From NCBI RefSeq assembly GCF_003952505.1, contig NZ_CP034450.1, positions 620,001 through 684,000 on the forward strand: a stretch of 64,000 nucleotides of DNA, given 5' to 3'. Numbering within the stretch: position 1 is the stretch's first letter; every line of letters begins with the position of its first letter. Shown here one piece after another: positions 1 to 64,000 of the stretch. Under the pieces are notes generated by a model. The model saw nothing but the letters and a program-made list of their open reading frames with translations, searched no databases and was not told where the DNA came from. Origin of the DNA: Mesorhizobium sp. M4B.F.Ca.ET.058.02.1.1 (lineage in GTDB: Bacteria > Pseudomonadota > Alphaproteobacteria > Rhizobiales > Rhizobiaceae). The position numbers were made by a program, and so were the translations under genes.

Positions 1-80
1 ATATCTTCGTTGGTTCCAAGGCGAAATGGTTCACAGTCACCGACGACCTGCCGCGGTATGATGAGCATATTCCCGGTTGA
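1..80 (+). CDS. GFA-family (glutathione-dependent formaldehyde-activating-like) protein, C-terminal end only
   Basis: An open frame enters from the left edge and stops at 78-80, giving 25 residues that begin IFVGSKAKWF and end DEHIPG. The pattern of a short 'F.GSKA.WF.I.D.LP..DE' tail is typical of the C-terminus of GFA-type zinc-binding proteins. The start and the Cys motifs lie outside the window, so the family call rests on this tail alone. A second, complete GFA-type gene lies close by at 900-1268. Confidence 0.55.
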   Translation, partial: IFVGSKAKWFTVTDDLPRYDEHIPG

Positions 81-378
81 ACGGCTGGAACCAGCTTCAT
101 CCGAATTTCGTTGTCCGGCACCAGACATCCGTCGCTAACGGCTCGTTAACCAAGCCGGCGCACGATTCTGGCTGCAGAGGTTTGGCGTGCGGCGCGGCGT
201 TGCCGATGCGGCCGCTTCTTGCGCCGGCCAAGGAATCAGCCCAGCATTCGGGCTGAGGGGATAGAAGCATTTATGGCCGGACGCGGCATATCTGCGACCT
301 GACGATCCGGCCAGTGGGAAGACACGTTCCGGGAACGGGCAAGCGAAGGCTTGGAGCTCGTTTGAAAGGAACGTTCTC
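81..378. other. Non-coding stretch of about 300 bp
   Basis: I see no convincing gene here. Open frames on the minus strand cross it but overlap the better-supported gene at 379 and have no family signature. It presumably holds the promoter of the downstream secreted-protein gene; I could not place a -35/-10 pair with confidence. Confidence 0.4.
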
Positions 379-750
379 ATGTTTGCTGCCACAATTCGAC
401 AGGCCAAAGCCGTTGAACCGGTTGGCCGCTTCCTGTTTTTCCTGGCCGCGGCGGTCGTAGTGTTGACGGCGCCTGCGCTCGCGCATGACGCCAAGCCTAC
501 CGCGGCATTGCCGCAAGGCTGGAGCTATCCCTTCTCCTGCTGTGCCAACTACGATTGCCGCACGACCCACTCGGGCGAAGTCCTGGAGAAGCCGGAGGGC
601 TATGTGATCGCCGGCACGGGCGAGGTGGTTCCCATGACCGACAAGCGCGTCAAGGACAGCCCCGACGGTGAATTCCACTGGTGCGCGCATCAGGCGGGGC
701 TCGATGCCGGCAAGACGATCTGCCTGTTCGTGCCGCCGCGCTCCTATTGA
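379..750 (+). CDS. Small secreted cysteine-containing protein, function unknown
   Basis: The 123-residue product opens with a basic stretch and a hydrophobic segment (about residues 17-34) ending in ALAHD, a good Sec signal peptide, so the mature protein is probably periplasmic. The mature part contains a PFSCCANYDC cluster and two further cysteines (HWCAH and TICLF), suggesting disulfides or metal binding. The ATG is preceded by GAAAGGAACGTTCTC, which gives an AAGGA ribosome-binding site at good distance. Proteins of this shape are common as conserved hypotheticals in rhizobia, but I do not recognise a named function. Confidence 0.7.
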   Translation: MFAATIRQAKAVEPVGRFLFFLAAAVVVLTAPALAHDAKPTAALPQGWSYPFSCCANYDCRTTHSGEVLEKPEGYVIAGTGEVVPMTDKRVKDSPDGEFHWCAHQAGLDAGKTICLFVPPRSY

Positions 751-899
751 GGCGACGGGCATCCGACCTGCGGGTCAAGGGGCATCGGGCTTTCCAGTTT
801 TGAGAGCGGGCAGGCAAGCCTGCCGTCAGGCGGTTGTCAGGAACGCTTCTTTATGTTGCCTTGCCGTGGAGGCGGCGGACAATGGAGAGGAAATCGTTC

Positions 900-1268
900 A
901 TGACCATCAAGGGAAGCTGCCACTGCGAAGCGACAACGTTCGAGGTTTCGGAACCGCCGCAAACCGTGACGCAATGCACATGCTCCTTCTGCTCGAAACG
1001 CGGCTCGCTCTGGGCCTATTATTTGCCCGAGCAATTCAAGCTCACCAGCCCGCCCGAAAACGTCTCGTTCTACCGCTGGGGGTCAAAGACCATAAAGCAC
1101 GGCTTTTGCGCCGCATGCGGCTGCGGCACCTTCACCGAAACGCCCGACTGGTCGAGCGGTGAGCCGGACTTCGACAACCCGAAGGTCAGCGTGAATTCGC
1201 GCCTGTTCGACGATTTTGACCTCGACAAGGTCGAGGTCGTCGTCATCGACGGCAAGAATCTCTGGTAG
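900..1268 (+). CDS. GFA family zinc-binding protein
   Basis: The 122-residue protein shows the complete GFA fold signature: GSCHCEATTFEV at the N-terminus (C7, C9), CTCSFCSKRG (C26, C28, C31), and HGFCAACGCGTF further on. These are the zinc-coordinating cysteines of the Gfa/CENP-V family. Some members were proposed to help conjugate formaldehyde to glutathione, but most have no proven reaction. I chose ATG 900, because GGAGAGGA sits just upstream and the family motif starts immediately; earlier in-frame starts at 834 and 882 add residues unlike the family. The gene lies downstream of a secreted protein and upstream of an OmpA-like lipoprotein, with no clear functional link. Confidence 0.85.
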   Translation: MTIKGSCHCEATTFEVSEPPQTVTQCTCSFCSKRGSLWAYYLPEQFKLTSPPENVSFYRWGSKTIKHGFCAACGCGTFTETPDWSSGEPDFDNPKVSVNSRLFDDFDLDKVEVVVIDGKNLW

Positions 1269-1423
1269 AGGGCACTGGCCGGAACGTCCGCGCATTGCGG
1301 CGACGGAAAAGCTTTGATTGGCATTTTGCCGTTCCGCTTTTCGCCGTATTTCATGCTACAAGACCGCCGGAAGGGCTGATATGGCGCGGCTGCAATGGCC
1401 GCGGTTTGGAGAGGGACATTCTC

Positions 1424-2074
1424 ATGAAGAAGACTGTGCTCGTCGTCGTGGCGACGGCTGTATTGGTGAGCGCTTGCACCACCACCGATCCCTACACCGG
1501 TGAGCAGAAGGTTTCCAACACGGCGGCCGGCGCCGGCCTTGGCGCGATCGCGGGTGCCGGGCTTGGCCTTTTGGCCGGCGGCAACGACCGCCGCAACGCG
1601 CTGATCGGCGCCGGCATCGGCGCGCTCGCCGGCGGCGCTATTGGCGCCACGATGGACCAGAACGAGGCCGAGTTGCGCCGCCAGCTCCAGGGCACCGGCG
1701 TCAGCGTCACCCGCACCGGCGACCAGATCATCCTCAACATGCCGTCCGATATCACCTTCAACGTGGACCAGGACGCGGTGAAGCCCGGCTTCTATCCGGT
1801 GTTGAATTCGGTGGCGCTGGTGCTGAACAAGTTCCGCCAGACCACGGTCGATGTTTTCGGCCACACCGATTCGACGGGCGGCGACGAACACAATTTCGAT
1901 CTGTCGCAGCGCCGCGCGCTGGCGGTCGCCAACTATCTGTCGGGGCAAGGCGTCGATTCGCGCCGCTTCGCCGTCACCGGCTTCGGCGAGACCCGTCCGG
2001 TCGCGTCCAATGCGACGGCCCAGGGCCGCGCCCAGAACCGCCGTGTCGAGATCCAGCTGTCGCCGCTCACCTGA
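1424..2074 (+). CDS. OmpA-family outer-membrane lipoprotein (YiaD-like)
   Basis: The 216-residue protein begins with a lipoprotein signal peptide with lipobox LVSAC (Cys18), then a glycine-zipper region (GAGLGAIAGAGLGLLAGG, then GAGIGALAGG), which is typical of YiaD/Glycine-zipper 2 lipoproteins. The C-terminal half is an OmpA-type peptidoglycan-binding domain with ITFNVDQDAVKPGF, GHTDSTGGDEHN and LSQRRALAVANYL, ending in a GETRPVA/NRRVEI motif. It likely tethers the outer membrane to peptidoglycan. ATG 1424 is preceded by GGAGAGGG; the upstream in-frame extension to 1295 would destroy the signal peptide. A strong intrinsic terminator follows directly. Confidence 0.9.
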   Translation: MKKTVLVVVATAVLVSACTTTDPYTGEQKVSNTAAGAGLGAIAGAGLGLLAGGNDRRNALIGAGIGALAGGAIGATMDQNEAELRRQLQGTGVSVTRTGDQIILNMPSDITFNVDQDAVKPGFYPVLNSVALVLNKFRQTTVDVFGHTDSTGGDEHNFDLSQRRALAVANYLSGQGVDSRRFAVTGFGETRPVASNATAQGRAQNRRVEIQLSPLT

Positions 2075-2094
2075 GCCGCCTGGCATCGAACGTG

Positions 2095-2121
2095 AAAACG
2101 GCCCCCACGGGGGCCGTTTTT
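2095..2121 (+). terminator. Intrinsic terminator after the OmpA-like gene
   Basis: AAAACGGCCCCC pairs with GGGGGCCGTTTT around a very short loop and is followed by a T-run, 20 bp after the stop codon. The A-rich 5' arm means it could also work on the minus strand. Confidence 0.85.
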
Positions 2122-2323
2122 GTTTTGAGCCGACATTGGCAGTCTTCAGTTCACCCAGTCATCCTGAAGAATTAGCTAGTTCTAACGGACTGCTTTTCCG
2201 GGATCATGGAAAGGAATAGCATCGGAGCGTTCCTGAGGGGACGGGGCGGTACAATCGGCCGCGCAATCAAGAAGTTCGACGCCTCGGTCTTGCACGGCCA
2301 GATCAGAATTCTGGGAGGAATGC

Positions 2324-2920
2324 ATGACGAAAACAGCTCGCTTCGGTGTCCTCGCTTTGACGGGTCTCATTGGCGCCTGGCTTGGCGTGGCCACGGCTCA
2401 GGCCGAGGATGCCAGCAAGGCCGACATCGAGGCCTTGAAAAAGTCGCTCGCCAAATATGAGGACTACACCGCCGCCATCCGCGACCTCTATCTGTCTACT
2501 GTCGGGTGCGTCTACTTCACCGGCGAAAAGATACCCGGCACGATGGACTATCCGAAAGGCGCCATGGGCATCCATTTCGTCAACGTTCCCAGCGTCGGGA
2601 AAAAGCTCGATCCGATGCACCCCAATGTGCTGATCTACGAGCCGACCAAGAAAGGCCTGAAACTGGTCGGGGTGGAATGGCTGGTGCCGCTGACGCCGGA
2701 CGTCAAGGAAGCACCCACGCTATTCGGCCAGAAATTCATGGGACCGATGGAGGGACACTACCCTCTGATTCCGAAGGAGTTCGTCCACTACGATCTTCAC
2801 GCCTGGTTCAAGGACAATCCGAACGGCGTGTTCAGCCCGACCAACCCGACCGTGAAATGCAGCAAGGCCGAGTTCCCGATGCTGGAGAAGCCGACCAAGA
2901 TGATGCCCGGGCCGATGTAA
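2324..2920 (+). CDS. Secreted protein, conserved hypothetical
   Basis: The 198-residue product has a clean Sec signal peptide ending near ATAQAEDAS, followed by a helical segment and a soluble domain containing YLSTVGCVYFTGEK, MGIHFVNVP, HPNVLIYEP and YDLHAWFKDNPNGVF. The ATG follows TGGGAGGAATGC, an excellent ribosome-binding site. The 'Y.LH.W.F..NP.G.F..WNP' type ending resembles secreted proteins seen in many Rhizobiales and Bradyrhizobium, but no activity is known to me. It stands alone between a terminator and a convergent helicase gene. Confidence 0.75.
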   Translation: MTKTARFGVLALTGLIGAWLGVATAQAEDASKADIEALKKSLAKYEDYTAAIRDLYLSTVGCVYFTGEKIPGTMDYPKGAMGIHFVNVPSVGKKLDPMHPNVLIYEPTKKGLKLVGVEWLVPLTPDVKEAPTLFGQKFMGPMEGHYPLIPKEFVHYDLHAWFKDNPNGVFSPTNPTVKCSKAEFPMLEKPTKMMPGPM

Positions 2921-2987
2921 CGGGCCGCAAGACCTGAAAAAGGCGAGCCGGTTGGTCGGCTTGCCTTCTTGAAACGGAAACAGAAAA

Positions 2988-4583
2988 TCAGACCTTGGCG
3001 ACGATCCGCATGAAGGCGGGCATGTCGTCGCCGAAACCGACGGTGGCGTCGTCTTCTTCCTGGCGGTGGCGGGCAGGGCGGTCGCGTTTCGACTCGCTGC
3101 GCTGCTCGTTGCGATCACCCTTGCGTTCGCTGTTTTCGGAACGGATTGCTTCCTTGCGAGCGCGCCGCTCGCCGATATCGGCCACCGTGGCTTCGACTGC
3201 GACCGGCTGCTCCCCGGATACTGCAGCCGGCGCCGTGTCTTTGCTGTGCCGGGCCTGGCGCTCGCGTGATTTGCGCTCGCCCCTGTCCTTGCGGTCCTCG
3301 TCCTCGCGGCCGGCGCGGCGCGGTGCGCCGCGGCCGCGGCGGGGCGCCTCGTCCTCGCCTTCACTGGCGACCACCGTCGACAGGTCGCCGTCGTGCCATT
3401 CGATCCTGGTGCCGATCAGGCGCTCGATGGCGTCTATATATTTGCTGTCCGACTTGGTGGCGATGGTGAAGGATTTGCCCGAGCGGCCAGCGCGGCCGGT
3501 GCGGCCGATTCGGTGGACATAATCTTCGGCGTGGATCGGCACGTCATAGTTGAAGACGTGGCTGACATCGGGGATGTCCAGGCCGCGCGCCGCGACGTCC
3601 GAGGCGACGAGGTAGCGCAATTTGCCGTCCCGGAAATTGGCCAGCATCTGCATGCGTGCGCGCTGGTCCATGTCGCCATGCAGCGCGCCGGCATCGAAAT
3701 CATACTTCAGCAGCGAGCGGAACAGCTCGGAGACCTCGACCTTGCGGTTGCAGAAGATGATGGCGTTCTTCAGTTCGGCATCTTCGGCCTTGATCAGGTT
3801 GCGCAACGTCTCGCGCTTGTCCCAGGGTTTCGAACCGGACTTCACCAGCCGCTGAGTGATGCTGGTCGCGGTGGAGGCGGCCTTCGAGACCTCGACGCGC
3901 ACCGGCGCATGCAGGAATTTTTCCGTCAGCTTGGTGATCTCTGGCGGCATCGTCGCCGAGAAGAACAGCGTCTGGCGTGTGAACGGGATCATCTCGCAGA
4001 TGCGCTCGATGTCGGGGATGAAGCCCATGTCGAGCATACGGTCGGCTTCGTCGATGACGAGGATCTCGACGCCGTTGAGCAGCAGCTTGCCGCGCTCTCG
4101 ATGGTCGAGCAGGCGGCCCGGCGTCGCGATGAGCACGTCGGCGCCGCGCTCCAGCTTCTTGTCCTGTTCGTCGAAGGAGACGCCGCCGATCAGGAGCGCG
4201 ATGTTGAGCTTGTGGTTCTTACCGTATTTGACGAAGTTCTCCTCGACCTGCGCGGCAAGCTCGCGCGTGGGCTCAAGGATAAGCGTGCGCGGCATGCGGG
4301 CGCGGGCGCGGCCTTTTTCGAGACGGGTCAGCATCGGCAGCACGAACGATGCCGTCTTGCCGGTGCCGGTCTGGGCAATGCCCAGCACATCCTTGCCCAG
4401 CAAGGCGTGCGGGATGGCGCCGGCCTGGATCGGCGTCGGCTTGGTGTAGCCGGCATCGGTGACTGCGGAAAGGACCTTCGGCGACAGGCCGAGGTCCGCG
4501 AATGTCAACGCTTCTTGAGCGGTCTGGGTGTCTGAGGACAAGTGTTGGCTGTCTTTGGCTGGTTTAGGGAAGCGCAACGGCAT
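2988..4583 (-). CDS. DEAD-box ATP-dependent RNA helicase (RhlE-like)
   Basis: The protein shows the full DEAD-box motif series: Q-motif (PTPIQ), motif I AQTGTGKT (about residues 70-77 from this start), PTRELAAQ, TPGR, motif II VIDEADRMLDMGF, SAT, then in the second RecA-like domain ALHGDMDQ, SDVAARGLDIP and HRIGRTGRAGRSG. A basic, Arg/Glu-rich low-complexity tail of about 140 residues follows, as in RhlE-type helicases that remodel rRNA and mRNA. I chose ATG 4583 (531 aa); a TTG at 4652 would add 23 residues and cannot be excluded, and neither has a strong ribosome-binding site. It converges with the secreted-protein gene upstream in the window. Confidence 0.92.
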   Translation of the reverse strand: MPLRFPKPAKDSQHLSSDTQTAQEALTFADLGLSPKVLSAVTDAGYTKPTPIQAGAIPHALLGKDVLGIAQTGTGKTASFVLPMLTRLEKGRARARMPRTLILEPTRELAAQVEENFVKYGKNHKLNIALLIGGVSFDEQDKKLERGADVLIATPGRLLDHRERGKLLLNGVEILVIDEADRMLDMGFIPDIERICEMIPFTRQTLFFSATMPPEITKLTEKFLHAPVRVEVSKAASTATSITQRLVKSGSKPWDKRETLRNLIKAEDAELKNAIIFCNRKVEVSELFRSLLKYDFDAGALHGDMDQRARMQMLANFRDGKLRYLVASDVAARGLDIPDVSHVFNYDVPIHAEDYVHRIGRTGRAGRSGKSFTIATKSDSKYIDAIERLIGTRIEWHDGDLSTVVASEGEDEAPRRGRGAPRRAGREDEDRKDRGERKSRERQARHSKDTAPAAVSGEQPVAVEATVADIGERRARKEAIRSENSERKGDRNEQRSESKRDRPARHRQEEDDATVGFGDDMPAFMRIVAKV

Positions 4584-4733
4584 CCGTCGCGGCAAGCGCC
4601 GCGCGCCTGCAAGATCGGCGTTGGAGTTAGGCGCAAGGCCGCGATTTGTCAACAGAAACGGCCCGAATTGCTGCGATTGTGAAGACGTAACCTTAATCGC
4701 GATGCTTAATCGAAGCCTTGTCCTTGCGCCGGC

Positions 4734-5507
4734 TCAGTAGCGGAACTGTTCGGCGAGGATACGCTCGTTCCACGAATGGTTGGGATCGAACAGCAGCGTG
4801 GCTGTCGCCGTCGGCGACTCCCGCACCGTCACAGAGGCCACAGCCTTTACTTCCGTATGGTCGGCGGCAGCGTTCACCGGCCGCTTTTCGGCCTCCAATA
4901 TGTCGAAGCGCACCGTCGCCTTGTTGGCGAGCAATGCGCCGCGCCAGCGGCGCGGGCGGAACGGACTGACCGGTGTCAGCGCAAGCAGAGGCGCGTCGAG
5001 CGGCAGGATCGGTCCGTGCGCGGAGAGGTTATAGGCCGTCGAACCGGCCGGCGTCGCGATCATCACGCCGTCGCAGTTCAGTTCCTCCAGCCGCACCTGC
5101 TCGTCCACCGTGATGCGGATCTTGGCTGTCTGGTAGGACTGGCGCCACAGCGCCACCTCGTTGATCGCCAGCGCCGATACCGTTTCGCCCTCGCGCGTCA
5201 CCGCCAGCATCTCCAGCGGACGGATGGTTTCGGCGACGGCGGCGGCGATACGTTCCTCGAGGCCGCCGGCCCGGTATTCGTTCATCAGGAAACCGATGGT
5301 GCCACGGTTCATGCCGTAGACCTTCTTGCCCGTGCTCATCGTGTCGCGGAGCGTCTGCAGCAGGAAGCCATCGCCGCCGAGGGCCACGACGATCTCGGCC
5401 TCTTCGACCGATGTCTGGCCATAATGCGACGACAGGCTTTCCAGTGCCGCCCTGGCGTCGGCGGTGTCGGACGAGACGAAGGCGAAACGGCTGGTGGCTT
5501 TGCTCAT
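4734..5507 (-). CDS. nadK: NAD kinase
   Basis: The 257-residue cytoplasmic enzyme phosphorylates NAD to NADP. It has the diagnostic GGDG motif (residues 44-47, VVALGGDGFLLQT), the NEVALWR segment, and the substrate-binding GVMIATPAGSTAYNLSAHGPI region of the ATP-NAD kinase family. Length is normal for the alphaproteobacterial form. The ATG is preceded on the minus strand by GGAAAG. It lies just upstream, in the same direction, of the DEAD-box helicase gene, with about 150 bp between the two, so shared transcription is possible but not shown. Confidence 0.93.
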   Translation of the reverse strand: MSKATSRFAFVSSDTADARAALESLSSHYGQTSVEEAEIVVALGGDGFLLQTLRDTMSTGKKVYGMNRGTIGFLMNEYRAGGLEERIAAAVAETIRPLEMLAVTREGETVSALAINEVALWRQSYQTAKIRITVDEQVRLEELNCDGVMIATPAGSTAYNLSAHGPILPLDAPLLALTPVSPFRPRRWRGALLANKATVRFDILEAEKRPVNAAADHTEVKAVASVTVRESPTATATLLFDPNHSWNERILAEQFRY

Positions 5508-5763
5508 GGCTTTCCGATGACGACCGGCTGGCGGCGACCGGTTCGCGGCCGCGCCAGCGCCGGGGTAGCATGGGCCGCCCGCATGTGCAAAGGGCGGCGG
5601 TGTTCGCCAATGGCCGCCAAAAGGACCGCTCGCGCATTGTGTCGGCCAACAGGCGAACGTGATGGTTAAGGCGGAGCTTAAGCTCTCGTAAAGCCGGATC
5701 GGTCATGTTAGCCGGCAGTGGATGGTTGGTGGGGGCTAGCCAGTCGAGAGCTGTCTATTGCCG

Positions 5764-5922
5764 GTGACACGCCTAATCATCGTCTTCCTGATGCTGGGAA
5801 GTTTTGCCCTCGTTTTCGCCGAGTTGGTGCGCCGCTCGGAGGATATGAGCTTCCGACCCGAGCCGACTGCTTCGCGCTGCGGCGACGCAGCTGGGACGCC
5901 CTGTCCGCAAAGGTCGCTGTAA
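5764..5922 (+). CDS. Possible 52-residue membrane-anchored peptide
   Basis: A GTG-initiated frame encodes MTRLIIVFLMLGSFALVFAE followed by a polar tail containing two cysteines. The hydrophobic N-terminus looks like a real signal anchor, and about three quarters of codons end in G or C. There is no strong ribosome-binding site, and it overlaps an opposing small frame at 5777-6016, so at most one of the two is likely real. Confidence 0.3.
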   Translation: MTRLIIVFLMLGSFALVFAELVRRSEDMSFRPEPTASRCGDAAGTPCPQRSL

Positions 5923-6016
5923 GACCGCTGCGCCAAGCCACCGCGCAATCTACGACCACCGCAAGCACACCGAACATGCCGGCGAGAATAATCAGGTTGA
6001 CAGTTTTGGCGCGCAT
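5777..6016 (-). CDS. Possible 79-residue single-span membrane protein
   Basis: This minus-strand frame starts at an ATG and encodes MRAKTVNLIILAGMFGVLAV, continuing to a hydrophobic span of about 23 residues, then a basic Ser/Arg-rich tail. It is antisense to the candidate at 5764-5922 and sits beside a decayed caspase-like gene. No family recognised; support is limited to the open frame and hydrophobic segment. Confidence 0.3.
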   Translation of the reverse strand: MRAKTVNLIILAGMFGVLAVVVDCAVAWRSGLTATFADRASQLRRRSAKQSARVGSSYPPSGAPTRRKRGQNFPASGRR

Positions 6017-6114
6017 ATGCCCAAGCCCTGTGGTGCGGAATTCGCCTCCGTTGTCATCAACTCCTGTAGGCTGGGCCTGATGGACTGCATCCCGGTTCGA
6101 TACTCGCAGTCACT

Positions 6115-6390
6115 CGGTAGCCGGACTGTGAAGCCGACCTCCCGCAAGCTCGCCGCGATCCGCTCGGCGCTGCCATTGGCATTGGCTTAGGCCGGCGAAC
6201 CGTCATAGGTCGGACCGGCGACGACCAAGGCGATACGCTCCTCGCCGCGCGCGGCGAGGAAGAGCGCCATGGTCATCAGCAGCACTGCCGCCAGAAAAAG
6301 GCGCGTAACCCCCGACCCTGTAAACCGCGGCTGTTCACGCCGAAGCTTGCCCAATCCGTCTATGGCCTCGCGTTTGACGATACATGACAC
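6115..6390 (-). pseudogene. Remnant of a secreted caspase-like (peptidase C14) protein
   Basis: Reading the minus strand, a hydrophobic signal-like segment (RLFLAAVLLMTMALFLAARG) is followed by EERIALVVAGPTYDGSPA, an in-frame TAA at 6187-6189, and then, in the same frame, ANANGSAERIAASLREVGFT. Joined across the stop, this matches the start of rhizobial secreted caspase-like proteins (pattern 'RIALVIGN..Y...P..NP.NDA..IA.SLR..GF.V'). The domain part carrying the catalytic His and Cys is absent. I therefore call it a decayed gene. The family call is by pattern only. Confidence 0.4.
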
Positions 6391-6519
6391 GTTTGCCGGC
6401 GCATCGGCGCGTCAATTCCGGTTGCCGATGGCCGAAAGAGGCCTCTGGCAGGGCGCTTGCCGTCCCAATCAGCGATTGTGCCTTCAACGGGCCAACCGGG
6501 TAATGTCGCCTAAAAGATA

Positions 6520-6548
6520 TTGACTGTATGTTTAGTTATAGTTATTCC
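6520..6548 (+). promoter_or_regulatory. Possible promoter region of the binding-protein gene
   Basis: An AT-rich island in GC-rich surroundings contains TTGACT at 6520-6525, followed 17 bp later by TATTCC, about 115 bp upstream of the start codon at 6663. The -10 match is weak. The repeated TTTAGTTATAGTTAT inside it could also be an operator for the TetR-type regulator encoded downstream. Confidence 0.3.
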
Positions 6549-6662
6549 TTGCATTGAGTTGGCCAGCTGGCGTCCGCCGGTGAATGGCCACGCAGGAACG
6601 GGAACTATCTTCATTGGACCGAGGCCGCATTTGTGGCCGGTCCCAACAATGGGAGAAGCAGC

Positions 6663-7697
6663 ATGAACTGGAAATCGACCGCGACGGCCGCCGGGCTGTC
6701 GCTGATGGCCGCGACGGGCATGGCCCGCGCCGACGGCGAGCTCAACATCTACAATTGGGGCAACTACACTAACCCCGACCTCATCAAGAAGTTCGAGGAG
6801 ACCTACAAGGTCAAGGTGACTGTCACCGATTACGACTCGAACGACACAGCGCTGGCCAAGGTGCGCCAAGGCGCTTCGGGCTACGATATCGTCGTGCCAT
6901 CGGCCAGTGTCATGCCGATCTGGATAAGCGAAGGGCTGCTGCTGGAGACCGACCCCAACAAGATGGAGAACTTCAAGAACGTCGATCCAAAATGGGTCGA
7001 CGTTCCGTTCGATCCAGGCCGCAAATACACCGTTCCATGGCAGTGGGGCACGACCGGTGTGTCTGTAAACAAGTCGGTGTATTCCGGCGACCCGAACACG
7101 TCGGCAATTTTCCTCGACCCGCCCGCCGAGCTCGTCGGCAAGATCAATGTCGTGCCGGAGATGGGCGACATCCTTTTCCTCACCATCTCCTATTTCGGCG
7201 GCGAATACTGCACCGACGACAAGCAGGTGCTGAAAAAGGTGCGTGACAAGCTGGTCGAGGCCAAGGCGAAATGGCTTTCCTTCGATTATGCGGCCGTCGA
7301 TGGCCTCGGCAGGGGCGACATCGCGGCCGGCGTGAACTGGAACGGCATATCGCTGCGCGAGCGGCTGGAGAACGACAAGATCGTCTATGGCTATCCGAAG
7401 GAAGGCTATCCGATCTGGATGGACAATGTCGCGGTTCTCAAGGACGCAAAGAATGTCGAGAACGCCAAGCTGTTCCAGAACTTCATCATGGATCCGAAGA
7501 ACGCGGCGATGATCTCGGCCTTCGCGCACTACGCGAACGGCATCAAGGGATCCGAGCCCTTCATGCCGGACGACATGAAGGGGGCGCCGGAGGTCGAGGT
7601 TCCGGCTGAATTCGCCGCCAAGGGCAAGTTCATGCCGGCCTGTCCGCCGGACGTGCAGGCGCTTTATACGAAGATCTGGACCGACCTTCAGAAATAG
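6663..7697 (+). CDS. Polyamine-type ABC transporter substrate-binding protein (PotD/PotF-like)
   Basis: The 344-residue protein starts with a Sec signal peptide (cleavage near GMARADGE) and then reads [20 protein letters not shown], the hallmark start of periplasmic spermidine/putrescine-binding proteins. Later segments such as [50 protein letters not shown] and [17 protein letters not shown] fit the family throughout. ATG 6663 has GGGAGAAGCAGC upstream; the longer frame from 6633 would spoil the signal peptide. No permease or ATPase genes accompany it here, so it must use a transporter encoded elsewhere or act as a sensor. It leads a cluster with an amidase and a TetR regulator. Confidence 0.88.
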
Positions 7698-7765
7698 CCG
7701 CGCCGAAACCGTTCCGGCCACAGTCGCCGGACCGCGTGCGGTCCGCCGACCGCAGGAGACTGCCC

Positions 7766-9193
7766 ATGACCAATCTCGATCTCTGCTACATGCCGGCGAG
7801 CGAAGCGCTGCGGCGGTTCAAGGCAAAGCAGCTCTCGCCTGTGGAGCTGATGCAGGCGGTCATCGACCGCGCCGAGGCGACGAAGGAGACGATCAACTGC
7901 TTCACCTTCACGCATTTCGACGAGGCGATGAAGCTGGCCAGGAAAGCAGAGGCGAAATACGCCAGGGGCGCCCGGACCGGAGCTCTCGAAGGACTGCCGA
8001 TCGGCATCAAGGATGAGAGCTATATCAAGGGCAAGCCGACTTCGCATGGCTCGCTGCTGACCAGGGATGCCGTATGCGGCCATACTTCGACGATGAACGA
8101 GCGCATCATCAAGGCGGGCGGCATCGTCCATGCGCGCACGGCGACGCCCGAATTCAGCTGCGCCGGCTACACCTGGTCGAGGCGGTGGGGCGTCACCCGC
8201 AATCCGTGGAATCCGGACTTCACGCCCGGCGGTTCGTCCGGGGGTGCCGCAGCGACGCTGGCTTCGGGCACATCCGCGATAGCGACCGGTTCGGACATCG
8301 CCGGGTCGATCCGCATCCCCGCATCGGCCTGCGGCCTTGTCGGTTTCAAGCCGCCCTACGGTCGCAATCCCGACGAGCCGCCGTTCAATCTGGACTTCTA
8401 TTGCCACACCGGACCGCTGGCGCGAAACGTTGGGGATGCGATCCTGCTGCAGAACGTCATGGCGGGACCGAGCCCGCTGGACATCGCCACACTGCGCCCG
8501 AAGCTGCGCCTGCCGCTCGACTACAAGCCCATCAAGGGCTGGAAGATTGCTTTCTCGATGGATCTCGGCTCCTTCGAAGTGGACGCCGATGTGCGCAGGA
8601 ACACGCTTGCCGCATGCGATGTCTTCCGCTCGCTCGGCGCCACGGTCGAGGAAGTCGATCTGGGCTGGGGCGACGAGGTGCTCAAGGCCGGCATGGCCTA
8701 TCTCGAGCATCTCTTCGGCGCCTCGCTGTCGCAGCTGCTCGAGGAGCATGGCGACGACATGACCAGCTATGCGCGTCGGTTTGCCGAGGAGGGGCAGAAG
8801 TCGAAGGCCACGGACTTTGTCGGAACCCTGGAGGTGGCGGCCCGGATGTATCAGACATTGGGTCCGTTGCTTGAAAAGTACGATGTGCTGATCTGCCCGA
8901 CGAACGCTATCCCCGCGGTGCCTGCCGAGTTCGATCAGACCACGGACATTGTCGAGATCAACGGCAGACAGGTGAACGCGTCGCTGGGCTGGGTGATGAC
9001 GACACCGTTCAACATGATGAGCCGTTGCCCGGTGCTTTCCATGCCGTCGGGCAAGGCGGCGAGTGGCGTGCCGACAGGCATCCAGATTGTCGGCCGCACC
9101 TATTGCGATGCCGATGTATTTCGCGCCGCGATGGCTTATGAGACGGCTCAGGGCCAATGGTATGACAGCGCCGGGACACGCCCGTCGCTTTGA
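7766..9193 (+). CDS. Amidase (amidase signature family)
   Basis: The 475-residue enzyme carries the Ser-cisSer-Lys catalytic triad of amidase-signature hydrolases: Lys82 in GLPIGIKDES, cis-Ser157 in the TPGGSSGGAAA loop, and nucleophile Ser181 in GSDIAGSIRIPA, with the usual 24-residue spacing between the two serines. Near the C-terminus it has TPFNMMSRCPVLSMPSG and GVPTGIQIVG, also typical. ATG 7766 follows CAGGAGACTGCCC. It lies 68 bp downstream of a polyamine-type binding protein gene, so a role in hydrolysing an imported amide is plausible, but the substrate cannot be read from the sequence. Confidence 0.9.
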   Translation: MTNLDLCYMPASEALRRFKAKQLSPVELMQAVIDRAEATKETINCFTFTHFDEAMKLARKAEAKYARGARTGALEGLPIGIKDESYIKGKPTSHGSLLTRDAVCGHTSTMNERIIKAGGIVHARTATPEFSCAGYTWSRRWGVTRNPWNPDFTPGGSSGGAAATLASGTSAIATGSDIAGSIRIPASACGLVGFKPPYGRNPDEPPFNLDFYCHTGPLARNVGDAILLQNVMAGPSPLDIATLRPKLRLPLDYKPIKGWKIAFSMDLGSFEVDADVRRNTLAACDVFRSLGATVEEVDLGWGDEVLKAGMAYLEHLFGASLSQLLEEHGDDMTSYARRFAEEGQKSKATDFVGTLEVAARMYQTLGPLLEKYDVLICPTNAIPAVPAEFDQTTDIVEINGRQVNASLGWVMTTPFNMMSRCPVLSMPSGKAASGVPTGIQIVGRTYCDADVFRAAMAYETAQGQWYDSAGTRPSL

Positions 9194-9302
9194 GCAATCC
9201 CGGGGGCGCGACCGTTCTCTGGCGTCGGTTATGGAGGGAGGACGCCCGATATTACAGAATGGCTGTGGGACCGGAGGTTCCGCCGCGGGCTAGAAAAGGC
9301 CG

Positions 9303-10013
9303 ATGAAAATGGCGCAGCGCAGGGCAACTGCAACAGCCGCAAGACGGGCCGCCATGGCTGATGGCAGGGGGTCGGCGAATGATGCCGCGCCGCCCAAGGA
9401 TCGTCGGCGCGAGCGCGGCGAGGCGAGCGTGCAGCGTATCATCGACGCCACCATCGACCTCATCGCCGATGAAGGGCTGGCGAGCGTCACCATGCAGCGC
9501 ATCGCCGAGCAGGTCGGCTCGTCGAACGCGCTGGTCGTGTTCCATTTTCGCAGCAAGGAGAACCTGTTTCGGGCCGTGCTGCAGTATCTCAGCGATCGAT
9601 ATGATGAGCTGTGGGCCACCTTGGTGCGGGCGCCCGGGCTGTCGCCGGTTGAAAGGCTGCTGGGCGCGGTCGAATGCGCGCGAGGATTCGCGCGGCAGCA
9701 TCCAAAGTGGGTTTCGGTCTTCGTCGTGTTCTCCAGCGACCGCAAGAGCATGCAGATCTACAACGAGATCGGGTTGCCGAGCGACCTCGCCTACACGGCC
9801 GAAGCGCGCGAGCTGCTGATCGAGATCTCGCGCAGTGGCGGCTATTCCGGCGTCGACATAGACACCTTATCAGAGAGCCTGAATTATCTGGTTCACGGCG
9901 CCTGGTACTGGGATCACCTGAACCCTTCCGGCCGTAACACCAATGTCCTGCGCAAGACGATGCTGATGCTGCTGCATCAGGCGTTTCCGCGGCATTTCGA
10001 TCTTGAGCGCTAA
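9303..10013 (+). CDS. TetR/AcrR family transcriptional regulator (BetI-like)
   Basis: After a basic N-terminal tail of about 35 residues comes a TetR-type DNA-binding domain, ASVQRIIDATIDLIADEGLA then SVTMQRIAEQVGSSNALVVF and HFRSKENLFRAVLQYL, with helix-turn-helix at about residues 60-85. The C-terminal ligand-binding domain ends in a 'LVHGAWYWDHL...' segment, as in BetI-like regulators. Total length is 236 residues; ATG 9309 is an alternative start with better spacing to GAAAAGG. It is the last gene of the binding protein/amidase cluster and probably controls it. It ends 166 bp before the tRNA-Thr remnant at the left end of the integrated element. Confidence 0.85.
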   Translation: MKMAQRRATATAARRAAMADGRGSANDAAPPKDRRRERGEASVQRIIDATIDLIADEGLASVTMQRIAEQVGSSNALVVFHFRSKENLFRAVLQYLSDRYDELWATLVRAPGLSPVERLLGAVECARGFARQHPKWVSVFVVFSSDRKSMQIYNEIGLPSDLAYTAEARELLIEISRSGGYSGVDIDTLSESLNYLVHGAWYWDHLNPSGRNTNVLRKTMLMLLHQAFPRHFDLER

Positions 10014-10093
10014 TATCTACCGGCTCTGCCGCAGATGGCAGCCGGCCTGGCGGTTGTGCGCCATTTCGGCTTGTTTGCAGCGAACTGTCGACT

Positions 10094-10180
10094 GTCCTCC
10101 TTCGCCAAGGCTTCGGAGGACACCCCTTCGTCTAACGATCTTCGGGTGGCCTGCTACCCGAAGCTCGAAGAGCGAAGGGT
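10094..10180. repeat. Compound palindromic region next to the left att site
   Basis: Several nested inverted repeats occur: TCCTCC...GGAGGA around 10094-10120, outer arms ACCCCTTCG (10122-10130) and CGAAGGGT (10173-10180), and a perfect inner hairpin CTTCGGGT (10140-10147) / ACCCGAAG (10156-10163). It lies directly 3' of the original tRNA-Thr gene on the minus strand, so the inner hairpin may have been that gene's terminator. The mosaic look also fits a rhizobial intergenic palindromic element. Confidence 0.45.
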
Positions 10181-10224
10181 GGTGCCCCCGGACGGGATCG
10201 AACCGCCGACCTTCGGTTTACAAA
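10180..10224 (-). pseudogene. 3' half of a tRNA-Thr(UGU) gene (att site at left end of the element)
   Basis: Read on the minus strand, this is tRNA positions 32-76: anticodon loop TTTGTAA, then ACCGA, variable loop AGGTC, T-arm GGCGG-TTCGATC-CCGTC, acceptor strand CGGGGGC, discriminator A and encoded CCA. No D-arm or 5' acceptor strand lies next to it; beyond the loop the sequence turns into unrelated AT-rich DNA. The missing half is found at 22390-22427. The two halves share TTACAAA (10218-10224 and 22390-22396) and add up to a normal 76-nt tRNA, so an insertion has split the gene. Confidence 0.9.
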
Positions 10225-10358
10225 TTTTGTGCCAGAATACCCCGAAGCATATCGTTCCCTAACTTTGTTCCAATCAACATATTGATTTTGATTAATTTAT
10301 CGAGGTTTTTGGCCGATTGAGCATCGGTTTGCATAACGTTGTCGAACGTACTATAACG

Positions 10359-10386
10359 TACCCCGGATTACCCCTGAGGTTACCCC
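10359..10386 (-). promoter_or_regulatory. Three phased GGGGTA half-sites upstream of the integrase (arm-type or operator site)
   Basis: TACCCC occurs at 10359, 10369 and 10381, i.e. GGGGTA on the minus strand with 10- and 12-bp phasing. The same two-half-site arrangement recurs at 15125-15160, 17597-17617, 20288-20308 and 22308-22328. Here it sits 14 bp before the integrase start codon and about 140 bp from the att core. It could be an arm-type recombinase site, a repressor operator, or both. Confidence 0.5.
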
Positions 10387-10399
10387 GGAGCCAAAACCG

Positions 10400-11677
10400 A
10401 TGCTTAATTCGATCCCCGGCCAGTTCAAAAAGGCTGCCGCGTTTATCAACAATCTGACGCCGGCAACCACGCGGCAAGAAATACCGGACAGCACCCAAGC
10501 CGGCCTCTATCTGGTGATGCAGCCAAGCGGGTCTTTGTCATGGGCTGTGCGAACGAAGATTGATGGCAAGGCCGCGAAAGTGACCATTGGACGCTATGAC
10601 GAAGTCGGCCGCGACGACCGGGCCGGCAACATCATATCGGCAACACAAGTGCTGAACGTCACCCAGGCACGGGCAGCGGCCGAAAAGGTGATCGCGGACG
10701 CAAAGCGCGGCAATGACCCCCGGCAACAGAAGATCGACAAGACGAGTGTGGGCGCTTGGTTCGATGAATTTATCAAGACGGCCAGGACGACCGGTTTCAA
10801 GGGTAGGGCGGTTAAGGCAACCACAGCGGACGAATATGAGCGCATAATCGCGACCAATATCAAACCGCACTGGAAACACGTTAGCGACATTCGGACGCTC
10901 GATTACCGGGATGTCGAAAAGCTCTTGGCGAAGCTGACGCCGGGCGCGAGGCGGAACGCCTTTGCGGTGCTATCCGCATTCTTCCGCTGGAAGCCCGTTG
11001 CGCGCGTCATGGGCCGGAACATCATCGAGCTTGCCGAAGCGCCGGCCAAGCCGACCAGCCGCGACCGCGTGTTGTCCCATGAGGAAATCAAGAAGGTTTG
11101 GAACGCTTCCGAAAAGTGCGGCTATCCGTTCGGCCCCATGACACAATTGCTATTGTTGACCGGGCAACGCCGCGACGAAATCGCCGATCTGAAATGGTCC
11201 GAAATTGCCGATGACGCGATCACGCTTGAAGCGGCTCGTACGAAGAATTCACGACCGCATGTCGTGCCGCTCTCGCCGCTTGCAAAGACGATAATTGAAG
11301 CGTTGCCCAAGATGCACGACGCGGACGGCAATTTGTCGGAATACGTGTTCACGACAACCGCAACGACGCCGTTCAGCGGATTCAGCAATGGCAAGAAAGC
11401 GCTCGATAAGCATTGCGGCGAACCGGCGTTGCCCGATTGGCATTTGCACGATCTGCGGCGCACATGCGCGACCGAGCTAGCCAAGCTTGGAATTAAGCAG
11501 GAAGTGACCGAAGCAATCCTAAATCACAAAACCGGTAAAGTGTCCGGTGTTGCCGCAATCTATAACCGGTACGATTACCAAGATGAAAAGCGCGACGCTT
11601 TGGAACAATGGGCAACCCGCATTCAGGCAATCACCGGGAACAACGTTACGATTCTCCGGAAAGGATCGACCATATGA
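10400..11677 (+). CDS. Tyrosine recombinase (integrase) of the tRNA-Thr element
   Basis: The 425-residue protein has an N-terminal arm-binding region with a 'GLYLVMQPSGSLSWAVRTKIDGK...TIGRYDEV' segment like that of DUF4102-type integrases, a SAM-like core-binding region (about residues 115-210), and a catalytic domain with all active-site residues: Arg in TGQRRDE (257/258), Lys282 in RTKNSRPHVVPLS, H350-x-x-R353 in HLHDLRRT, His376 in ILNHKTG, and nucleophile Tyr388 in AAIYNRYDY. It should cut within the 7-bp core TTACAAA. ATG 10400 has GGAG nine bases upstream. Its stop overlaps the next start (ATGA), so the following membrane peptide is translationally coupled to it. Confidence 0.93.
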   Translation: MLNSIPGQFKKAAAFINNLTPATTRQEIPDSTQAGLYLVMQPSGSLSWAVRTKIDGKAAKVTIGRYDEVGRDDRAGNIISATQVLNVTQARAAAEKVIADAKRGNDPRQQKIDKTSVGAWFDEFIKTARTTGFKGRAVKATTADEYERIIATNIKPHWKHVSDIRTLDYRDVEKLLAKLTPGARRNAFAVLSAFFRWKPVARVMGRNIIELAEAPAKPTSRDRVLSHEEIKKVWNASEKCGYPFGPMTQLLLLTGQRRDEIADLKWSEIADDAITLEAARTKNSRPHVVPLSPLAKTIIEALPKMHDADGNLSEYVFTTTATTPFSGFSNGKKALDKHCGEPALPDWHLHDLRRTCATELAKLGIKQEVTEAILNHKTGKVSGVAAIYNRYDYQDEKRDALEQWATRIQAITGNNVTILRKGSTI

Positions 11678-11868
11678 TTGATAAGAAGAGGATAAGGAAG
11701 CGGACGAACGAAATAGACGATAACGGATACATTGAACCAAACCCGAACGGGCAGAAATATCCGAGCGACTTCAAGGAGCCGAACCCTATAACTCCCGAGC
11801 ATGTTCAGGGCTTCGTATGTGGAGTGTTGTTTATGATTTTTCTAATTGCCGTTTACGTGCGGATTTGA
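11674..11868 (+). CDS. 64-residue C-terminally anchored membrane peptide
   Basis: The start codon overlaps the integrase stop (ATGA at 11674-11677). The product has a basic N-terminus (MIDKKRIRKR), a polar Asn/Pro-rich middle and one hydrophobic span at the extreme C-terminus (VQGFVCGVLFMIFLIAVYV, about residues 44-62). The architecture is that of a small tail-anchored protein. No family recognised. The coupling suggests it is made whenever the integrase is made. Confidence 0.6.
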   Translation: MIDKKRIRKRTNEIDDNGYIEPNPNGQKYPSDFKEPNPITPEHVQGFVCGVLFMIFLIAVYVRI

Positions 11869-11959
11869 GAGTGACTCTAGTATGAGAGACTTATCCACAA
11901 GGCAGTTATAGCTAGTTATTGACCACTAGACTTTGTTATGGTTGGTTGCCCATGCCAAA

Positions 11960-12038
11960 GGTTGGACGACCGATGGTGTGAGGGGCTGGACGGCCCAAGG
12001 CCGCGAGGAAGACGCGGCGATAGGGGTTGGACGACCCG
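11960..12038 (+). repeat. Three copies of a 14-bp GGYTGGACGRCCNR motif
   Basis: GGTTGGACGACCGA (11960-11973), GGCTGGACGGCCCA (11984-11997) and GGTTGGACGACCCG (12025-12038) lie in the same orientation, upstream of the AlpA-like gene. Spacings are 24 and 41 bp. They could be operator or excisionase-binding sites. A chance origin in GC-rich DNA is possible but three 14-bp near-copies in 80 bp is unusual. Confidence 0.45.
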
Positions 12039-12118
12039 AAGCCGGGGAACGGCCCGGCGCTCTGCGATGGATCGCAAGAGCCAGGCCCCAGCCAATTCCC
12101 ACTCACAAGGTCTGTCCC

Positions 12119-12340
12119 ATGTCTTCCCTAGAACTTATCCCCGCGCCCGTAGTGCGCGCCGCTTGCGGCAATATCACCGATATGACCCTTTGGCGCTGGC
12201 TGAACGGTTCATTCGACCCCCGAACGGGAAGATTGACCCCGCCCGTTCCCGGCTTTCCCCGACCTCGCAAAATTAACAACCGCCGTTATTGGAGCCGTGC
12301 CGAGATCGAGCGATTTATGGCCTCGCGCCCGCTCGGCTAA
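12119..12340 (+). CDS. AlpA-like small helix-turn-helix protein (excisionase/regulator)
   Basis: The 73-residue product contains DMTLWRWLNGS followed by GFPRPRKINNRRYWSRAEIE and RFMASR, the classic layout of AlpA/MerR-type small winged-helix proteins: a recognition helix, then 'FP.P..I..RRYW...EI..W'. Such proteins activate integrase or act as excisionases in integrative elements. I chose ATG 12119, since the upstream in-frame extension (to 11933) is Pro/Arg/Gly-rich shadow sequence. It lies between the integrase pair and the replication gene, with a set of three 14-bp repeats upstream that could be its own binding sites. Confidence 0.75.
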   Translation: MSSLELIPAPVVRAACGNITDMTLWRWLNGSFDPRTGRLTPPVPGFPRPRKINNRRYWSRAEIERFMASRPLG

Positions 12341-12501
12341 TTCCCCTAAGGCTTACCCGCGCCGCTCTTGGCGGGCCTGAGTTTTCAGCAAGTGTTTGAG
12401 TGAACAACAATTTTCAACATCAGAGCAGCGGTTAGTTGATCCGGCGCTCAAAGAAAAGCCGGCGAGCGCTGCAACGCTGCCGGCCTTGAAGGACAATATC
12501 A

Positions 12502-14874
12502 GTGACCGCCCACATACCACCGGCCGCGTTGTCGGGCAACGCCGCTGTCCCCGAAGCGCTCAAAGCTTACCGACAGTTCGTTGTGTGGCGGCTTGTGCAG
12601 CGACCCGGAGAACCGAAGCCAGCCAAGCTCCCGTTCGGTCCGAAGACCGGGCAGGCCGCTAGCTCGACCGATTCAAGCACCTGGACAGATTTTGACACCG
12701 CCGCGCGCGCCGTCGCTGCCGGGAGTTTCAACGGCATCGGATTTGTGTTCACCGCCAACGACCCGTTTGCCTTTATCGACCTTGACGATTGCCGCGACCC
12801 GGCCACGGGGGAATGGTCGCCGCATGCTCTCTTTATCGCCCAATCCATCTTTCCGAACGGATCGTGGGAAACATCGCAGAGCGGCCAAGGACTGCACGGG
12901 ATTGTCCGCGTGAGCAACAAAGCAGCATTTGCGAACAAGTCTCGCAAATGGGCAAATGGCGGCGCCCGCTTCGAATGCTACACCGAAGGCCGCTTTGTAG
13001 CGTTCGGCCATTGCGATTGGTCACAGCTCGATCTGGAGATTGATTGCGGTGCAGTGTTAGCCGAATGGGTTCCGGATCGGCAATCCGGTTATCCCGGCGT
13101 GGTCGAATGGGAAGACGTGGCGCGCTTGGATTACGCCGGTCCCGCCGACGATGACGAACTAGTCAGACGCGCAATTGAGAGCAAGGGCGGCCCCGCCGTT
13201 ATTCTTGGCAAAGCGCCATCGTTTGCAGCCCTTTGGAACGGCGATGTCGCCGAGCTTGGCGGGTTTTTTCCGGATAGCGGCAAGCGTCCATTCGACCACA
13301 GCGCCGCCGAGCTTGCTCTTGCCAATGCATTAGCTTGGTGGACCGGCTGCAATCCTGTGCGCATCGAACGATTGATGAGCCGAGCGCCGCTCTGCCAACG
13401 CGCCAAATGGTATACGCGCGGCGACTACCGGGCGCTCACCATCACGTCCGCCATTGCCGGCCCGAACCGCAAATATTTCGCAGCCAAGGACCGGCGCGAA
13501 CAGCAGTTGCAGGCCGATATGGTGATTGGCGACGATCTGCCAACGCCGCCGCTACCGTCAATCATGACCCTGGACCAAATGTTGCGAGACTTGGTCCATA
13601 TCGGCTTCGGTAGCCAAATCGTACACCGAGTCAGCAAGACGATCCGGAGTAAGGAAGATGCGGCAAGCGAATATGCCGCGAGCGTAACCGAAGTTGACAC
13701 AGGCAAGGTCGATGAAGACTGCAATCCGGTCACAAAGCAACTCCAGACGCTGGTTTTGTGGCGTCGTGACCGGAACCGTACATCGGTCGATCAAATAACG
13801 TGGCAACCTGACAAGCCGGAAATCTGCCAAGCACTCGACGCCAACGGCAGCGGCCAACGCGCGTACAATCTTTGGACGCCACCGCGATTGAGGGCCGCGC
13901 CGTCAAATTGGCTGGAATGGGCGAGACCGTTCATCGATCATGTCGCCTATCTTGTGCCGATTGAGGTCGAACGTGTGCGGTTCCTGCAATGGCTGGCGCA
14001 TATCGTCCAGAGACCGGGCGAGCTTCCGCATACTTGCTATTTGATGATTGCGACCACGACCGGCATTGGTCGCGGTACGCTGGCGTCAATCCTCACCCGA
14101 GCTTTTCGCGGATACGTCGCCGCGAATGCCGATGTTGGCATGCTGTTGAACAAGACTTTCAACGGGCGATTGTCCCAAAAATTGCTCGCAACGGTTGACG
14201 AAATACGCGAGGGCGACGGCGCACAACGTTATCGGCAGCAGGAAAATTTTAAGAGCGCCGTCACCGAGGAAGAACGCCACGTCAATCCCAAATTCGGCAG
14301 GCAATATGTCGAGAAAAACTGTTGCCGTTGGTTGCTATTCTCAAACCATTTGGACGCGTTGCCTTTCGATAATAACGACCGACGGGTGATCGTTATTGAA
14401 AACCCGACCACACCGGCACAGCCGGCTTGGTTCGAATATTTGCACGGCATCATCAACAACCCGACGTTCGTCGCCAGCGTCCAGTACTATCTCGCAACGC
14501 TCGATATCAGCACGTTCAAGCCGGGCGAGCGCGCGCCGATGAACGCGGCCAAGGCAAAAGCGGTTGCGAGCATGGAAAGCATCGCTGACAGGGCCGCACG
14601 GCAATTTGCAGCCGCGTGGCCCGACGATCTGGCGACGATAGCCGACCTACGCGAATTCCTTGGCGATGACGCTCCAGGCAACAGCGGTGCGATGCGCCAT
14701 GTGGTTGAGCGCGCCGGTATGAGGACCGCGCACCGCATCAAAATAGCGGGCAGGTTGGAGACGCTTTTGATCGTGCGCGGCCCACTTGACGGAAATGACC
14801 TAACCAAAGCCGACAACGCCGCCATTGTTGACAGGATCGGCGCTGCCCAAGCGAAATTTCGGTTCACAGCGTGA
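12502..14874 (+). CDS. Primase-polymerase / superfamily 3-type helicase (NrS-1 polymerase-like)
   Basis: This 790-residue protein combines two parts. The N-terminal third looks like an archaeo-eukaryotic primase/PrimPol domain: FNGIGFVFTANDPFAFIDLDD (acidic DLDD at 93-96) and ARFECYTEGRFVAFGH around 155-170. The C-terminal part is a virus-type ATPase (DUF5906-like): GIGRGTL at about 520-527 as Walker A, LLATVDEI near 563 as Walker B, and LLFSNHLDALPFDNNDRR around 612. The Walker A lysine is replaced by arginine (GIGRGT). Start is GTG 12502 with GAAGGACA upstream. It probably primes and unwinds element DNA. A perfect long inverted repeat begins 15 bp after its stop. Confidence 0.82.
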   Translation: MTAHIPPAALSGNAAVPEALKAYRQFVVWRLVQRPGEPKPAKLPFGPKTGQAASSTDSSTWTDFDTAARAVAAGSFNGIGFVFTANDPFAFIDLDDCRDPATGEWSPHALFIAQSIFPNGSWETSQSGQGLHGIVRVSNKAAFANKSRKWANGGARFECYTEGRFVAFGHCDWSQLDLEIDCGAVLAEWVPDRQSGYPGVVEWEDVARLDYAGPADDDELVRRAIESKGGPAVILGKAPSFAALWNGDVAELGGFFPDSGKRPFDHSAAELALANALAWWTGCNPVRIERLMSRAPLCQRAKWYTRGDYRALTITSAIAGPNRKYFAAKDRREQQLQADMVIGDDLPTPPLPSIMTLDQMLRDLVHIGFGSQIVHRVSKTIRSKEDAASEYAASVTEVDTGKVDEDCNPVTKQLQTLVLWRRDRNRTSVDQITWQPDKPEICQALDANGSGQRAYNLWTPPRLRAAPSNWLEWARPFIDHVAYLVPIEVERVRFLQWLAHIVQRPGELPHTCYLMIATTTGIGRGTLASILTRAFRGYVAANADVGMLLNKTFNGRLSQKLLATVDEIREGDGAQRYRQQENFKSAVTEEERHVNPKFGRQYVEKNCCRWLLFSNHLDALPFDNNDRRVIVIENPTTPAQPAWFEYLHGIINNPTFVASVQYYLATLDISTFKPGERAPMNAAKAKAVASMESIADRAARQFAAAWPDDLATIADLREFLGDDAPGNSGAMRHVVERAGMRTAHRIKIAGRLETLLIVRGPLDGNDLTKADNAAIVDRIGAAQAKFRFTA

Positions 14875-14888
14875 CCGCCACCCCGGTT

Positions 14889-15017
14889 CGCCAAGGATCA
14901 CCAAGTTCGCCACATCTGAAAAGGCCGGAAATAGAAAATAGAACTGATGTTACTCAACGTTATACTGAAAATATTTCTGTGTCTTTTTAGAAGTGGCGAA
15001 CTTGGTGATCCTTGGCG
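14889..15017. repeat. Perfect 25-bp inverted repeat flanking 79 bp of AT-rich DNA (candidate replication origin)
   Basis: The arm at 14889-14913, starting CGCCAAGGATCACC, is the exact reverse complement of 14993-15017. Inward extension keeps partial pairing for about nine more bases. The 79-bp centre is AT-rich (for example GAAAATATTTC) in an otherwise GC-rich region. It starts 15 bp after the primase/helicase stop and is followed by phased CGGGTA-type motifs at 15101-15160. Inverted repeat plus AT-rich core plus iteron-like motifs beside a replication gene suggests an origin; a MITE or a long-stem terminator are alternatives. Confidence 0.6.
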
Positions 15018-15100
15018 CACCGCGCCGTCGCCCGCGTGGGTGTAAGGAGCAGCGGTTAACTAGACCGATACAGACCCGCCAAAACTGCAACGAAAACAAC

Positions 15101-15160
15101 CGGTAAATTATCCAGTCAGCACAACGGGTAGTCACCCGGGTAAAAACAGGGGAAACCAAC
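15101..15160 (+). repeat. Iteron-like 12-bp-phased motifs
   Basis: CGGTAAATTATC (15101), then CGGGTAGTCACC (15125), CGGGTAAAAACA (15137) and GGGGAAACCAAC (15149) keep a 12-bp register. The last copy also supplies the ribosome-binding site of the gene at 15162. The motif resembles the GGGGTAAA half-sites found at four other places in the element. Confidence 0.45.
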
Positions 15161-15161
15161 C

Positions 15162-15728
15162 ATGGAACTAACGCTGAAATTCTCTGCCACGCCGGAAGGA
15201 ATCAAGACCGCCCGCATGTGCCTCGCATTCGACCGTGCAATGGCGTGGTTCAGGCGGCGCGATTGGTCCAGGCCATCCAATCGTCCGGAGCTCAACTATC
15301 AGGACGACCAGTTGTACATGGTCTCATATTGGTCCGACGATATCCGCGTCTCGATCTGGCGCGACCACACGACCGGCTCGCTTAATTTCATTCTGGACGC
15401 AGTGGACCGCGTCGGCAAGCATGTGGCAAAAATAGGCGAGTTTGGCGCGCTTGGCCGGGACGAATGGTTCATCGCTCACCTAGACGAACAAATCGTTCAT
15501 TCAATCGATCAAAATATGGACCATCGCTTTCGCCAATCGAGCGCGGCTTTCGTTGCGGAATTTTTGTACAGTTCAACCACGCCGTGGCTAAATCATCCGG
15601 TCGAGACTAAGAACAAATTAGGACCCGTTACGCCGGAGATAATCAACGCTCTGCGGAGAGTTGGTTATCGCTCGACATCGGAAACCACATGGGCGGCACC
15701 GGGCGAAAATATCGGAAAAAGTCATTAA
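15162..15728 (+). CDS. Element-encoded protein of unknown function (188 aa)
   Basis: The ATG is preceded by AGGGGAAACCAACC, a usable ribosome-binding site. The product is soluble-looking, with MELTLKFSATPEGIKTARMC, a Trp/Arg-rich segment (MAWFRRRDWSRPSNRPELNY), and YMVSYWSDDIRVSIWRD, which looks like alternating beta strands. I recognise no family. It sits immediately after the candidate origin. Codon use is less GC-biased than in the flanking chromosome, in keeping with acquired DNA. Confidence 0.6.
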   Translation: MELTLKFSATPEGIKTARMCLAFDRAMAWFRRRDWSRPSNRPELNYQDDQLYMVSYWSDDIRVSIWRDHTTGSLNFILDAVDRVGKHVAKIGEFGALGRDEWFIAHLDEQIVHSIDQNMDHRFRQSSAAFVAEFLYSSTTPWLNHPVETKNKLGPVTPEIINALRRVGYRSTSETTWAAPGENIGKSH

Positions 15729-15834
15729 AATTGCCAACTGTGGATAACTAAATAGCGATATTTGCTTGTGGCGTCTGCCGTACTTATTGCTTTCCCTTAA
15801 ATACTACTCACTCTAAGCGGAAGGAATACAGACT

Positions 15835-16656
15835 ATGGCGATCAAGAATTTTTCTCGTGTGCCCGGCGAGACTCGCGGCTTTCTTGCAAATTGGACGGCT
15901 AGCAGCGGAGGGTCATTTTCCTTCTTCTGGCCGGTTGCCTACGCGAACGTATCCGGCGATCTCGACAACGCTGCTACGGCGTTAGGCAACGGCGTCATGG
16001 CCGCTGCCGCGAGTATCGAAGCGGCGGACAAGCAATTCAAGCAGGCCGGCGACGTGGCTCGCGTAGGGGCAGAGGCCTGTTCGAGATATTGCGGTCCAGG
16101 CTTCAGGGCAGTGAGACAGGCCGCTATCAGCGAGCGACAAACCACGGCGGCGGCTCGCTACAGCTTGAGACAGCCCGTAGAGGCGAGCGCTACCCCGAAC
16201 TCGACCGCCGTGGATGCGATCCAGCGCGCCGAAATCCGGCAAACGCTTTTCCGCGAATTCGGAACCGACCTAGGTGGCGCTTTCGAATGGGTGATGCAGT
16301 CGCAAGGGCTCGATGTGCTCCAAGCAATTGTTCCGGCAATCGACCGGACGATTTTCGTCAAGGACAAGCAATTGTCCGATTTGCTCGCCGAAGAATTCGC
16401 GATCCGGAAGACGATTAAATTCATGCCCAACGAACCGTCCGACGATTTCGCGACGCCGGCCGATCCCCTCAAAAGCAAGATGGACGATTCATCGATCCGC
16501 CTACTAGCCAAGGCAAAGGTTGGTCGAATCAAGCTCCGTGAGGAAGCGGTAGACGCTGCAAGCAAGCTGTTGGTCTCGACAATAAATTTCACGGCGCAAT
16601 CCAGCAATTTGACCGACACAGAGGCGTTGAACCTATTGTTTGGTAAATCCGCCTAG
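15835..16656 (+). CDS. Element-encoded protein of unknown function (273 aa)
   Basis: A strong ribosome-binding site (GCGGAAGGAATACAGACT) precedes the ATG. The product has an N-terminal Phe/Ser-rich stretch (SSGGSFSFFWPVAYANVSGD), then an Ala-rich, mainly helical region (about residues 45-130) and a helical C-terminal domain ending LTDTEALNLLFGKSA. There is no signal peptide or membrane span. No family recognised. Its stop codon lies inside the first of two tandem hairpins. Confidence 0.6.
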   Translation: MAIKNFSRVPGETRGFLANWTASSGGSFSFFWPVAYANVSGDLDNAATALGNGVMAAAASIEAADKQFKQAGDVARVGAEACSRYCGPGFRAVRQAAISERQTTAAARYSLRQPVEASATPNSTAVDAIQRAEIRQTLFREFGTDLGGAFEWVMQSQGLDVLQAIVPAIDRTIFVKDKQLSDLLAEEFAIRKTIKFMPNEPSDDFATPADPLKSKMDDSSIRLLAKAKVGRIKLREEAVDAASKLLVSTINFTAQSSNLTDTEALNLLFGKSA

Positions 16657-16720
16657 CAATTTACCGATATTGCTAGGCGTTCCGGGCCGGATTGATTTCC
16701 TGATTGTCAATCCGGCCCGG
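16651..16720 (+). terminator. Two tandem perfect hairpins
   Basis: GCCTAGCAAT (16651-16660) pairs perfectly with ATTGCTAGGC (16669-16678), overlapping the stop of the upstream gene. CCGGGCCGGATTGA (16682-16695) pairs perfectly with TCAATCCGGCCCGG (16707-16720). Only a weak T-run follows (GTTTCT). They probably end or attenuate the transcript before the gene at 16746. Confidence 0.6.
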
Positions 16721-16745
16721 GTTTCTCCGTAAAGCGACAAAAACA

Positions 16746-17207
16746 ATGACTGAAAATTTTCTTCCGCTCCCCCAATCCGGTCGAATTGACGATAACGTCC
16801 ATAGATTATCGGATCGCGACCACAATGGGAGATTTGCGGTCGGTAAATCTACAGGCCGTCCGGTTGGTGCGGTCGGTAAAGTAAGCCGCGATTTGCTTAA
16901 ACAGGTAAAAGCGCTCGGGCCTCGCGCAATCGACAAGCTGACCGAGGCATTGGACGCAAATCAGGAATGGGCGGTTAAATTCATTTTGCAGCATTGCTTG
17001 CCGAAGGGTAGGGCGCTGGAATTCGAAGAAATGACCGTTGATGATTTGGTCGCCGCTGCCAAATCGTCCGATATTTCTCTCGAGGAATTCCGGGCCGGCG
17101 TCGATGCGATGGCAAAGGTTCACGACATCCAAGAACTCGAATTGTTGCGCGAGAGAATCGACCAATTGGAGCAAATGCTCAATGTCAAAGCGCGCACTGG
17201 AACGTAA
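16746..17207 (+). CDS. DUF5681-like mobile-element protein (153 aa)
   Basis: The N-terminal part reads RDHNGRFAVGKSTGRPVGAV, resembling the 'GRF.PGQSGNPAGRPKGA' motif of DUF5681-type proteins found near phage terminase and mobile-element genes. The middle is helical (LLKQVKALGPRAIDKLTEAL then QEWAVKFILQHCLPKGRALE), and the C-terminus is a likely coiled coil (IQELELLRERIDQLEQMLNV). The start is ATG 16746. Such proteins have been likened to small terminase subunits, but the similarity is loose and no large terminase is present here. The next gene overlaps its end by 26 nt. Confidence 0.6.
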   Translation: MTENFLPLPQSGRIDDNVHRLSDRDHNGRFAVGKSTGRPVGAVGKVSRDLLKQVKALGPRAIDKLTEALDANQEWAVKFILQHCLPKGRALEFEEMTVDDLVAAAKSSDISLEEFRAGVDAMAKVHDIQELELLRERIDQLEQMLNVKARTGT

Positions 17208-17478
17208 ACGTATCGCCGAACTCGAAGCGCGCTTGCAGGTTCGCGGCGGTCGGCAACTATTGCCCGGTCGCGACGACACCGGACTTTTGACCGCGCTAGA
17301 AATTACAATCGGCATGATACCCGATCCGGCCGATAAATACCGCTGGGCGCTAGGACCCGACGGACAAGCGTTAGTCGCCAGACTGTTCCAGGCGACCACG
17401 GCGGCAACTGTGGATCGGATAATTCCGACCGATACGCCGGAGGTTGCACAAGCAAAATACCGGGATTGGATCGGATGA
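17182..17478 (+). CDS. Element-encoded protein of unknown function (98 aa)
   Basis: This gene starts at ATG 17182 inside the end of the preceding gene (26-nt overlap), so the two are probably co-translated. The product begins with a basic helix (MSKRALERKRIAELEARLQV), then GLLTALEITIGMIPDPADKY and RWALGPDGQALVARLFQATT. It looks soluble and folded, with no signal or membrane segment. No family recognised. Confidence 0.55.
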   Translation: MSKRALERKRIAELEARLQVRGGRQLLPGRDDTGLLTALEITIGMIPDPADKYRWALGPDGQALVARLFQATTAATVDRIIPTDTPEVAQAKYRDWIG

Positions 17479-17864
17479 TTCCGGCCACACCGTATGAGCA
17501 GCGGTTGTCCGAATAGACGCCAGAGCAGAGGATCGGCGACAAATCCCCAACGAATTCAAAGCCCCTCGATCCCCATCGACCCAAACGGGAAGGGCGGGGG
17601 TATAGGCGGGGGTAAATTTGATTTCCGCTGGTCAATTCCTTGGCTGGTTGGTGAATTTCCAGCCCTACAGGTCCGCCTCGGTCGCAGCGCTACGGGGCGC
17701 CTATTCACCCTTCGTTCACTATATTAGCGCAAGCTGATAAGCGGACATGATGGGTACAGCGTACATGCCTAAAGCCCTAACGCCGATACAAACCTCAGCG
17801 CTAGGGCTTATTAACCTCCAGAGATACGGGCCTGTAGCCATTCCCCTGCGGCTGGGTAAGTGCT
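17479..17864. other. Non-coding stretch with a bipartite motif and a hairpin
   Basis: No supported gene. It contains the GGGGTATA / GGGGTAAAT pair at 17597-17617 and, at 17770-17808, an imperfect hairpin whose arms are AAGCCCTAACGC and GCGCTAGGGCTT (one mismatch). The hairpin lies between convergent gene groups and could be a terminator. Confidence 0.5.
17597..17617 (+). promoter_or_regulatory. Bipartite GGGGTATA...GGGGTAAAT motif
   Basis: Two half-sites, GGGGTATA (17597) and GGGGTAAAT (17609), are spaced 12 bp start to start. The same pair occurs on the minus strand at 22308-22328 next to the right att site, differing only in the four-base spacer. Confidence 0.5.
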
Positions 17865-18044
17865 TCAATGGTTGGCCTTGCCGGGATGTCCTGCCGCTGC
17901 CATTTGCTTGTTGAACGCTGCGGCCTCTTGCTCCGTATCGAATGGACGGGCGGTAGCCGTTCCATCGGGAGCGATGACTATGGCCAGGTACGGCAGGCCA
18001 TTCGCTGGCGGGTGGTAGACGGCATAGATCGTGCTGCGCTTCAT
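17865..18044 (-). CDS. 59-residue small protein of unknown function
   Basis: Reading the minus strand from ATG 18044, a GAGGGA ribosome-binding site lies just upstream. The product is MKRSTIYAVYHPPANGLPYL, then a strand-rich AIVIAPDGTATARPFDTEQE and a helical AAAFNKQMAAAGHPGKANH ending. It reads like a small beta-beta-alpha protein ('Y.V..P..G.PYLAVVI.PDG...AR.F.T..EA..FN') found in rhizobial accessory DNA. No function known. Confidence 0.6.
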   Translation of the reverse strand: MKRSTIYAVYHPPANGLPYLAIVIAPDGTATARPFDTEQEAAAFNKQMAAAGHPGKANH

Positions 18045-18076
18045 TCCCTCATGCTACCGGGACTCAAAGACCTCGC

Positions 18077-18280
18077 CTAGCCTTGCGTTGAATTCAAAAG
18101 CCGATCCCGGTGAGCGACGTGCAGAAGCTGCATCTGCTCGAACAGGGTCAAAAGGTCTTCGGCTAAGTCTGCCCTGAAGCCCTTATGGTGGAAGTCGGCA
18201 ACAATCTCCCGCTGGCGCGCAATATGTCGCTCGCCCAAAAGCACATGCTGCTCCAGCATCGCTAGAACGGCTTCCCTCAT
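18077..18280 (-). CDS. 67-residue helical protein, paralogous to 18684-18884
   Basis: The product contains LLGERHIARQREIVADFHHK, then DLAEDLLTLFEQMQLLHVAH, i.e. two amphipathic helices. The 'GERH.ARQR..I......G...DLA..LL..FE..Q..H..H...LL' pattern is shared with the 66-residue protein at 18684-18884. Its ATG follows the stop of the upstream gene by 2 bp, so the pair is co-translated. Small proteins of this type recur as hypotheticals in Bradyrhizobium and Mesorhizobium; no activity is known. Confidence 0.65.
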   Translation of the reverse strand: MREAVLAMLEQHVLLGERHIARQREIVADFHHKGFRADLAEDLLTLFEQMQLLHVAHRDRLLNSTQG

Positions 18281-18282
18281 CG

Positions 18283-18564
18283 CTAAGAGGTATCAGATTT
18301 CTCGCGCTTCTTATAGGGACCGCGCTTGCCTGGCTTCGGCGGCAACAGGGCCGCCGCGCCGCTTTCACCTTCAGAGACGGCAGACGTTTCAAACATCGTC
18401 CGTACTGGTTTCTGCAACTGCGTTTCAGACAACTCGAGCAAGCTGTAGCACGATGCCATCCGTGTGGCGGAGCGCCCTATTGAACGCTCTGTCGCGGCAA
18501 CGACCCGGAGAGCCTTGAGATAGCGCTTCCGGGTTCCGAACAACGTGGCGGCCATCATCTGCAC
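18283..18564 (-). CDS. Element-encoded protein of unknown function (93 aa)
   Basis: The frame starts at 18564 and ends at a TAG two bases before the start of the next gene on the same strand. The product begins MQMMAATLFGTRKRYLKALR, has a helical middle, and ends with a basic KPGKRGPYKKREKSDTS tail suited to nucleic-acid contact. No family recognised. The main support is its tight junction with the recognisable small gene downstream. Confidence 0.45.
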   Translation of the reverse strand: MQMMAATLFGTRKRYLKALRVVAATERSIGRSATRMASCYSLLELSETQLQKPVRTMFETSAVSEGESGAAALLPPKPGKRGPYKKREKSDTS

Positions 18565-18683
18565 CCCTGCTTTTCATAGGCACATCGGTCACCGGCCTAA
18601 AATAGGAGCCAAATTTTTGAAATTCAAATTGAGACTTTGTGAGCCGGACTCCGATGCGCAAGACGCGCAATGTCGAACACTCA

Positions 18684-18884
18684 TCAGTTGAATGTGAGTA
18701 GGAAGTCCAGGTGCATTTCAAGTTCGCGTTGCACCGCCTCGAAGTCTTGCAATAGCCCTCGGGCCAGGTCGGTCCGGTGGCCGTCGAGCGTCATCTCTTC
18801 GATGAGTTTGCGCTGGCGAGCAATGCGTGCCCTGCCTTCGCGAACGTGGCGTTCTCCCTTTTCCACCTTGGTCTCGGTGTTCAT
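18684..18884 (-). CDS. 66-residue helical protein, paralogous to 18077-18280
   Basis: The product reads MNTETKVEKGERHVREGRAR, then IARQRKLIEEMTLDGHRTDL and ARGLLQDFEAVQRELEMHLD. It shares the GERH, IARQR, G...DLA..LL..FE and H..LL positions with the protein at 18077-18280, so the two look like diverged paralogs within one element. Both are charged helical hairpins with no membrane segment. No strong ribosome-binding site is visible. Confidence 0.6.
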   Translation of the reverse strand: MNTETKVEKGERHVREGRARIARQRKLIEEMTLDGHRTDLARGLLQDFEAVQRELEMHLDFLLTFN

Positions 18885-18961
18885 GCTGAGACAAGGCGGC
18901 TGATGGCCTTTAGGTTCCGCCGCCCCAACGGAACATTTGCTCGCCCCTAGAGTTGGTCGGC

Positions 18962-19135
18962 ATGGACACTTGGACTTCTCTCGATATCAGCGCGGCAGCC
19001 CTGAAACGGGCGCAAAAGCTTCGCGACGAAAATGACCGCTTCAGGAAGCAGGCGGCTGCGGAGCTGGCCAGGGCTCGTGAACTGATTTCCGATATTGCCG
19101 AGCTTCTGGATGCTCGCGGCCTAAGGCGCCGTTGA
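18962..19135 (+). CDS. Possible 57-residue coiled-coil peptide
   Basis: From ATG 18962 the frame encodes MDTWTSLDISAAALKRAQKL, then a charged helix (DENDRFRKQAAAELARAREL) and ISDIAELLDARGLRRR. The composition suits a real helical peptide, but the ribosome-binding site is weak and an overlapping minus-strand frame exists, so support is moderate at best. Confidence 0.4.
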   Translation: MDTWTSLDISAAALKRAQKLRDENDRFRKQAAAELARARELISDIAELLDARGLRRR

Positions 19136-19199
19136 ACCGCGCGGGAAGTCGCCGGCAAGGAGGTGGCGTCCATCCGGTGGAAACGGGAGGTCCGGTGAA

Positions 19200-19601
19200 C
19201 TAGGTTAGTTCGATCAAATGCCTGATGAGGTCATCGGGCATAATGGGTTTCACAAGGCGCCGAACGCCCGAAAATTCGCTTGGGACGATGGTCCGGTCAT
19301 ACCCGGTGACGAATATGAACGGGATGCCGTGCGCCTTCAATTCGGCCGCGACGGCGAAAGTCGCGGCCGCACCAAGCTTTATGTCAACCGTCGCGCATTC
19401 GACGTCCTCGCTGGCGATTTTCCTCGATGCATCTTCAGGATTAGCCACCGGGCCAATTACCCTGCCGCCAGCTTCCCTAATCGCCTCTTCGAGTTCGGCT
19501 GCGATCAGATACTCGTCCTCGACGACAAGGACTCGGCGTCCCTGCAGTGGCGCTGCCGGCTTGAACTGGCCTGAATTATTGGGAACGACAGAACACAACA
19601 T
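19200..19601 (-). CDS. Single-domain response regulator receiver protein
   Basis: The 133-residue protein is a CheY-like receiver: the acidic pair in VLVVEDEYLIAAELEEAIRE, phospho-acceptor Asp in CATVDIKLG, the conserved Thr in FIFVTGYD and Lys in RRLVKPIMPDDL are all present. There is no output domain, as in the stand-alone receivers common in rhizobia. The ATG is preceded by AAAGGGGGGCGTCG. No histidine kinase is encoded in the element, so it must respond to a host kinase or compete for one. It lies in the cargo region of the integrated element. Confidence 0.85.
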   Translation of the reverse strand: MLCSVVPNNSGQFKPAAPLQGRRVLVVEDEYLIAAELEEAIREAGGRVIGPVANPEDASRKIASEDVECATVDIKLGAAATFAVAAELKAHGIPFIFVTGYDRTIVPSEFSGVRRLVKPIMPDDLIRHLIELT

Positions 19602-19883
19602 CGACGCCCCCCTTTGGGTTGTCGGGTCATGAATAGAGCTTACACCTGTTGGGGGATTTGCGAGTCATTTGGCGAAAATCGAATAGCCCGGCCGCTCAGC
19701 CGCGTGACAGAGCGACACGATCGGTGCCGGGCTATTCAGTAGGCCCGCTGCGGGGGTTGGGTTGGCAACGGGGATTGATGACGTGCGTCGTGACAGGCCA
19801 CACAGTTCCCGACAAAGTTAGGCTGTTTGCCAACGATATGATCCCCGAAACAGCAGCCGCTCAAGGCTGGAGACGGGCGAGCC
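19602..19883. other. Non-coding stretch with a large inverted repeat
   Basis: No supported gene. GAATAGCCCGGC (19681-19692) is repeated as its exact reverse complement at 19726-19737, with a 33-nt loop, upstream of the receiver gene. It might be a structured RNA, a terminator or an operator. Confidence 0.4.
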
Positions 19884-20084
19884 TTACGGTTCCTCCCGCA
19901 CGATCCAGTCTAGCATTTCCGGGTCGACGGTCTCGTTGCCTGACATGATGCGGACGATGTGCTTTACGGCGGGGCGCCGTTGCTTTTCGGGCGGATTGTC
20001 CTCAGCAACCCACCGCAGGAAGGCTTGGCGGATCACGTCACATTCAAAGGCGGAAATGGAATCGCGTGTGCGGGCTTTGGCCAT
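19884..20084 (-). CDS. 66-residue protein of unknown function
   Basis: The product reads MAKARTRDSISAFECDVIRQ, then AFLRWVAEDNPPEKQRRPAV and KHIVRIMSGNETVDPEMLDW. It is a compact helical, soluble protein with a conserved-looking 'AFL.W..E..P....R..AV..IV' core, typical of small accessory-region hypotheticals in Rhizobiales. No strong ribosome-binding site and no known function. Confidence 0.5.
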   Translation of the reverse strand: MAKARTRDSISAFECDVIRQAFLRWVAEDNPPEKQRRPAVKHIVRIMSGNETVDPEMLDWIVREEP

Positions 20085-20424
20085 GGGGCCAAATGCGGCT
20101 TAGGCCGATAGGTTCCAACGGGATACGAAAAGCCCGCCGCCAGGAGGACTCGGCGACGGCTTTCCTGAGGACCCAAGAGCGGCGCTGAGCAGCAAACATT
20201 CAAACAGGCGCTGCGGCATGACTGAGGAAGGCGGAGTGCTGGGTTTGTAGGGTCCACCGGGCACCAATGCGCCTGCTACCGGGCCTAGGGGTAAAGATGT
20301 GGGTAAATTCGCACCCTGACTACGCCATGGAAGGCCCATGCCTAGCTTGTAGATTGAATTCGTGGCACCAAATTGAGCCGCAACGCCACATCGCGCGCTG
20401 CGGAATGCCAAAGGGGCCAAATCG
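20085..20424. other. Non-coding stretch upstream of the three-gene cassette
   Basis: About 340 bp without a supported gene. It should hold the promoter of the cassette at 20425-22194 and contains a bipartite GGGGTAAA / TGGGTAAAT motif at 20288-20308. I could not place -35/-10 boxes confidently. Confidence 0.45.
20288..20308 (+). promoter_or_regulatory. Bipartite GGGGTAAA...GGGTAAAT motif
   Basis: Half-sites GGGGTAAA (20288) and TGGGTAAAT (20300) are spaced 12 bp, matching the pairs at 17597, 22308 and 10366. It lies about 120 bp upstream of the TIGR04255-type cassette and could be its operator. Confidence 0.45.
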
Positions 20425-21162
20425 GTGAAATCCTACAGCCGTCCGCCAATAGTCGAAGCCGCTGTCGAGTTCGTGGCAAACGTCGCCATATCATATGAAG
20501 ACCTCCAAGCGATTTCGAATAAGGTCGCCGGCGACTACAAACATCAAACCATAGACAAGAACATCGAGGTCCGCATCGATACGCTTGGCGGCATTCCAAC
20601 GGTGCACTCCGAGCCGTCGCCAGATCGGTTCCGCAGAACATCCGACGATCAGGCGGACATCGCCATGTTCGGTCACAACTCGATGATCGTAGCGCGCTTA
20701 GCCCCCTACCTCGGCTGGGAGTATTTGAGTGAACGTGTCGCAAGGAATTGGCGCATTTGGTCGAAAGGTCCAACGGGCAAAAATATCACTCGGGTGGGTA
20801 TGCGCTTTATCAATCGAATAGATATTCCTACAGCTGGGCTGGAACATTTCGACATCCGCGACTACCTCAAGCTCCAACCTCTCGTTCCGAGAATCGCTGA
20901 GAAGCCGATGTCGGGGTATTTAGTTCAGGCCTCCATGCCTACCGCCAACCCAAATTGGGATTGCAACATAGCCTCAACGACTGTCTTGGACCCACCGTTG
21001 ATAAATCATACGTCTATTTTGTTGGATATTGACGTGTATCGAACCCGCGACATACCATCAAAAGCTGCAGAAATTCTGCCGATTCTGGAAGAAGCCCGAG
21101 CGCTGAAGAATACCATTTTTGAGCTCTGCATAACCGACAAAGCGCGAGAATTGTTTCAATGA
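20425..21162 (+). CDS. TIGR04255-type protein, first gene of a three-gene cassette
   Basis: The 245-residue protein begins MKSYSRPPIVEAAVEFVANV and contains RNWRIWSKGPTGKNITRVGM followed by RFINRIDIP, the features of the sporadically distributed TIGR04255 family ('y..pPl.Ea..e' start and 'R.glRyiNri.ip' core). Members occur patchily in accessory DNA, often beside other unknown genes, and none has a firmly established activity that I know of. The start is GTG 20425 with AAAGGGG upstream. Its TGA overlaps the next ATG, so the second gene is translationally coupled. The position directly inside the right att site is typical of cargo. Confidence 0.75.
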   Translation: MKSYSRPPIVEAAVEFVANVAISYEDLQAISNKVAGDYKHQTIDKNIEVRIDTLGGIPTVHSEPSPDRFRRTSDDQADIAMFGHNSMIVARLAPYLGWEYLSERVARNWRIWSKGPTGKNITRVGMRFINRIDIPTAGLEHFDIRDYLKLQPLVPRIAEKPMSGYLVQASMPTANPNWDCNIASTTVLDPPLINHTSILLDIDVYRTRDIPSKAAEILPILEEARALKNTIFELCITDKARELFQ

Positions 21163-21767
21163 CCACATCTCTTAATAGTACGGTCGCCGCACCCAACACT
21201 GCATCCGAAATCCCGGCACGGGGGGCCGCAGGTGCATACTCGACGCGCATGAACGACGCCGTTTCTAATGCATACAAGCGGACATTCGAACCCCTGGGCG
21301 TAGTCAAGTCGGAAGGAATTGATGGGCACCTCAATACGCTTCTCGCAAACTCAAAGGCGATTTTCAAAGTCACGACCAATACGGTCGCTATGCATCGTTT
21401 GTCGGCGGATTGGCGAGAACGGCTATTTAAGCAAATCGACAGCCTCCTAGACGCCGATGAATGGGACGAAAATGACAAGCCAATCGTCTCCGGCTCGTCC
21501 CAGACCTTTATAAGAATGCTGATTTTCCTCAACGCTCGACGACCGGGACTTGGCGCAACGAGCGATGGAAGTCTCATTGCGACTTGGACAACCGGAGAAA
21601 ACCGCCTTACGATCATTTGCAAGCCGAATGACTGGGTTCGCTGGGTCGTTTCAACGAGGACCGATTCTGGATGTGAAACTGCTGCGGGCCAGACCAAGAT
21701 TGCGCGTCTTCCCATTGTGCTAGAAGCTTACAGTCCGCAGCAGTGGTTTTCAGATGGCGGACGATAA
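21159..21767 (+). CDS. Cassette protein 2, unknown function (202 aa)
   Basis: ATG 21159 overlaps the stop of the TIGR04255-type gene (ATGA). The product has a Ser/Thr/Ala-rich N-terminus, a helical part (LNTLLANSKAIFKVTTNTVA, WRERLFKQIDSLLD) and a C-terminal strand-rich region (GSLIATWTTGENRLTIICKP, NDWVRWVVSTR). No signal peptide or membrane span. No family recognised. The ATGA and 14-nt overlaps on either side indicate stoichiometric co-expression with its neighbours. Confidence 0.65.
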   Translation: MTTSLNSTVAAPNTASEIPARGAAGAYSTRMNDAVSNAYKRTFEPLGVVKSEGIDGHLNTLLANSKAIFKVTTNTVAMHRLSADWRERLFKQIDSLLDADEWDENDKPIVSGSSQTFIRMLIFLNARRPGLGATSDGSLIATWTTGENRLTIICKPNDWVRWVVSTRTDSGCETAAGQTKIARLPIVLEAYSPQQWFSDGGR

Positions 21768-22194
21768 GATTGAGGAAGACCATGATCTACTTAGGTACGT
21801 TCCATTCTCGAAGCTGCGCAAGGCTGATGGTACCGACGATGTGATCGGGGTGTTGCCGGAGGCGTTCGCACTTCGGGAGGCAGAGCCCTATCTTTCGGCA
21901 ACTTGGATTGAATATTTTGCGTCTCAGCCAGATCCCGTTGCCTCAGCTGTGCGCGCGGTCAGAAATAGCGCACTCAAGGTGACAACGAAGAGCGGGTTCA
22001 CCAAGGGCAAACTGAGCGAAATTCGTTCAGCATGCAAAGCCCGTGGCCATCAGATTCGAATAGTCCATGAACGGGAGCCGGACAACGACGCCCACGTAGC
22101 AGTTCGTCGCTATCCCGCCGACGATTTGGAGCTTTTTGAATCGCTTGCCACCGACGCGTGGTCCGACTGGTTTCTAAACTCTTCGATTCCGTAG
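21754..22194 (+). CDS. Cassette protein 3, unknown function (146 aa)
   Basis: The start codon lies 14 nt inside the preceding gene. The product is acidic at the N-terminus (MADDKIEEDHDLLRYVPFSK), with LPEAFALREAEPYLSATWIE and YFASQPDPVASAVRAVRNSA in the middle and a basic segment (FTKGKLSEIRSACKARGHQI) before VAVRRYPADDLELFESLATD. It is soluble and unrelated to any family I recognise. It ends 35 bp before the replacement tRNA, with which it converges. Confidence 0.65.
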   Translation: MADDKIEEDHDLLRYVPFSKLRKADGTDDVIGVLPEAFALREAEPYLSATWIEYFASQPDPVASAVRAVRNSALKVTTKSGFTKGKLSEIRSACKARGHQIRIVHEREPDNDAHVAVRRYPADDLELFESLATDAWSDWFLNSSIP

Positions 22195-22229
22195 TTTCGC
22201 AATCGTGTCGCTCGGTACGCGGTGGTGGA

Positions 22230-22305
22230 TGGTGCCGCCTGAGGGACTCGAACCCCCGACCAATAGTTTACAAAACTACTGCTCTACCATCTGAGCTAAG
22301 GCGGC
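22230..22305 (-). tRNA. tRNA-Thr(UGU), complete replacement copy carried by the element
   Basis: Read on the minus strand this folds as a full tRNA: acceptor GCCGCCT / AGGCGGC, D-arm GCTC/GAGC, anticodon stem GTAGT / ACTAT with loop TTTGTAA (anticodon TGT), T-arm GGGGG-TTCGAGT-CCCTC, discriminator A and encoded CCA. It differs from the split host tRNA-Thr at many positions but has the same anticodon loop and therefore the same TTACAAA core (22268-22274). It lies 84 bp downstream of the stranded host 5' half, on the same strand, so the host tRNA promoter can drive it. Confidence 0.95.
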
Positions 22306-22307
22306 AC

Positions 22308-22328
22308 ATTTACCCCTACGTATACCCC
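22308..22328 (-). promoter_or_regulatory. Bipartite GGGGTATA...GGGGTAAAT motif near the right att site
   Basis: On the minus strand GGGGTATA and GGGGTAAAT are spaced 12 bp, 62 bp from the att core. Together with the cluster at 10359-10386 this puts the motif near both ends of the element in the same orientation, as expected for arm-type integrase sites. It lies between the 5' tRNA half and the replacement tRNA. Confidence 0.5.
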
Positions 22329-22389
22329 TGAAACGCGGTTTTGAAAAACATTGCGGCTTTCCAGCACCTTAGACGATTGATCCAGCGAA

Positions 22390-22427
22390 TTACAAAACCG
22401 CTGCTCTACCAGCTGAGCTACAAGGGC
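22390..22427 (-). pseudogene. 5' half of the split tRNA-Thr(UGU) gene (att site at right end)
   Basis: On the minus strand this is tRNA positions 1-38: acceptor GCCCTTG, D-arm GCTC-AGCTGGTA-GAGC, anticodon 5' stem GCGGT and loop TTTGTAA, after which the tRNA stops and element sequence begins. It pairs with the half at 10180-10224: GCGGT with ACCGA (four of five pairs) and GCCCTTG with CGGGGGC (five Watson-Crick, two G-U). It keeps the host promoter but can no longer make a tRNA. Confidence 0.9.
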
Positions 22428-22440
22428 ATGGCGCTCCGGT

Positions 22441-22468
22441 AGCATATTCCATGCGCCAGTAAAGACAA
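22441..22468 (-). promoter_or_regulatory. Host tRNA-Thr promoter, now driving the replacement tRNA
   Basis: On the minus strand TTGTCT (22468-22463), a 16-bp spacer and TATGCT (22446-22441) lie just upstream of the tRNA 5' half, with the -10 ending 13 bp before tRNA position 1. Transcription should run through the stranded half and reach the intact tRNA-Thr at 22305. Confidence 0.55.
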
Positions 22469-22584
22469 AACTCCGTTCGCGACAGCTGATTGACCCGGCG
22501 AGGGCGGCCCCGCGCCATCCTGAAAACGGCAGGGCGGCTTCCTATATCAGGGCGAGATGCAATTACCTGGTTGAGGGTTTTCGC

Positions 22585-22752
22585 ATGATCCGGCTCGTCA
22601 TCATCTTCCCGCTTGTCGTGGTGGCCTGGCTTCTCGTGGTCAAGCTCGTCAGCGATTTGAAGAAAGCCAGCATCGACTGGACCGGCGTCACCACCATCAT
22701 CGGCTTCATCGCGCTCGCCTTCTGGCTGCGCCATATCACCGGCATGGGATGA
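22585..22752 (+). CDS. 55-residue two-span membrane protein
   Basis: From ATG 22585 the product reads MIRLVIIFPLVVVAWLLVVK, a short charged linker (LVSDLKKASIDWTG) and a second hydrophobic span (TTIIGFIALAFWLRH). This is a convincing small inner-membrane protein of a type common in mesorhizobia. It follows the tRNA-Thr locus divergently. No function is known. Confidence 0.6.
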   Translation: MIRLVIIFPLVVVAWLLVVKLVSDLKKASIDWTGVTTIIGFIALAFWLRHITGMG

Positions 22753-22756
22753 ACCA

Positions 22757-22843
22757 GTGAGTAGGCAGTAGGGAATAGTGAGTAGGGAATGGCAGGTGGC
22801 CGCGTAGGCGACACTACTTCCTACTGACTATTTCCCACTTACT
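22757..22843. repeat. Degenerate palindrome of GTGAGTAGGGAAT units
   Basis: TGAGTAGGCAGTAGGGAAT and AGTGAGTAGGGAAT are followed, about 40 bp on, by an inverted counterpart ending TTTCCCACTTACTCA, and then a short A/T run. The arrangement forms a long imperfect stem. It may be a dispersed intergenic repeat or the terminator of the small membrane-protein gene. Confidence 0.45.
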
Positions 22844-22931
22844 CAAAAAAGTTTCGAACCTTTTTCGCGGGCGCGACGACTGATGATCAAGAGGCGGATG
22901 GATCGCCTCTCCCACGCAACAGGAGATCATC

Positions 22932-23249
22932 ATGTTCAAGCGCACCATTGTTTCCGGCCTCATCGCCACCTCCGTCGCCGCCGCCACGCTGGCCGGCACC
23001 GTTCAGCCCTCGGCCGCCCATGGCCATCACCACCACCGCGAGATCGGCATCGGCATTGCCGCCGGCGTCGGCGGGTTCGTACTCGGCAGCCTGCTCGCTC
23101 AGCAGCAGCAGCCGCAGCCTGTCTATGTCGACGAATATGGCGGCGGTTCCTCGCACGTCCGCCGCTGCCTCGCCCGCTACGCCAGCTACGACCCATACTC
23201 CGACACCTATGCCGGCTACGACGGCTATCGTCATTACTGCCAGCTCTGA
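22932..23249 (+). CDS. BA14K family protein
   Basis: The 105-residue protein has a Sec signal peptide (cleavage near PSAAHG), a His-rich patch (HGHHHHRE), a Gly-rich hydrophobic segment and a Gln-rich linker. The C-terminus HVRRCLARYASYDPYSDTYA then GYDGYRHYCQL is the BA14K domain, first described from a Brucella immunoreactive protein with lectin-like activity. It should be periplasmic or outer-membrane associated. The ATG follows CAGGAGATCATC. A strong terminator lies downstream. Confidence 0.88.
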   Translation: MFKRTIVSGLIATSVAAATLAGTVQPSAAHGHHHHREIGIGIAAGVGGFVLGSLLAQQQQPQPVYVDEYGGGSSHVRRCLARYASYDPYSDTYAGYDGYRHYCQL

Positions 23250-23276
23250 GAGGAGGTGAACCGCCTCAGGCAACCG

Positions 23277-23307
23277 GAAGAAGGGGCTTCTCGGTGGCCC
23301 CTTCTTC
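23277..23307 (+). terminator. Intrinsic terminator after the BA14K gene
   Basis: GAAGAAGGGGC (23277-23287) pairs perfectly with GCCCCTTCTTC (23297-23307). The T-run is short, but stem strength and position 28 bp after the stop support the call. Confidence 0.7.
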
Positions 23308-23433
23308 TGCCGTCAGGGGGCTGGCCCTGCTGCGTTGACAGACTTTCAAGCGGAAACGGCTCCGCCGTCGGCGGTGTACAGCGATTTTCCGAGCGTCTAA
23401 TCTCTCCCCAACGGCCAAACCGAGGAGGGACGC

Positions 23434-23790
23434 TTGGACGAACAGGACCCGAAGCAAGACTTGATCGAGCCCGTCTTTCGCAACGGCACGGTCACCACCG
23501 TCGGCATCCTGCTGGCGTTTTCGCTGGGCTTCATCACCCATTGGGCCGCCAATCCGATCCCTTGGCAAACGTACCATCTACTCGCCGTCGTGCCGATCCT
23601 GATCGGCATCGCGATGCAGATGCGGGCGCTGTCCTTGCTGCTCGACGTAAGTTCGCTGCAAAAGCCCATCTACGAGCGGGCGAACCGCATCTTCATCGCG
23701 GGCCTCATCTTCACCGCAAGCGGCGTCGGGCTGGCGATCCTGCTCGACTTCTTCGAGATTGCGGGCAAGAGCGCGCTGCCGAACGGCTAG
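23434..23790 (+). CDS. Membrane protein of unknown function (118 aa)
   Basis: The product has three hydrophobic spans: about residues 19-37 (TVTTVGILLAFSLGFITHWA), 45-63 (YHLLAVVPILIGIAMQMRAL) and 85-108. The start is a TTG at 23434 chosen because GAGGAGGGACGC lies directly upstream; no ATG occurs before the first span. The 'WQTYHLLA..PI..GI..Q...L' segment recurs in small rhizobial membrane proteins. It ends at 23790, immediately abutting the stop of the convergent YbaK-like gene. Confidence 0.65.
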   Translation: MDEQDPKQDLIEPVFRNGTVTTVGILLAFSLGFITHWAANPIPWQTYHLLAVVPILIGIAMQMRALSLLLDVSSLQKPIYERANRIFIAGLIFTASGVGLAILLDFFEIAGKSALPNG

Positions 23791-24249
23791 CTACTGGCAG
23801 ATGTCGCACCATTCGGCGCCGACCAGGCTCACCATGCGGTCGACGCCTATCCTGACGGCGGCATTGGTGGCGCCGGCCGCCGGCACGACCTCGTCAAAGG
23901 CCCGCAGCGACACATCGCAATAGACAGGCAGCGGCGAGGCGAGGCCGAAGGGGCAGACGCCGCCGACCGGATGCCCCGTGATCTCCGCCACCTGTTGGGC
24001 ATCGAGCATGCGCGGCTTGCCGCCGAAGGCATCGCGCGATTTGCGGTTGTCGATGCGCGCGTCGCCGCGGGCGACCACCAGCAGCACCCGCTCGCCGACC
24101 CGCATGCAGATGGTCTTGGCGATCTGCCCCGGCTCGACGCCATGCGCCTCGGCGGCGAGCGCCACGGTCGCCGAACTTGTCGGCGTTTCGATCACCGCGA
24201 TGTCGGGGGCATGCTCGGCGAAGAAGGCTTTGACGGACTTGAGGCTCAT
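23791..24249 (-). CDS. YbaK/EbsC family aminoacyl-tRNA deacylase-like protein
   Basis: The 152-residue protein matches the YbaK/EbsC fold that hydrolyses mischarged tRNAs, such as Cys-tRNA-Pro or Ala-tRNA-Pro. It has ETPTSSATVALAAEAHGVEP, GQIAKTICMRV, a catalytic-type lysine segment (DNRKSRDAFGGKPRMLDAQQ), and the signature ITGHPVGGVCPFGL. It reads to a normal length. Which mischarged tRNA it clears cannot be decided from sequence. Its stop codon directly abuts that of the convergent membrane-protein gene. Confidence 0.88.
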   Translation of the reverse strand: MSLKSVKAFFAEHAPDIAVIETPTSSATVALAAEAHGVEPGQIAKTICMRVGERVLLVVARGDARIDNRKSRDAFGGKPRMLDAQQVAEITGHPVGGVCPFGLASPLPVYCDVSLRAFDEVVPAAGATNAAVRIGVDRMVSLVGAEWCDICQ

Positions 24250-24322
24250 GCGTCTTCAGGCGGGAATGGATCGGATGCGCAGACTTCGACCGTTGCCGGA
24301 CCGGTGTCAAGCCGGGCCAGAG

Positions 24323-25192
24323 TCAAGGCAAGCGCGTGGCGCTGACCTCGAACAGCGATGCCTCGGCAGCGCCTTGTGAAGAATGCCCGCCGATCATCCT
24401 GGTTATGTCGGTCGCCGCTTCGCGCACCAGCGGACCGATATCGGCCAGACGCTCCGGCGTCACCCGAACGGTGGGCCCGGACACCGAAACGCCGCCGATC
24501 GGCTCGCCGAACTCGTTGAAGATGGCGGCGGCCACGCAGCGCATTCCCGGGTGCCGCTCCTCGTCGTCGACCGACCAGCCGCGATGCTTGATCGCGACGA
24601 GATCACGGGCCAGCGCCGAAATGTCGGAAAGCGTCTTGTCGGTGAAGCGCTCCAGCCCGGCGCGACGCAGGATGGCAGCGACACGCTCGGGATCGAGATG
24701 CGCCAGCACCGCCTTGCCGATGCCGGAGGCATGGAAGGAGCTGCGCGTGCCCGGCCGGAAGAAGGCGCGGATCGCCTGGTGCGTCTCGACCTGGCTGACG
24801 AAGACGACGCAATCGTCCTCGGCGACGCCGAGATTGGCGGTCTCGCCGGTCTTCTCCATCAGTTCCTGCATGACGATGCGGGCGCGGTCGACCAGCTTGC
24901 GGCGGCGCAGGAACGCGGCGCCCATGCGGTAGGTCTCGACGCCGATCGACCACAGCTGGTCGGTGCCGTCGAACTCGACCATGCCGTGGTTCTCCAGCGT
25001 CGTCAGCATGCGGTAGGCGGTGGAGGCGGCAAGGCCGCTTTGCGCCGATATCTCGCTCAGCGACAGGCCGCTGCCTTCGGCGACGATGGCAAGGATGCGC
25101 AAGGCGCGGTCGAGCGACTGCACGGAGGCGGCTTCGGACGGGCCGTTGAAGGAGCGCGGACGGCCGCGCTGCCGCTTTTCGCTGGTTTCCAT
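24323..25192 (-). CDS. IclR family transcriptional regulator, probable regulator of the gcl operon
   Basis: From ATG 25192 the protein has an AT-hook-like RQRGRPRS segment, an IclR winged-helix domain (VQSLDRALRILAIVAEGSGL, SLSEISAQSGLAASTAYRML) and an IclR effector-binding domain with FRPGTRSSFHASGIGKAVLA, DDEERHPGMRCVAAAIFNEF and GGVSVSGPT. An upstream ATG at 25243 would add 17 residues. It is divergent from gcl-hyi-glxR, the arrangement seen for AllR-type regulators that sense glyoxylate or a related acid. That link is inferred from position. Confidence 0.88.
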   Translation of the reverse strand: METSEKRQRGRPRSFNGPSEAASVQSLDRALRILAIVAEGSGLSLSEISAQSGLAASTAYRMLTTLENHGMVEFDGTDQLWSIGVETYRMGAAFLRRRKLVDRARIVMQELMEKTGETANLGVAEDDCVVFVSQVETHQAIRAFFRPGTRSSFHASGIGKAVLAHLDPERVAAILRRAGLERFTDKTLSDISALARDLVAIKHRGWSVDDEERHPGMRCVAAAIFNEFGEPIGGVSVSGPTVRVTPERLADIGPLVREAATDITRMIGGHSSQGAAEASLFEVSATRLP

Positions 25193-25243
25193 GGTGGGCA
25201 TTCTCGCCGATTTCGCCGATTTAGCAATGAAAAAGTTTTTCAT

Positions 25244-25398
25244 CGCTCCACGAGACTGAATTCTTGGAAAACGGAAAGCGTAGTGAAATCATATCGTAAA
25301 AGCTATTTTATAGAAATGAAAAAATATTCTGAAAAAATTGAAAAATAGCGGGCGTGCTGGCATGCTCAGCCAACCAACAAATTCGTGGAGGCTTGCAA
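25244..25398. promoter_or_regulatory. AT-rich divergent control region between iclR and gcl
   Basis: This region is strikingly AT-rich for the genome, with a palindromic CTATTTTATAG near 25305 and repeated GAAAAAA runs (GAAATGAAAAAATATTCTG). It should contain both divergent promoters and the IclR operator. The exact sites cannot be fixed by eye. GTGGAGG at 25385 serves as the gcl ribosome-binding site. Confidence 0.5.
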
Positions 25399-27180
25399 AT
25401 GGCCAGGATGCGCGCTGTCGACGCTGCCGTTCTCGTTCTCGAAAAGGAGGGCATTTCGTGCGCCTTCGGCGTGCCGGGCGCGGCGATCAACCCGCTTTAT
25501 TCGGCGCTGAAGGCGAGGGGCACCATTCGCCACGTTCTCGCGCGCCATGTCGAAGGCGCCTCGCATATGGCCGAAGGCTATACGCGGGCCAAGGTCGGCA
25601 ATATCGGCCTCTGCATCGGTACCTCCGGCCCGGCCGGCACCGACATGATCACCGGGCTCTATTCGGCGGCGGCCGATTCCATTCCGATCCTTTGCATAAC
25701 TGGCCAAGCTCCCCGCGCGCGCCTCAACAAGGAGGATTTCCAGGCCGTCGACATCGCCGCGATCGCCTCGCCGGTCGCCAAATGGGCGGTCACCGTCATG
25801 GAACCCTATCTGGTGCCGATGGCGCTGCAGAAGGCCTTTCATCTGATGCGCTCGTCGCGGCCCGGCCCGGTCCTCATCGACCTGCCGGTCGATGTGCAGA
25901 TGGCCGAGATTGAATTCGACATCGACGCCTACGAGCCGCTCGCCCCCTTCAAGCCGGCGATGACGCGCGCCCAGGCGGAGAAGGCGCTGACGATGCTCAA
26001 TCAGGCGGAAAAGCCGTTGATCGTCGCCGGCGGCGGCATCATCAATGCCGACGCGTCGGACCTGCTGATCGAGTTCGCCGAGGTCACCGGCGTGCCGGTC
26101 ATTCCGACGCTGATGGGCTGGGGCGCGATCCCTGATGACCATCGGCTGATGGCCGGCATGTGCGGGCTGCAGACCTCGCACCGCTACGGCAACGCCACCA
26201 TGCTCGAGGCCGATTTCGTCTTCGGCATCGGCAATCGCTGGGCCAACCGCCACACCGGCTCCGTCGATGTCTACACGAAGGGCAAAAAGTTCATCCATGT
26301 CGATATCGAGCCCACCCAGATCGGTCGCGTCTTCGCGCCGGACCTCGGCGTCGTCTCGGATGCCGGCGCGGCGCTGAAGATGCTGCTCGACGTCGCCACC
26401 GAATGGCGGACGGCGGGCAAGCTGCGCGACTGGTCGGGCTGGGCGAAGGAATGCCAGCAGCGCAAGAAGACGATGAAGCGCAAGACGCATTTCGAGCAGG
26501 TGCCGCTGAAGCCGCAGCGCGTCTATGAGGAGATGAACAAGGCTTTCGGCCGCGATACCACCTATGTCACCACGATCGGCCTGTCGCAGATCGCCGGCGC
26601 GCAGTTCCTGCATGTCTACAAGCCGCGCAACTGGATCAATTGCGGCCAGGCAGGCCCGCTCGGCTGGACGCTGCCGGCCGCCCTCGGCGTGCGAGCGGCC
26701 GATCCGGACCGCGATATCGTCGCGCTCTCCGGCGACTACGATTTTCAGTTCATGATTGAGGAACTGGCGGTCGGAGCGCAGCACAGGCTGCCCTACATCC
26801 ACGTCGTCGTGAACAACGCCTATCTCGGCCTGATCCGCCAGGCGCAGCGTGGCTTCTCGATGGACTATGAGGTCAGCCTCGCCTTCGAGAACGTCAACCG
26901 CGCCAACGACCCCGAGGCAGGCTACGGCGTCGACCATGTCGCGGTCGCCGAAGCGATGGGCTGCAAGGCGGTTAGGGTGCGTAAGCCGGAAGAGTTCGCC
27001 GGCGCCTTCAAGGAGGCGCAGCGCCTGATGAAGGAGCACCAGGTTCCGGTCGTTCTGGAATTCATCCTCGAGCGCATCACCAACATTTCCATGGGCACGG
27101 AAATCGACAAGATCACCGAGTTCGAGGAATTGGCCGAACGCAATGAGGATGCGCCGACGGCCATCATGATGTTGGATTGA
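25399..27180 (+). CDS. gcl: Glyoxylate carboligase (tartronate-semialdehyde synthase)
   Basis: The 593-residue ThDP enzyme condenses two glyoxylate molecules to tartronate semialdehyde and CO2. The N-terminal domain reads [17 protein letters not shown]; as is characteristic of Gcl, the glutamate normally conserved in ThDP enzymes is a valine here (GVPGAA). The ThDP/Mg-binding part has [20 protein letters not shown] then [13 protein letters not shown], matching Gcl closely. ATG 25399 follows GTGGAGGCTTGCAA. It heads an operon with hyi and glxR; together they turn glyoxylate (from allantoin, purines or glycolate) into glycerate. Confidence 0.96.
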
Positions 27181-27206
27181 GCCCGGCGGGGAGAAGGAGA
27201 AAAAGA

Positions 27207-28004
27207 ATGCCGCGTTTTTCAGCCAATCTGTCGATGCTCTTTGGCGAGCACGAGTTCCTCGACCGCTTCGATGCCGCCGCCCGCGCCGGCTTCAAGGGCG
27301 TCGAATATATCGGCCCTTACGATCATGCGCCGGACGTCGTCGCCGCGCGCCTGAAGAAGAACGGGCTGACGCAGGTTCTGTTCAACTTGCCGCCGGGCGA
27401 CTGGGCAAAGGGCGAGCGCGGCATAGCCGTGCTTCCCGATCGGGTACCGGAATTCCGGCAAGGGGTGGCCAAGGCCATCACCTATGCGCATGCGCTCGGC
27501 TGCGAGCAGATCAACTGCCTTGCCGGCATCGCCCCACAGGGAGCCGACCGAGCGGTGCTGGAGAACGTCTTTGCCGAGAATCTGGCTTTCGCGGCCGAGA
27601 AGCTGGAGCAGGCCGGCATCAGGCTTTTGATCGAGCCGATCAACACCCGGGACATTCCGGGCTTCTTCCTGAATTATTCCGACCAGGCGCTGGCGCTGAT
27701 CGACCGCATAGGCTCGAAGAACCTGTTCCTGCAATACGACATCTACCACATGCAGATCATGGAGGGGGATCTCGCCCGTACCATCGAGGCAAACCTCGAC
27801 CGTATCACGCATATCCAGCTTGCGGACAATCCCGGACGTCACGAGCCGGGGACGGGCGAGATCAACTATCCCTTCCTCTACGAGCACATCGACCGGCTCG
27901 GCTATGCCGGCTGGATTGGCGCCGAATACAAGCCGAAGGCCGGCACGGACGCAGGGCTGGGCTGGTTCAAGGCATTGGCCGGCCAGGGCAGCGCGGCCGC
28001 CTAA
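27207..28004 (+). CDS. hyi: Hydroxypyruvate isomerase
   Basis: The 265-residue TIM-barrel enzyme interconverts hydroxypyruvate and tartronate semialdehyde. It starts PRFSANLSMLFGEHEFLDRF and has GFKGVEYIGPYDH, LLIEPINTRDIPGFFLNYSD, FLQYDIYHMQIMEGDL and IGAEYKPK, the metal-site segments of the Hyi family. ATG 27207 follows GGAGAAGGAGAAAAAGA, so initiation is clear. It lies 26 bp after gcl. An interspersed palindromic repeat separates it from glxR. Confidence 0.94.
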   Translation: MPRFSANLSMLFGEHEFLDRFDAAARAGFKGVEYIGPYDHAPDVVAARLKKNGLTQVLFNLPPGDWAKGERGIAVLPDRVPEFRQGVAKAITYAHALGCEQINCLAGIAPQGADRAVLENVFAENLAFAAEKLEQAGIRLLIEPINTRDIPGFFLNYSDQALALIDRIGSKNLFLQYDIYHMQIMEGDLARTIEANLDRITHIQLADNPGRHEPGTGEINYPFLYEHIDRLGYAGWIGAEYKPKAGTDAGLGWFKALAGQGSAAA

Positions 28005-28010
28005 AGCCTT

Positions 28011-28072
28011 CCTTCTCCCCGTCACTATACGGGGAGAAGGTGCCGGCAGGCGGATGAAGGGCAGCGCCGTAC
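28011..28072. repeat. RIME-type rhizobial intergenic palindrome between hyi and glxR
   Basis: CCTTCTCCCCGT (28011-28022) pairs perfectly with ACGGGGAGAAGG (28029-28040) around CACTAT, followed by GTGCCGGCAGGCGGATGAAG. This resembles a repeat scattered in mesorhizobial intergenic regions. In an operon it may stabilise the upstream message or reduce expression of glxR. Confidence 0.65.
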
Positions 28073-28111
28073 CTTCGGCTAGTTGCAGTTACGAATTTCA
28101 GGAGCGAAACA

Positions 28112-29029
28112 ATGGAAACCATCGGCTTTATTGGCCTCGGCATCATGGGCGCGCCGATGGCGGGGCATTTGCTGGATGCCGGCTACCCCGTCGTCGCCAG
28201 CGACCATCGCTCCAAACCGCCGGCTGACCTGATCGGCAAAGGGCTGAAGACCGTCACCGGCCATGCCGCCGTGGCGAAGGCGGCTGATGTCATCATCACG
28301 ATGGTGCCGGACACGCCGCAGGTGGCCGACGTGCTGTTCGGCGAGAACGGCGTCGCCTCCGGCCTGTCCAAAGGCAAGCTCGTCATCGACATGAGCTCGA
28401 TCTCGCCGATCGAGACCAAGACCTTCGCGAAAAAGATCAACGATCTCGGCTGCGACTATCTCGACGCGCCGGTATCGGGCGGCGAGGTCGGCGCCAAGGC
28501 TGCCTCGCTCACCATCATGGTCGGCGGCGAGGAACAAGCCTTCGAGCGCGCAAAGCCGGTGTTCGAGAAGATGGGCAAGAACATCACCCTCGTCGGCCCG
28601 AACGGCGTCGGCCAGACGACCAAGGTCGCCAACCAGATCGTCGTGGCGCTCACCATCGAGGCGGTCGGCGAAGCGCTTGTCTTCGCCTCGAAGGCGGGCG
28701 CCGATCCGGCCAAGGTTCGCCAAGCGCTGATGGGCGGGCTCGCCGCCTCGCGCATCCTCGAAGTGCATGGCGAGCGCATGATCAAGCGCACCTTCGCGCC
28801 GGGTTTTCGCATCGAGCTGCACCAGAAGGACCTCAACCTGGCGCTGGAGGGCGCCAAGGCGCTCGGTGTCTCGCTGCCCAACACCTCGACGACGCAGCAA
28901 CTATTCAACTCATGCGCGGCCAATGGCGGGGCGAAGGAAGATCACTCGGCGCTGGTCAGGGCGCTGGAGCGGATGGCCAATTTCGAGGTCGGCGGCCAAG
29001 CAACCGAAGCCAAGGGCAAAGCAGCATAG
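28112..29029 (+). CDS. glxR: 2-hydroxy-3-oxopropionate (tartronate semialdehyde) reductase
   Basis: The 305-residue beta-hydroxyacid dehydrogenase reduces tartronate semialdehyde to D-glycerate using NAD(P)H. The Rossmann motif GFIGLGIMGAPMAGHLL is at residues 5-21, the substrate-binding signature DAPVSGGEVGAKAASLTIMV follows, and the catalytic lysine lies in the GQTTKVANQIVVALTIEAVG helix. ATG 28112 follows AGGAGCGAAACA. It completes the glyoxylate-to-glycerate route begun by gcl. The paralogous symbol garR is also used for this activity. Confidence 0.92.
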   Translation: METIGFIGLGIMGAPMAGHLLDAGYPVVASDHRSKPPADLIGKGLKTVTGHAAVAKAADVIITMVPDTPQVADVLFGENGVASGLSKGKLVIDMSSISPIETKTFAKKINDLGCDYLDAPVSGGEVGAKAASLTIMVGGEEQAFERAKPVFEKMGKNITLVGPNGVGQTTKVANQIVVALTIEAVGEALVFASKAGADPAKVRQALMGGLAASRILEVHGERMIKRTFAPGFRIELHQKDLNLALEGAKALGVSLPNTSTTQQLFNSCAANGGAKEDHSALVRALERMANFEVGGQATEAKGKAA

Positions 29030-29166
29030 GTCGGGAGAAGGCGGCGCAACGTTCCCAAGCTGCCAGCTCTTGCCTGCCAAGAACGGGTTCCTGCGTCAAA
29101 CGCCGGAGCCCGTTTCTCATATTCCGCGCAACCACGAGATGAGCGTCGGCGCAAATCGCGATGTGG

Positions 29167-29580
29167 TTAGGGAAATTGCTGGTTGATGTCCGCCAGCTTG
29201 AACTTGTCGATTTCAGCCCCGATCCGCTCAAGCGCAAGAACAAGTGTGCCGTTCTCGAACGCCTGGCTGAGAGCTCCGTCAACCCACCTTTCATCGGCCA
29301 GGTTGCAGGCGACCCGATGATGGATCTCCGTGGCGTCCATGGAGGTCAAGTCTCCTGGACTTTTGGGCAGCCAGGTCTCCCAACAGGCATCGTCGAGAAA
29401 TTTTTTGATATCGGCGGGATTTTCAAGCGTATGGACAAGCCGAAATATGTCTTCCATCAACACATGGTAGCGGTCGTTCGCCTCGTCGTAGAACTCCGAT
29501 GGAGTGAGCGTTCGTAGAGTGCCGATTGTGCTCGCAAGAAACGCAAGCCATTCGCCCCGATCTGAGAACGTCTCGAACAT
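29167..29580 (-). CDS. Protein of unknown function downstream of rlmB
   Basis: From ATG 29580 the product is about 137 residues: MFETFSDRGEWLAFLASTIG, TLRTLTPSEFYDEANDRYHV, then helical segments ending KLADINQQFP. It is soluble and mostly helical, without recognisable motifs. A longer frame to 29625 would overlap the rlmB end, so I prefer the start 14 bp after the rlmB stop. It is probably co-transcribed with rlmB. No family recognised. Confidence 0.5.
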   Translation of the reverse strand: MFETFSDRGEWLAFLASTIGTLRTLTPSEFYDEANDRYHVLMEDIFRLVHTLENPADIKKFLDDACWETWLPKSPGDLTSMDATEIHHRVACNLADERWVDGALSQAFENGTLVLALERIGAEIDKFKLADINQQFP

Positions 29581-29593
29581 CCAGGTCGCTCGT

Positions 29594-30448
29594 TCAATCC
29601 TCGGAAAGGAACTTTCGCGCCGCATAAAGGCTCACCGCCGCCGCGTTGGAAACGTTCAACGAGCGTATCGCACCCGGCATGTCGAGGCGGGCGAGCGCCG
29701 TCACCGTCTCGCGCGTCTTCTGACGCAGGCCTTTGCCTTCGGCGCCCAACACCAGCGCGATTTTGTCGCCGGCGAATGTTTTCTCCAACTCGGCCGGTCC
29801 GTCCGAATCGAGGCCGATGGTCTGGAAGCCGGCCTCATGCAACTGGCCGAGCGCGTCGGCGAGGTTCTTCACCTCAATCTGATCAATATGTTCCAGCGCG
29901 CCGGAGGCGGATTTCGCCAGCACGCCCGATTCCTGCGGGCTGTGGCGGGCCGTGGTGATCAGCGCGCCGGCGCCGAAGGCGACCGCGGAGCGCAGGATCG
30001 CGCCGACATTGTGCGGATCGGTGACCTGGTCGAGCACGAGCACCAACTGAGTGTCGCCAAGCGCGTCAAGGCGCTTCGGCTTCAGCGGCTCGGCCTCGAT
30101 CAGCACGCCCTGATGCACGGCATCCGACCCGGTGATCCTGTCGATCTCCTTTGGCTCGACCAGCTCGGCCTTGAAGGGCAGGGCGGCGAGGTCGGCGATC
30201 GCCAGCCGCTCGGCGGCGTTGCGCGTCACCAGCATTTTCCTGATCTTGCGCCGTGAATTGTCGAGCGCGGCTCGCACCGTGTGCAGGCCATAGAGCCGCA
30301 TCAGGCCGTCGCCGGGGGATTCGCCCGGCGGCAGCGGCTGGCGCGGCCGGAATGCGGGTGCGCCGCCGGCCTTCTGGTCGCGGTGGGCGCGACGCAGCTT
30401 GGCGTAGTGAGTGTCTTTGGGTGTTCCGGGCTTGTTGTCTTTGCTCAT
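29594..30448 (-). CDS. rlmB: 23S rRNA (guanosine 2'-O-)-methyltransferase, TrmH/SPOUT family
   Basis: The 284-residue enzyme has a basic N-terminal tail, a substrate-binding domain starting RLYGLHTVRAALDNSRRKIR, and a SPOUT catalytic domain with the three TrmH motifs: VLDQVTDPHNVGAILRSAVA (motif 1), LVLGAEGKGLRQKT (motif 2) and MPGAIRSLNVSNAAAVSLY (motif 3). These support methylation of G2251 in 23S rRNA. A small helical protein gene follows on the same strand. It is divergent from tRNA-Tyr and tRNA-Gly. Assignment to RlmB rather than another TrmH paralog is likely but not certain. Confidence 0.88.
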   Translation of the reverse strand: MSKDNKPGTPKDTHYAKLRRAHRDQKAGGAPAFRPRQPLPPGESPGDGLMRLYGLHTVRAALDNSRRKIRKMLVTRNAAERLAIADLAALPFKAELVEPKEIDRITGSDAVHQGVLIEAEPLKPKRLDALGDTQLVLVLDQVTDPHNVGAILRSAVAFGAGALITTARHSPQESGVLAKSASGALEHIDQIEVKNLADALGQLHEAGFQTIGLDSDGPAELEKTFAGDKIALVLGAEGKGLRQKTRETVTALARLDMPGAIRSLNVSNAAAVSLYAARKFLSED

Positions 30449-30657
30449 GGCGGGCTTCTATAGCCGTGTCGTCGGGCCATGGATACTGGCAGAAGCCGGC
30501 TTGCCGAGGATGCTGTCAAATTCAGCGCATTTTGCCGGGACGTGCGGTTGACACCCACCAGCCTTGCCGCCATAAGGCGCTTCGCTGATTTCGGAGAAGA
30601 CTTCTACTCGGGCTCCGGATCGGCAAATGCCTCGTTGCATGGCTCCGGCGGCAGACT

Positions 30658-30742
30658 GGAGAGGTGCCCGAGTGGTTAAAGGGGACGGACTGTAAATCCG
30701 TTGGCTTAGCCTACGTTGGTTCGAATCCAACCCTCTCCACCA
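30658..30742 (+). tRNA. tRNA-Tyr(GUA)
   Basis: Acceptor GGAGAGG pairs with CCTCTCC; the anticodon loop CTGTAAA has anticodon GTA; a long class II variable arm (TTGGCTTAGCCTACG) is present, as required for tRNA-Tyr, followed by TTCGAAT and encoded CCA. The gene is 85 nt including CCA. Confidence 0.95.
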
Positions 30743-30831
30743 CTGCCGGCCCGGAAGCCCTGAAACGAAAAAGTCTCGGACCGAAAAGCGCATGGCGCTT
30801 TTTGGGTGAATCCGGTACTTCAGTGTAAGGC

Positions 30832-30905
30832 GCGGGTATAGCTCAGTGGTAGAGCAGCAGCCTTCCAAGCTGAATATGCGGGTTCGATTCCCGCTACCCG
30901 CTCCA
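30832..30905 (+). tRNA. tRNA-Gly(UCC)
   Basis: Acceptor GCGGGTA pairs with TACCCGC; D-arm GCTC/GAGC, anticodon loop CTTCCAA (anticodon TCC), T-loop TTCGATT, discriminator T and encoded CCA. The gene is 74 nt including CCA. It lies 89 bp after tRNA-Tyr in the same direction, the tRNA-Tyr/tRNA-Gly pairing often seen upstream of a tuf gene in proteobacteria. Confidence 0.95.
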
Positions 30906-30976
30906 GATTTCCGGCATGAAAGGCACGCGGAAGTGCCGCCCAGAAATCCTGGGAGTCAAACGCTTGGCTGCCTGGC

Positions 30977-31864
30977 CTAGGCAACCGGTATCAGCCGGCG
31001 CCTTCTTTCGTCCAGCGACACGATGGCAAGGCCGCTGGCCACCACCAGCAGGATGCCGCAAACGGCGAGCGCGTTGGGAAACTGGCCGAACACCAGCAGG
31101 CCTGAGATGACCGCCCAGACGGTGAAGCAATAGTAGAACGGCGCCACCGCGCTCGTCGGTCCGACGCGATAGGCCATGAAGATGAAGAAATGGCCGAAGA
31201 TCAGGAACAGTCCGGCGCCGGCGATGAGCAAGAGGTGGCGGGGCTCCGGCATGACCCAGCGCTCGGAAACGAGATGCGCGACGCCGGAGCCGACCAGCAC
31301 GACTACGACGGCGGAAATGGCGACGATCATGCCCGGCACCTCGGCGCCGACCTTGCGGCCGGCAAGATCTCGTGCGGCCGACAGGACCGCGTTGCCGAGC
31401 GCCAGCAAGGCATAGACCGAAATCCCTTGCATCGTCGGCTGCGCCACCATCAGCGCGCCGATGAAGCCGACCCCGATCAGCGCCATGCGCGCGCCGCCGA
31501 TACGCTCGCCGAACAGCACCGAGGCGCCGACCAGCATCAGCAGCGGCGTGATCTGCCCGAGCGCCGTTGAATCGGCGATCTGCATGTTGGCGAGCGCCAC
31601 GACGTAGCAAAGGATCGCCGCCAGTTCGAGCAGGTTGCGGCGCAGAACCTTCCTTTCGAAGATCAAAGGGACCTGCCTGGCGTAGCCGAGCAGGACAAGC
31701 AGCGGGACTCCCCAGAGCGCCGCCGCGATGCCGCGCAGGAACAGCACCTCGTAGGGCGGCAGGCCGGTGGTGGCGAGCTTCATCATCGTATCGTTGACCA
31801 GATAGGACCCGGTCGAGACGACCATGAACAGCGGACCGCGGAGGTTTGTCGGGATGAACTGCAT
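30977..31864 (-). CDS. EamA family (DMT superfamily) transporter
   Basis: The 295-residue protein has ten hydrophobic spans arranged as two EamA repeats, for example GPLFMVVSTGSYLVNDTMMK near the N-terminus, GQITPLLMLVGASVLFGERI at the end of repeat 1 and GPTSAVAPFYYCFTVWAVIS in repeat 2. This is the drug/metabolite transporter layout, and the substrate cannot be inferred. It is transcribed away from tuf, with both promoters in the gap 31865-32101. A longer frame on the same strand is a shadow. Confidence 0.88.
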   Translation of the reverse strand: MQFIPTNLRGPLFMVVSTGSYLVNDTMMKLATTGLPPYEVLFLRGIAAALWGVPLLVLLGYARQVPLIFERKVLRRNLLELAAILCYVVALANMQIADSTALGQITPLLMLVGASVLFGERIGGARMALIGVGFIGALMVAQPTMQGISVYALLALGNAVLSAARDLAGRKVGAEVPGMIVAISAVVVVLVGSGVAHLVSERWVMPEPRHLLLIAGAGLFLIFGHFFIFMAYRVGPTSAVAPFYYCFTVWAVISGLLVFGQFPNALAVCGILLVVASGLAIVSLDERRRRLIPVA

Positions 31865-32101
31865 CGAGCGAGGAGATCAGACCCGTGCAGCGGCGGCAAT
31901 GGGCCAGTCGCGGAGCCGGCTTCGCCCATTTCATTTTCCGCTGGACGTCCTATATGCATGCCACATCCCCCCGAAATCGGATCATGGGTTCTGACCGGGC
32001 GGGCGCGCTCAGCCACAAGGCACTTGTGTTTTTCAGCCGTTGTCGCTAATCGCCCCGCATTCGACTGAACTGAATGTCCAGGCCGTCCAAGGAAAGAGAC
32101 T

Positions 32102-33277
<1,176 letters not shown>

Positions 33278-33305
33278 TCGATTCGGCATTCGCTGGTTCG
33301 ATAAG

Positions 33306-33335
33306 AAAAGGGCGGTCTTCGGGCCGCCCTTTTTC
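33306..33335 (+). terminator. Intrinsic terminator of tuf copy 1
   Basis: AAAAGGGCGG (33306-33315) pairs with CCGCCCTTTT (33324-33333) around TCTTCGGG, followed by further T residues. Confidence 0.9.
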
Positions 33336-33437
33336 GTTTTCGCCTGTGCGAATTGCTATAGTTTACCGAGCTGACTCAAGCCTGTTGCAAGCTTCGGCGC
33401 CGCAACTAGTATAGGTTGCATCAAGGGGCTTACGGAC

Positions 33438-35108
33438 GTGGTTGCAGGGCGCCGTTCAACGGGACAGGCATGGTGGGCACTGGGGCTGGTCTGCCTGGTG
33501 CTGCTGCTTGCAATGGCCAATTGCAGCCTTGCTGCTGGCGCGAAAGAGTCCGATCGCGGTCCGCCGATGCGCTTCGTCGTCGTGCGCAGCAACGCAGTAG
33601 GGTGCGAACCCAACTGTCCCGAGTGGATTTCGGCGGAAGGCACGATCGAAGCTGGCACGCCGGCGCTGCTCAAGCGCATGCTCAAGCGGCTTGGCGGGCG
33701 AAAACTGCCGATCGTGGTGGATTCTCCCGGCGGCAATGTCGACGCGGCGCTGACGCTCGGCCGGCTGATCCGCAGGAGCGGGCTGGATATCGCCGTCGGT
33801 AAGACCTGGTTCGACGGCTGCATGCCGGACGACAAGGATTGCACGGCCAACAAAGGCAGCGACGCCGGCTATTTCGGCGAACCTTATGCCAGCGGCGCCA
33901 TCTGCAATTCCGCCTGTCCGCTGATGTTTGCCGGCGGCGTACGCCGCGTCGTCGGCGAATGGGCCTATCTCGGCGTGCACCAGATCACCACGACCTACAT
34001 CAGGACGAAACTGCTCTACCGAACCACATACAAGGTGGTGAACGGCAAGAAGAAGGTCATCAGCACGAAGGTCGTCAGCCGCAAGAATGCCGGCAGCTAC
34101 AAGACCTACGAGATGAGCAAGGCGGTGGAGAAGAGGCTGGCCGCCTATTTCCGGGACATGGGCGTTGGCGAGGACGTGCTCACAACGATGAAGAACACGC
34201 CGGCCAGCGATATCCATCAGCTGGCCCTCGAAACCATGCTGCGGATGGGTCTCGTCACCAGCATGGATTCGGTCGACCTCCTCACCGCCGCCGCCATCTG
34301 CAAGGCGAGGCCGGAGCCGGCAAATTGCCGTGAGATACCAGCGAACAAGGATGCGGCGCCGGCCGCCGCCGTGGCCGCCGAGGTCAAGCCTGCACCCGCC
34401 ACTGCGGCCAGGCAGGAGATCGTCAAGCGCGACGAGGACATGCGCTTCGTCGTGGTTCGCGGCAGCAATCCGCTCTGCAATCCGGATTGCCCCGAATGGA
34501 TCTCGGCCGAAGGCACGATCACAGCTTACACGCCGGAGCGGCTGCGTGACATGCTCGACAGCATTGGCCGGCGCAGGCTGCCCTTGGTGATCAACTCGCC
34601 GGGCGGCGACGTGCTGGGAGCGCTCGCGGCTGGCCGGCTGATCCGCGAGCACAAACTCGACGTCGCCATTGCTCGGACCGATTTCGTCGGCTGTGATTTG
34701 ACAGCGCGGGATTGCGCGGCCGACAGCGAAGCTCGCGCCGGGCTTACCGTGGATGCCGAAGGCGTATGCAATTCAGCCTGCGCGATCATGCTTGCCGGCG
34801 GTGTCCGGCGGCTTGTCGGCCCGCGGGCGCGGCTCAGCGTGCATTCGCTGGGGATGGAGAAGCAGGTCAGGACCTACCTCGAAGACATGGCGATCGGCAG
34901 CGACCTTTTCGCGGCGATGCAGTCGGTGCTCTATTCCAGCCATCGCCAACTCGAGCCGGAGATGATGCTGAAGGTCGGGCTGACGACTGGACCGCAATCG
35001 GTCGACGCGCTGACCGGCGCCACCATCTGCGCCGCGACGCCGAAGCCCGAGAACTGCCGCGTGGCGCCGTCGCCCAATGCCCAGGCCGAGGCGCCCGCCA
35101 AACTCTAG
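33438..35108 (+). CDS. Secreted protein with two tandem ClpP-fold (COG3904-like) domains
   Basis: After a signal peptide (WWALGLVCLVLLLAMANCSL) the protein contains two homologous units, about residues 44-295 and 335-545. Both start MRFVVVR, share CPEWISAEGTI, and have a SPGG motif (DSPGGNVDAALTLGRLIR and NSPGGDVLGALAAGRLIR), a nucleophile-type motif CNSAC (Ser158 and Ser446) with AGGVRR after it, and a His (GVHQ and SVHS). That is the ClpP/crotonase-type serine layout. Unit 1 has a Lys/Tyr-rich insertion of about 45 residues missing from unit 2. Start GTG 33438 (556 aa). Probably periplasmic; protease activity is inferred only. Confidence 0.72.
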   Translation: MVAGRRSTGQAWWALGLVCLVLLLAMANCSLAAGAKESDRGPPMRFVVVRSNAVGCEPNCPEWISAEGTIEAGTPALLKRMLKRLGGRKLPIVVDSPGGNVDAALTLGRLIRRSGLDIAVGKTWFDGCMPDDKDCTANKGSDAGYFGEPYASGAICNSACPLMFAGGVRRVVGEWAYLGVHQITTTYIRTKLLYRTTYKVVNGKKKVISTKVVSRKNAGSYKTYEMSKAVEKRLAAYFRDMGVGEDVLTTMKNTPASDIHQLALETMLRMGLVTSMDSVDLLTAAAICKARPEPANCREIPANKDAAPAAAVAAEVKPAPATAARQEIVKRDEDMRFVVVRGSNPLCNPDCPEWISAEGTITAYTPERLRDMLDSIGRRRLPLVINSPGGDVLGALAAGRLIREHKLDVAIARTDFVGCDLTARDCAADSEARAGLTVDAEGVCNSACAIMLAGGVRRLVGPRARLSVHSLGMEKQVRTYLEDMAIGSDLFAAMQSVLYSSHRQLEPEMMLKVGLTTGPQSVDALTGATICAATPKPENCRVAPSPNAQAEAPAKL

Positions 35109-35154
35109 AGAGTGAAACCCCAAGCGACCGGCAGCCACCACAGGCCGCCACTCA

Positions 35155-35877
35155 TCAAAGGTCGAAATCGTGATCGTTAGGGGGGACCTTCTCGGTCGGG
35201 CGTCTGAAAATGTCCACCTTGATAGGCTGTTCGAAAACCAGCTTCCCCTCTGCATCACTTTGAGCGGCGGCCTCGATCGCCATGACGATTGACCGATGCC
35301 TCTGTTTGACCACATCCCCTCGCGTTGGATCAACGGCTACGATGCGCTCAAGGAACTGGTCCGGCGTGTCGAATTTTTCGCTGCGTGTGTAGGTTAAGGT
35401 TCGCACGCGACGGATGCTGCCGCCAGCATCGGCCGCGTCCATTGCTGTCTGCGCCGCCGCCCGAACGAGCGTTTCGTCCTCGACCAGACGCAGCGCTTCA
35501 AAGAAGTTTCCGCTGGCTGTCGGCTCGATCACGATCAGCATTCCGTCAGGCGTGAGGACACGCATTGCTTCGATCAGAGCCGCAAACATGCCGGATTGCG
35601 GCACATGGTGCAGGGTATTCACCATCAGGACACGATCAAAGGATGACGGCTCAAATGGCAAGCTCTCTGCCACGGCTATTGTGAAGCTGGCCGATGGTAC
35701 GGTAGCGGCGGCGGCTTTGACTGCCTGGTGCTCAGGGTCGATTCCCGAAACAATCGCGCCTGCAGCGCAGAGCTGCTTGGCCAGTCCGCCGCTACCACAG
35801 CCGACGTCGAGTATCCGGAGGCCGTCAATCGCGCCAAGCGACCGGATCACCGCCAAAGGATTGTCTATCGACTGCAT
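35155..35877 (-). CDS. Class I SAM-dependent methyltransferase
   Basis: From ATG 35877 (GAAGGGACACAAGTC upstream) the 240-residue protein has motif I ILDVGCGSGGLAKQL, the acidic end of strand 2 (VSGIDPEHQAV), motif II/III region SFDRVLMVNTLHHVPQSGM and LTPDGMLIVIEPTASGNFF. This is the Methyltransf_11/25 type. The acceptor is unknown; the fold family includes small-molecule and quinone methyltransferases. A start at 35925 would add 16 residues without a ribosome-binding site. It converges with the double ClpP-fold gene. Confidence 0.85.
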   Translation of the reverse strand: MQSIDNPLAVIRSLGAIDGLRILDVGCGSGGLAKQLCAAGAIVSGIDPEHQAVKAAAATVPSASFTIAVAESLPFEPSSFDRVLMVNTLHHVPQSGMFAALIEAMRVLTPDGMLIVIEPTASGNFFEALRLVEDETLVRAAAQTAMDAADAGGSIRRVRTLTYTRSEKFDTPDQFLERIVAVDPTRGDVVKQRHRSIVMAIEAAAQSDAEGKLVFEQPIKVDIFRRPTEKVPPNDHDFDL

Positions 35878-36109
35878 GACTTGTGTCCCTTCAAAGTCGC
35901 AGCAGGTGAAAATCACACAGCGCAAGAAAATCTGGAAGACCGCAGTTGGTCATGGCGTGAATTAGGCAAGGAACTGACGGATGCAACGAGTCGAACTCGG
36001 TCGCTCAGAGTGATTGGTTTTGGCTCTGGAGGCGAACTGGCCATCGAGGCAGGTTGAGCCGTCTTCGATCTTTCCGCTATCGTCCGCGGCAAGCGACAGG
36101 CGAGGATCG

Positions 36110-36598
36110 ATGATGAACGAGGATATTCCGACACTGTTCGAGTGGGCCGGCGGCGCCGAGGCGCTCAGCCGCCTGACGCAGACCTTCTACGACAAGGTGG
36201 CGCGCGATCCGATCGTCGGCCCGGTGTTCAGGCACATGTCGCCGGACCATCCCGCCCATGTCGCGGCCTTTATCGGCGAGGTGTTCGGCGGACCGAAGAC
36301 TTACAGCGAAAAGCATGGCGGCCACCGCGAGATGGTGATGCATCATCTCGGCAAGCACCTGAGCGAGGAACAGCGGCGGCGCTGGATCAACCTTCTCGCC
36401 GACGCCGCCGACGAGGTCGGCCTGCCCGACGACCCCGAATTCCGCTCCGCCTTCATGGGCTATGTCGAATGGGGATCGCGGCTGGCGAAGATGAATTCCA
36501 ATCTCGGCGAGACGTGCGATCCGAAAACGGAGCCGATGCCCGCCTGGGGCTGGGGCGTGCCCGGCGGACCCTACAAGCCGCCGGCGGGAAAATCGTAG
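36110..36598 (+). CDS. Truncated hemoglobin (group II-like)
   Basis: The 162-residue globin starts MMNEDIPTLFEWAGGAEALS, with RLTQTFYDKVARDPIVGPVF, HPAHVAAFIGEVFGGPKTYS and HGGHREMVMHHLGKHLSEEQ, where the MHH histidine fits the proximal haem ligand. Group II-like truncated globins bind oxygen or NO in the cytoplasm. The C-terminal Pro/Trp-rich tail is a common extension in this subgroup. The start is at 36110 or 36113, both close to a GAGG site. It is 2 bp upstream of a glycolipid-binding-type gene and co-transcribed with it. Confidence 0.87.
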   Translation: MMNEDIPTLFEWAGGAEALSRLTQTFYDKVARDPIVGPVFRHMSPDHPAHVAAFIGEVFGGPKTYSEKHGGHREMVMHHLGKHLSEEQRRRWINLLADAADEVGLPDDPEFRSAFMGYVEWGSRLAKMNSNLGETCDPKTEPMPAWGWGVPGGPYKPPAGKS

Positions 36599-36600
36599 CA

Positions 36601-37149
36601 GTGGAGCCTCGAAGCACGCTCGTTCGATGGCGGCAATGGCAGGGCCCTGGCATCGAACACCTTATCCTGAGGCAGGACTCCGGTGGGATATCGGCCGAGT
36701 CCGTGGCGATCTCGGCCGACCATGCGCCGTTCGCGGTCCACTACCGCATTTCATGCGACCCCGACTGGCGCGCCAGGGAGGTCGAGGTCGGCATCGTCGG
36801 CGGCGGGCGCTTCCGGCTCGAGACGGACGGCATCGGCAACTGGTCGAAGGACGGCGTTGCGATCCCGGACCTGACCGGGGCGCTCGACCCCGATCTCACC
36901 GTCACGCCCTTCACCAACACGCTGCCGATCCAGCGGCTGGGGCTGAAGCCTGGCGAAAGCGCCGAGATTGCCGCAGCCTTCATCGAACTCCCGGAACTGA
37001 CCATCGTCAAAAGCCCGCAGCGCTACACATGTCTCGATGAGGACAGACGCTATCTCTATGAGTCACTCAGGAGTGGCTTCCGGCGGGAAATCGAGGTTGA
37101 TCGGGAGGGGCTGGTCGTTACCTATCCGGATTTCTGGCAAAGGATATGA
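36601..37149 (+). CDS. Putative glycolipid-binding family protein
   Basis: From GTG 36601, two bases after the globin stop, the 182-residue product reads VEPRSTLVRWRQWQGPGIEH, SVAISADHAPFAVHYRISCD, then REVEVGIVGGGRFRLETDGI GNW and a C-terminal YLYESLRSGFRREIEVDREG LVVTYPDFWQRI. This matches the putative glycolipid-binding family (structure solved for a Pseudomonas member), a single-domain beta fold with a lipid-like cavity. Physiological role unknown. The near-overlap with the globin gene suggests co-translation. Confidence 0.8.
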   Translation: MEPRSTLVRWRQWQGPGIEHLILRQDSGGISAESVAISADHAPFAVHYRISCDPDWRAREVEVGIVGGGRFRLETDGIGNWSKDGVAIPDLTGALDPDLTVTPFTNTLPIQRLGLKPGESAEIAAAFIELPELTIVKSPQRYTCLDEDRRYLYESLRSGFRREIEVDREGLVVTYPDFWQRI

Positions 37150-37220
37150 ATCGACCGCAGACCACTCTTTACAGAGCGCCCGGAAGCTTTTAGGAAGCGC
37201 CTGCGCCGAAACGCGTATGT

Positions 37221-37296
<76 letters not shown>

Positions 37297-37665
37297 TTTT
37301 TCCCGAAATGGCCGATTTCAATATCGTCGATAGCCCACCTGGTCCTTGAAAACCCATGGGTGGCTTGCCATTTGGTGGGAACTGGGGCATAAGGCGCCCA
37401 TAGCCGGGACGGAACGACTGGATGGTTCCGAGGCGGCGTTTGGCCATAAAGCGGACACTTGCCACTTGCGTGGATCAAGAATCGGTTTTATGTAGACAGA
37501 ACAGACACGCGACGCGTGGAGCTGGGAAGCCGGCTTTACGCGTCCGATTTGCATGGGCGAAATGGATGCGCTGATTCGGCGCCGCCATGAAGTCCGAGCG
37601 GCATGTCCCGGCCTGCGGGATCATCCAGGAGACCCGGCCAACGGGTCTTGAAGACAGAGCGGCAT
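37297..37665. other. Intergenic region between tRNA-Trp and secE
   Basis: About 370 bp with no supported gene; several minus-strand frames cross it without family features. It should contain the secE-nusG promoter. A TTGCGT then 17 bp and TATGTA around 37470-37500 is a weak candidate. Confidence 0.35.
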
Positions 37666-37869
37666 ATGGCTTCGAAAACCACAAACCCTTTCACCTTTCT
37701 CCAGCAGGTTCGCGCGGAGACCGCCAAGGTGACCTGGCCGTCGCGACGCGAAACGATGATCTCGACGGTGATGGTCCTGGTGTTCGCGGTCATCGCGATG
37801 ATCTTTTTCTTCACCGCCGACATAGCCATGGGCTACGCGATCGAGTGGATTCTGGGGCTGGGACGCTAA
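37666..37869 (+). CDS. secE: Preprotein translocase subunit SecE
   Basis: The 67-residue single-span form has the SecE signature FLQQVRAETAKVTWPSRRET followed by one transmembrane helix (about residues 33-55). SecE clamps the SecY channel in the inner membrane. I chose ATG 37666 because the family signature begins right after it; an earlier ATG at 37603 adds an Arg-rich stretch unlike SecE. nusG follows 27 bp downstream, the universal pairing. Confidence 0.95.
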   Translation: MASKTTNPFTFLQQVRAETAKVTWPSRRETMISTVMVLVFAVIAMIFFFTADIAMGYAIEWILGLGR

Positions 37870-37896
37870 GTCCGGCGATTACGGAGAAGTCGTGAA

Positions 37897-38424
37897 ATGA
37901 CTGCGCGGTGGTACATCGTCCACGCCTATTCGAACTTTGAGAAGAAGGTCGCCGAGGACATCGAGAACAAGGCCAAGCAGAAGGGCCTATCCGGTGACAT
38001 CGAGCAGATCGTGGTGCCGACAGAGAAGGTTGTGGAGATACGCCGTGGCCGCAAGGTCGATGCCGAGCGCAAGTTCTTCCCAGGCTATGTGCTGCTCAAG
38101 GCCAACCTGACCGATGCAGTGTTCTCGCTGGTCAAGAACACGCCGAAGGTGACGGGCTTCCTGGGCGACTCCAAGCCCGTGCCGATCACCGAGACCGAGG
38201 CGCAGCGCATCCTGAACCAGGTGCAGGAAGGCGTCGAGCGGCCGAAGCCCTCGGTCACTTTCGAGATCGGCGAGGCGATCCGCGTCTCGGACGGCCCGTT
38301 CGCGTCGTTCAACGGTTTCGTCCAGGAAGTGGACGAGGAGCGGGCGCGGCTCAAGGTGGAAGTTTCGATCTTCGGGCGCGCTGTGCCCGTCGATCTCGAA
38401 TTCGGACAGGTCGAAAAGGGCTGA
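37897..38424 (+). CDS. nusG: Transcription termination/antitermination factor NusG
   Basis: The 175-residue protein has the NGN domain (RWYIVHAYSNFEKKVAEDIE, FFPGYVLLKANLTDAVFSLV) and a C-terminal KOW domain (IRVSDGPFASFNGFVQEVDE, LKVEVSIFGRAVPVDLEFGQ). It binds RNA polymerase and couples it to Rho or to the ribosome. ATG 37897 overlaps a GTGAAATGA context after the secE stop. It precedes rplK by about 200 bp of non-coding DNA. Confidence 0.97.
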   Translation: MTARWYIVHAYSNFEKKVAEDIENKAKQKGLSGDIEQIVVPTEKVVEIRRGRKVDAERKFFPGYVLLKANLTDAVFSLVKNTPKVTGFLGDSKPVPITETEAQRILNQVQEGVERPKPSVTFEIGEAIRVSDGPFASFNGFVQEVDEERARLKVEVSIFGRAVPVDLEFGQVEKG

Positions 38425-38620
38425 TCCGAATACCCGCGCCGAAAGGCGTCGGGATGCCCTGCGCCGCTACGGCTCAGGGAAGGTGGCGCGAAGATCGCGC
38501 GGCCATGAACGGGTGGGAGGCGAACGCGACTTTAGCCGGCCGCGGGAACCGCACCACCAGACTGCAACCGCCGGTGCTTCCCTGACAGTGGGACCGGCAT
38601 GAGAAAAGGCAGGAATAGAG

Positions 38621-39049
38621 ATGGCTAAGAAAGTTGCAGGCCAGCTCAAGCTCCAGGTTGCCGCGGGCTCGGCTACGCCGTCGCCCCCGATCGGCCCGGC
38701 GCTTGGTCAGCGCGGCATCAACATCATGGAGTTCTGCAAGGCGTTCAACGCGCAGACCCAGGAGCTGGAAAAGGGGTCGCCGATCCCGGTCGTCATCACC
38801 TACTACCAGGACAAGTCGTTCACCTTCGTCATGAAGACGCCGCCGGTGAGCTACTTCCTGAAGAAGGCCGCCAACCTGAAGTCGGGCTCGAAGGAGCCGG
38901 GCAAGGTCAAGGCCGGCACGATCAGCCGCGACAAGGTGCGCGCGATCGCCGAGCAGAAGATGAAGGACCTGAACGCAAACGACGTCGAAGCGGCCATGCG
39001 CATGGTCGAGGGCTCTGCCCGCTCGATGGGTCTGGAAGTGGTGGGCTGA
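38621..39049 (+). CDS. rplK: 50S ribosomal protein L11
   Basis: The 142-residue protein shows the L11 N-terminal Pro-rich hinge ([30 protein letters not shown]) and the C-terminal rRNA-binding domain ([40 protein letters not shown]). It forms the GTPase-associated stalk base. Preceded by GGCAGGAATAGAG. The 196-bp leader before it probably contains the rplKAJL promoter. rplA follows after 5 bp. Confidence 0.98.
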
Positions 39050-39054
39050 AGATC

Positions 39055-39753
39055 ATGGCAAAGATTGCAAAGCGTATCGCCAAGACCCGCGAAGGCATCG
39101 ATCCGAACAAGTCCTACGCGCTCTCTGAGGCGCTGAAGCTGCTCAAGGAGCGGTCCTCGGTGAAATTCGACGAGACCATCGAAGTCGCGATGAATCTCGG
39201 CGTCGACCCGCGCCATGCCGACCAGATGGTCCGCGGCGTGGTCAATCTGCCGAACGGCACCGGCCGCTCGGTGCGTGTGGCCGTGTTCGCGCGCGGCGAC
39301 AAGGCTGAGGAAGCCAAGGCCGCCGGCGCCGATATCGTTGGCGCCGAGGATCTGGTCGACATCGTCCAGAAGGGCACGATCGATTTCGATCGCTGCATCG
39401 CGACGCCGGATATGATGCCGCTGGTCGGCCGTCTCGGTAAGGTGCTCGGCCCGCGCGGCATGATGCCGAACCCGAAGGTCGGCACGGTGACCACCGATGT
39501 CGCCGCTGCCGTCAAGGCCTCGAAGGGCGGCGCCGTGGAGTTCCGCGTCGAGAAGGCCGGTATCGTCCATGCCGGCGTCGGCAAGATTTCGTTCGACGTC
39601 AAGGCGCTGGAAGAGAATGTGCGCGCCTTCGCCGATGCGGTGAACAAGGCCAAGCCGTCCGGCGCCAAGGGCAACTACGTCAAGAAGGTGTCGGTCACCT
39701 CGACGATGGGGCCCGGCCTCAAGCTCGACATCGCGACGCTCGCCGCGTCCTGA
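39055..39753 (+). CDS. rplA: 50S ribosomal protein L1
   Basis: The 232-residue protein carries L1 signatures: [40 protein letters not shown], and the two-domain hinge region [22 protein letters not shown]. It binds 23S rRNA at the L1 stalk and typically represses its own operon by binding the rplK leader. ATG 39055 lies 5 bp after rplK, so the two are co-translated. Confidence 0.98.
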
Positions 39754-40149
39754 TACGAACTGTTCTGATCGGCCGCTAACAGGCTGATCCGCAAAGAATT
39801 CCGGGCCTCCGATCCGTCGGCGGCCCGGTACCCCGGAGGCCGAAAGGCTTCCGGATATCCTGTCCGAGATTGCAGGCGGCCCAACAGCCTTAATTCATGT
39901 GGGCCTGCATGAGACGGGTGAAGACCCGACAAAGGAGCGAGAAGCTCCAATGAAAGGTTCGAACCGTGTTTGCCTTTTGTCTGCGCACCATTCGGCCTGC
40001 CGATTGGTGTGGCGAAAGGGGCAGGATCCTCGAGCGTCGTTCGGGAGATCCGTTACTGGATGGCCCGGCCGGCAAAAGGCAACCCGACGCCTGTCATCGT
40101 GAATGGGAATGTTCCCATTGATGGGGCAGGGGTCAACTGGAGATAGGCA
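39754..40149 (+). promoter_or_regulatory. Leader of rplJL (probable L10 autoregulatory RNA)
   Basis: A 396-nt gap with no gene and many potential stems separates rplA from rplJ. Its position matches the L10 leader, where the L10-L12 complex binds mRNA to repress translation. GAGACGGGTGAAGACCCG near 39911 and the GGAATGTTCCCATT palindrome near 40107 are visible hairpins. The link to the known RNA family is by position; I could not verify the kink-turn. Confidence 0.55.
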
Positions 40150-40668
40150 GTGGACAGAGCGGAAAAACGCGAACTCGTCACGGGCCTGAATGATGCGTTT
40201 TCGAACGCGGGTTCAGTTGTCGTGGCCCACTACGCTGGTATCACCGTCGCGCAAATGAACGACCTTCGGTCGAAGATGCGCGCCGCCGGTGGCACCGTCA
40301 AAGTCGCGAAGAACCGTCTCGCCAAAATCGCTCTTCAGGGCACGGACTCCGCATCGATCATCGACCTGTTCAAGGGACAGACGCTGGTCGCTTATTCGGA
40401 GGATCCGATTGCGGCGCCGAAGGTCGCGTCCGACTTCGCCAAGGGAAATGACAAGCTCGTCATTCTCGGCGGCGCAATGGGCACCACCTCGCTCAACGCC
40501 GACGGTGTGAAGGCACTCGCCACACTGCCGTCGCTCGACGAGCTGCGCGCCAAGCTGGTTGGCATGATCGCCACGCCGGCAACCCGGATCGCCCAGATCG
40601 TCAATGCACCCGCGGCTTCGGTCGCGCGCGTCATCGGCGCTTACGCCCGGAAGGACGAGGCGGCATGA
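40150..40668 (+). CDS. rplJ: 50S ribosomal protein L10
   Basis: The 172-residue stalk protein begins at GTG 40150 (CTGGAGATAGGCA upstream) with [20 protein letters not shown] and contains [18 protein letters not shown] and the C-terminal L12-binding helix region ending [16 protein letters not shown]10 anchors the L7/L12 dimers. It is followed 54 bp on by rplL. Confidence 0.97.
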
Positions 40669-40722
40669 GGCCGTTCCTCGCTATCACAAACACACGTTCG
40701 AACCTTACGAAGGAATATGCAA

Positions 40723-41103
40723 ATGGCTGATCTCGCAAAGATCGTAGACGACCTTTCGAAGCTGACCGTCCTCGAGGCGGCTGAGCTGTCGAAGCTCCTG
40801 GAAGAGAAGTGGGGCGTTTCGGCTGCCGCTCCGGTAGCGGTTGCCGCTGCTGGCGGCGCTGGTGCCGCTGCCGCCGCTCCGGCCGAAGAGAAGACGGAAT
40901 TCGACGTCGTTCTCGCCGACGCCGGCGCCCAGAAGATCAACGTCATCAAGGAAGTCCGCGCCATCACCGGCCTTGGCCTCAAGGAAGCCAAGGACCTGGT
41001 CGAAGCGGCTCCGAAGCCGGTCAAGGAAGGCGTTTCCAAGGCCGATGCCGACAAGTTCAAGGCGCAGCTGGAAGCAGCCGGCGCCAAGGTTGAGCTGAAG
41101 TAA
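40723..41103 (+). CDS. rplL: 50S ribosomal protein L7/L12
   Basis: The 126-residue protein has the N-terminal dimerisation helices ([32 protein letters not shown]), an Ala-rich hinge and the C-terminal factor-binding domain ([39 protein letters not shown]). I chose ATG 40723 over ATG 40717 because MADLAKIV is the usual start and AAGGAA is well spaced. Confidence 0.98.
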
Positions 41104-41190
41104 GCTTTGGTTGAGGCGGGCGGCCTCGCGCCGCCCGCCACTCCCTTGACGTCAAGGGAGCCAAAGAGCGCGAGACGTACGGAAACCTCT

Positions 41191-41240
41191 TTCCTGAGGG
41201 CCGCGGAACGGCCTTCAGGAAACGGGTTTTCTCCCGTTTT
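41191..41240 (+). terminator. rplL-rpoB intergenic attenuator (two hairpins)
   Basis: TTCCTGAGGGCCG (41191) pairs with CGGCCTTCAGGAA (41210-41222), then AACGGG (41221-41226) pairs with CCCGTT (41233-41238) followed by T residues and TAA. Partial attenuation between rplL and rpoB is well known in proteobacteria and explains the higher output of ribosomal protein than of polymerase. Confidence 0.7.
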
Positions 41241-41354
41241 AACCGGCCGCCGACTGGCGGCGGGAAAACAGATCAGGGGCTGCCGCCGAGGCGGCCCGGA
41301 ATGCAAGGCGAGCCGCGGCGAGGTTCGCCCCGAGAATCGAGCTAAGGAGCGACG

Positions 41355-45491
<4,137 letters not shown>

Positions 45492-45620
45492 GGCTATGGC
45501 GCGCCGCGCAAGGTCGCGGCGCGCCGATCAAATTCCTCGGCCGGTGGGCCGACCAGTCTGCGGGCATTCGGCCCGCGTTAGATGCAAGGGGTTTTCGAGG
45601 ACCCCGAAAAGGAGAACGGC

Positions 45621-49817
<4,197 letters not shown>

Positions 49818-49841
49818 GCGCGGGATGAGAAGAGAAGATGG

Positions 49842-49866
49842 AAAGGGGCCCTATGTGGCCCCTTTT
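49842..49866 (+). terminator. Intrinsic terminator of rpoBC
   Basis: AAAGGGGCC (49842-49850) pairs with GGCCCCTTT (49857-49865) around CTATGT, with a T-run, 24 bp after the rpoC stop. Confidence 0.88.
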
Positions 49867-49888
49867 CGCATTTGGGCCATGAGGAACT

Positions 49889-50557
49889 ATGATGAGCAAG
49901 AAGACCTGGACGGCCGTCGACGACTACATCGTTGCTTCCCTGTTCGAGGCGGATCCCGTGCTTGACGCGGTGCTCACGGCAAACCGCAATCAGGGTTTGC
50001 CGGCGATCGATGTCTCCGCCGCGCAGGGCAAGCTATTGTCGCTGCTGGTGCGCATCCGCGGCGCGAGGAAGATTCTCGAAATCGGCACGCTTGGCGGCTA
50101 CTCGACAATCTGGATGGCGCGGGGACTGCCCGTTGATGGAAAGGTCGTGACGCTGGAGCTCGATCCGCACCATGCCAGGGTCGCACGCTCGAATTTCGAG
50201 CGGGCAGGGGTGTCAGACCGGATCGATCTGCGCATCGGTCCAGCGCTTCAATCGCTCGCCGCGCTGAGTGGCGAAAACGCGGGTCCGTTCGATCTGGTCT
50301 TCATCGACGCCGACAAGCCGAACAATCCGAATTATCTCGACTGGGCAATGAAGCTGTCACGGCCTGGAACGGTCATCGTCTGCGACAACGTCATTCGTGA
50401 CGGCGCTGTGGTGCAGGAAGATAGCGGCGACGCCAATGTCGAAGGCGCACGCGCGGCGTTCTCGTTCATTGGGGGCGAGAGGCGACTGGACGGCACCGCC
50501 ATCCAGACCGTCGGCGCCAAGGGCTATGACGGCTTTGCGATAGCGATCGTCGAGTGA
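49889..50557 (+). CDS. O-methyltransferase family 3 (CCoAOMT-like)
   Basis: The 222-residue protein has the SAM-binding motif KILEIGTLGGYSTIWMARGL, the metal-site and loop segments FDLVFIDADKPNNPNYLDWA and VIVCDNVIRDG, and AAQGKLLSLLVRIRGA before motif I. This is the cation-dependent O-methyltransferase family that includes caffeoyl-CoA and catechol methyltransferases and bacterial YrrM-type proteins. The acceptor is not inferable. The start is ATG 49889 or 49892. A broken gene follows 13 bp downstream. Confidence 0.87.
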   Translation: MMSKKTWTAVDDYIVASLFEADPVLDAVLTANRNQGLPAIDVSAAQGKLLSLLVRIRGARKILEIGTLGGYSTIWMARGLPVDGKVVTLELDPHHARVARSNFERAGVSDRIDLRIGPALQSLAALSGENAGPFDLVFIDADKPNNPNYLDWAMKLSRPGTVIVCDNVIRDGAVVQEDSGDANVEGARAAFSFIGGERRLDGTAIQTVGAKGYDGFAIAIVE

Positions 50558-50570
50558 AGGGGTTGGACAG

Positions 50571-50938
50571 ATGGACGAGGCGGCTCTTTGGGACCTGATC
50601 AACGCGGGGCGAGAGCGCATGAATCTTGCGCAGAGAAGACTCTGGGACGTGTTCGGCATCGACCGGAGCTATGGACGCATCGCTCTCCGGCAGGGGACGA
50701 CCGGCGCGTTTGGGTGGTCGCGTTGATCGGCCGAAGCGTGATTTCCTACAATGAATTCGAATACGGCTTCGACCGCTCGCATTTCGTCCGGTATGGCGAG
50801 ATTGCCGAGCTTGGCTGGGGGCACGACGACCTTGAGGTTGCCGTTCAACACGTTCTGAACAAGGTGGAGCGCGGAGATCGAACCGCGCCCATCGTTTCTG
50901 AACCTCGGCCAGGAGCACATCCCGTTCGAAGACGATAG
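50571..50938 (+). pseudogene. Frameshifted gene of unknown function
   Basis: From ATG 50571 one frame reads MDEAALWDLINAGRERMNLA QRRLWDVFGIDRSYG and stops at 50724. A different frame over the same stretch continues with RVWVVALIGRSVISYNEFEY GFDRSHFVRYGEIAELGWGH DDLEVAVQHVLNKVE. Together they look like one family ('L W..F.I.P..W......G..WVVA..G..V..YN.IE.GF..S......G.I') broken by an indel near 50680-50710. The tail after NKVERGD is Pro/Arg-rich and may be out of frame too. A sequencing error is an alternative. Confidence 0.5.
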
Positions 50939-50967
50939 GATAACGGCGGGAAGGTTCTCAGTTTAGC

Positions 50968-51903
50968 TCAATCGAAGAACGCCTCGACCACGTTGCGCTT
51001 GCCGAGCATGAAGGCGTCGGCGACGTGCTGTAACGGCGCGAGATCGACGTCGGACGTCCCGGCGCGAACGATCTCGGCGAAGCGCTGGTAGAGCATCGGA
51101 TATTCAGCTTCCGGCTCGTCGTGGACGATCTTGCCGTCGATGGCGAGCTTGGCGCCGCCGCCTGAAAGCACAATCTTGCCCTTGTCGGTCTCGGCCAGGA
51201 TGTCCCAGCTCTGCGGACCGGTCTGCAGCCAGTCGAGCTCCATCGTCACCGGCACTCCATTCGAGGTGCGGAAGGCGACATGCGCGGCAACCGGCGATGC
51301 GCGATTCTCCGGAAAATCGAGAACCGCCGAGGTAATGAACATCGCCGGCAGGATGTGGGTGGCGATCGACAGCGCGTTGATGCCCGGATCGAAGACGCCA
51401 AAGCCGCCCGGCGCCCAGATCCATTCCTGGTTCGGGTGCCAGCGGCGCACGTCTTCCTTCCAGATGATCGCCGCCGAGCTGATCCTGGCCGAGGCCAGGA
51501 ACTCGCGCGCGGCCTCGACCGCCGGCGCGTAGCGTGAGTGCCAACTGGCGAAGAGAGAAACGCCATGCTTGCCGGCGATCCTCTTCAGGTCCTCGACCTC
51601 GCTGACGGTGGCGCCCGGCGGCTTCTCCAGGAAGACATGCTTCCCGGCTTCGAGCGCTGCGCGCGCGGCATCGTAACGGAACTGGGGCGGCATGCAGAGC
51701 GAGACGGCGTCGAGGTCCGGCACGGCGTCGAGCATTGCCTCGATGGTCGGAAAGTTCGGGATGCCGTCGACCTTGCCGTGCCGGCTGGCGGCGGCGATGA
51801 GCTGGTAGTCGCTGTCTTTCGCCAGGGCCGGAAGATGCTGGTCGCGGACGATCTTGCCCACGCCAACGATGCCGAGCTTGATGGGACCTTTGTTCGAGGG
51901 CAT
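50968..51903 (-). CDS. Gfo/Idh/MocA family dehydrogenase (D-galactose 1-dehydrogenase-like)
   Basis: The 311-residue protein has an N-terminal Rossmann domain (IKLGIVGVGKIVRDQHLPAL), the EKP motif in AGKHVFLEKPPGATVSEVED, and a C-terminal domain with WAPGGFGVFDPGINALSIAT and VTMELDWLQTGPQSWDI. These features fit the pentose/hexose 1-dehydrogenases of the Gfo/Idh/MocA family such as D-galactose and L-arabinose 1-dehydrogenase, which make the sugar lactone. ATG 51903. It stands alone, so the exact sugar is not fixed. Confidence 0.85.
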   Translation of the reverse strand: MPSNKGPIKLGIVGVGKIVRDQHLPALAKDSDYQLIAAASRHGKVDGIPNFPTIEAMLDAVPDLDAVSLCMPPQFRYDAARAALEAGKHVFLEKPPGATVSEVEDLKRIAGKHGVSLFASWHSRYAPAVEAAREFLASARISSAAIIWKEDVRRWHPNQEWIWAPGGFGVFDPGINALSIATHILPAMFITSAVLDFPENRASPVAAHVAFRTSNGVPVTMELDWLQTGPQSWDILAETDKGKIVLSGGGAKLAIDGKIVHDEPEAEYPMLYQRFAEIVRAGTSDVDLAPLQHVADAFMLGKRNVVEAFFD

Positions 51904-51976
51904 GGGAACTCCGAGGATTTGGAAAGGTGGGTGTTTCTAAGCAGGGAAGTGACGCCGGGCAAGCCGGCGCCGATCG

Positions 51977-52258
51977 TCAGATCGGCTCGTCGAACGTGAT
52001 GATCGACACTTCGCCTTCGAGCGCGCCCTGGTAGGCCGACAGATGCGGCTCGTCATCGGGCGCGCCGTCCATGTCGCCGATCTGGTCGAGTTCGGCCTCG
52101 GCATAGCCTTCCGCGGCGAGCGAATCGAGCGCCTTGCGCACCGCCGAATCGTCGTCGGGCGCCACAAGCATCACATGGACGCCTTCCGGCTTGCCGCCTT
52201 TCTTCTTCCAGACACGGCCGGTGATGATGGTGACCGGGCGTTCCTCATTGTCGTTCAC
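51977..52258 (-). CDS. Small conserved protein of unknown function (93 aa)
   Basis: From GTG 52258 (GAGAGGAATCAGCCC upstream) the product reads MNDNEERPVTIITGRVWKKK then GGKPEGVHVMLVAPDDDSAV, RKALDSLAAEGYAEAELDQI and ALEGEVSIITFDEPI. It looks like a compact alpha/beta protein of a type found across Rhizobiales. The frame stays open far upstream to 52723, but that extension crosses the str-operon control region and has no family character. No function known. Confidence 0.65.
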   Translation of the reverse strand: MNDNEERPVTIITGRVWKKKGGKPEGVHVMLVAPDDDSAVRKALDSLAAEGYAEAELDQIGDMDGAPDDEPHLSAYQGALEGEVSIITFDEPI

Positions 52259-52457
52259 GGGCTGATTCCTCTCGGCAAAGGGCGGGGCAAGGGCATTTCT
52301 GCGGCTCGTGCCGCCTTTTGGCATGAAGCATGGGCCGGCGACAGCCAAAAGCCGGTCACTTTCTTCCTCGCCCTTGCAAAAAGACGCAAGAAAATTACAT
52401 GCGTTTTTCGCATGGCTGCCAAGCCCCGGTTCGCGCGCAATATTTGCCAGCGCGGGG

Positions 52458-52486
52458 TTGACGGTTCGAAGGGTTGCGAGTAGAAG
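52458..52486 (+). promoter_or_regulatory. Probable str operon promoter
   Basis: TTGACG (52458-52463), a 17-bp spacer and TAGAAG (52481-52486) fit the housekeeping sigma consensus in rhizobia. It is about 250 bp upstream of rpsL, leaving a long leader that contains a strong hairpin. Confidence 0.5.
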
Positions 52487-52623
52487 CCGCCCAGTCAGAA
52501 CCGATGTGAGGCTTTCCTTTTCGAGGCGACACGCCTTGGAGTTTGCCTCAAACAGGGTTCGTTTTACGAGCGAAAAGACATTTCCGGCGCGCATGAAGCG
52601 GTTTCCGCTTCCTCTGCAATTTG

Positions 52624-52660
52624 TTCGGGCAAGACCGCGAGGCGCGGTGTGTTGCCCGAA
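52624..52660 (+). promoter_or_regulatory. Compound hairpin in the rpsL leader
   Basis: TTCGGGCAA (52624-52632) pairs exactly with TTGCCCGAA (52652-52660), and inside it ACCGCG (52634-52639) pairs with CGCGGT (52643-52648). The stacked stem lies 73 bp before the rpsL start and may be an attenuator or a binding site for an autoregulating ribosomal protein. Confidence 0.55.
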
Positions 52661-52732
52661 TTTGCGTATGGAAACGACGCTTTGAGCGGCCCTGACCGGG
52701 CAAGACACGGAATTGAGAGACAAGAGGGTTTA

Positions 52733-53104
52733 ATGCCTACCGTCAACCAGCTGATCCGCAAGCCGCGCCTGGCGCCGGTGAAGCGCAACAAGGTCCCGGC
52801 CATGCAGCAGAACCCGCAGAAGCGGGGCGTCTGCACGCGCGTCTACACCACGACGCCGAAGAAGCCGAACTCGGCGCTGCGCAAGGTGGCCAAGATCCGC
52901 CTGACCAATGGTTTCGAGGTGATCGGCTACATCCCGGGCGAAGGCCACAACCTGCAGGAACACTCCGTGGTCATGATCCGCGGCGGCCGCGTCAAGGACC
53001 TTCCGGGTGTGCGCTACCACATCATCCGCGGCGTGCTCGATACCCAGGGCGTCAAGAACCGCAAGCAGCGCCGTTCGAAATACGGTGCCAAGCGTCCGAA
53101 GTAA
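52733..53104 (+). CDS. rpsL: 30S ribosomal protein S12
   Basis: The 123-residue protein is a textbook S12: [41 protein letters not shown] and [28 protein letters not shown]. The lysines in PKKPNS and GRVKDLP, where streptomycin-resistance changes occur, are wild type. The ATG follows GACAAGAGGGTTTA. It opens the str operon (rpsL-rpsG-fusA-tuf). Confidence 0.98.
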
Positions 53105-53156
53105 GGTTTTCCGGCTTCGGCGCTTTTTTTGACTGCGCCGGGCCATGAGAGATTGA

Positions 53157-53639
<483 letters not shown>

Positions 53640-53668
53640 AGCGCGAACGAGACTGAGAGGCACCTACC

Positions 53669-55759
<2,091 letters not shown>

Positions 55760-55824
55760 CTCGAGCGGGTTGCACGAGACCTTAATTCAAGCCCCGCACG
55801 GGCAAGCAGGAATGGAGACATCAC

Positions 55825-57000
<1,176 letters not shown>

Positions 57001-57068
57001 TTGGACTTAAACCGATCTGTCGCGGGCGCGGAAGTTGCCCGCGCCGCGCCAGAACAAGGAAGTGACGC

Positions 57069-57377
57069 ATGAACGGACAGAATATCCGCATCCGCCTTAA
57101 GGCGTTTGATCACCGCGTGCTCGACGCCTCGACGCGGGAGATCGTGTCGACGGCCAAGCGCACCGGCGCCAACGTCCGCGGCCCCATTCCGCTGCCGACG
57201 CGGATCGAAAAGTTCACGGTCAACCGGTCGCCTCACGTCGACAAGAAGAGCCGCGAGCAGTTCGAGATGCGCACGCACAAGCGTCTGCTCGATATCGTCG
57301 ATCCGACCCCGCAGACGGTCGATGCTTTGATGAAGCTCGACCTCGCCGCCGGTGTCGACGTCGAGATCAAGCTCTAA
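57069..57377 (+). CDS. rpsJ: 30S ribosomal protein S10
   Basis: The 102-residue protein reads [20 protein letters not shown], contains [35 protein letters not shown] and ends VDVEIKL. S10 also acts as NusE in antitermination. It is the first gene of the S10 block and lies 68 bp after tuf copy 2. A tandemly repeated leader separates it from rplC. Confidence 0.98.
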
Positions 57378-57459
57378 GGAACAAGAGGCGCGGGGCGACC
57401 CGGAACTCTGAAGGAACAAGAGGCGTGGAGGGGCGACAGCCCCGACAGGGAACTCTAAA
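57378..57459 (+). repeat. Tandem repeat in the rpsJ-rplC spacer
   Basis: GGAACAAGAGGCGCGG...GGAACTCTGAA (57378-57412) is followed by GGAACAAGAGGCGTGG...GGAACTCTAAA (57413-57459), with a 12-bp insertion in the second unit that forms GGGGCGACAGCCCC. The duplication multiplies ribosome-binding-like AGGAACAAGAGG sequences before rplC. Confidence 0.6.
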
Positions 57460-57471
57460 GGAATTGAACCG

Positions 57472-58188
57472 ATGCGTTCAGGTGTGATTGCAAAGAAGGT
57501 GGGAATGACCCGCATCTATAACGATGCCGGGGAACATGTTCCCGTCACCGTTCTCCAGATGGAGAATTGCCAGGTCGTGGCGCAGCGCACGCAGGAGAAG
57601 AACGGCTACACCGCCGTCCAGCTCGGCGTTGGCCTTGCCAAGGTAAAGAACACGTCGAAGGCGATGCGCGGCCATTTCGCCGCCGCTTCCGTCGAGCCGA
57701 AGGCGAAGCTCGCCGAATTCCGCGTCTCCGCCGACAACATGATCGACGTTGGCGCCGAGATCACCGTCGAGCACTTCGTCGCCGGCCAGAAGGTCGACGT
57801 CACCGGCACCTCGACCGGCAAGGGTTTCCAGGGCGTGATCAAGCGGCACAACATGGGTGGTGGCCGCGCCACGCACGGTAACTCGGTCTCGCACCGCACG
57901 CACGGCTCGACCGGCCAGCGCCAGGACCCCGGCAAGGTGTTCAAGGGCAAGAAGATGGCCGGCCACATGGGTGACGTTCGCGTCACCACGCAGAACGTCG
58001 AGGTCGTCTCGACCGACGCCGACCGCGGCCTGATCCTGATCCGCGGCGCGGTTCCCGGCGTCAAGGGCGCCTGGATCCTGGTCCGCGACGCGGCCAAGGT
58101 CGCGCTGCCGGCCAATGCGCCGAAGCCTGCCGCGATCCGCGCTGGCGCCGCCAAGAATGAAGCCCCGGCTACCGAGGGAGCGGAATAA
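57472..58188 (+). CDS. rplC: 50S ribosomal protein L3
   Basis: The 238-residue protein begins [20 protein letters not shown] and contains [49 protein letters not shown], the L3 core. It has a somewhat extended Ala-rich C-terminus. The stop overlaps the rplD start by one base. Confidence 0.98.
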
Positions 58189-58808
58189 TGGACCTCAAAA
58201 TCACAACGCTGGGCGGCAAGGACGCCGGCAAGGTGAAACTCTCCGAGGAGATTTTCGGCCTTGATCCGCGCGAGGACATCCTGCAGCGCGTCGTGCGCTG
58301 GCAGCTGGCCAAGAAGCAGCAGGGCACGCACAAGGCCAAGGGCCGCGCCGAGATCGCGCGCACCGGCGCCAAGATGTACAAGCAGAAGGGTACGGGCCGC
58401 GCCCGCCACCATTCGGCTCGCGCCCCGCAGTTCCGCGGCGGCGGCAAGGCGCACGGCCCGGTCGTGCGCAGCCACGAGCACGACCTGCCGAAGAAGGTGC
58501 GCGCGCTCGGCCTCAAGCATGCTCTGTCGGCGAAGGCCAAGAGCGCGTCGATTATCATCGTTGACGAGCTGAAGCTGACCGAGGCCAAGACCAAGGCGCT
58601 GGTCGCGAATTTCGAGACGCTTGGCCTGACCAACGCGCTCGTCATCGGCGGCGCCGAGCTCGACCAGAACTTCAAGCTGGCGGCGACCAACATTCCGAAC
58701 ATCGACGTGCTGCCCATCCAGGGCATCAACGTCTACGACATTCTGCGCCGCGGCACGCTGGTCCTTTCCAAGGCCGCCGTCGAGGCTCTCGAGGAGCGCT
58801 TCAAATGA
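58188..58808 (+). CDS. rplD: 50S ribosomal protein L4
   Basis: The 206-residue protein has the L4 rRNA-binding loop [30 protein letters not shown] and the C-terminal part ending [17 protein letters not shown]4 represses the S10 operon in enteric bacteria; whether it does here is unknown. It overlaps rplC by one base and rplW by four. Confidence 0.98.
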
Positions 58809-59098
58809 CCGACCTTCGTCACTACGACGTGATCGTCTCGCCGGCGATCACCGAAAAGTCGACCATGGCTTCCGAGCAGAACCAGGTCGTCTTCAACGTC
58901 GCCAAGAAGGCGTCGAAGCCGGAAATCAAGGCCGCCGTCGAAGCCCTCTTCGGGGTCAAGGTTACGGCCGTGAACACGCTTGTCCGCAAGGGCAAGATCA
59001 AGCGCTTCCGCGGCACGATCGGCCGCCAGGGCGACGTCAAGAAGGCGGTTGTGACGCTGGCCGACGGCCAGTCGATCGACGTCGCGACGGGTCTCTGA
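58805..59098 (+). CDS. rplW: 50S ribosomal protein L23
   Basis: The 97-residue protein reads [20 protein letters not shown] and contains [21 protein letters not shown]23 sits at the tunnel exit and docks trigger factor and SRP. Its ATG overlaps the rplD stop (ATGA). Confidence 0.98.
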
Positions 59099-59120
59099 GC
59101 AAGGCCGCGAGGACAGGACA

Positions 59121-59954
59121 ATGGCACTCAAGAAATTCAACCCGGTAACGCCGAGCACCCGCCAGCTGGTCATCGTCGACCGCTCGGGCCTCTACAAGGG
59201 CAAGCCCGTGAAGGGCCTGACCGAAGGCCTGACCAAGTCGGGCGGCCGCAACAATTACGGCCGCATCACCGCCCGCTTCATCGGCGGCGGTCACAAGCGT
59301 TCGTACCGCATCATCGACTTCAAGCGCCGCAAGTTCGACGTCGTCGGCACGGTGGAGCGGATCGAATACGATCCGAACCGCACCGCCTTCATCGCGCTGA
59401 TCAAGTATGACGACGGCGAGCTGTCCTACATCATCGCCCCGCAGCGCCTTGCCGCCGGCGACAAGATCGTGGCAGGCGAAGCGGTCGACGTGAAGCCGGG
59501 CAATGCGATGCCGTTGGCCTCGATGCCGGTCGGCACGATCGTCCACAACATCGAGCTGAAGCCGGGCAAGGGCGGCCAGGTCGCCCGTTCGGCGGGCGGT
59601 TACGCCCAGCTCGTCGGCCGCGACCAGGGCATGGCGATCCTGCGCCTCAACTCGGGCGAGCAGCGCGTCGTGCACGGTTCCTGCATGGCGACCGTCGGCG
59701 CGGTGTCGAACCCCGACCACGGCAACATCAATGACGGCAAAGCCGGCCGCACCGTGTGGCGCGGCAAGCGTCCGCACAATCGCGGCGTGGCCATGAACCC
59801 GGTCGATCACCCGCACGGCGGCGGCGAAGGCCGCACCTCGGGTGGCCGTCATCCGGTTTCGCCCTGGGGCAAGCCGACCAAGGGCAAGAAGACGCGGTCC
59901 AACAAGGCGACCGACAAGTTCATCGTGCGCTCGCGCCATCAGCGCAAGAGCTAA
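59121..59954 (+). CDS. rplB: 50S ribosomal protein L2
   Basis: The 277-residue protein begins [20 protein letters not shown] and contains [20 protein letters not shown] and [29 protein letters not shown], the conserved L2 C-terminal block with the peptidyl-transferase-proximal histidine. Normal length, 22 bp after rplW. Confidence 0.98.
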
Positions 59955-59970
59955 GAAGAGGTAACGCCAA

Positions 59971-60249
59971 GTGACTCGTTCGATTTGGAAAGGCCCCTTC
60001 ATCGACGGCTACCTTCTCAAGAAGGTGGACAAGGTTCGTGAAGGCGGTCGCAATGAGGTGATCAAGATGTGGAGCCGTCGCTCCACCATCCTGCCGCAGT
60101 TCGTCGGCTTCACCTTCGGTGTCTACAACGGCCAGAAGCATGTTCCCGTCTCCGTGAACGAGGACATGGTCGGTCACAAGTTCGGTGAATTCGCTCCGAC
60201 CCGGACCTATTACGGTCACGGCGCGGATAAGAAGGCGAAGAGGAAATAA
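59971..60249 (+). CDS. rpsS: 30S ribosomal protein S19
   Basis: The 92-residue protein starts at GTG 59971 (AAGAGGTAACGCCAA upstream) with [20 protein letters not shown] and contains [43 protein letters not shown]. It sits in the 30S head next to S13. Confidence 0.98.
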
Positions 60250-60251
60250 TC

Positions 60252-60641
60252 ATGGGCAAGGCCAAAGCTCCGCGCAGGCTTGCTGACAACGAGGCGCGCG
60301 CCGTTCTGCGCACGATCCGTATCAGCCCGCAGAAGCTGAACCTGGTTGCCGCGCTGATCCGCGGCAAGAAGGTCGCGACAGCGCTTTCCGACCTCGAATT
60401 CTCGGCCAAGCGGATTTCCGGCACGGTCAAGAAGACGCTGGAATCGGCGATCGCCAACGCGGAAAACAACCACGACCTCGACGTCGACGCGCTGATCGTG
60501 GCGGAAGCCTATGTCGGCAAGTCGATCGTCATGAAGCGGTTCCACGCTCGTGGCCGTGGCCGCGCCAGCCGTATCGAAAAGCCGTTCTCGCACCTCACGA
60601 TCGTCGTTCGTGAAGTCGAGGAAAAAGGGGAGGCCGCATAA
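60252..60641 (+). CDS. rplV: 50S ribosomal protein L22
   Basis: The 129-residue protein reads [31 protein letters not shown] and has the extended hairpin and [18 protein letters not shown] ending that lines the exit tunnel. It begins 2 bp after rpsS, and its last base is shared with the first base of rpsC. Confidence 0.98.
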
Positions 60642-61372
60642 TGGGCCAGAAAGTCAATCCGATCGGGCTGCGTCTCGGCATCAACCGCACCTGGGATTCG
60701 CGCTGGTTCGCGAACACCGGCGAGTACGGCCAGCTGCTGCATGAGGACATCAAGATCCGCAAGTATCTTGAGAAGGAACTCAAGCAGGCCGCCATCTCCA
60801 AGGTCGTGATCGAGCGTCCGCACAAGAAGTGCCGCGTCACCATCCACGCGGCGCGTCCGGGCCTGATCATCGGCAAGAAGGGCGCCGACATCGAGAAGCT
60901 TCGCAAGAAGCTGATGGAGATGACGAAGTCCGAGACGCACCTCAACATCGTCGAGGTGCGCAAGCCGGAGATCGACGCCACGCTGATCGCGCAGTCGATC
61001 GCCCAGCAGCTGGAGCGCCGCATCGCGTTCCGCCGCGCCATGAAGCGCGCCGTTCAGTCGGCGATGCGTCTCGGCGCCGAGGGCATCCGCATCAACTGCT
61101 CGGGTCGTCTGGGCGGCGCCGAAATCGCGCGCATGGAATGGTACCGCGAAGGCCGCGTGCCGCTGCATACGCTGCGCGCCGATGTCGACTACGGCACGGC
61201 CGAGGCGAACACCGCTTACGGCATCTGCGGCGTCAAGGTCTGGGTGTTCAAGGGCGAGATCCTCGAGCACGACCCGATGGCGTCGGAACGCCGGGCCACC
61301 GAGGGCGATCATGCGCATGGCGGCAGCGCCGGTGGTGAGCGCGAGCGCGGTCGCCGTCGCGAAAACGCCTGA
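60641..61372 (+). CDS. rpsC: 30S ribosomal protein S3
   Basis: The 243-residue protein begins [20 protein letters not shown], has the KH-domain segment [20 protein letters not shown] and the C-terminal [27 protein letters not shown] motif. A Gly/Arg-rich tail ends the protein. It overlaps rplV by one base. Confidence 0.98.
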
Positions 61373-61399
61373 GACATTTGAGAATTTGGAGTTAGAACG

Positions 61400-61813
61400 A
61401 TGCTGCAGCCAAAGCGCACAAAGTTCCGCAAGCAGTTCAAGGGCCGCATCCACGGTACCGCCAAGGGCGGCACCAATCTGGATTTCGGCGGTTTCGGGCT
61501 GAAGGCGCTTGAGCCGAACCGCGTCACCGCGCGCGAGATCGAGGCGGCCCGCCGCGCGATCACCCGCGAGATGAAGCGCGCCGGCCGCGTCTGGATCCGG
61601 GTGTTCCCGGATCTGCCGGTCACCTCGAAGCCGACCGAAGTGCGTATGGGTAAAGGCAAGGGCGCCGTCGACTATTGGGCGGCGCGCGTCAAGCCTGGCC
61701 GCATCATGTTCGAGATCGACGGCGTCAGCGAAGAGACGGCGCGCGAGGCGCTGCGCCTCGGCGCGGCGAAGCTCTCGGTCAGGACGCGCTTCGTACAGCG
61801 CATCGCAGAATAA
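61400..61813 (+). CDS. rplP: 50S ribosomal protein L16
   Basis: The 137-residue protein reads [20 protein letters not shown] and contains [42 protein letters not shown], the L16 signature. It lies near the A-site tRNA elbow. ATG follows TTGGAGTTAGAACG. Confidence 0.98.
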
Positions 61814-61826
61814 GGACGGGCCGATC

Positions 61827-62027
61827 ATGAAAGCCGAAGACATCCGGACCAAGACCCAGGACCAGCTGACCGACGACCTGGCCAGCCTGAAGAAGGAGCA
61901 GTTCAACCTGCGCTTCCAGAAGGCCACCGGTCAGCTCGAGAAGACCGCGCGCGTGAAGCAGGTCCGCAGGGACATAGCGCGCATCAAGACCATCGCTGCG
62001 GAAAAGTCCGCGGCCAAGAAGGCTTAA
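61827..62027 (+). CDS. rpmC: 50S ribosomal protein L29
   Basis: The 66-residue helical-hairpin protein reads [55 protein letters not shown]. It neighbours L23 at the exit tunnel. It follows rplP by 13 bp. Confidence 0.97.
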
Positions 62028-62038
62028 GGACGAAAACC

Positions 62039-62278
62039 ATGCCAAAGCGCATTCTGCAGGGCACCGTCGTCAGCGACAAGAATGAGAAGACGGTCGTCGT
62101 CAAGGTCGAACGGCGCTTCACGCATCCCGTGATGAAGAAGACCGTGCGCATGACCAAGAAGTACAAGGCGCACGACGAGAACAACGCCCACAAGATCGGC
62201 GATCAGGTGTTCATCCAGGAATCGAAGCCGATTTCCAAGGACAAGCGCTGGATCGTCGTGTCTTCGGACCAGGCGTAA
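62039..62278 (+). CDS. rpsQ: 30S ribosomal protein S17
   Basis: The 79-residue OB-fold protein reads [49 protein letters not shown], ending with [14 protein letters not shown]. It binds 16S rRNA early in assembly. A 72-bp spacer separates it from rplN. Confidence 0.98.
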
Positions 62279-62350
62279 ACAAACGAATTTTGGACAGACC
62301 GGGGAGGGGCTTCGAGCCTGTCCCGTTAGAAAAGAAGAAGGCGGCCAGTC

Positions 62351-62719
62351 ATGATTCAGATGCAAACAAACCTCGACGTCGCGGATAATTCCGGCGCCCG
62401 TCGTGTCATGTGCATCAAGGTGCTGGGCGGCTCGAAGCGGAAATACGCCTCTGTCGGCGACATCATCGTGGTGTCGATCAAGGAAGCCATTCCGCGCGGC
62501 CGCGTGAAGAAGGGCGATGTGATGAAGGCGGTCGTTGTTCGCACGGCCAAGGACATCCGACGCCCGGACGGCAGCGTGATCCGTTTCGACAAGAACGCGG
62601 CTGTTCTCGTCGACAACAAGAAAGAGCCGATCGGCACGCGTATCTTCGGACCGGTTCCGCGCGAACTTCGCGCCAAGAACCACATGAAGATCATCTCGCT
62701 CGCGCCTGAAGTGCTGTAA
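62351..62719 (+). CDS. rplN: 50S ribosomal protein L14
   Basis: The 122-residue protein reads [57 protein letters not shown] and ends [18 protein letters not shown]. First gene of the spc-type block, fused here to the S10 block without a terminator that I can see. Confidence 0.98.
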
Positions 62720-62731
62720 GGAGCCGGACCA

Positions 62732-63046
62732 ATGCAGAAGATCAGAAAAGGCGACAAGGTCGTCGTGCTTGCCGGCAAGGACAAGGGCCGTTCGGGCGAA
62801 GTCCTGTCGGTGCAGCCGAAGGAAGACACCGCGCTGGTGCGCGGCGTCAACCTGATCCGCCGTCACCAGAAGCAGACCCAGTCCCAAGAGGGCGGGATCA
62901 TCACCAAGGAAGCGCCGATCCACCTGTCGAACATCGCGCTGGCCGACCCCAAGGACGGCAAGCCGACCCGCGTCGGTTTCACCATCCAGAAGGACGGCAA
63001 GAAGGTGCGCGTCGCCAAGCGTTCGGGAGAAGTCATCAATGGCTAA
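62732..63046 (+). CDS. rplX: 50S ribosomal protein L24
   Basis: The 104-residue KOW-domain protein reads [27 protein letters not shown] and ends [25 protein letters not shown]. It initiates 50S assembly. Its end overlaps the rplE start by 8 nt. Confidence 0.97.
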
Positions 63047-63617
63047 GGCTGAAACCAAGCAGGCGGCTGCCAAGAACGAGCCGCGCCTCAAGAAGGTCTA
63101 TAACGAGACCATCCGCAAGGCGCTGCAGGAGCAGTTCGGCTACGACAACGACATGCAGGTTCCGCGCCTCGACAAGATCGTGCTGAACATGGGCGTCGGC
63201 GAGGCGACCGGCGATTCGAAGAAGCCTTCGGTCGCGGCCGAGGACCTCGCGATGATCGCCGGCCAGAAGGCCGTCGTCACCCGCGCCCGCAACTCGATCG
63301 CCGGGTTCAAGGTGCGCGAGAACATGCCGATCGGCGCCAAGGTCACGCTGCGCAAGGAACGCATGTACGAGTTCCTCGATCGCCTCGTGAACATCGCGCT
63401 GCCGCGAGTCCGCGACTTCCGCGGGCTGAACCCGAAGAGCTTTGACGGCCGTGGCAACTATGCCATGGGCATCAAGGAACACATCGTGTTCCCGGAGATC
63501 AACTACGACAAGGTTGATCAGGTCTGGGGCATGGACGTCATCGTTTGTACGACGGCGAAGACGGACGACGAAGCCAGGGCTCTGCTCAAGGCTTTCAACT
63601 TCCCCTTCCGCCAGTAA
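63039..63617 (+). CDS. rplE: 50S ribosomal protein L5
   Basis: The 192-residue protein has a short Lys/Ala-rich N-terminal extension, then [43 protein letters not shown] and [29 protein letters not shown], the L5 5S-rRNA-binding core. ATG 63039 is inside rplX. Confidence 0.98.
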
Positions 63618-63643
63618 CGGCAGCGAAAAAGGAAAAATCTGAA

Positions 63644-63949
63644 ATGGCAAAGACCAGCTCAGTCGAGAAGAACAACAGGCGCCGGAAGCTTGCGGACCAA
63701 TATGCCGCCAAGCGCAAGGCACTGAAGGCCATCGTCATGGATCAGTCCAAGCCGATGGAAGAGCGTTTCCGCGCCCAGTTGAAGCTGTCGGCACTGCCGC
63801 GCAACTCGGCCAAGATCCGCATCCGCAACCGCTGCGAAGTCACCGGCCGCCCGCGCGCCTACTATCGCAAGCTCAAGGTTTCGCGTATCGCGCTTCGCGA
63901 TCTTGGCAACAACGGCCAGATCCCGGGCCTGGTCAAGTCGAGCTGGTAA
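63644..63949 (+). CDS. rpsN: 30S ribosomal protein S14
   Basis: The 101-residue protein is the long, zinc-free form: [20 protein letters not shown] and [39 protein letters not shown], with no CxxC pairs. ATG 63644 follows GGAAAAATCTGAA; the frame opens earlier but only in shadow sequence. Confidence 0.98.
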
Positions 63950-63962
63950 GGAGGACATTGAG

Positions 63963-64000
63963 ATGTCATTGAGCGATCCTCTCGGCGATATGCTGACCCG
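63963..64000 (+). CDS. rpsH: 30S ribosomal protein S8, 5' end only
   Basis: ATG 63963 follows AAGGAGGACATTGAG, and the first residues MSLSDPLGDMLTR match the start of S8, next in the spc operon after rpsN. The gene runs off the right edge. Confidence 0.93.
   Translation, partial: MSLSDPLGDMLT

Follow-up and report, generated by a model that had tools for sequence, protein, structure and literature searches.

Split tRNA gene and content of the element

The window, a 64,000-nt stretch of Mesorhizobium DNA, contains a 12.2-kb element that interrupts a host gene for tRNA-Thr(UGU) within the anticodon loop, at a core of 7 bp, TTTGTAA (TTACAAA on the plus strand). The gene halves, attachment arms and coding regions are arranged as follows (window positions).

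10180..10224, minus strand: 3′ half of the host tRNA-Thr(UGU) (nt 32-76, CCA end), displaced, at the integrase end
10218-10224: left core copy, within the host 3′ half
10225..10399: left attachment arm ahead of the integrase start, containing TACCCC/TTACCCC repeats
10400..11677, plus strand: tyrosine integrase, 425 aa, with Phage_integrase and Arm-DNA-bind_3 domains
11933..12340, plus strand: small protein, 135 aa
12502..14874, plus strand: primase-like replication protein, 790 aa (PHROG primases, DUF5906, NrS-1 polymerase HBD)
15162..17478, plus strand: ORFs of 188, 273, 167 and 146 aa without family matches, the last two overlapping
19200..19601, minus strand: response-regulator receiver domain protein, 133 aa
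20425..22194, plus strand: three closely packed ORFs, a TIGR04255 family protein of 245 aa and two of 202 and 146 aa without matches
22230..22305, minus strand: substitute tRNA-Thr(UGU), intact, the sole Thr(UGU) gene found in the genome
22306..22389: right attachment arm, an 84-bp spacer that contains GGGGTA repeats and separates the core from the substitute tRNA
22390..22427, minus strand: 5′ half of the host tRNA-Thr(UGU) (nt 1-38)
22390-22396: right core copy, within the host 5′ half
22441..22470, minus strand: the native gene's promoter-like block (TTTTGTCT...TATGCT), almost unchanged across 30 empty and 8 occupied loci

The initial annotation had proposed that the two halves share TTACAAA and sum to a 76-nt tRNA, and ARAGORN indeed calls the joined sequence as tRNA-Thr(UGU) of that length. 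Its further claim that the target is broken, not rebuilt, is borne out as well: ARAGORN calls no tRNA from either half in the context of its real flank, and the sequence common to both junctions is limited to the 7-bp core. The complete tRNA-Thr(UGU) of different sequence that it placed between the halves, 84 bp from the right core, is also confirmed. Chance likeness of the halves is ruled out by the uninterrupted joined sequence in 75 of 146 congeneric genomes, and an assembly artefact is very unlikely because both junctions recur in the congeneric genomes G033 and G119 and in G308 of another genus.

The repeats of the left arm are putative arm-type integrase sites. Relatives of the 135-aa protein adjoin the integrase in G033, G082, G122 and G308; the G033 relative has an HTH_17 match below threshold, and the relative in G119 (31% identity) lies further from the integrase. 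A PHROGs scan covering part of the ORFs, 19 from the window and 10 from relatives, detected no virion families, and PADLOC gave no match for four window proteins, including the ORFs at 20425..22194. A generic promoter scan of 22200-22600 on both strands returned no promoter and left the block at 22441..22470 unmatched too; a generic terminator scan found nothing.

Native and substitute Thr(UGU) genes in the genus

The search for the joined 77-mer allowed three mismatches, and the uninterrupted copies showed zero or one. We fetched 30 of the 75 empty loci. All 30 have the window's right flank next to the native gene, and four of them match the window's own left flank; the locus therefore varies on its left side, and the full uninterrupted arrangement, with both window flanks contiguous, is found in those four loci only. 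Full-length native-type genes are present in 135 of the 146 genus genomes (132 at ≥92% identity and three at 87% over nt 1-70, these three called Thr(UGU) by ARAGORN). Seven genus genomes carry an intact substitute at the native site and none of the seven has a native-type gene. Conversely, an intact substitute is kept by every genus genome whose native gene is broken and has both ends traced to the site (7/7).

G058 (100% complete), G132 (93%), G065 (90%) and G122 (79%) yielded no Thr(UGU) gene of either kind, native-type or substitute. For G058 and G132, either divergent genes were missed or Thr(UGU) is dispensable in some cases. In G122 the 3′ half and the integrase lie together on a 3.8-kb contig. 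G082 has the left end only, on a contig that stops 5.2 kb further on; its native gene is intact and lies on a separate contig. These five genomes were set aside.

The count of Thr(UGU) genes in the window's own 6.46-Mb genome is one, the intact copy in the element, and no second gene was found, including a native gene rebuilt elsewhere, in a tRNA census that may be incomplete because it listed no Ile(GAU) and no Ala(UGC) gene. This agrees with the earlier proposal that the element would supply a same-anticodon stand-in for the tRNA it disrupts.

Recurrence, proposed exchange and apparent decay of the tRNA module

A search for the same integrase with an internal tRNA-Thr recovered the whole arrangement in G033, G119 and G308, with the same non-rebuilding junctions and mostly unrelated interior genes. 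Among 16 genomes matched in one search, 10 had hits that were short and weak (E 4e-7 to 7.6e-4) and were not counted as relatives, and a partial hit in G071 was followed up; in another, an 82% hit seen in 17 of the 22 genomes matched was taken as Thr(CGU) from the one checked. Integrase matches occurred in 5 of 72,556 plasmid records and 2 of 50,697 phage records, all at ≤35% identity, and viral contigs gave one pattern match, none confirmed.

Three tRNA types were found behind one attachment spacer, and the substitute is codirectional with the 5′ half in all eight native-site modules. Type-A tRNAs differ at 0-2 of 77 positions, whereas the spacer differs at 8-20 of 83-85; ten non-independent pairs gave Fisher p ≤ 0.011 in nine and p = 0.059 in one. 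The tRNA is thus more conserved than the adjacent DNA, and is nearly unchanged despite spacer divergence also in G113 and G105.

Four genomes (G029, G071, G105 and G113) retain the broken 5′ half and the substitute tRNA, and no complete integrase was found in them. Loss of the left end or the integrase would lock the tRNA in, and in these four genomes the swap looks irreversible. In G025 the native gene is intact and both substitute tRNAs are degenerate. G104 carries an intact substitute at a non-tRNA site and also an intact native gene, so the substitute should be dispensable there; no left junction and no close integrase were found for this copy, and a 174-residue match of 24% identity lies just outside the module.

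Proposed mechanism, alternatives and known systems

We conclude that the element very probably breaks the host tRNA-Thr(UGU) gene by integration and provides a same-anticodon replacement behind its right arm. The tyrosine integrase would recombine attP with the 7-bp core in the anticodon loop, and integration would destroy the target gene because attP is predicted to have no tRNA 3′ half. The host would survive on an intact tRNA with the same anticodon, which the element supplies just behind its right arm in the direction of the broken gene. Thr(UGU) is probably essential, as decoding rules indicate that only this tRNA should read ACA, and the substitute is presumably expressed and charged. 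Its transcription may start at least in part from the host gene's promoter and run through the 5′ half and spacer. The tRNA had also been thought to make the element hard to lose by deletion of its right end; it would guard that end against deletion, but the element itself is not guarded against excision because precise excision should restore the native gene.

An ordinary tRNA-targeting island would rebuild its target at one end and carry the extra tRNA as incidental cargo; many phages do have tRNA genes. Distant integrases of the same group do behave in this way: two of four followed (G666 and G580; 39 and 44% identity) rebuild their target tRNA, with 52- and 54-bp repeats, and the distal ends of the other two elements (G700 and G884) were not located. 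This explanation is nevertheless very improbable here given the 7-bp core, the lack of a rebuilt tRNA at either end or, as far as found, elsewhere in the genome, and the repeated non-rebuilding junctions in G033, G119 and G308. Least probable of all, in our view, is that a host tRNA gene was duplicated locally in tandem, the first copy having decayed and unrelated DNA having been inserted. The Mesorhizobium-type native-site cases do share one locus, but the integrase with paired attachment arms, the three tRNA types, the mostly unrelated interiors, the occurrence in another genus and the module copy at a different chromosomal site all argue against it.

A somewhat stronger, still improbable, alternative is that the gene is broken and the substitute unneeded, ACA codons being served by a different Thr tRNA or by a Thr(UGU) gene that escaped detection. 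The genome also encodes Thr(CGU) and Thr(GGU) tRNAs, and ACA is a rare codon: among ORFs chosen from the window outside the element it accounts for 38 of 13,521 codons. The possibly incomplete census and the findings in G058 and G132 point the same way. Yet ACA is used in 24 of 41 chosen window ORFs, and both the near constancy of the tRNA beside a diverging spacer and its retention in all seven genomes with a broken native gene favour a needed replacement.

More tentatively, and at somewhat less than even likelihood, the replacement tRNA may form part of a promoter trap, silent in the circle and switched on once integrated behind the host tRNA promoter. Cassettes would be exchangeable behind a fixed attachment arm, and left-end decay would make the element tRNA a permanent host gene, hence repeated replacement of a core translation gene in these bacteria. 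The genomic series comprises the integrated state and others that look locked in or reversed, so that the replacement of a supposedly vertical translation gene by a mobile element becomes testable.

Phage satellites of the P4 and PICI types are small and carry an integrase, a small regulator, a primase or helicase and variable cargo. The element resembles them in size, integrase, small regulator, replication gene (here primase-like) and variable cargo, and differs in that no packaging or helper-hijacking gene was recognised in the ORFs scanned, many of which lack a family.

Islander-type tRNA islands share the tyrosine integrase, the anticodon-loop crossover and the 3′ fragment displaced to the integrase end, but restore the tRNA with a 3′ part carried by the island (PMC4383910), unlike this element. 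Island finders that look for the combination of a rebuilt tRNA and a displaced fragment would not pick up such elements by their usual route.

Literature searches for replacement tRNAs on islands yielded no further description of this element type. Novelty of the replacement principle itself is nonetheless less than initially thought, as it is published for phages (PMC10865867 and PMC11476347). In two rhizobial strains, prophage integration inactivates a tRNA-Leu(UAG) gene that an element-borne foreign-type isoacceptor replaces (PMC11476347; also named in PMC12429752). That case matches ours in its rhizobial host, inactivated tRNA gene and foreign-type isoacceptor, and differs in involving prophages at tRNA-Leu(UAG), with no series of decayed carriers in the covered parts of PMC11476347.

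Closest in mechanism is tRNA-dependent lysogeny, described in PMC10865867 for the mycobacteriophages Fionnbharth, LeBron, Gaia and others. Both have a tyrosine integrase with an arm-binding domain, attB in a tRNA gene, no rebuilding and a same-isotype element tRNA; the cores there are 8-17 bp, against 7 bp here. The mycobacteriophages are complete temperate phages that infect Actinobacteria and integrate mostly at tRNA-Lys(UUU), whereas ours is an 11-12-kb Rhizobiales element at tRNA-Thr(UGU) without recognised virion genes. The tRNA requirement is experimental in mycobacteriophages, while the element here is known from sequence. It would work like tRNA-dependent lysogeny, but we do not class it as a lysogenic phage, the scanned ORFs holding no virion family. 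New here are a carrier without recognised virion genes, the Thr(UGU) target, exchangeable cassettes and apparent capture by hosts. A mechanism with experimental proof in phages of Actinobacteria is thereby extended to a small element of Rhizobiales.

A split tRNA-Thr(UGU) gene and its substitute

The window lies on a single 6.46-Mb contig and contains a native tRNA-Thr(UGU) gene in two parts, together with an intact tRNA-Thr(UGU) of different sequence, denoted here as the substitute:

10180-10224, minus strand: 3′ half of the native tRNA-Thr(UGU)
22390-22427, minus strand: 5′ half of the native tRNA-Thr(UGU)
22230-22305: intact substitute tRNA-Thr(UGU)

The halves have TTTGTAA in common and are separated by 12.2 kb of DNA with a GC content mostly below that of the flanks. 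The initial annotation described a gene split in two, broken and not rebuilt, with a full tRNA-Thr(UGU) between the halves. This observation is right: ARAGORN calls the joined halves as Thr(UGU), makes no tRNA call for either half alone with its real flank, and the substitute is intact. The accompanying interpretation, an element that substitutes for the tRNA it destroys, is largely right.

With up to 3 mismatches allowed, the joined 77-mer occurs as one unbroken sequence in 75 of the 146 genomes of the genus, in every case with 0 or 1 mismatch. In all 30 empty loci fetched, the native gene is bordered by the window's right flank; the window's left flank is matched in 4 of the 30. A DNA search detects the native-type gene at full length in 135 of the 146 genomes, in 132 of them at ≥92% and in the other 3 at 87% over nt 1-70. 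Among the 11 without one, an intact substitute occupies the native site in the window's own genome (G000), G033, G119, G029, G071, G105 and G113, and neither gene was found in G058, G065, G122 and G132. G058 and G132 are near-complete genomes in which the sole match is a Thr(CGU).

A tRNA family search of the whole G000 genome gave 49 matches, among which ARAGORN called a single gene each for Thr(CGU), Thr(GGU) and Thr(UGU), the Thr(UGU) gene being the element's. Direct searches of G000 with the substitute and with the joined native gene found no further intact Thr(UGU). The gene count that the initial annotation called for is one, inside the element; the census may be incomplete, as it lists neither Ile(GAU) nor Ala(UGC). 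Two adjacent odd tRNA-like genes lie at G000:C1:340119-340463 (locus L055), one called Arg(GCG) and the other without a full anticodon. By standard decoding rules, ACA should be read by the UGU anticodon only. Of 41 window ORFs selected on length and GC3, 24 contain ACA, and in the subset lying outside the element it accounts for 38 of 13,521 codons.

Recurrence of the element and its tRNA cassettes

Integrase DNA is matched in 16 of the 146 genus genomes including G000, strongly in G122, G033, G119 and G082, partially in G071 and weakly in ten. Integrase relatives occur in Mesorhizobium metallidurans STM 2683, Mesorhizobium sp. M00.F.Ca.ET.216.01.1.1 and one alphaproteobacterial metagenome bin; among 394 genomes sampled from the family, two carry the integrase at E ≤ 1e-80: G000 and, from another genus, G308. 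The combination of this integrase with an internal tRNA-Thr, suggested as a search in the initial annotation, is complete in G033, G119 and G308, with 3′ half, integrase, interior, tRNA-Thr(UGU), 84-bp spacer and 5′ half. G082 and G122 have the 3′ half and integrase on contigs that end short of the other element end, and G082 additionally has an intact native gene.

Ten window proteins were compared: G033, G119, G082 and G308 have counterparts of just two, the integrase and a small protein of 135 aa (the small protein at 32% identity in G119), and the primase has a relative in G122 only. AAA_25-type replication proteins stand in its place in G033, G119 and G308. An inverted repeat directly behind the window's primase gene (14884-15022; 40-nt arms, 93% complementary, 59 nt apart) is possibly a replication or regulatory site. 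A PHROGs scan of 19 window ORFs and 10 from relatives detected no virion family. Cargo beside the substitute differs per element (window 20425-22194, L151:9392-12897, L078:8488-12865); the OLD/AAA-type protein of the G308 element and the PDC-M41 pair and NucC-like nuclease of the G119 element resemble known or candidate defence genes.

The spacer between the substitute and the 5′ half has counterparts of 79-93% identity in G033, G119, G113, G105, G308, G029, G104 and G025, and no match in G071. Three tRNA types lie behind it: type A (G000, G033, G113, G105, G119), type B (G029) and type C (G308 and G071, 73/77 alike, and also G104). Any two types, or a type and the native gene, are identical at 56-63 of 77 positions. 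Type-A genomes differ by 0-2 changes in 77 tRNA positions and 8-20 changes in 83-85 spacer positions (pairwise Fisher p ≤ 0.011 in 9 of 10 pairs, which are not independent, and 0.059 in one). Judged from these sequences, the tRNA cassettes appear to be exchangeable behind the attachment spacer. The nearest phage tRNA found, among 454 matched phage records, is 86.8% identical and belongs to Rhizobium phages.

Possible expression route and fate of the substitute

GGGGTA occurs 6, 3, 5 and 4 times in the 270 end bases of the G000, G033, G119 and G308 elements, respectively, and 5, 2, 3 and 2 times in the remaining 11-12 kb, suggesting arm-type integrase sites at both ends. The substitute lies behind the broken 5′ half, and codirectional with it, in all eight native-site modules (spacer plus substitute). 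Upstream of the native gene lies a promoter-like block that hardly varies among 30 empty and 8 occupied loci, with the four integrase-less loci counted among the occupied; the 5′ half shows slight changes in G113, G105 and G071. We infer that the host promoter would read through into the substitute, followed by normal tRNA processing. A generic promoter scan found no match here, which counts against read-through, and the substitute could instead have a promoter of its own within the spacer. With 5′ half, spacer and tRNA folded as one sequence, the prediction keeps the substitute's acceptor stem and T arm and pairs the 5′ half with the spacer.

G029, G071, G105 and G113 retain the 5′ half and substitute. 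No integrase match was found in G029, G105 and G113, as DNA genome-wide or as protein in the fetched loci, and the G071 locus has two short integrase fragments, 61 and 22 residues long. Of the native 3′ half, G113 retains a decayed stretch (39 bp at 82%); none was found in G029, G071 and G105. The conserved neighbour TetR gene is 2.1-4.4 kb from the tRNA in these four genomes, versus 11.2-12.4 kb in whole elements. Each of these single genomes appears to represent a 'locked-in' state. G025, with an intact native gene, an adjacent older module whose type-A tRNA is broken and partly inverted, and a second tRNA-like remnant that has lost the UGU anticodon, may likewise represent a 'reversed' state. 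Its locus (L214:7380-10200) holds two successive elements at one tRNA gene, to which this broken substitute and the degenerate remnant belong. In G104, a type-C module (tRNA 99% identical to that of G308) lies at a non-tRNA site with ~12 bp in common with the native core region, 198 kb from an intact native gene, consistent with a 'secondary site'. To the left of this module (L212:7469-16347) are genes for a MobA/MobL relaxase-helicase and a TIR-domain protein; immediately beyond the module is a stretch distantly resembling an integrase (24%).

Rebuilding relatives and known tRNA replacement

Besides G000, 8 of 397 genomes of the order have a distant integrase (35-44% identity), in each case adjoining a tRNA 3′ part. 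Four were followed: in G666 and G580 a rebuilt tRNA accompanies a 52- or 54-bp repeat, and the distal ends of the G700 and G884 elements were not found. Because these two relatives rebuild the tRNA, the non-rebuilding mode is probably derived within this integrase group. In G006, G019, G054 and G145, additional fragments of the native tRNA-Thr, each 48-51 nt long and corresponding to its 3′ end, resemble traces of ordinary rebuilding elements; both kinds of element seem to use this target.

Literature searches, which covered little of the subscription literature and so do not prove absence, turned up no account of this element. Among 41 surveyed Mesorhizobium genomes, one 40-kb IME adjoining a tRNA-Thr gene is described (PMC8627217). 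tRNA-dependent lysogeny has been demonstrated by experiment in mycobacteriophages, in a paper that mentions prophage Lj965 as well (PMC10865867). In Sinorhizobium meliloti, a tRNA-Leu(UAG) gene is reported to be inactivated, with a prophage tRNA taking over (PMC11476347), and phiLM21-like prophages make no such replacement (PMC12429752). The principle of tRNA replacement by an integrating element is already known; as far as our searches show, what is new is the type of carrier, the tRNA targeted, the exchange of cassettes and the apparent host capture.
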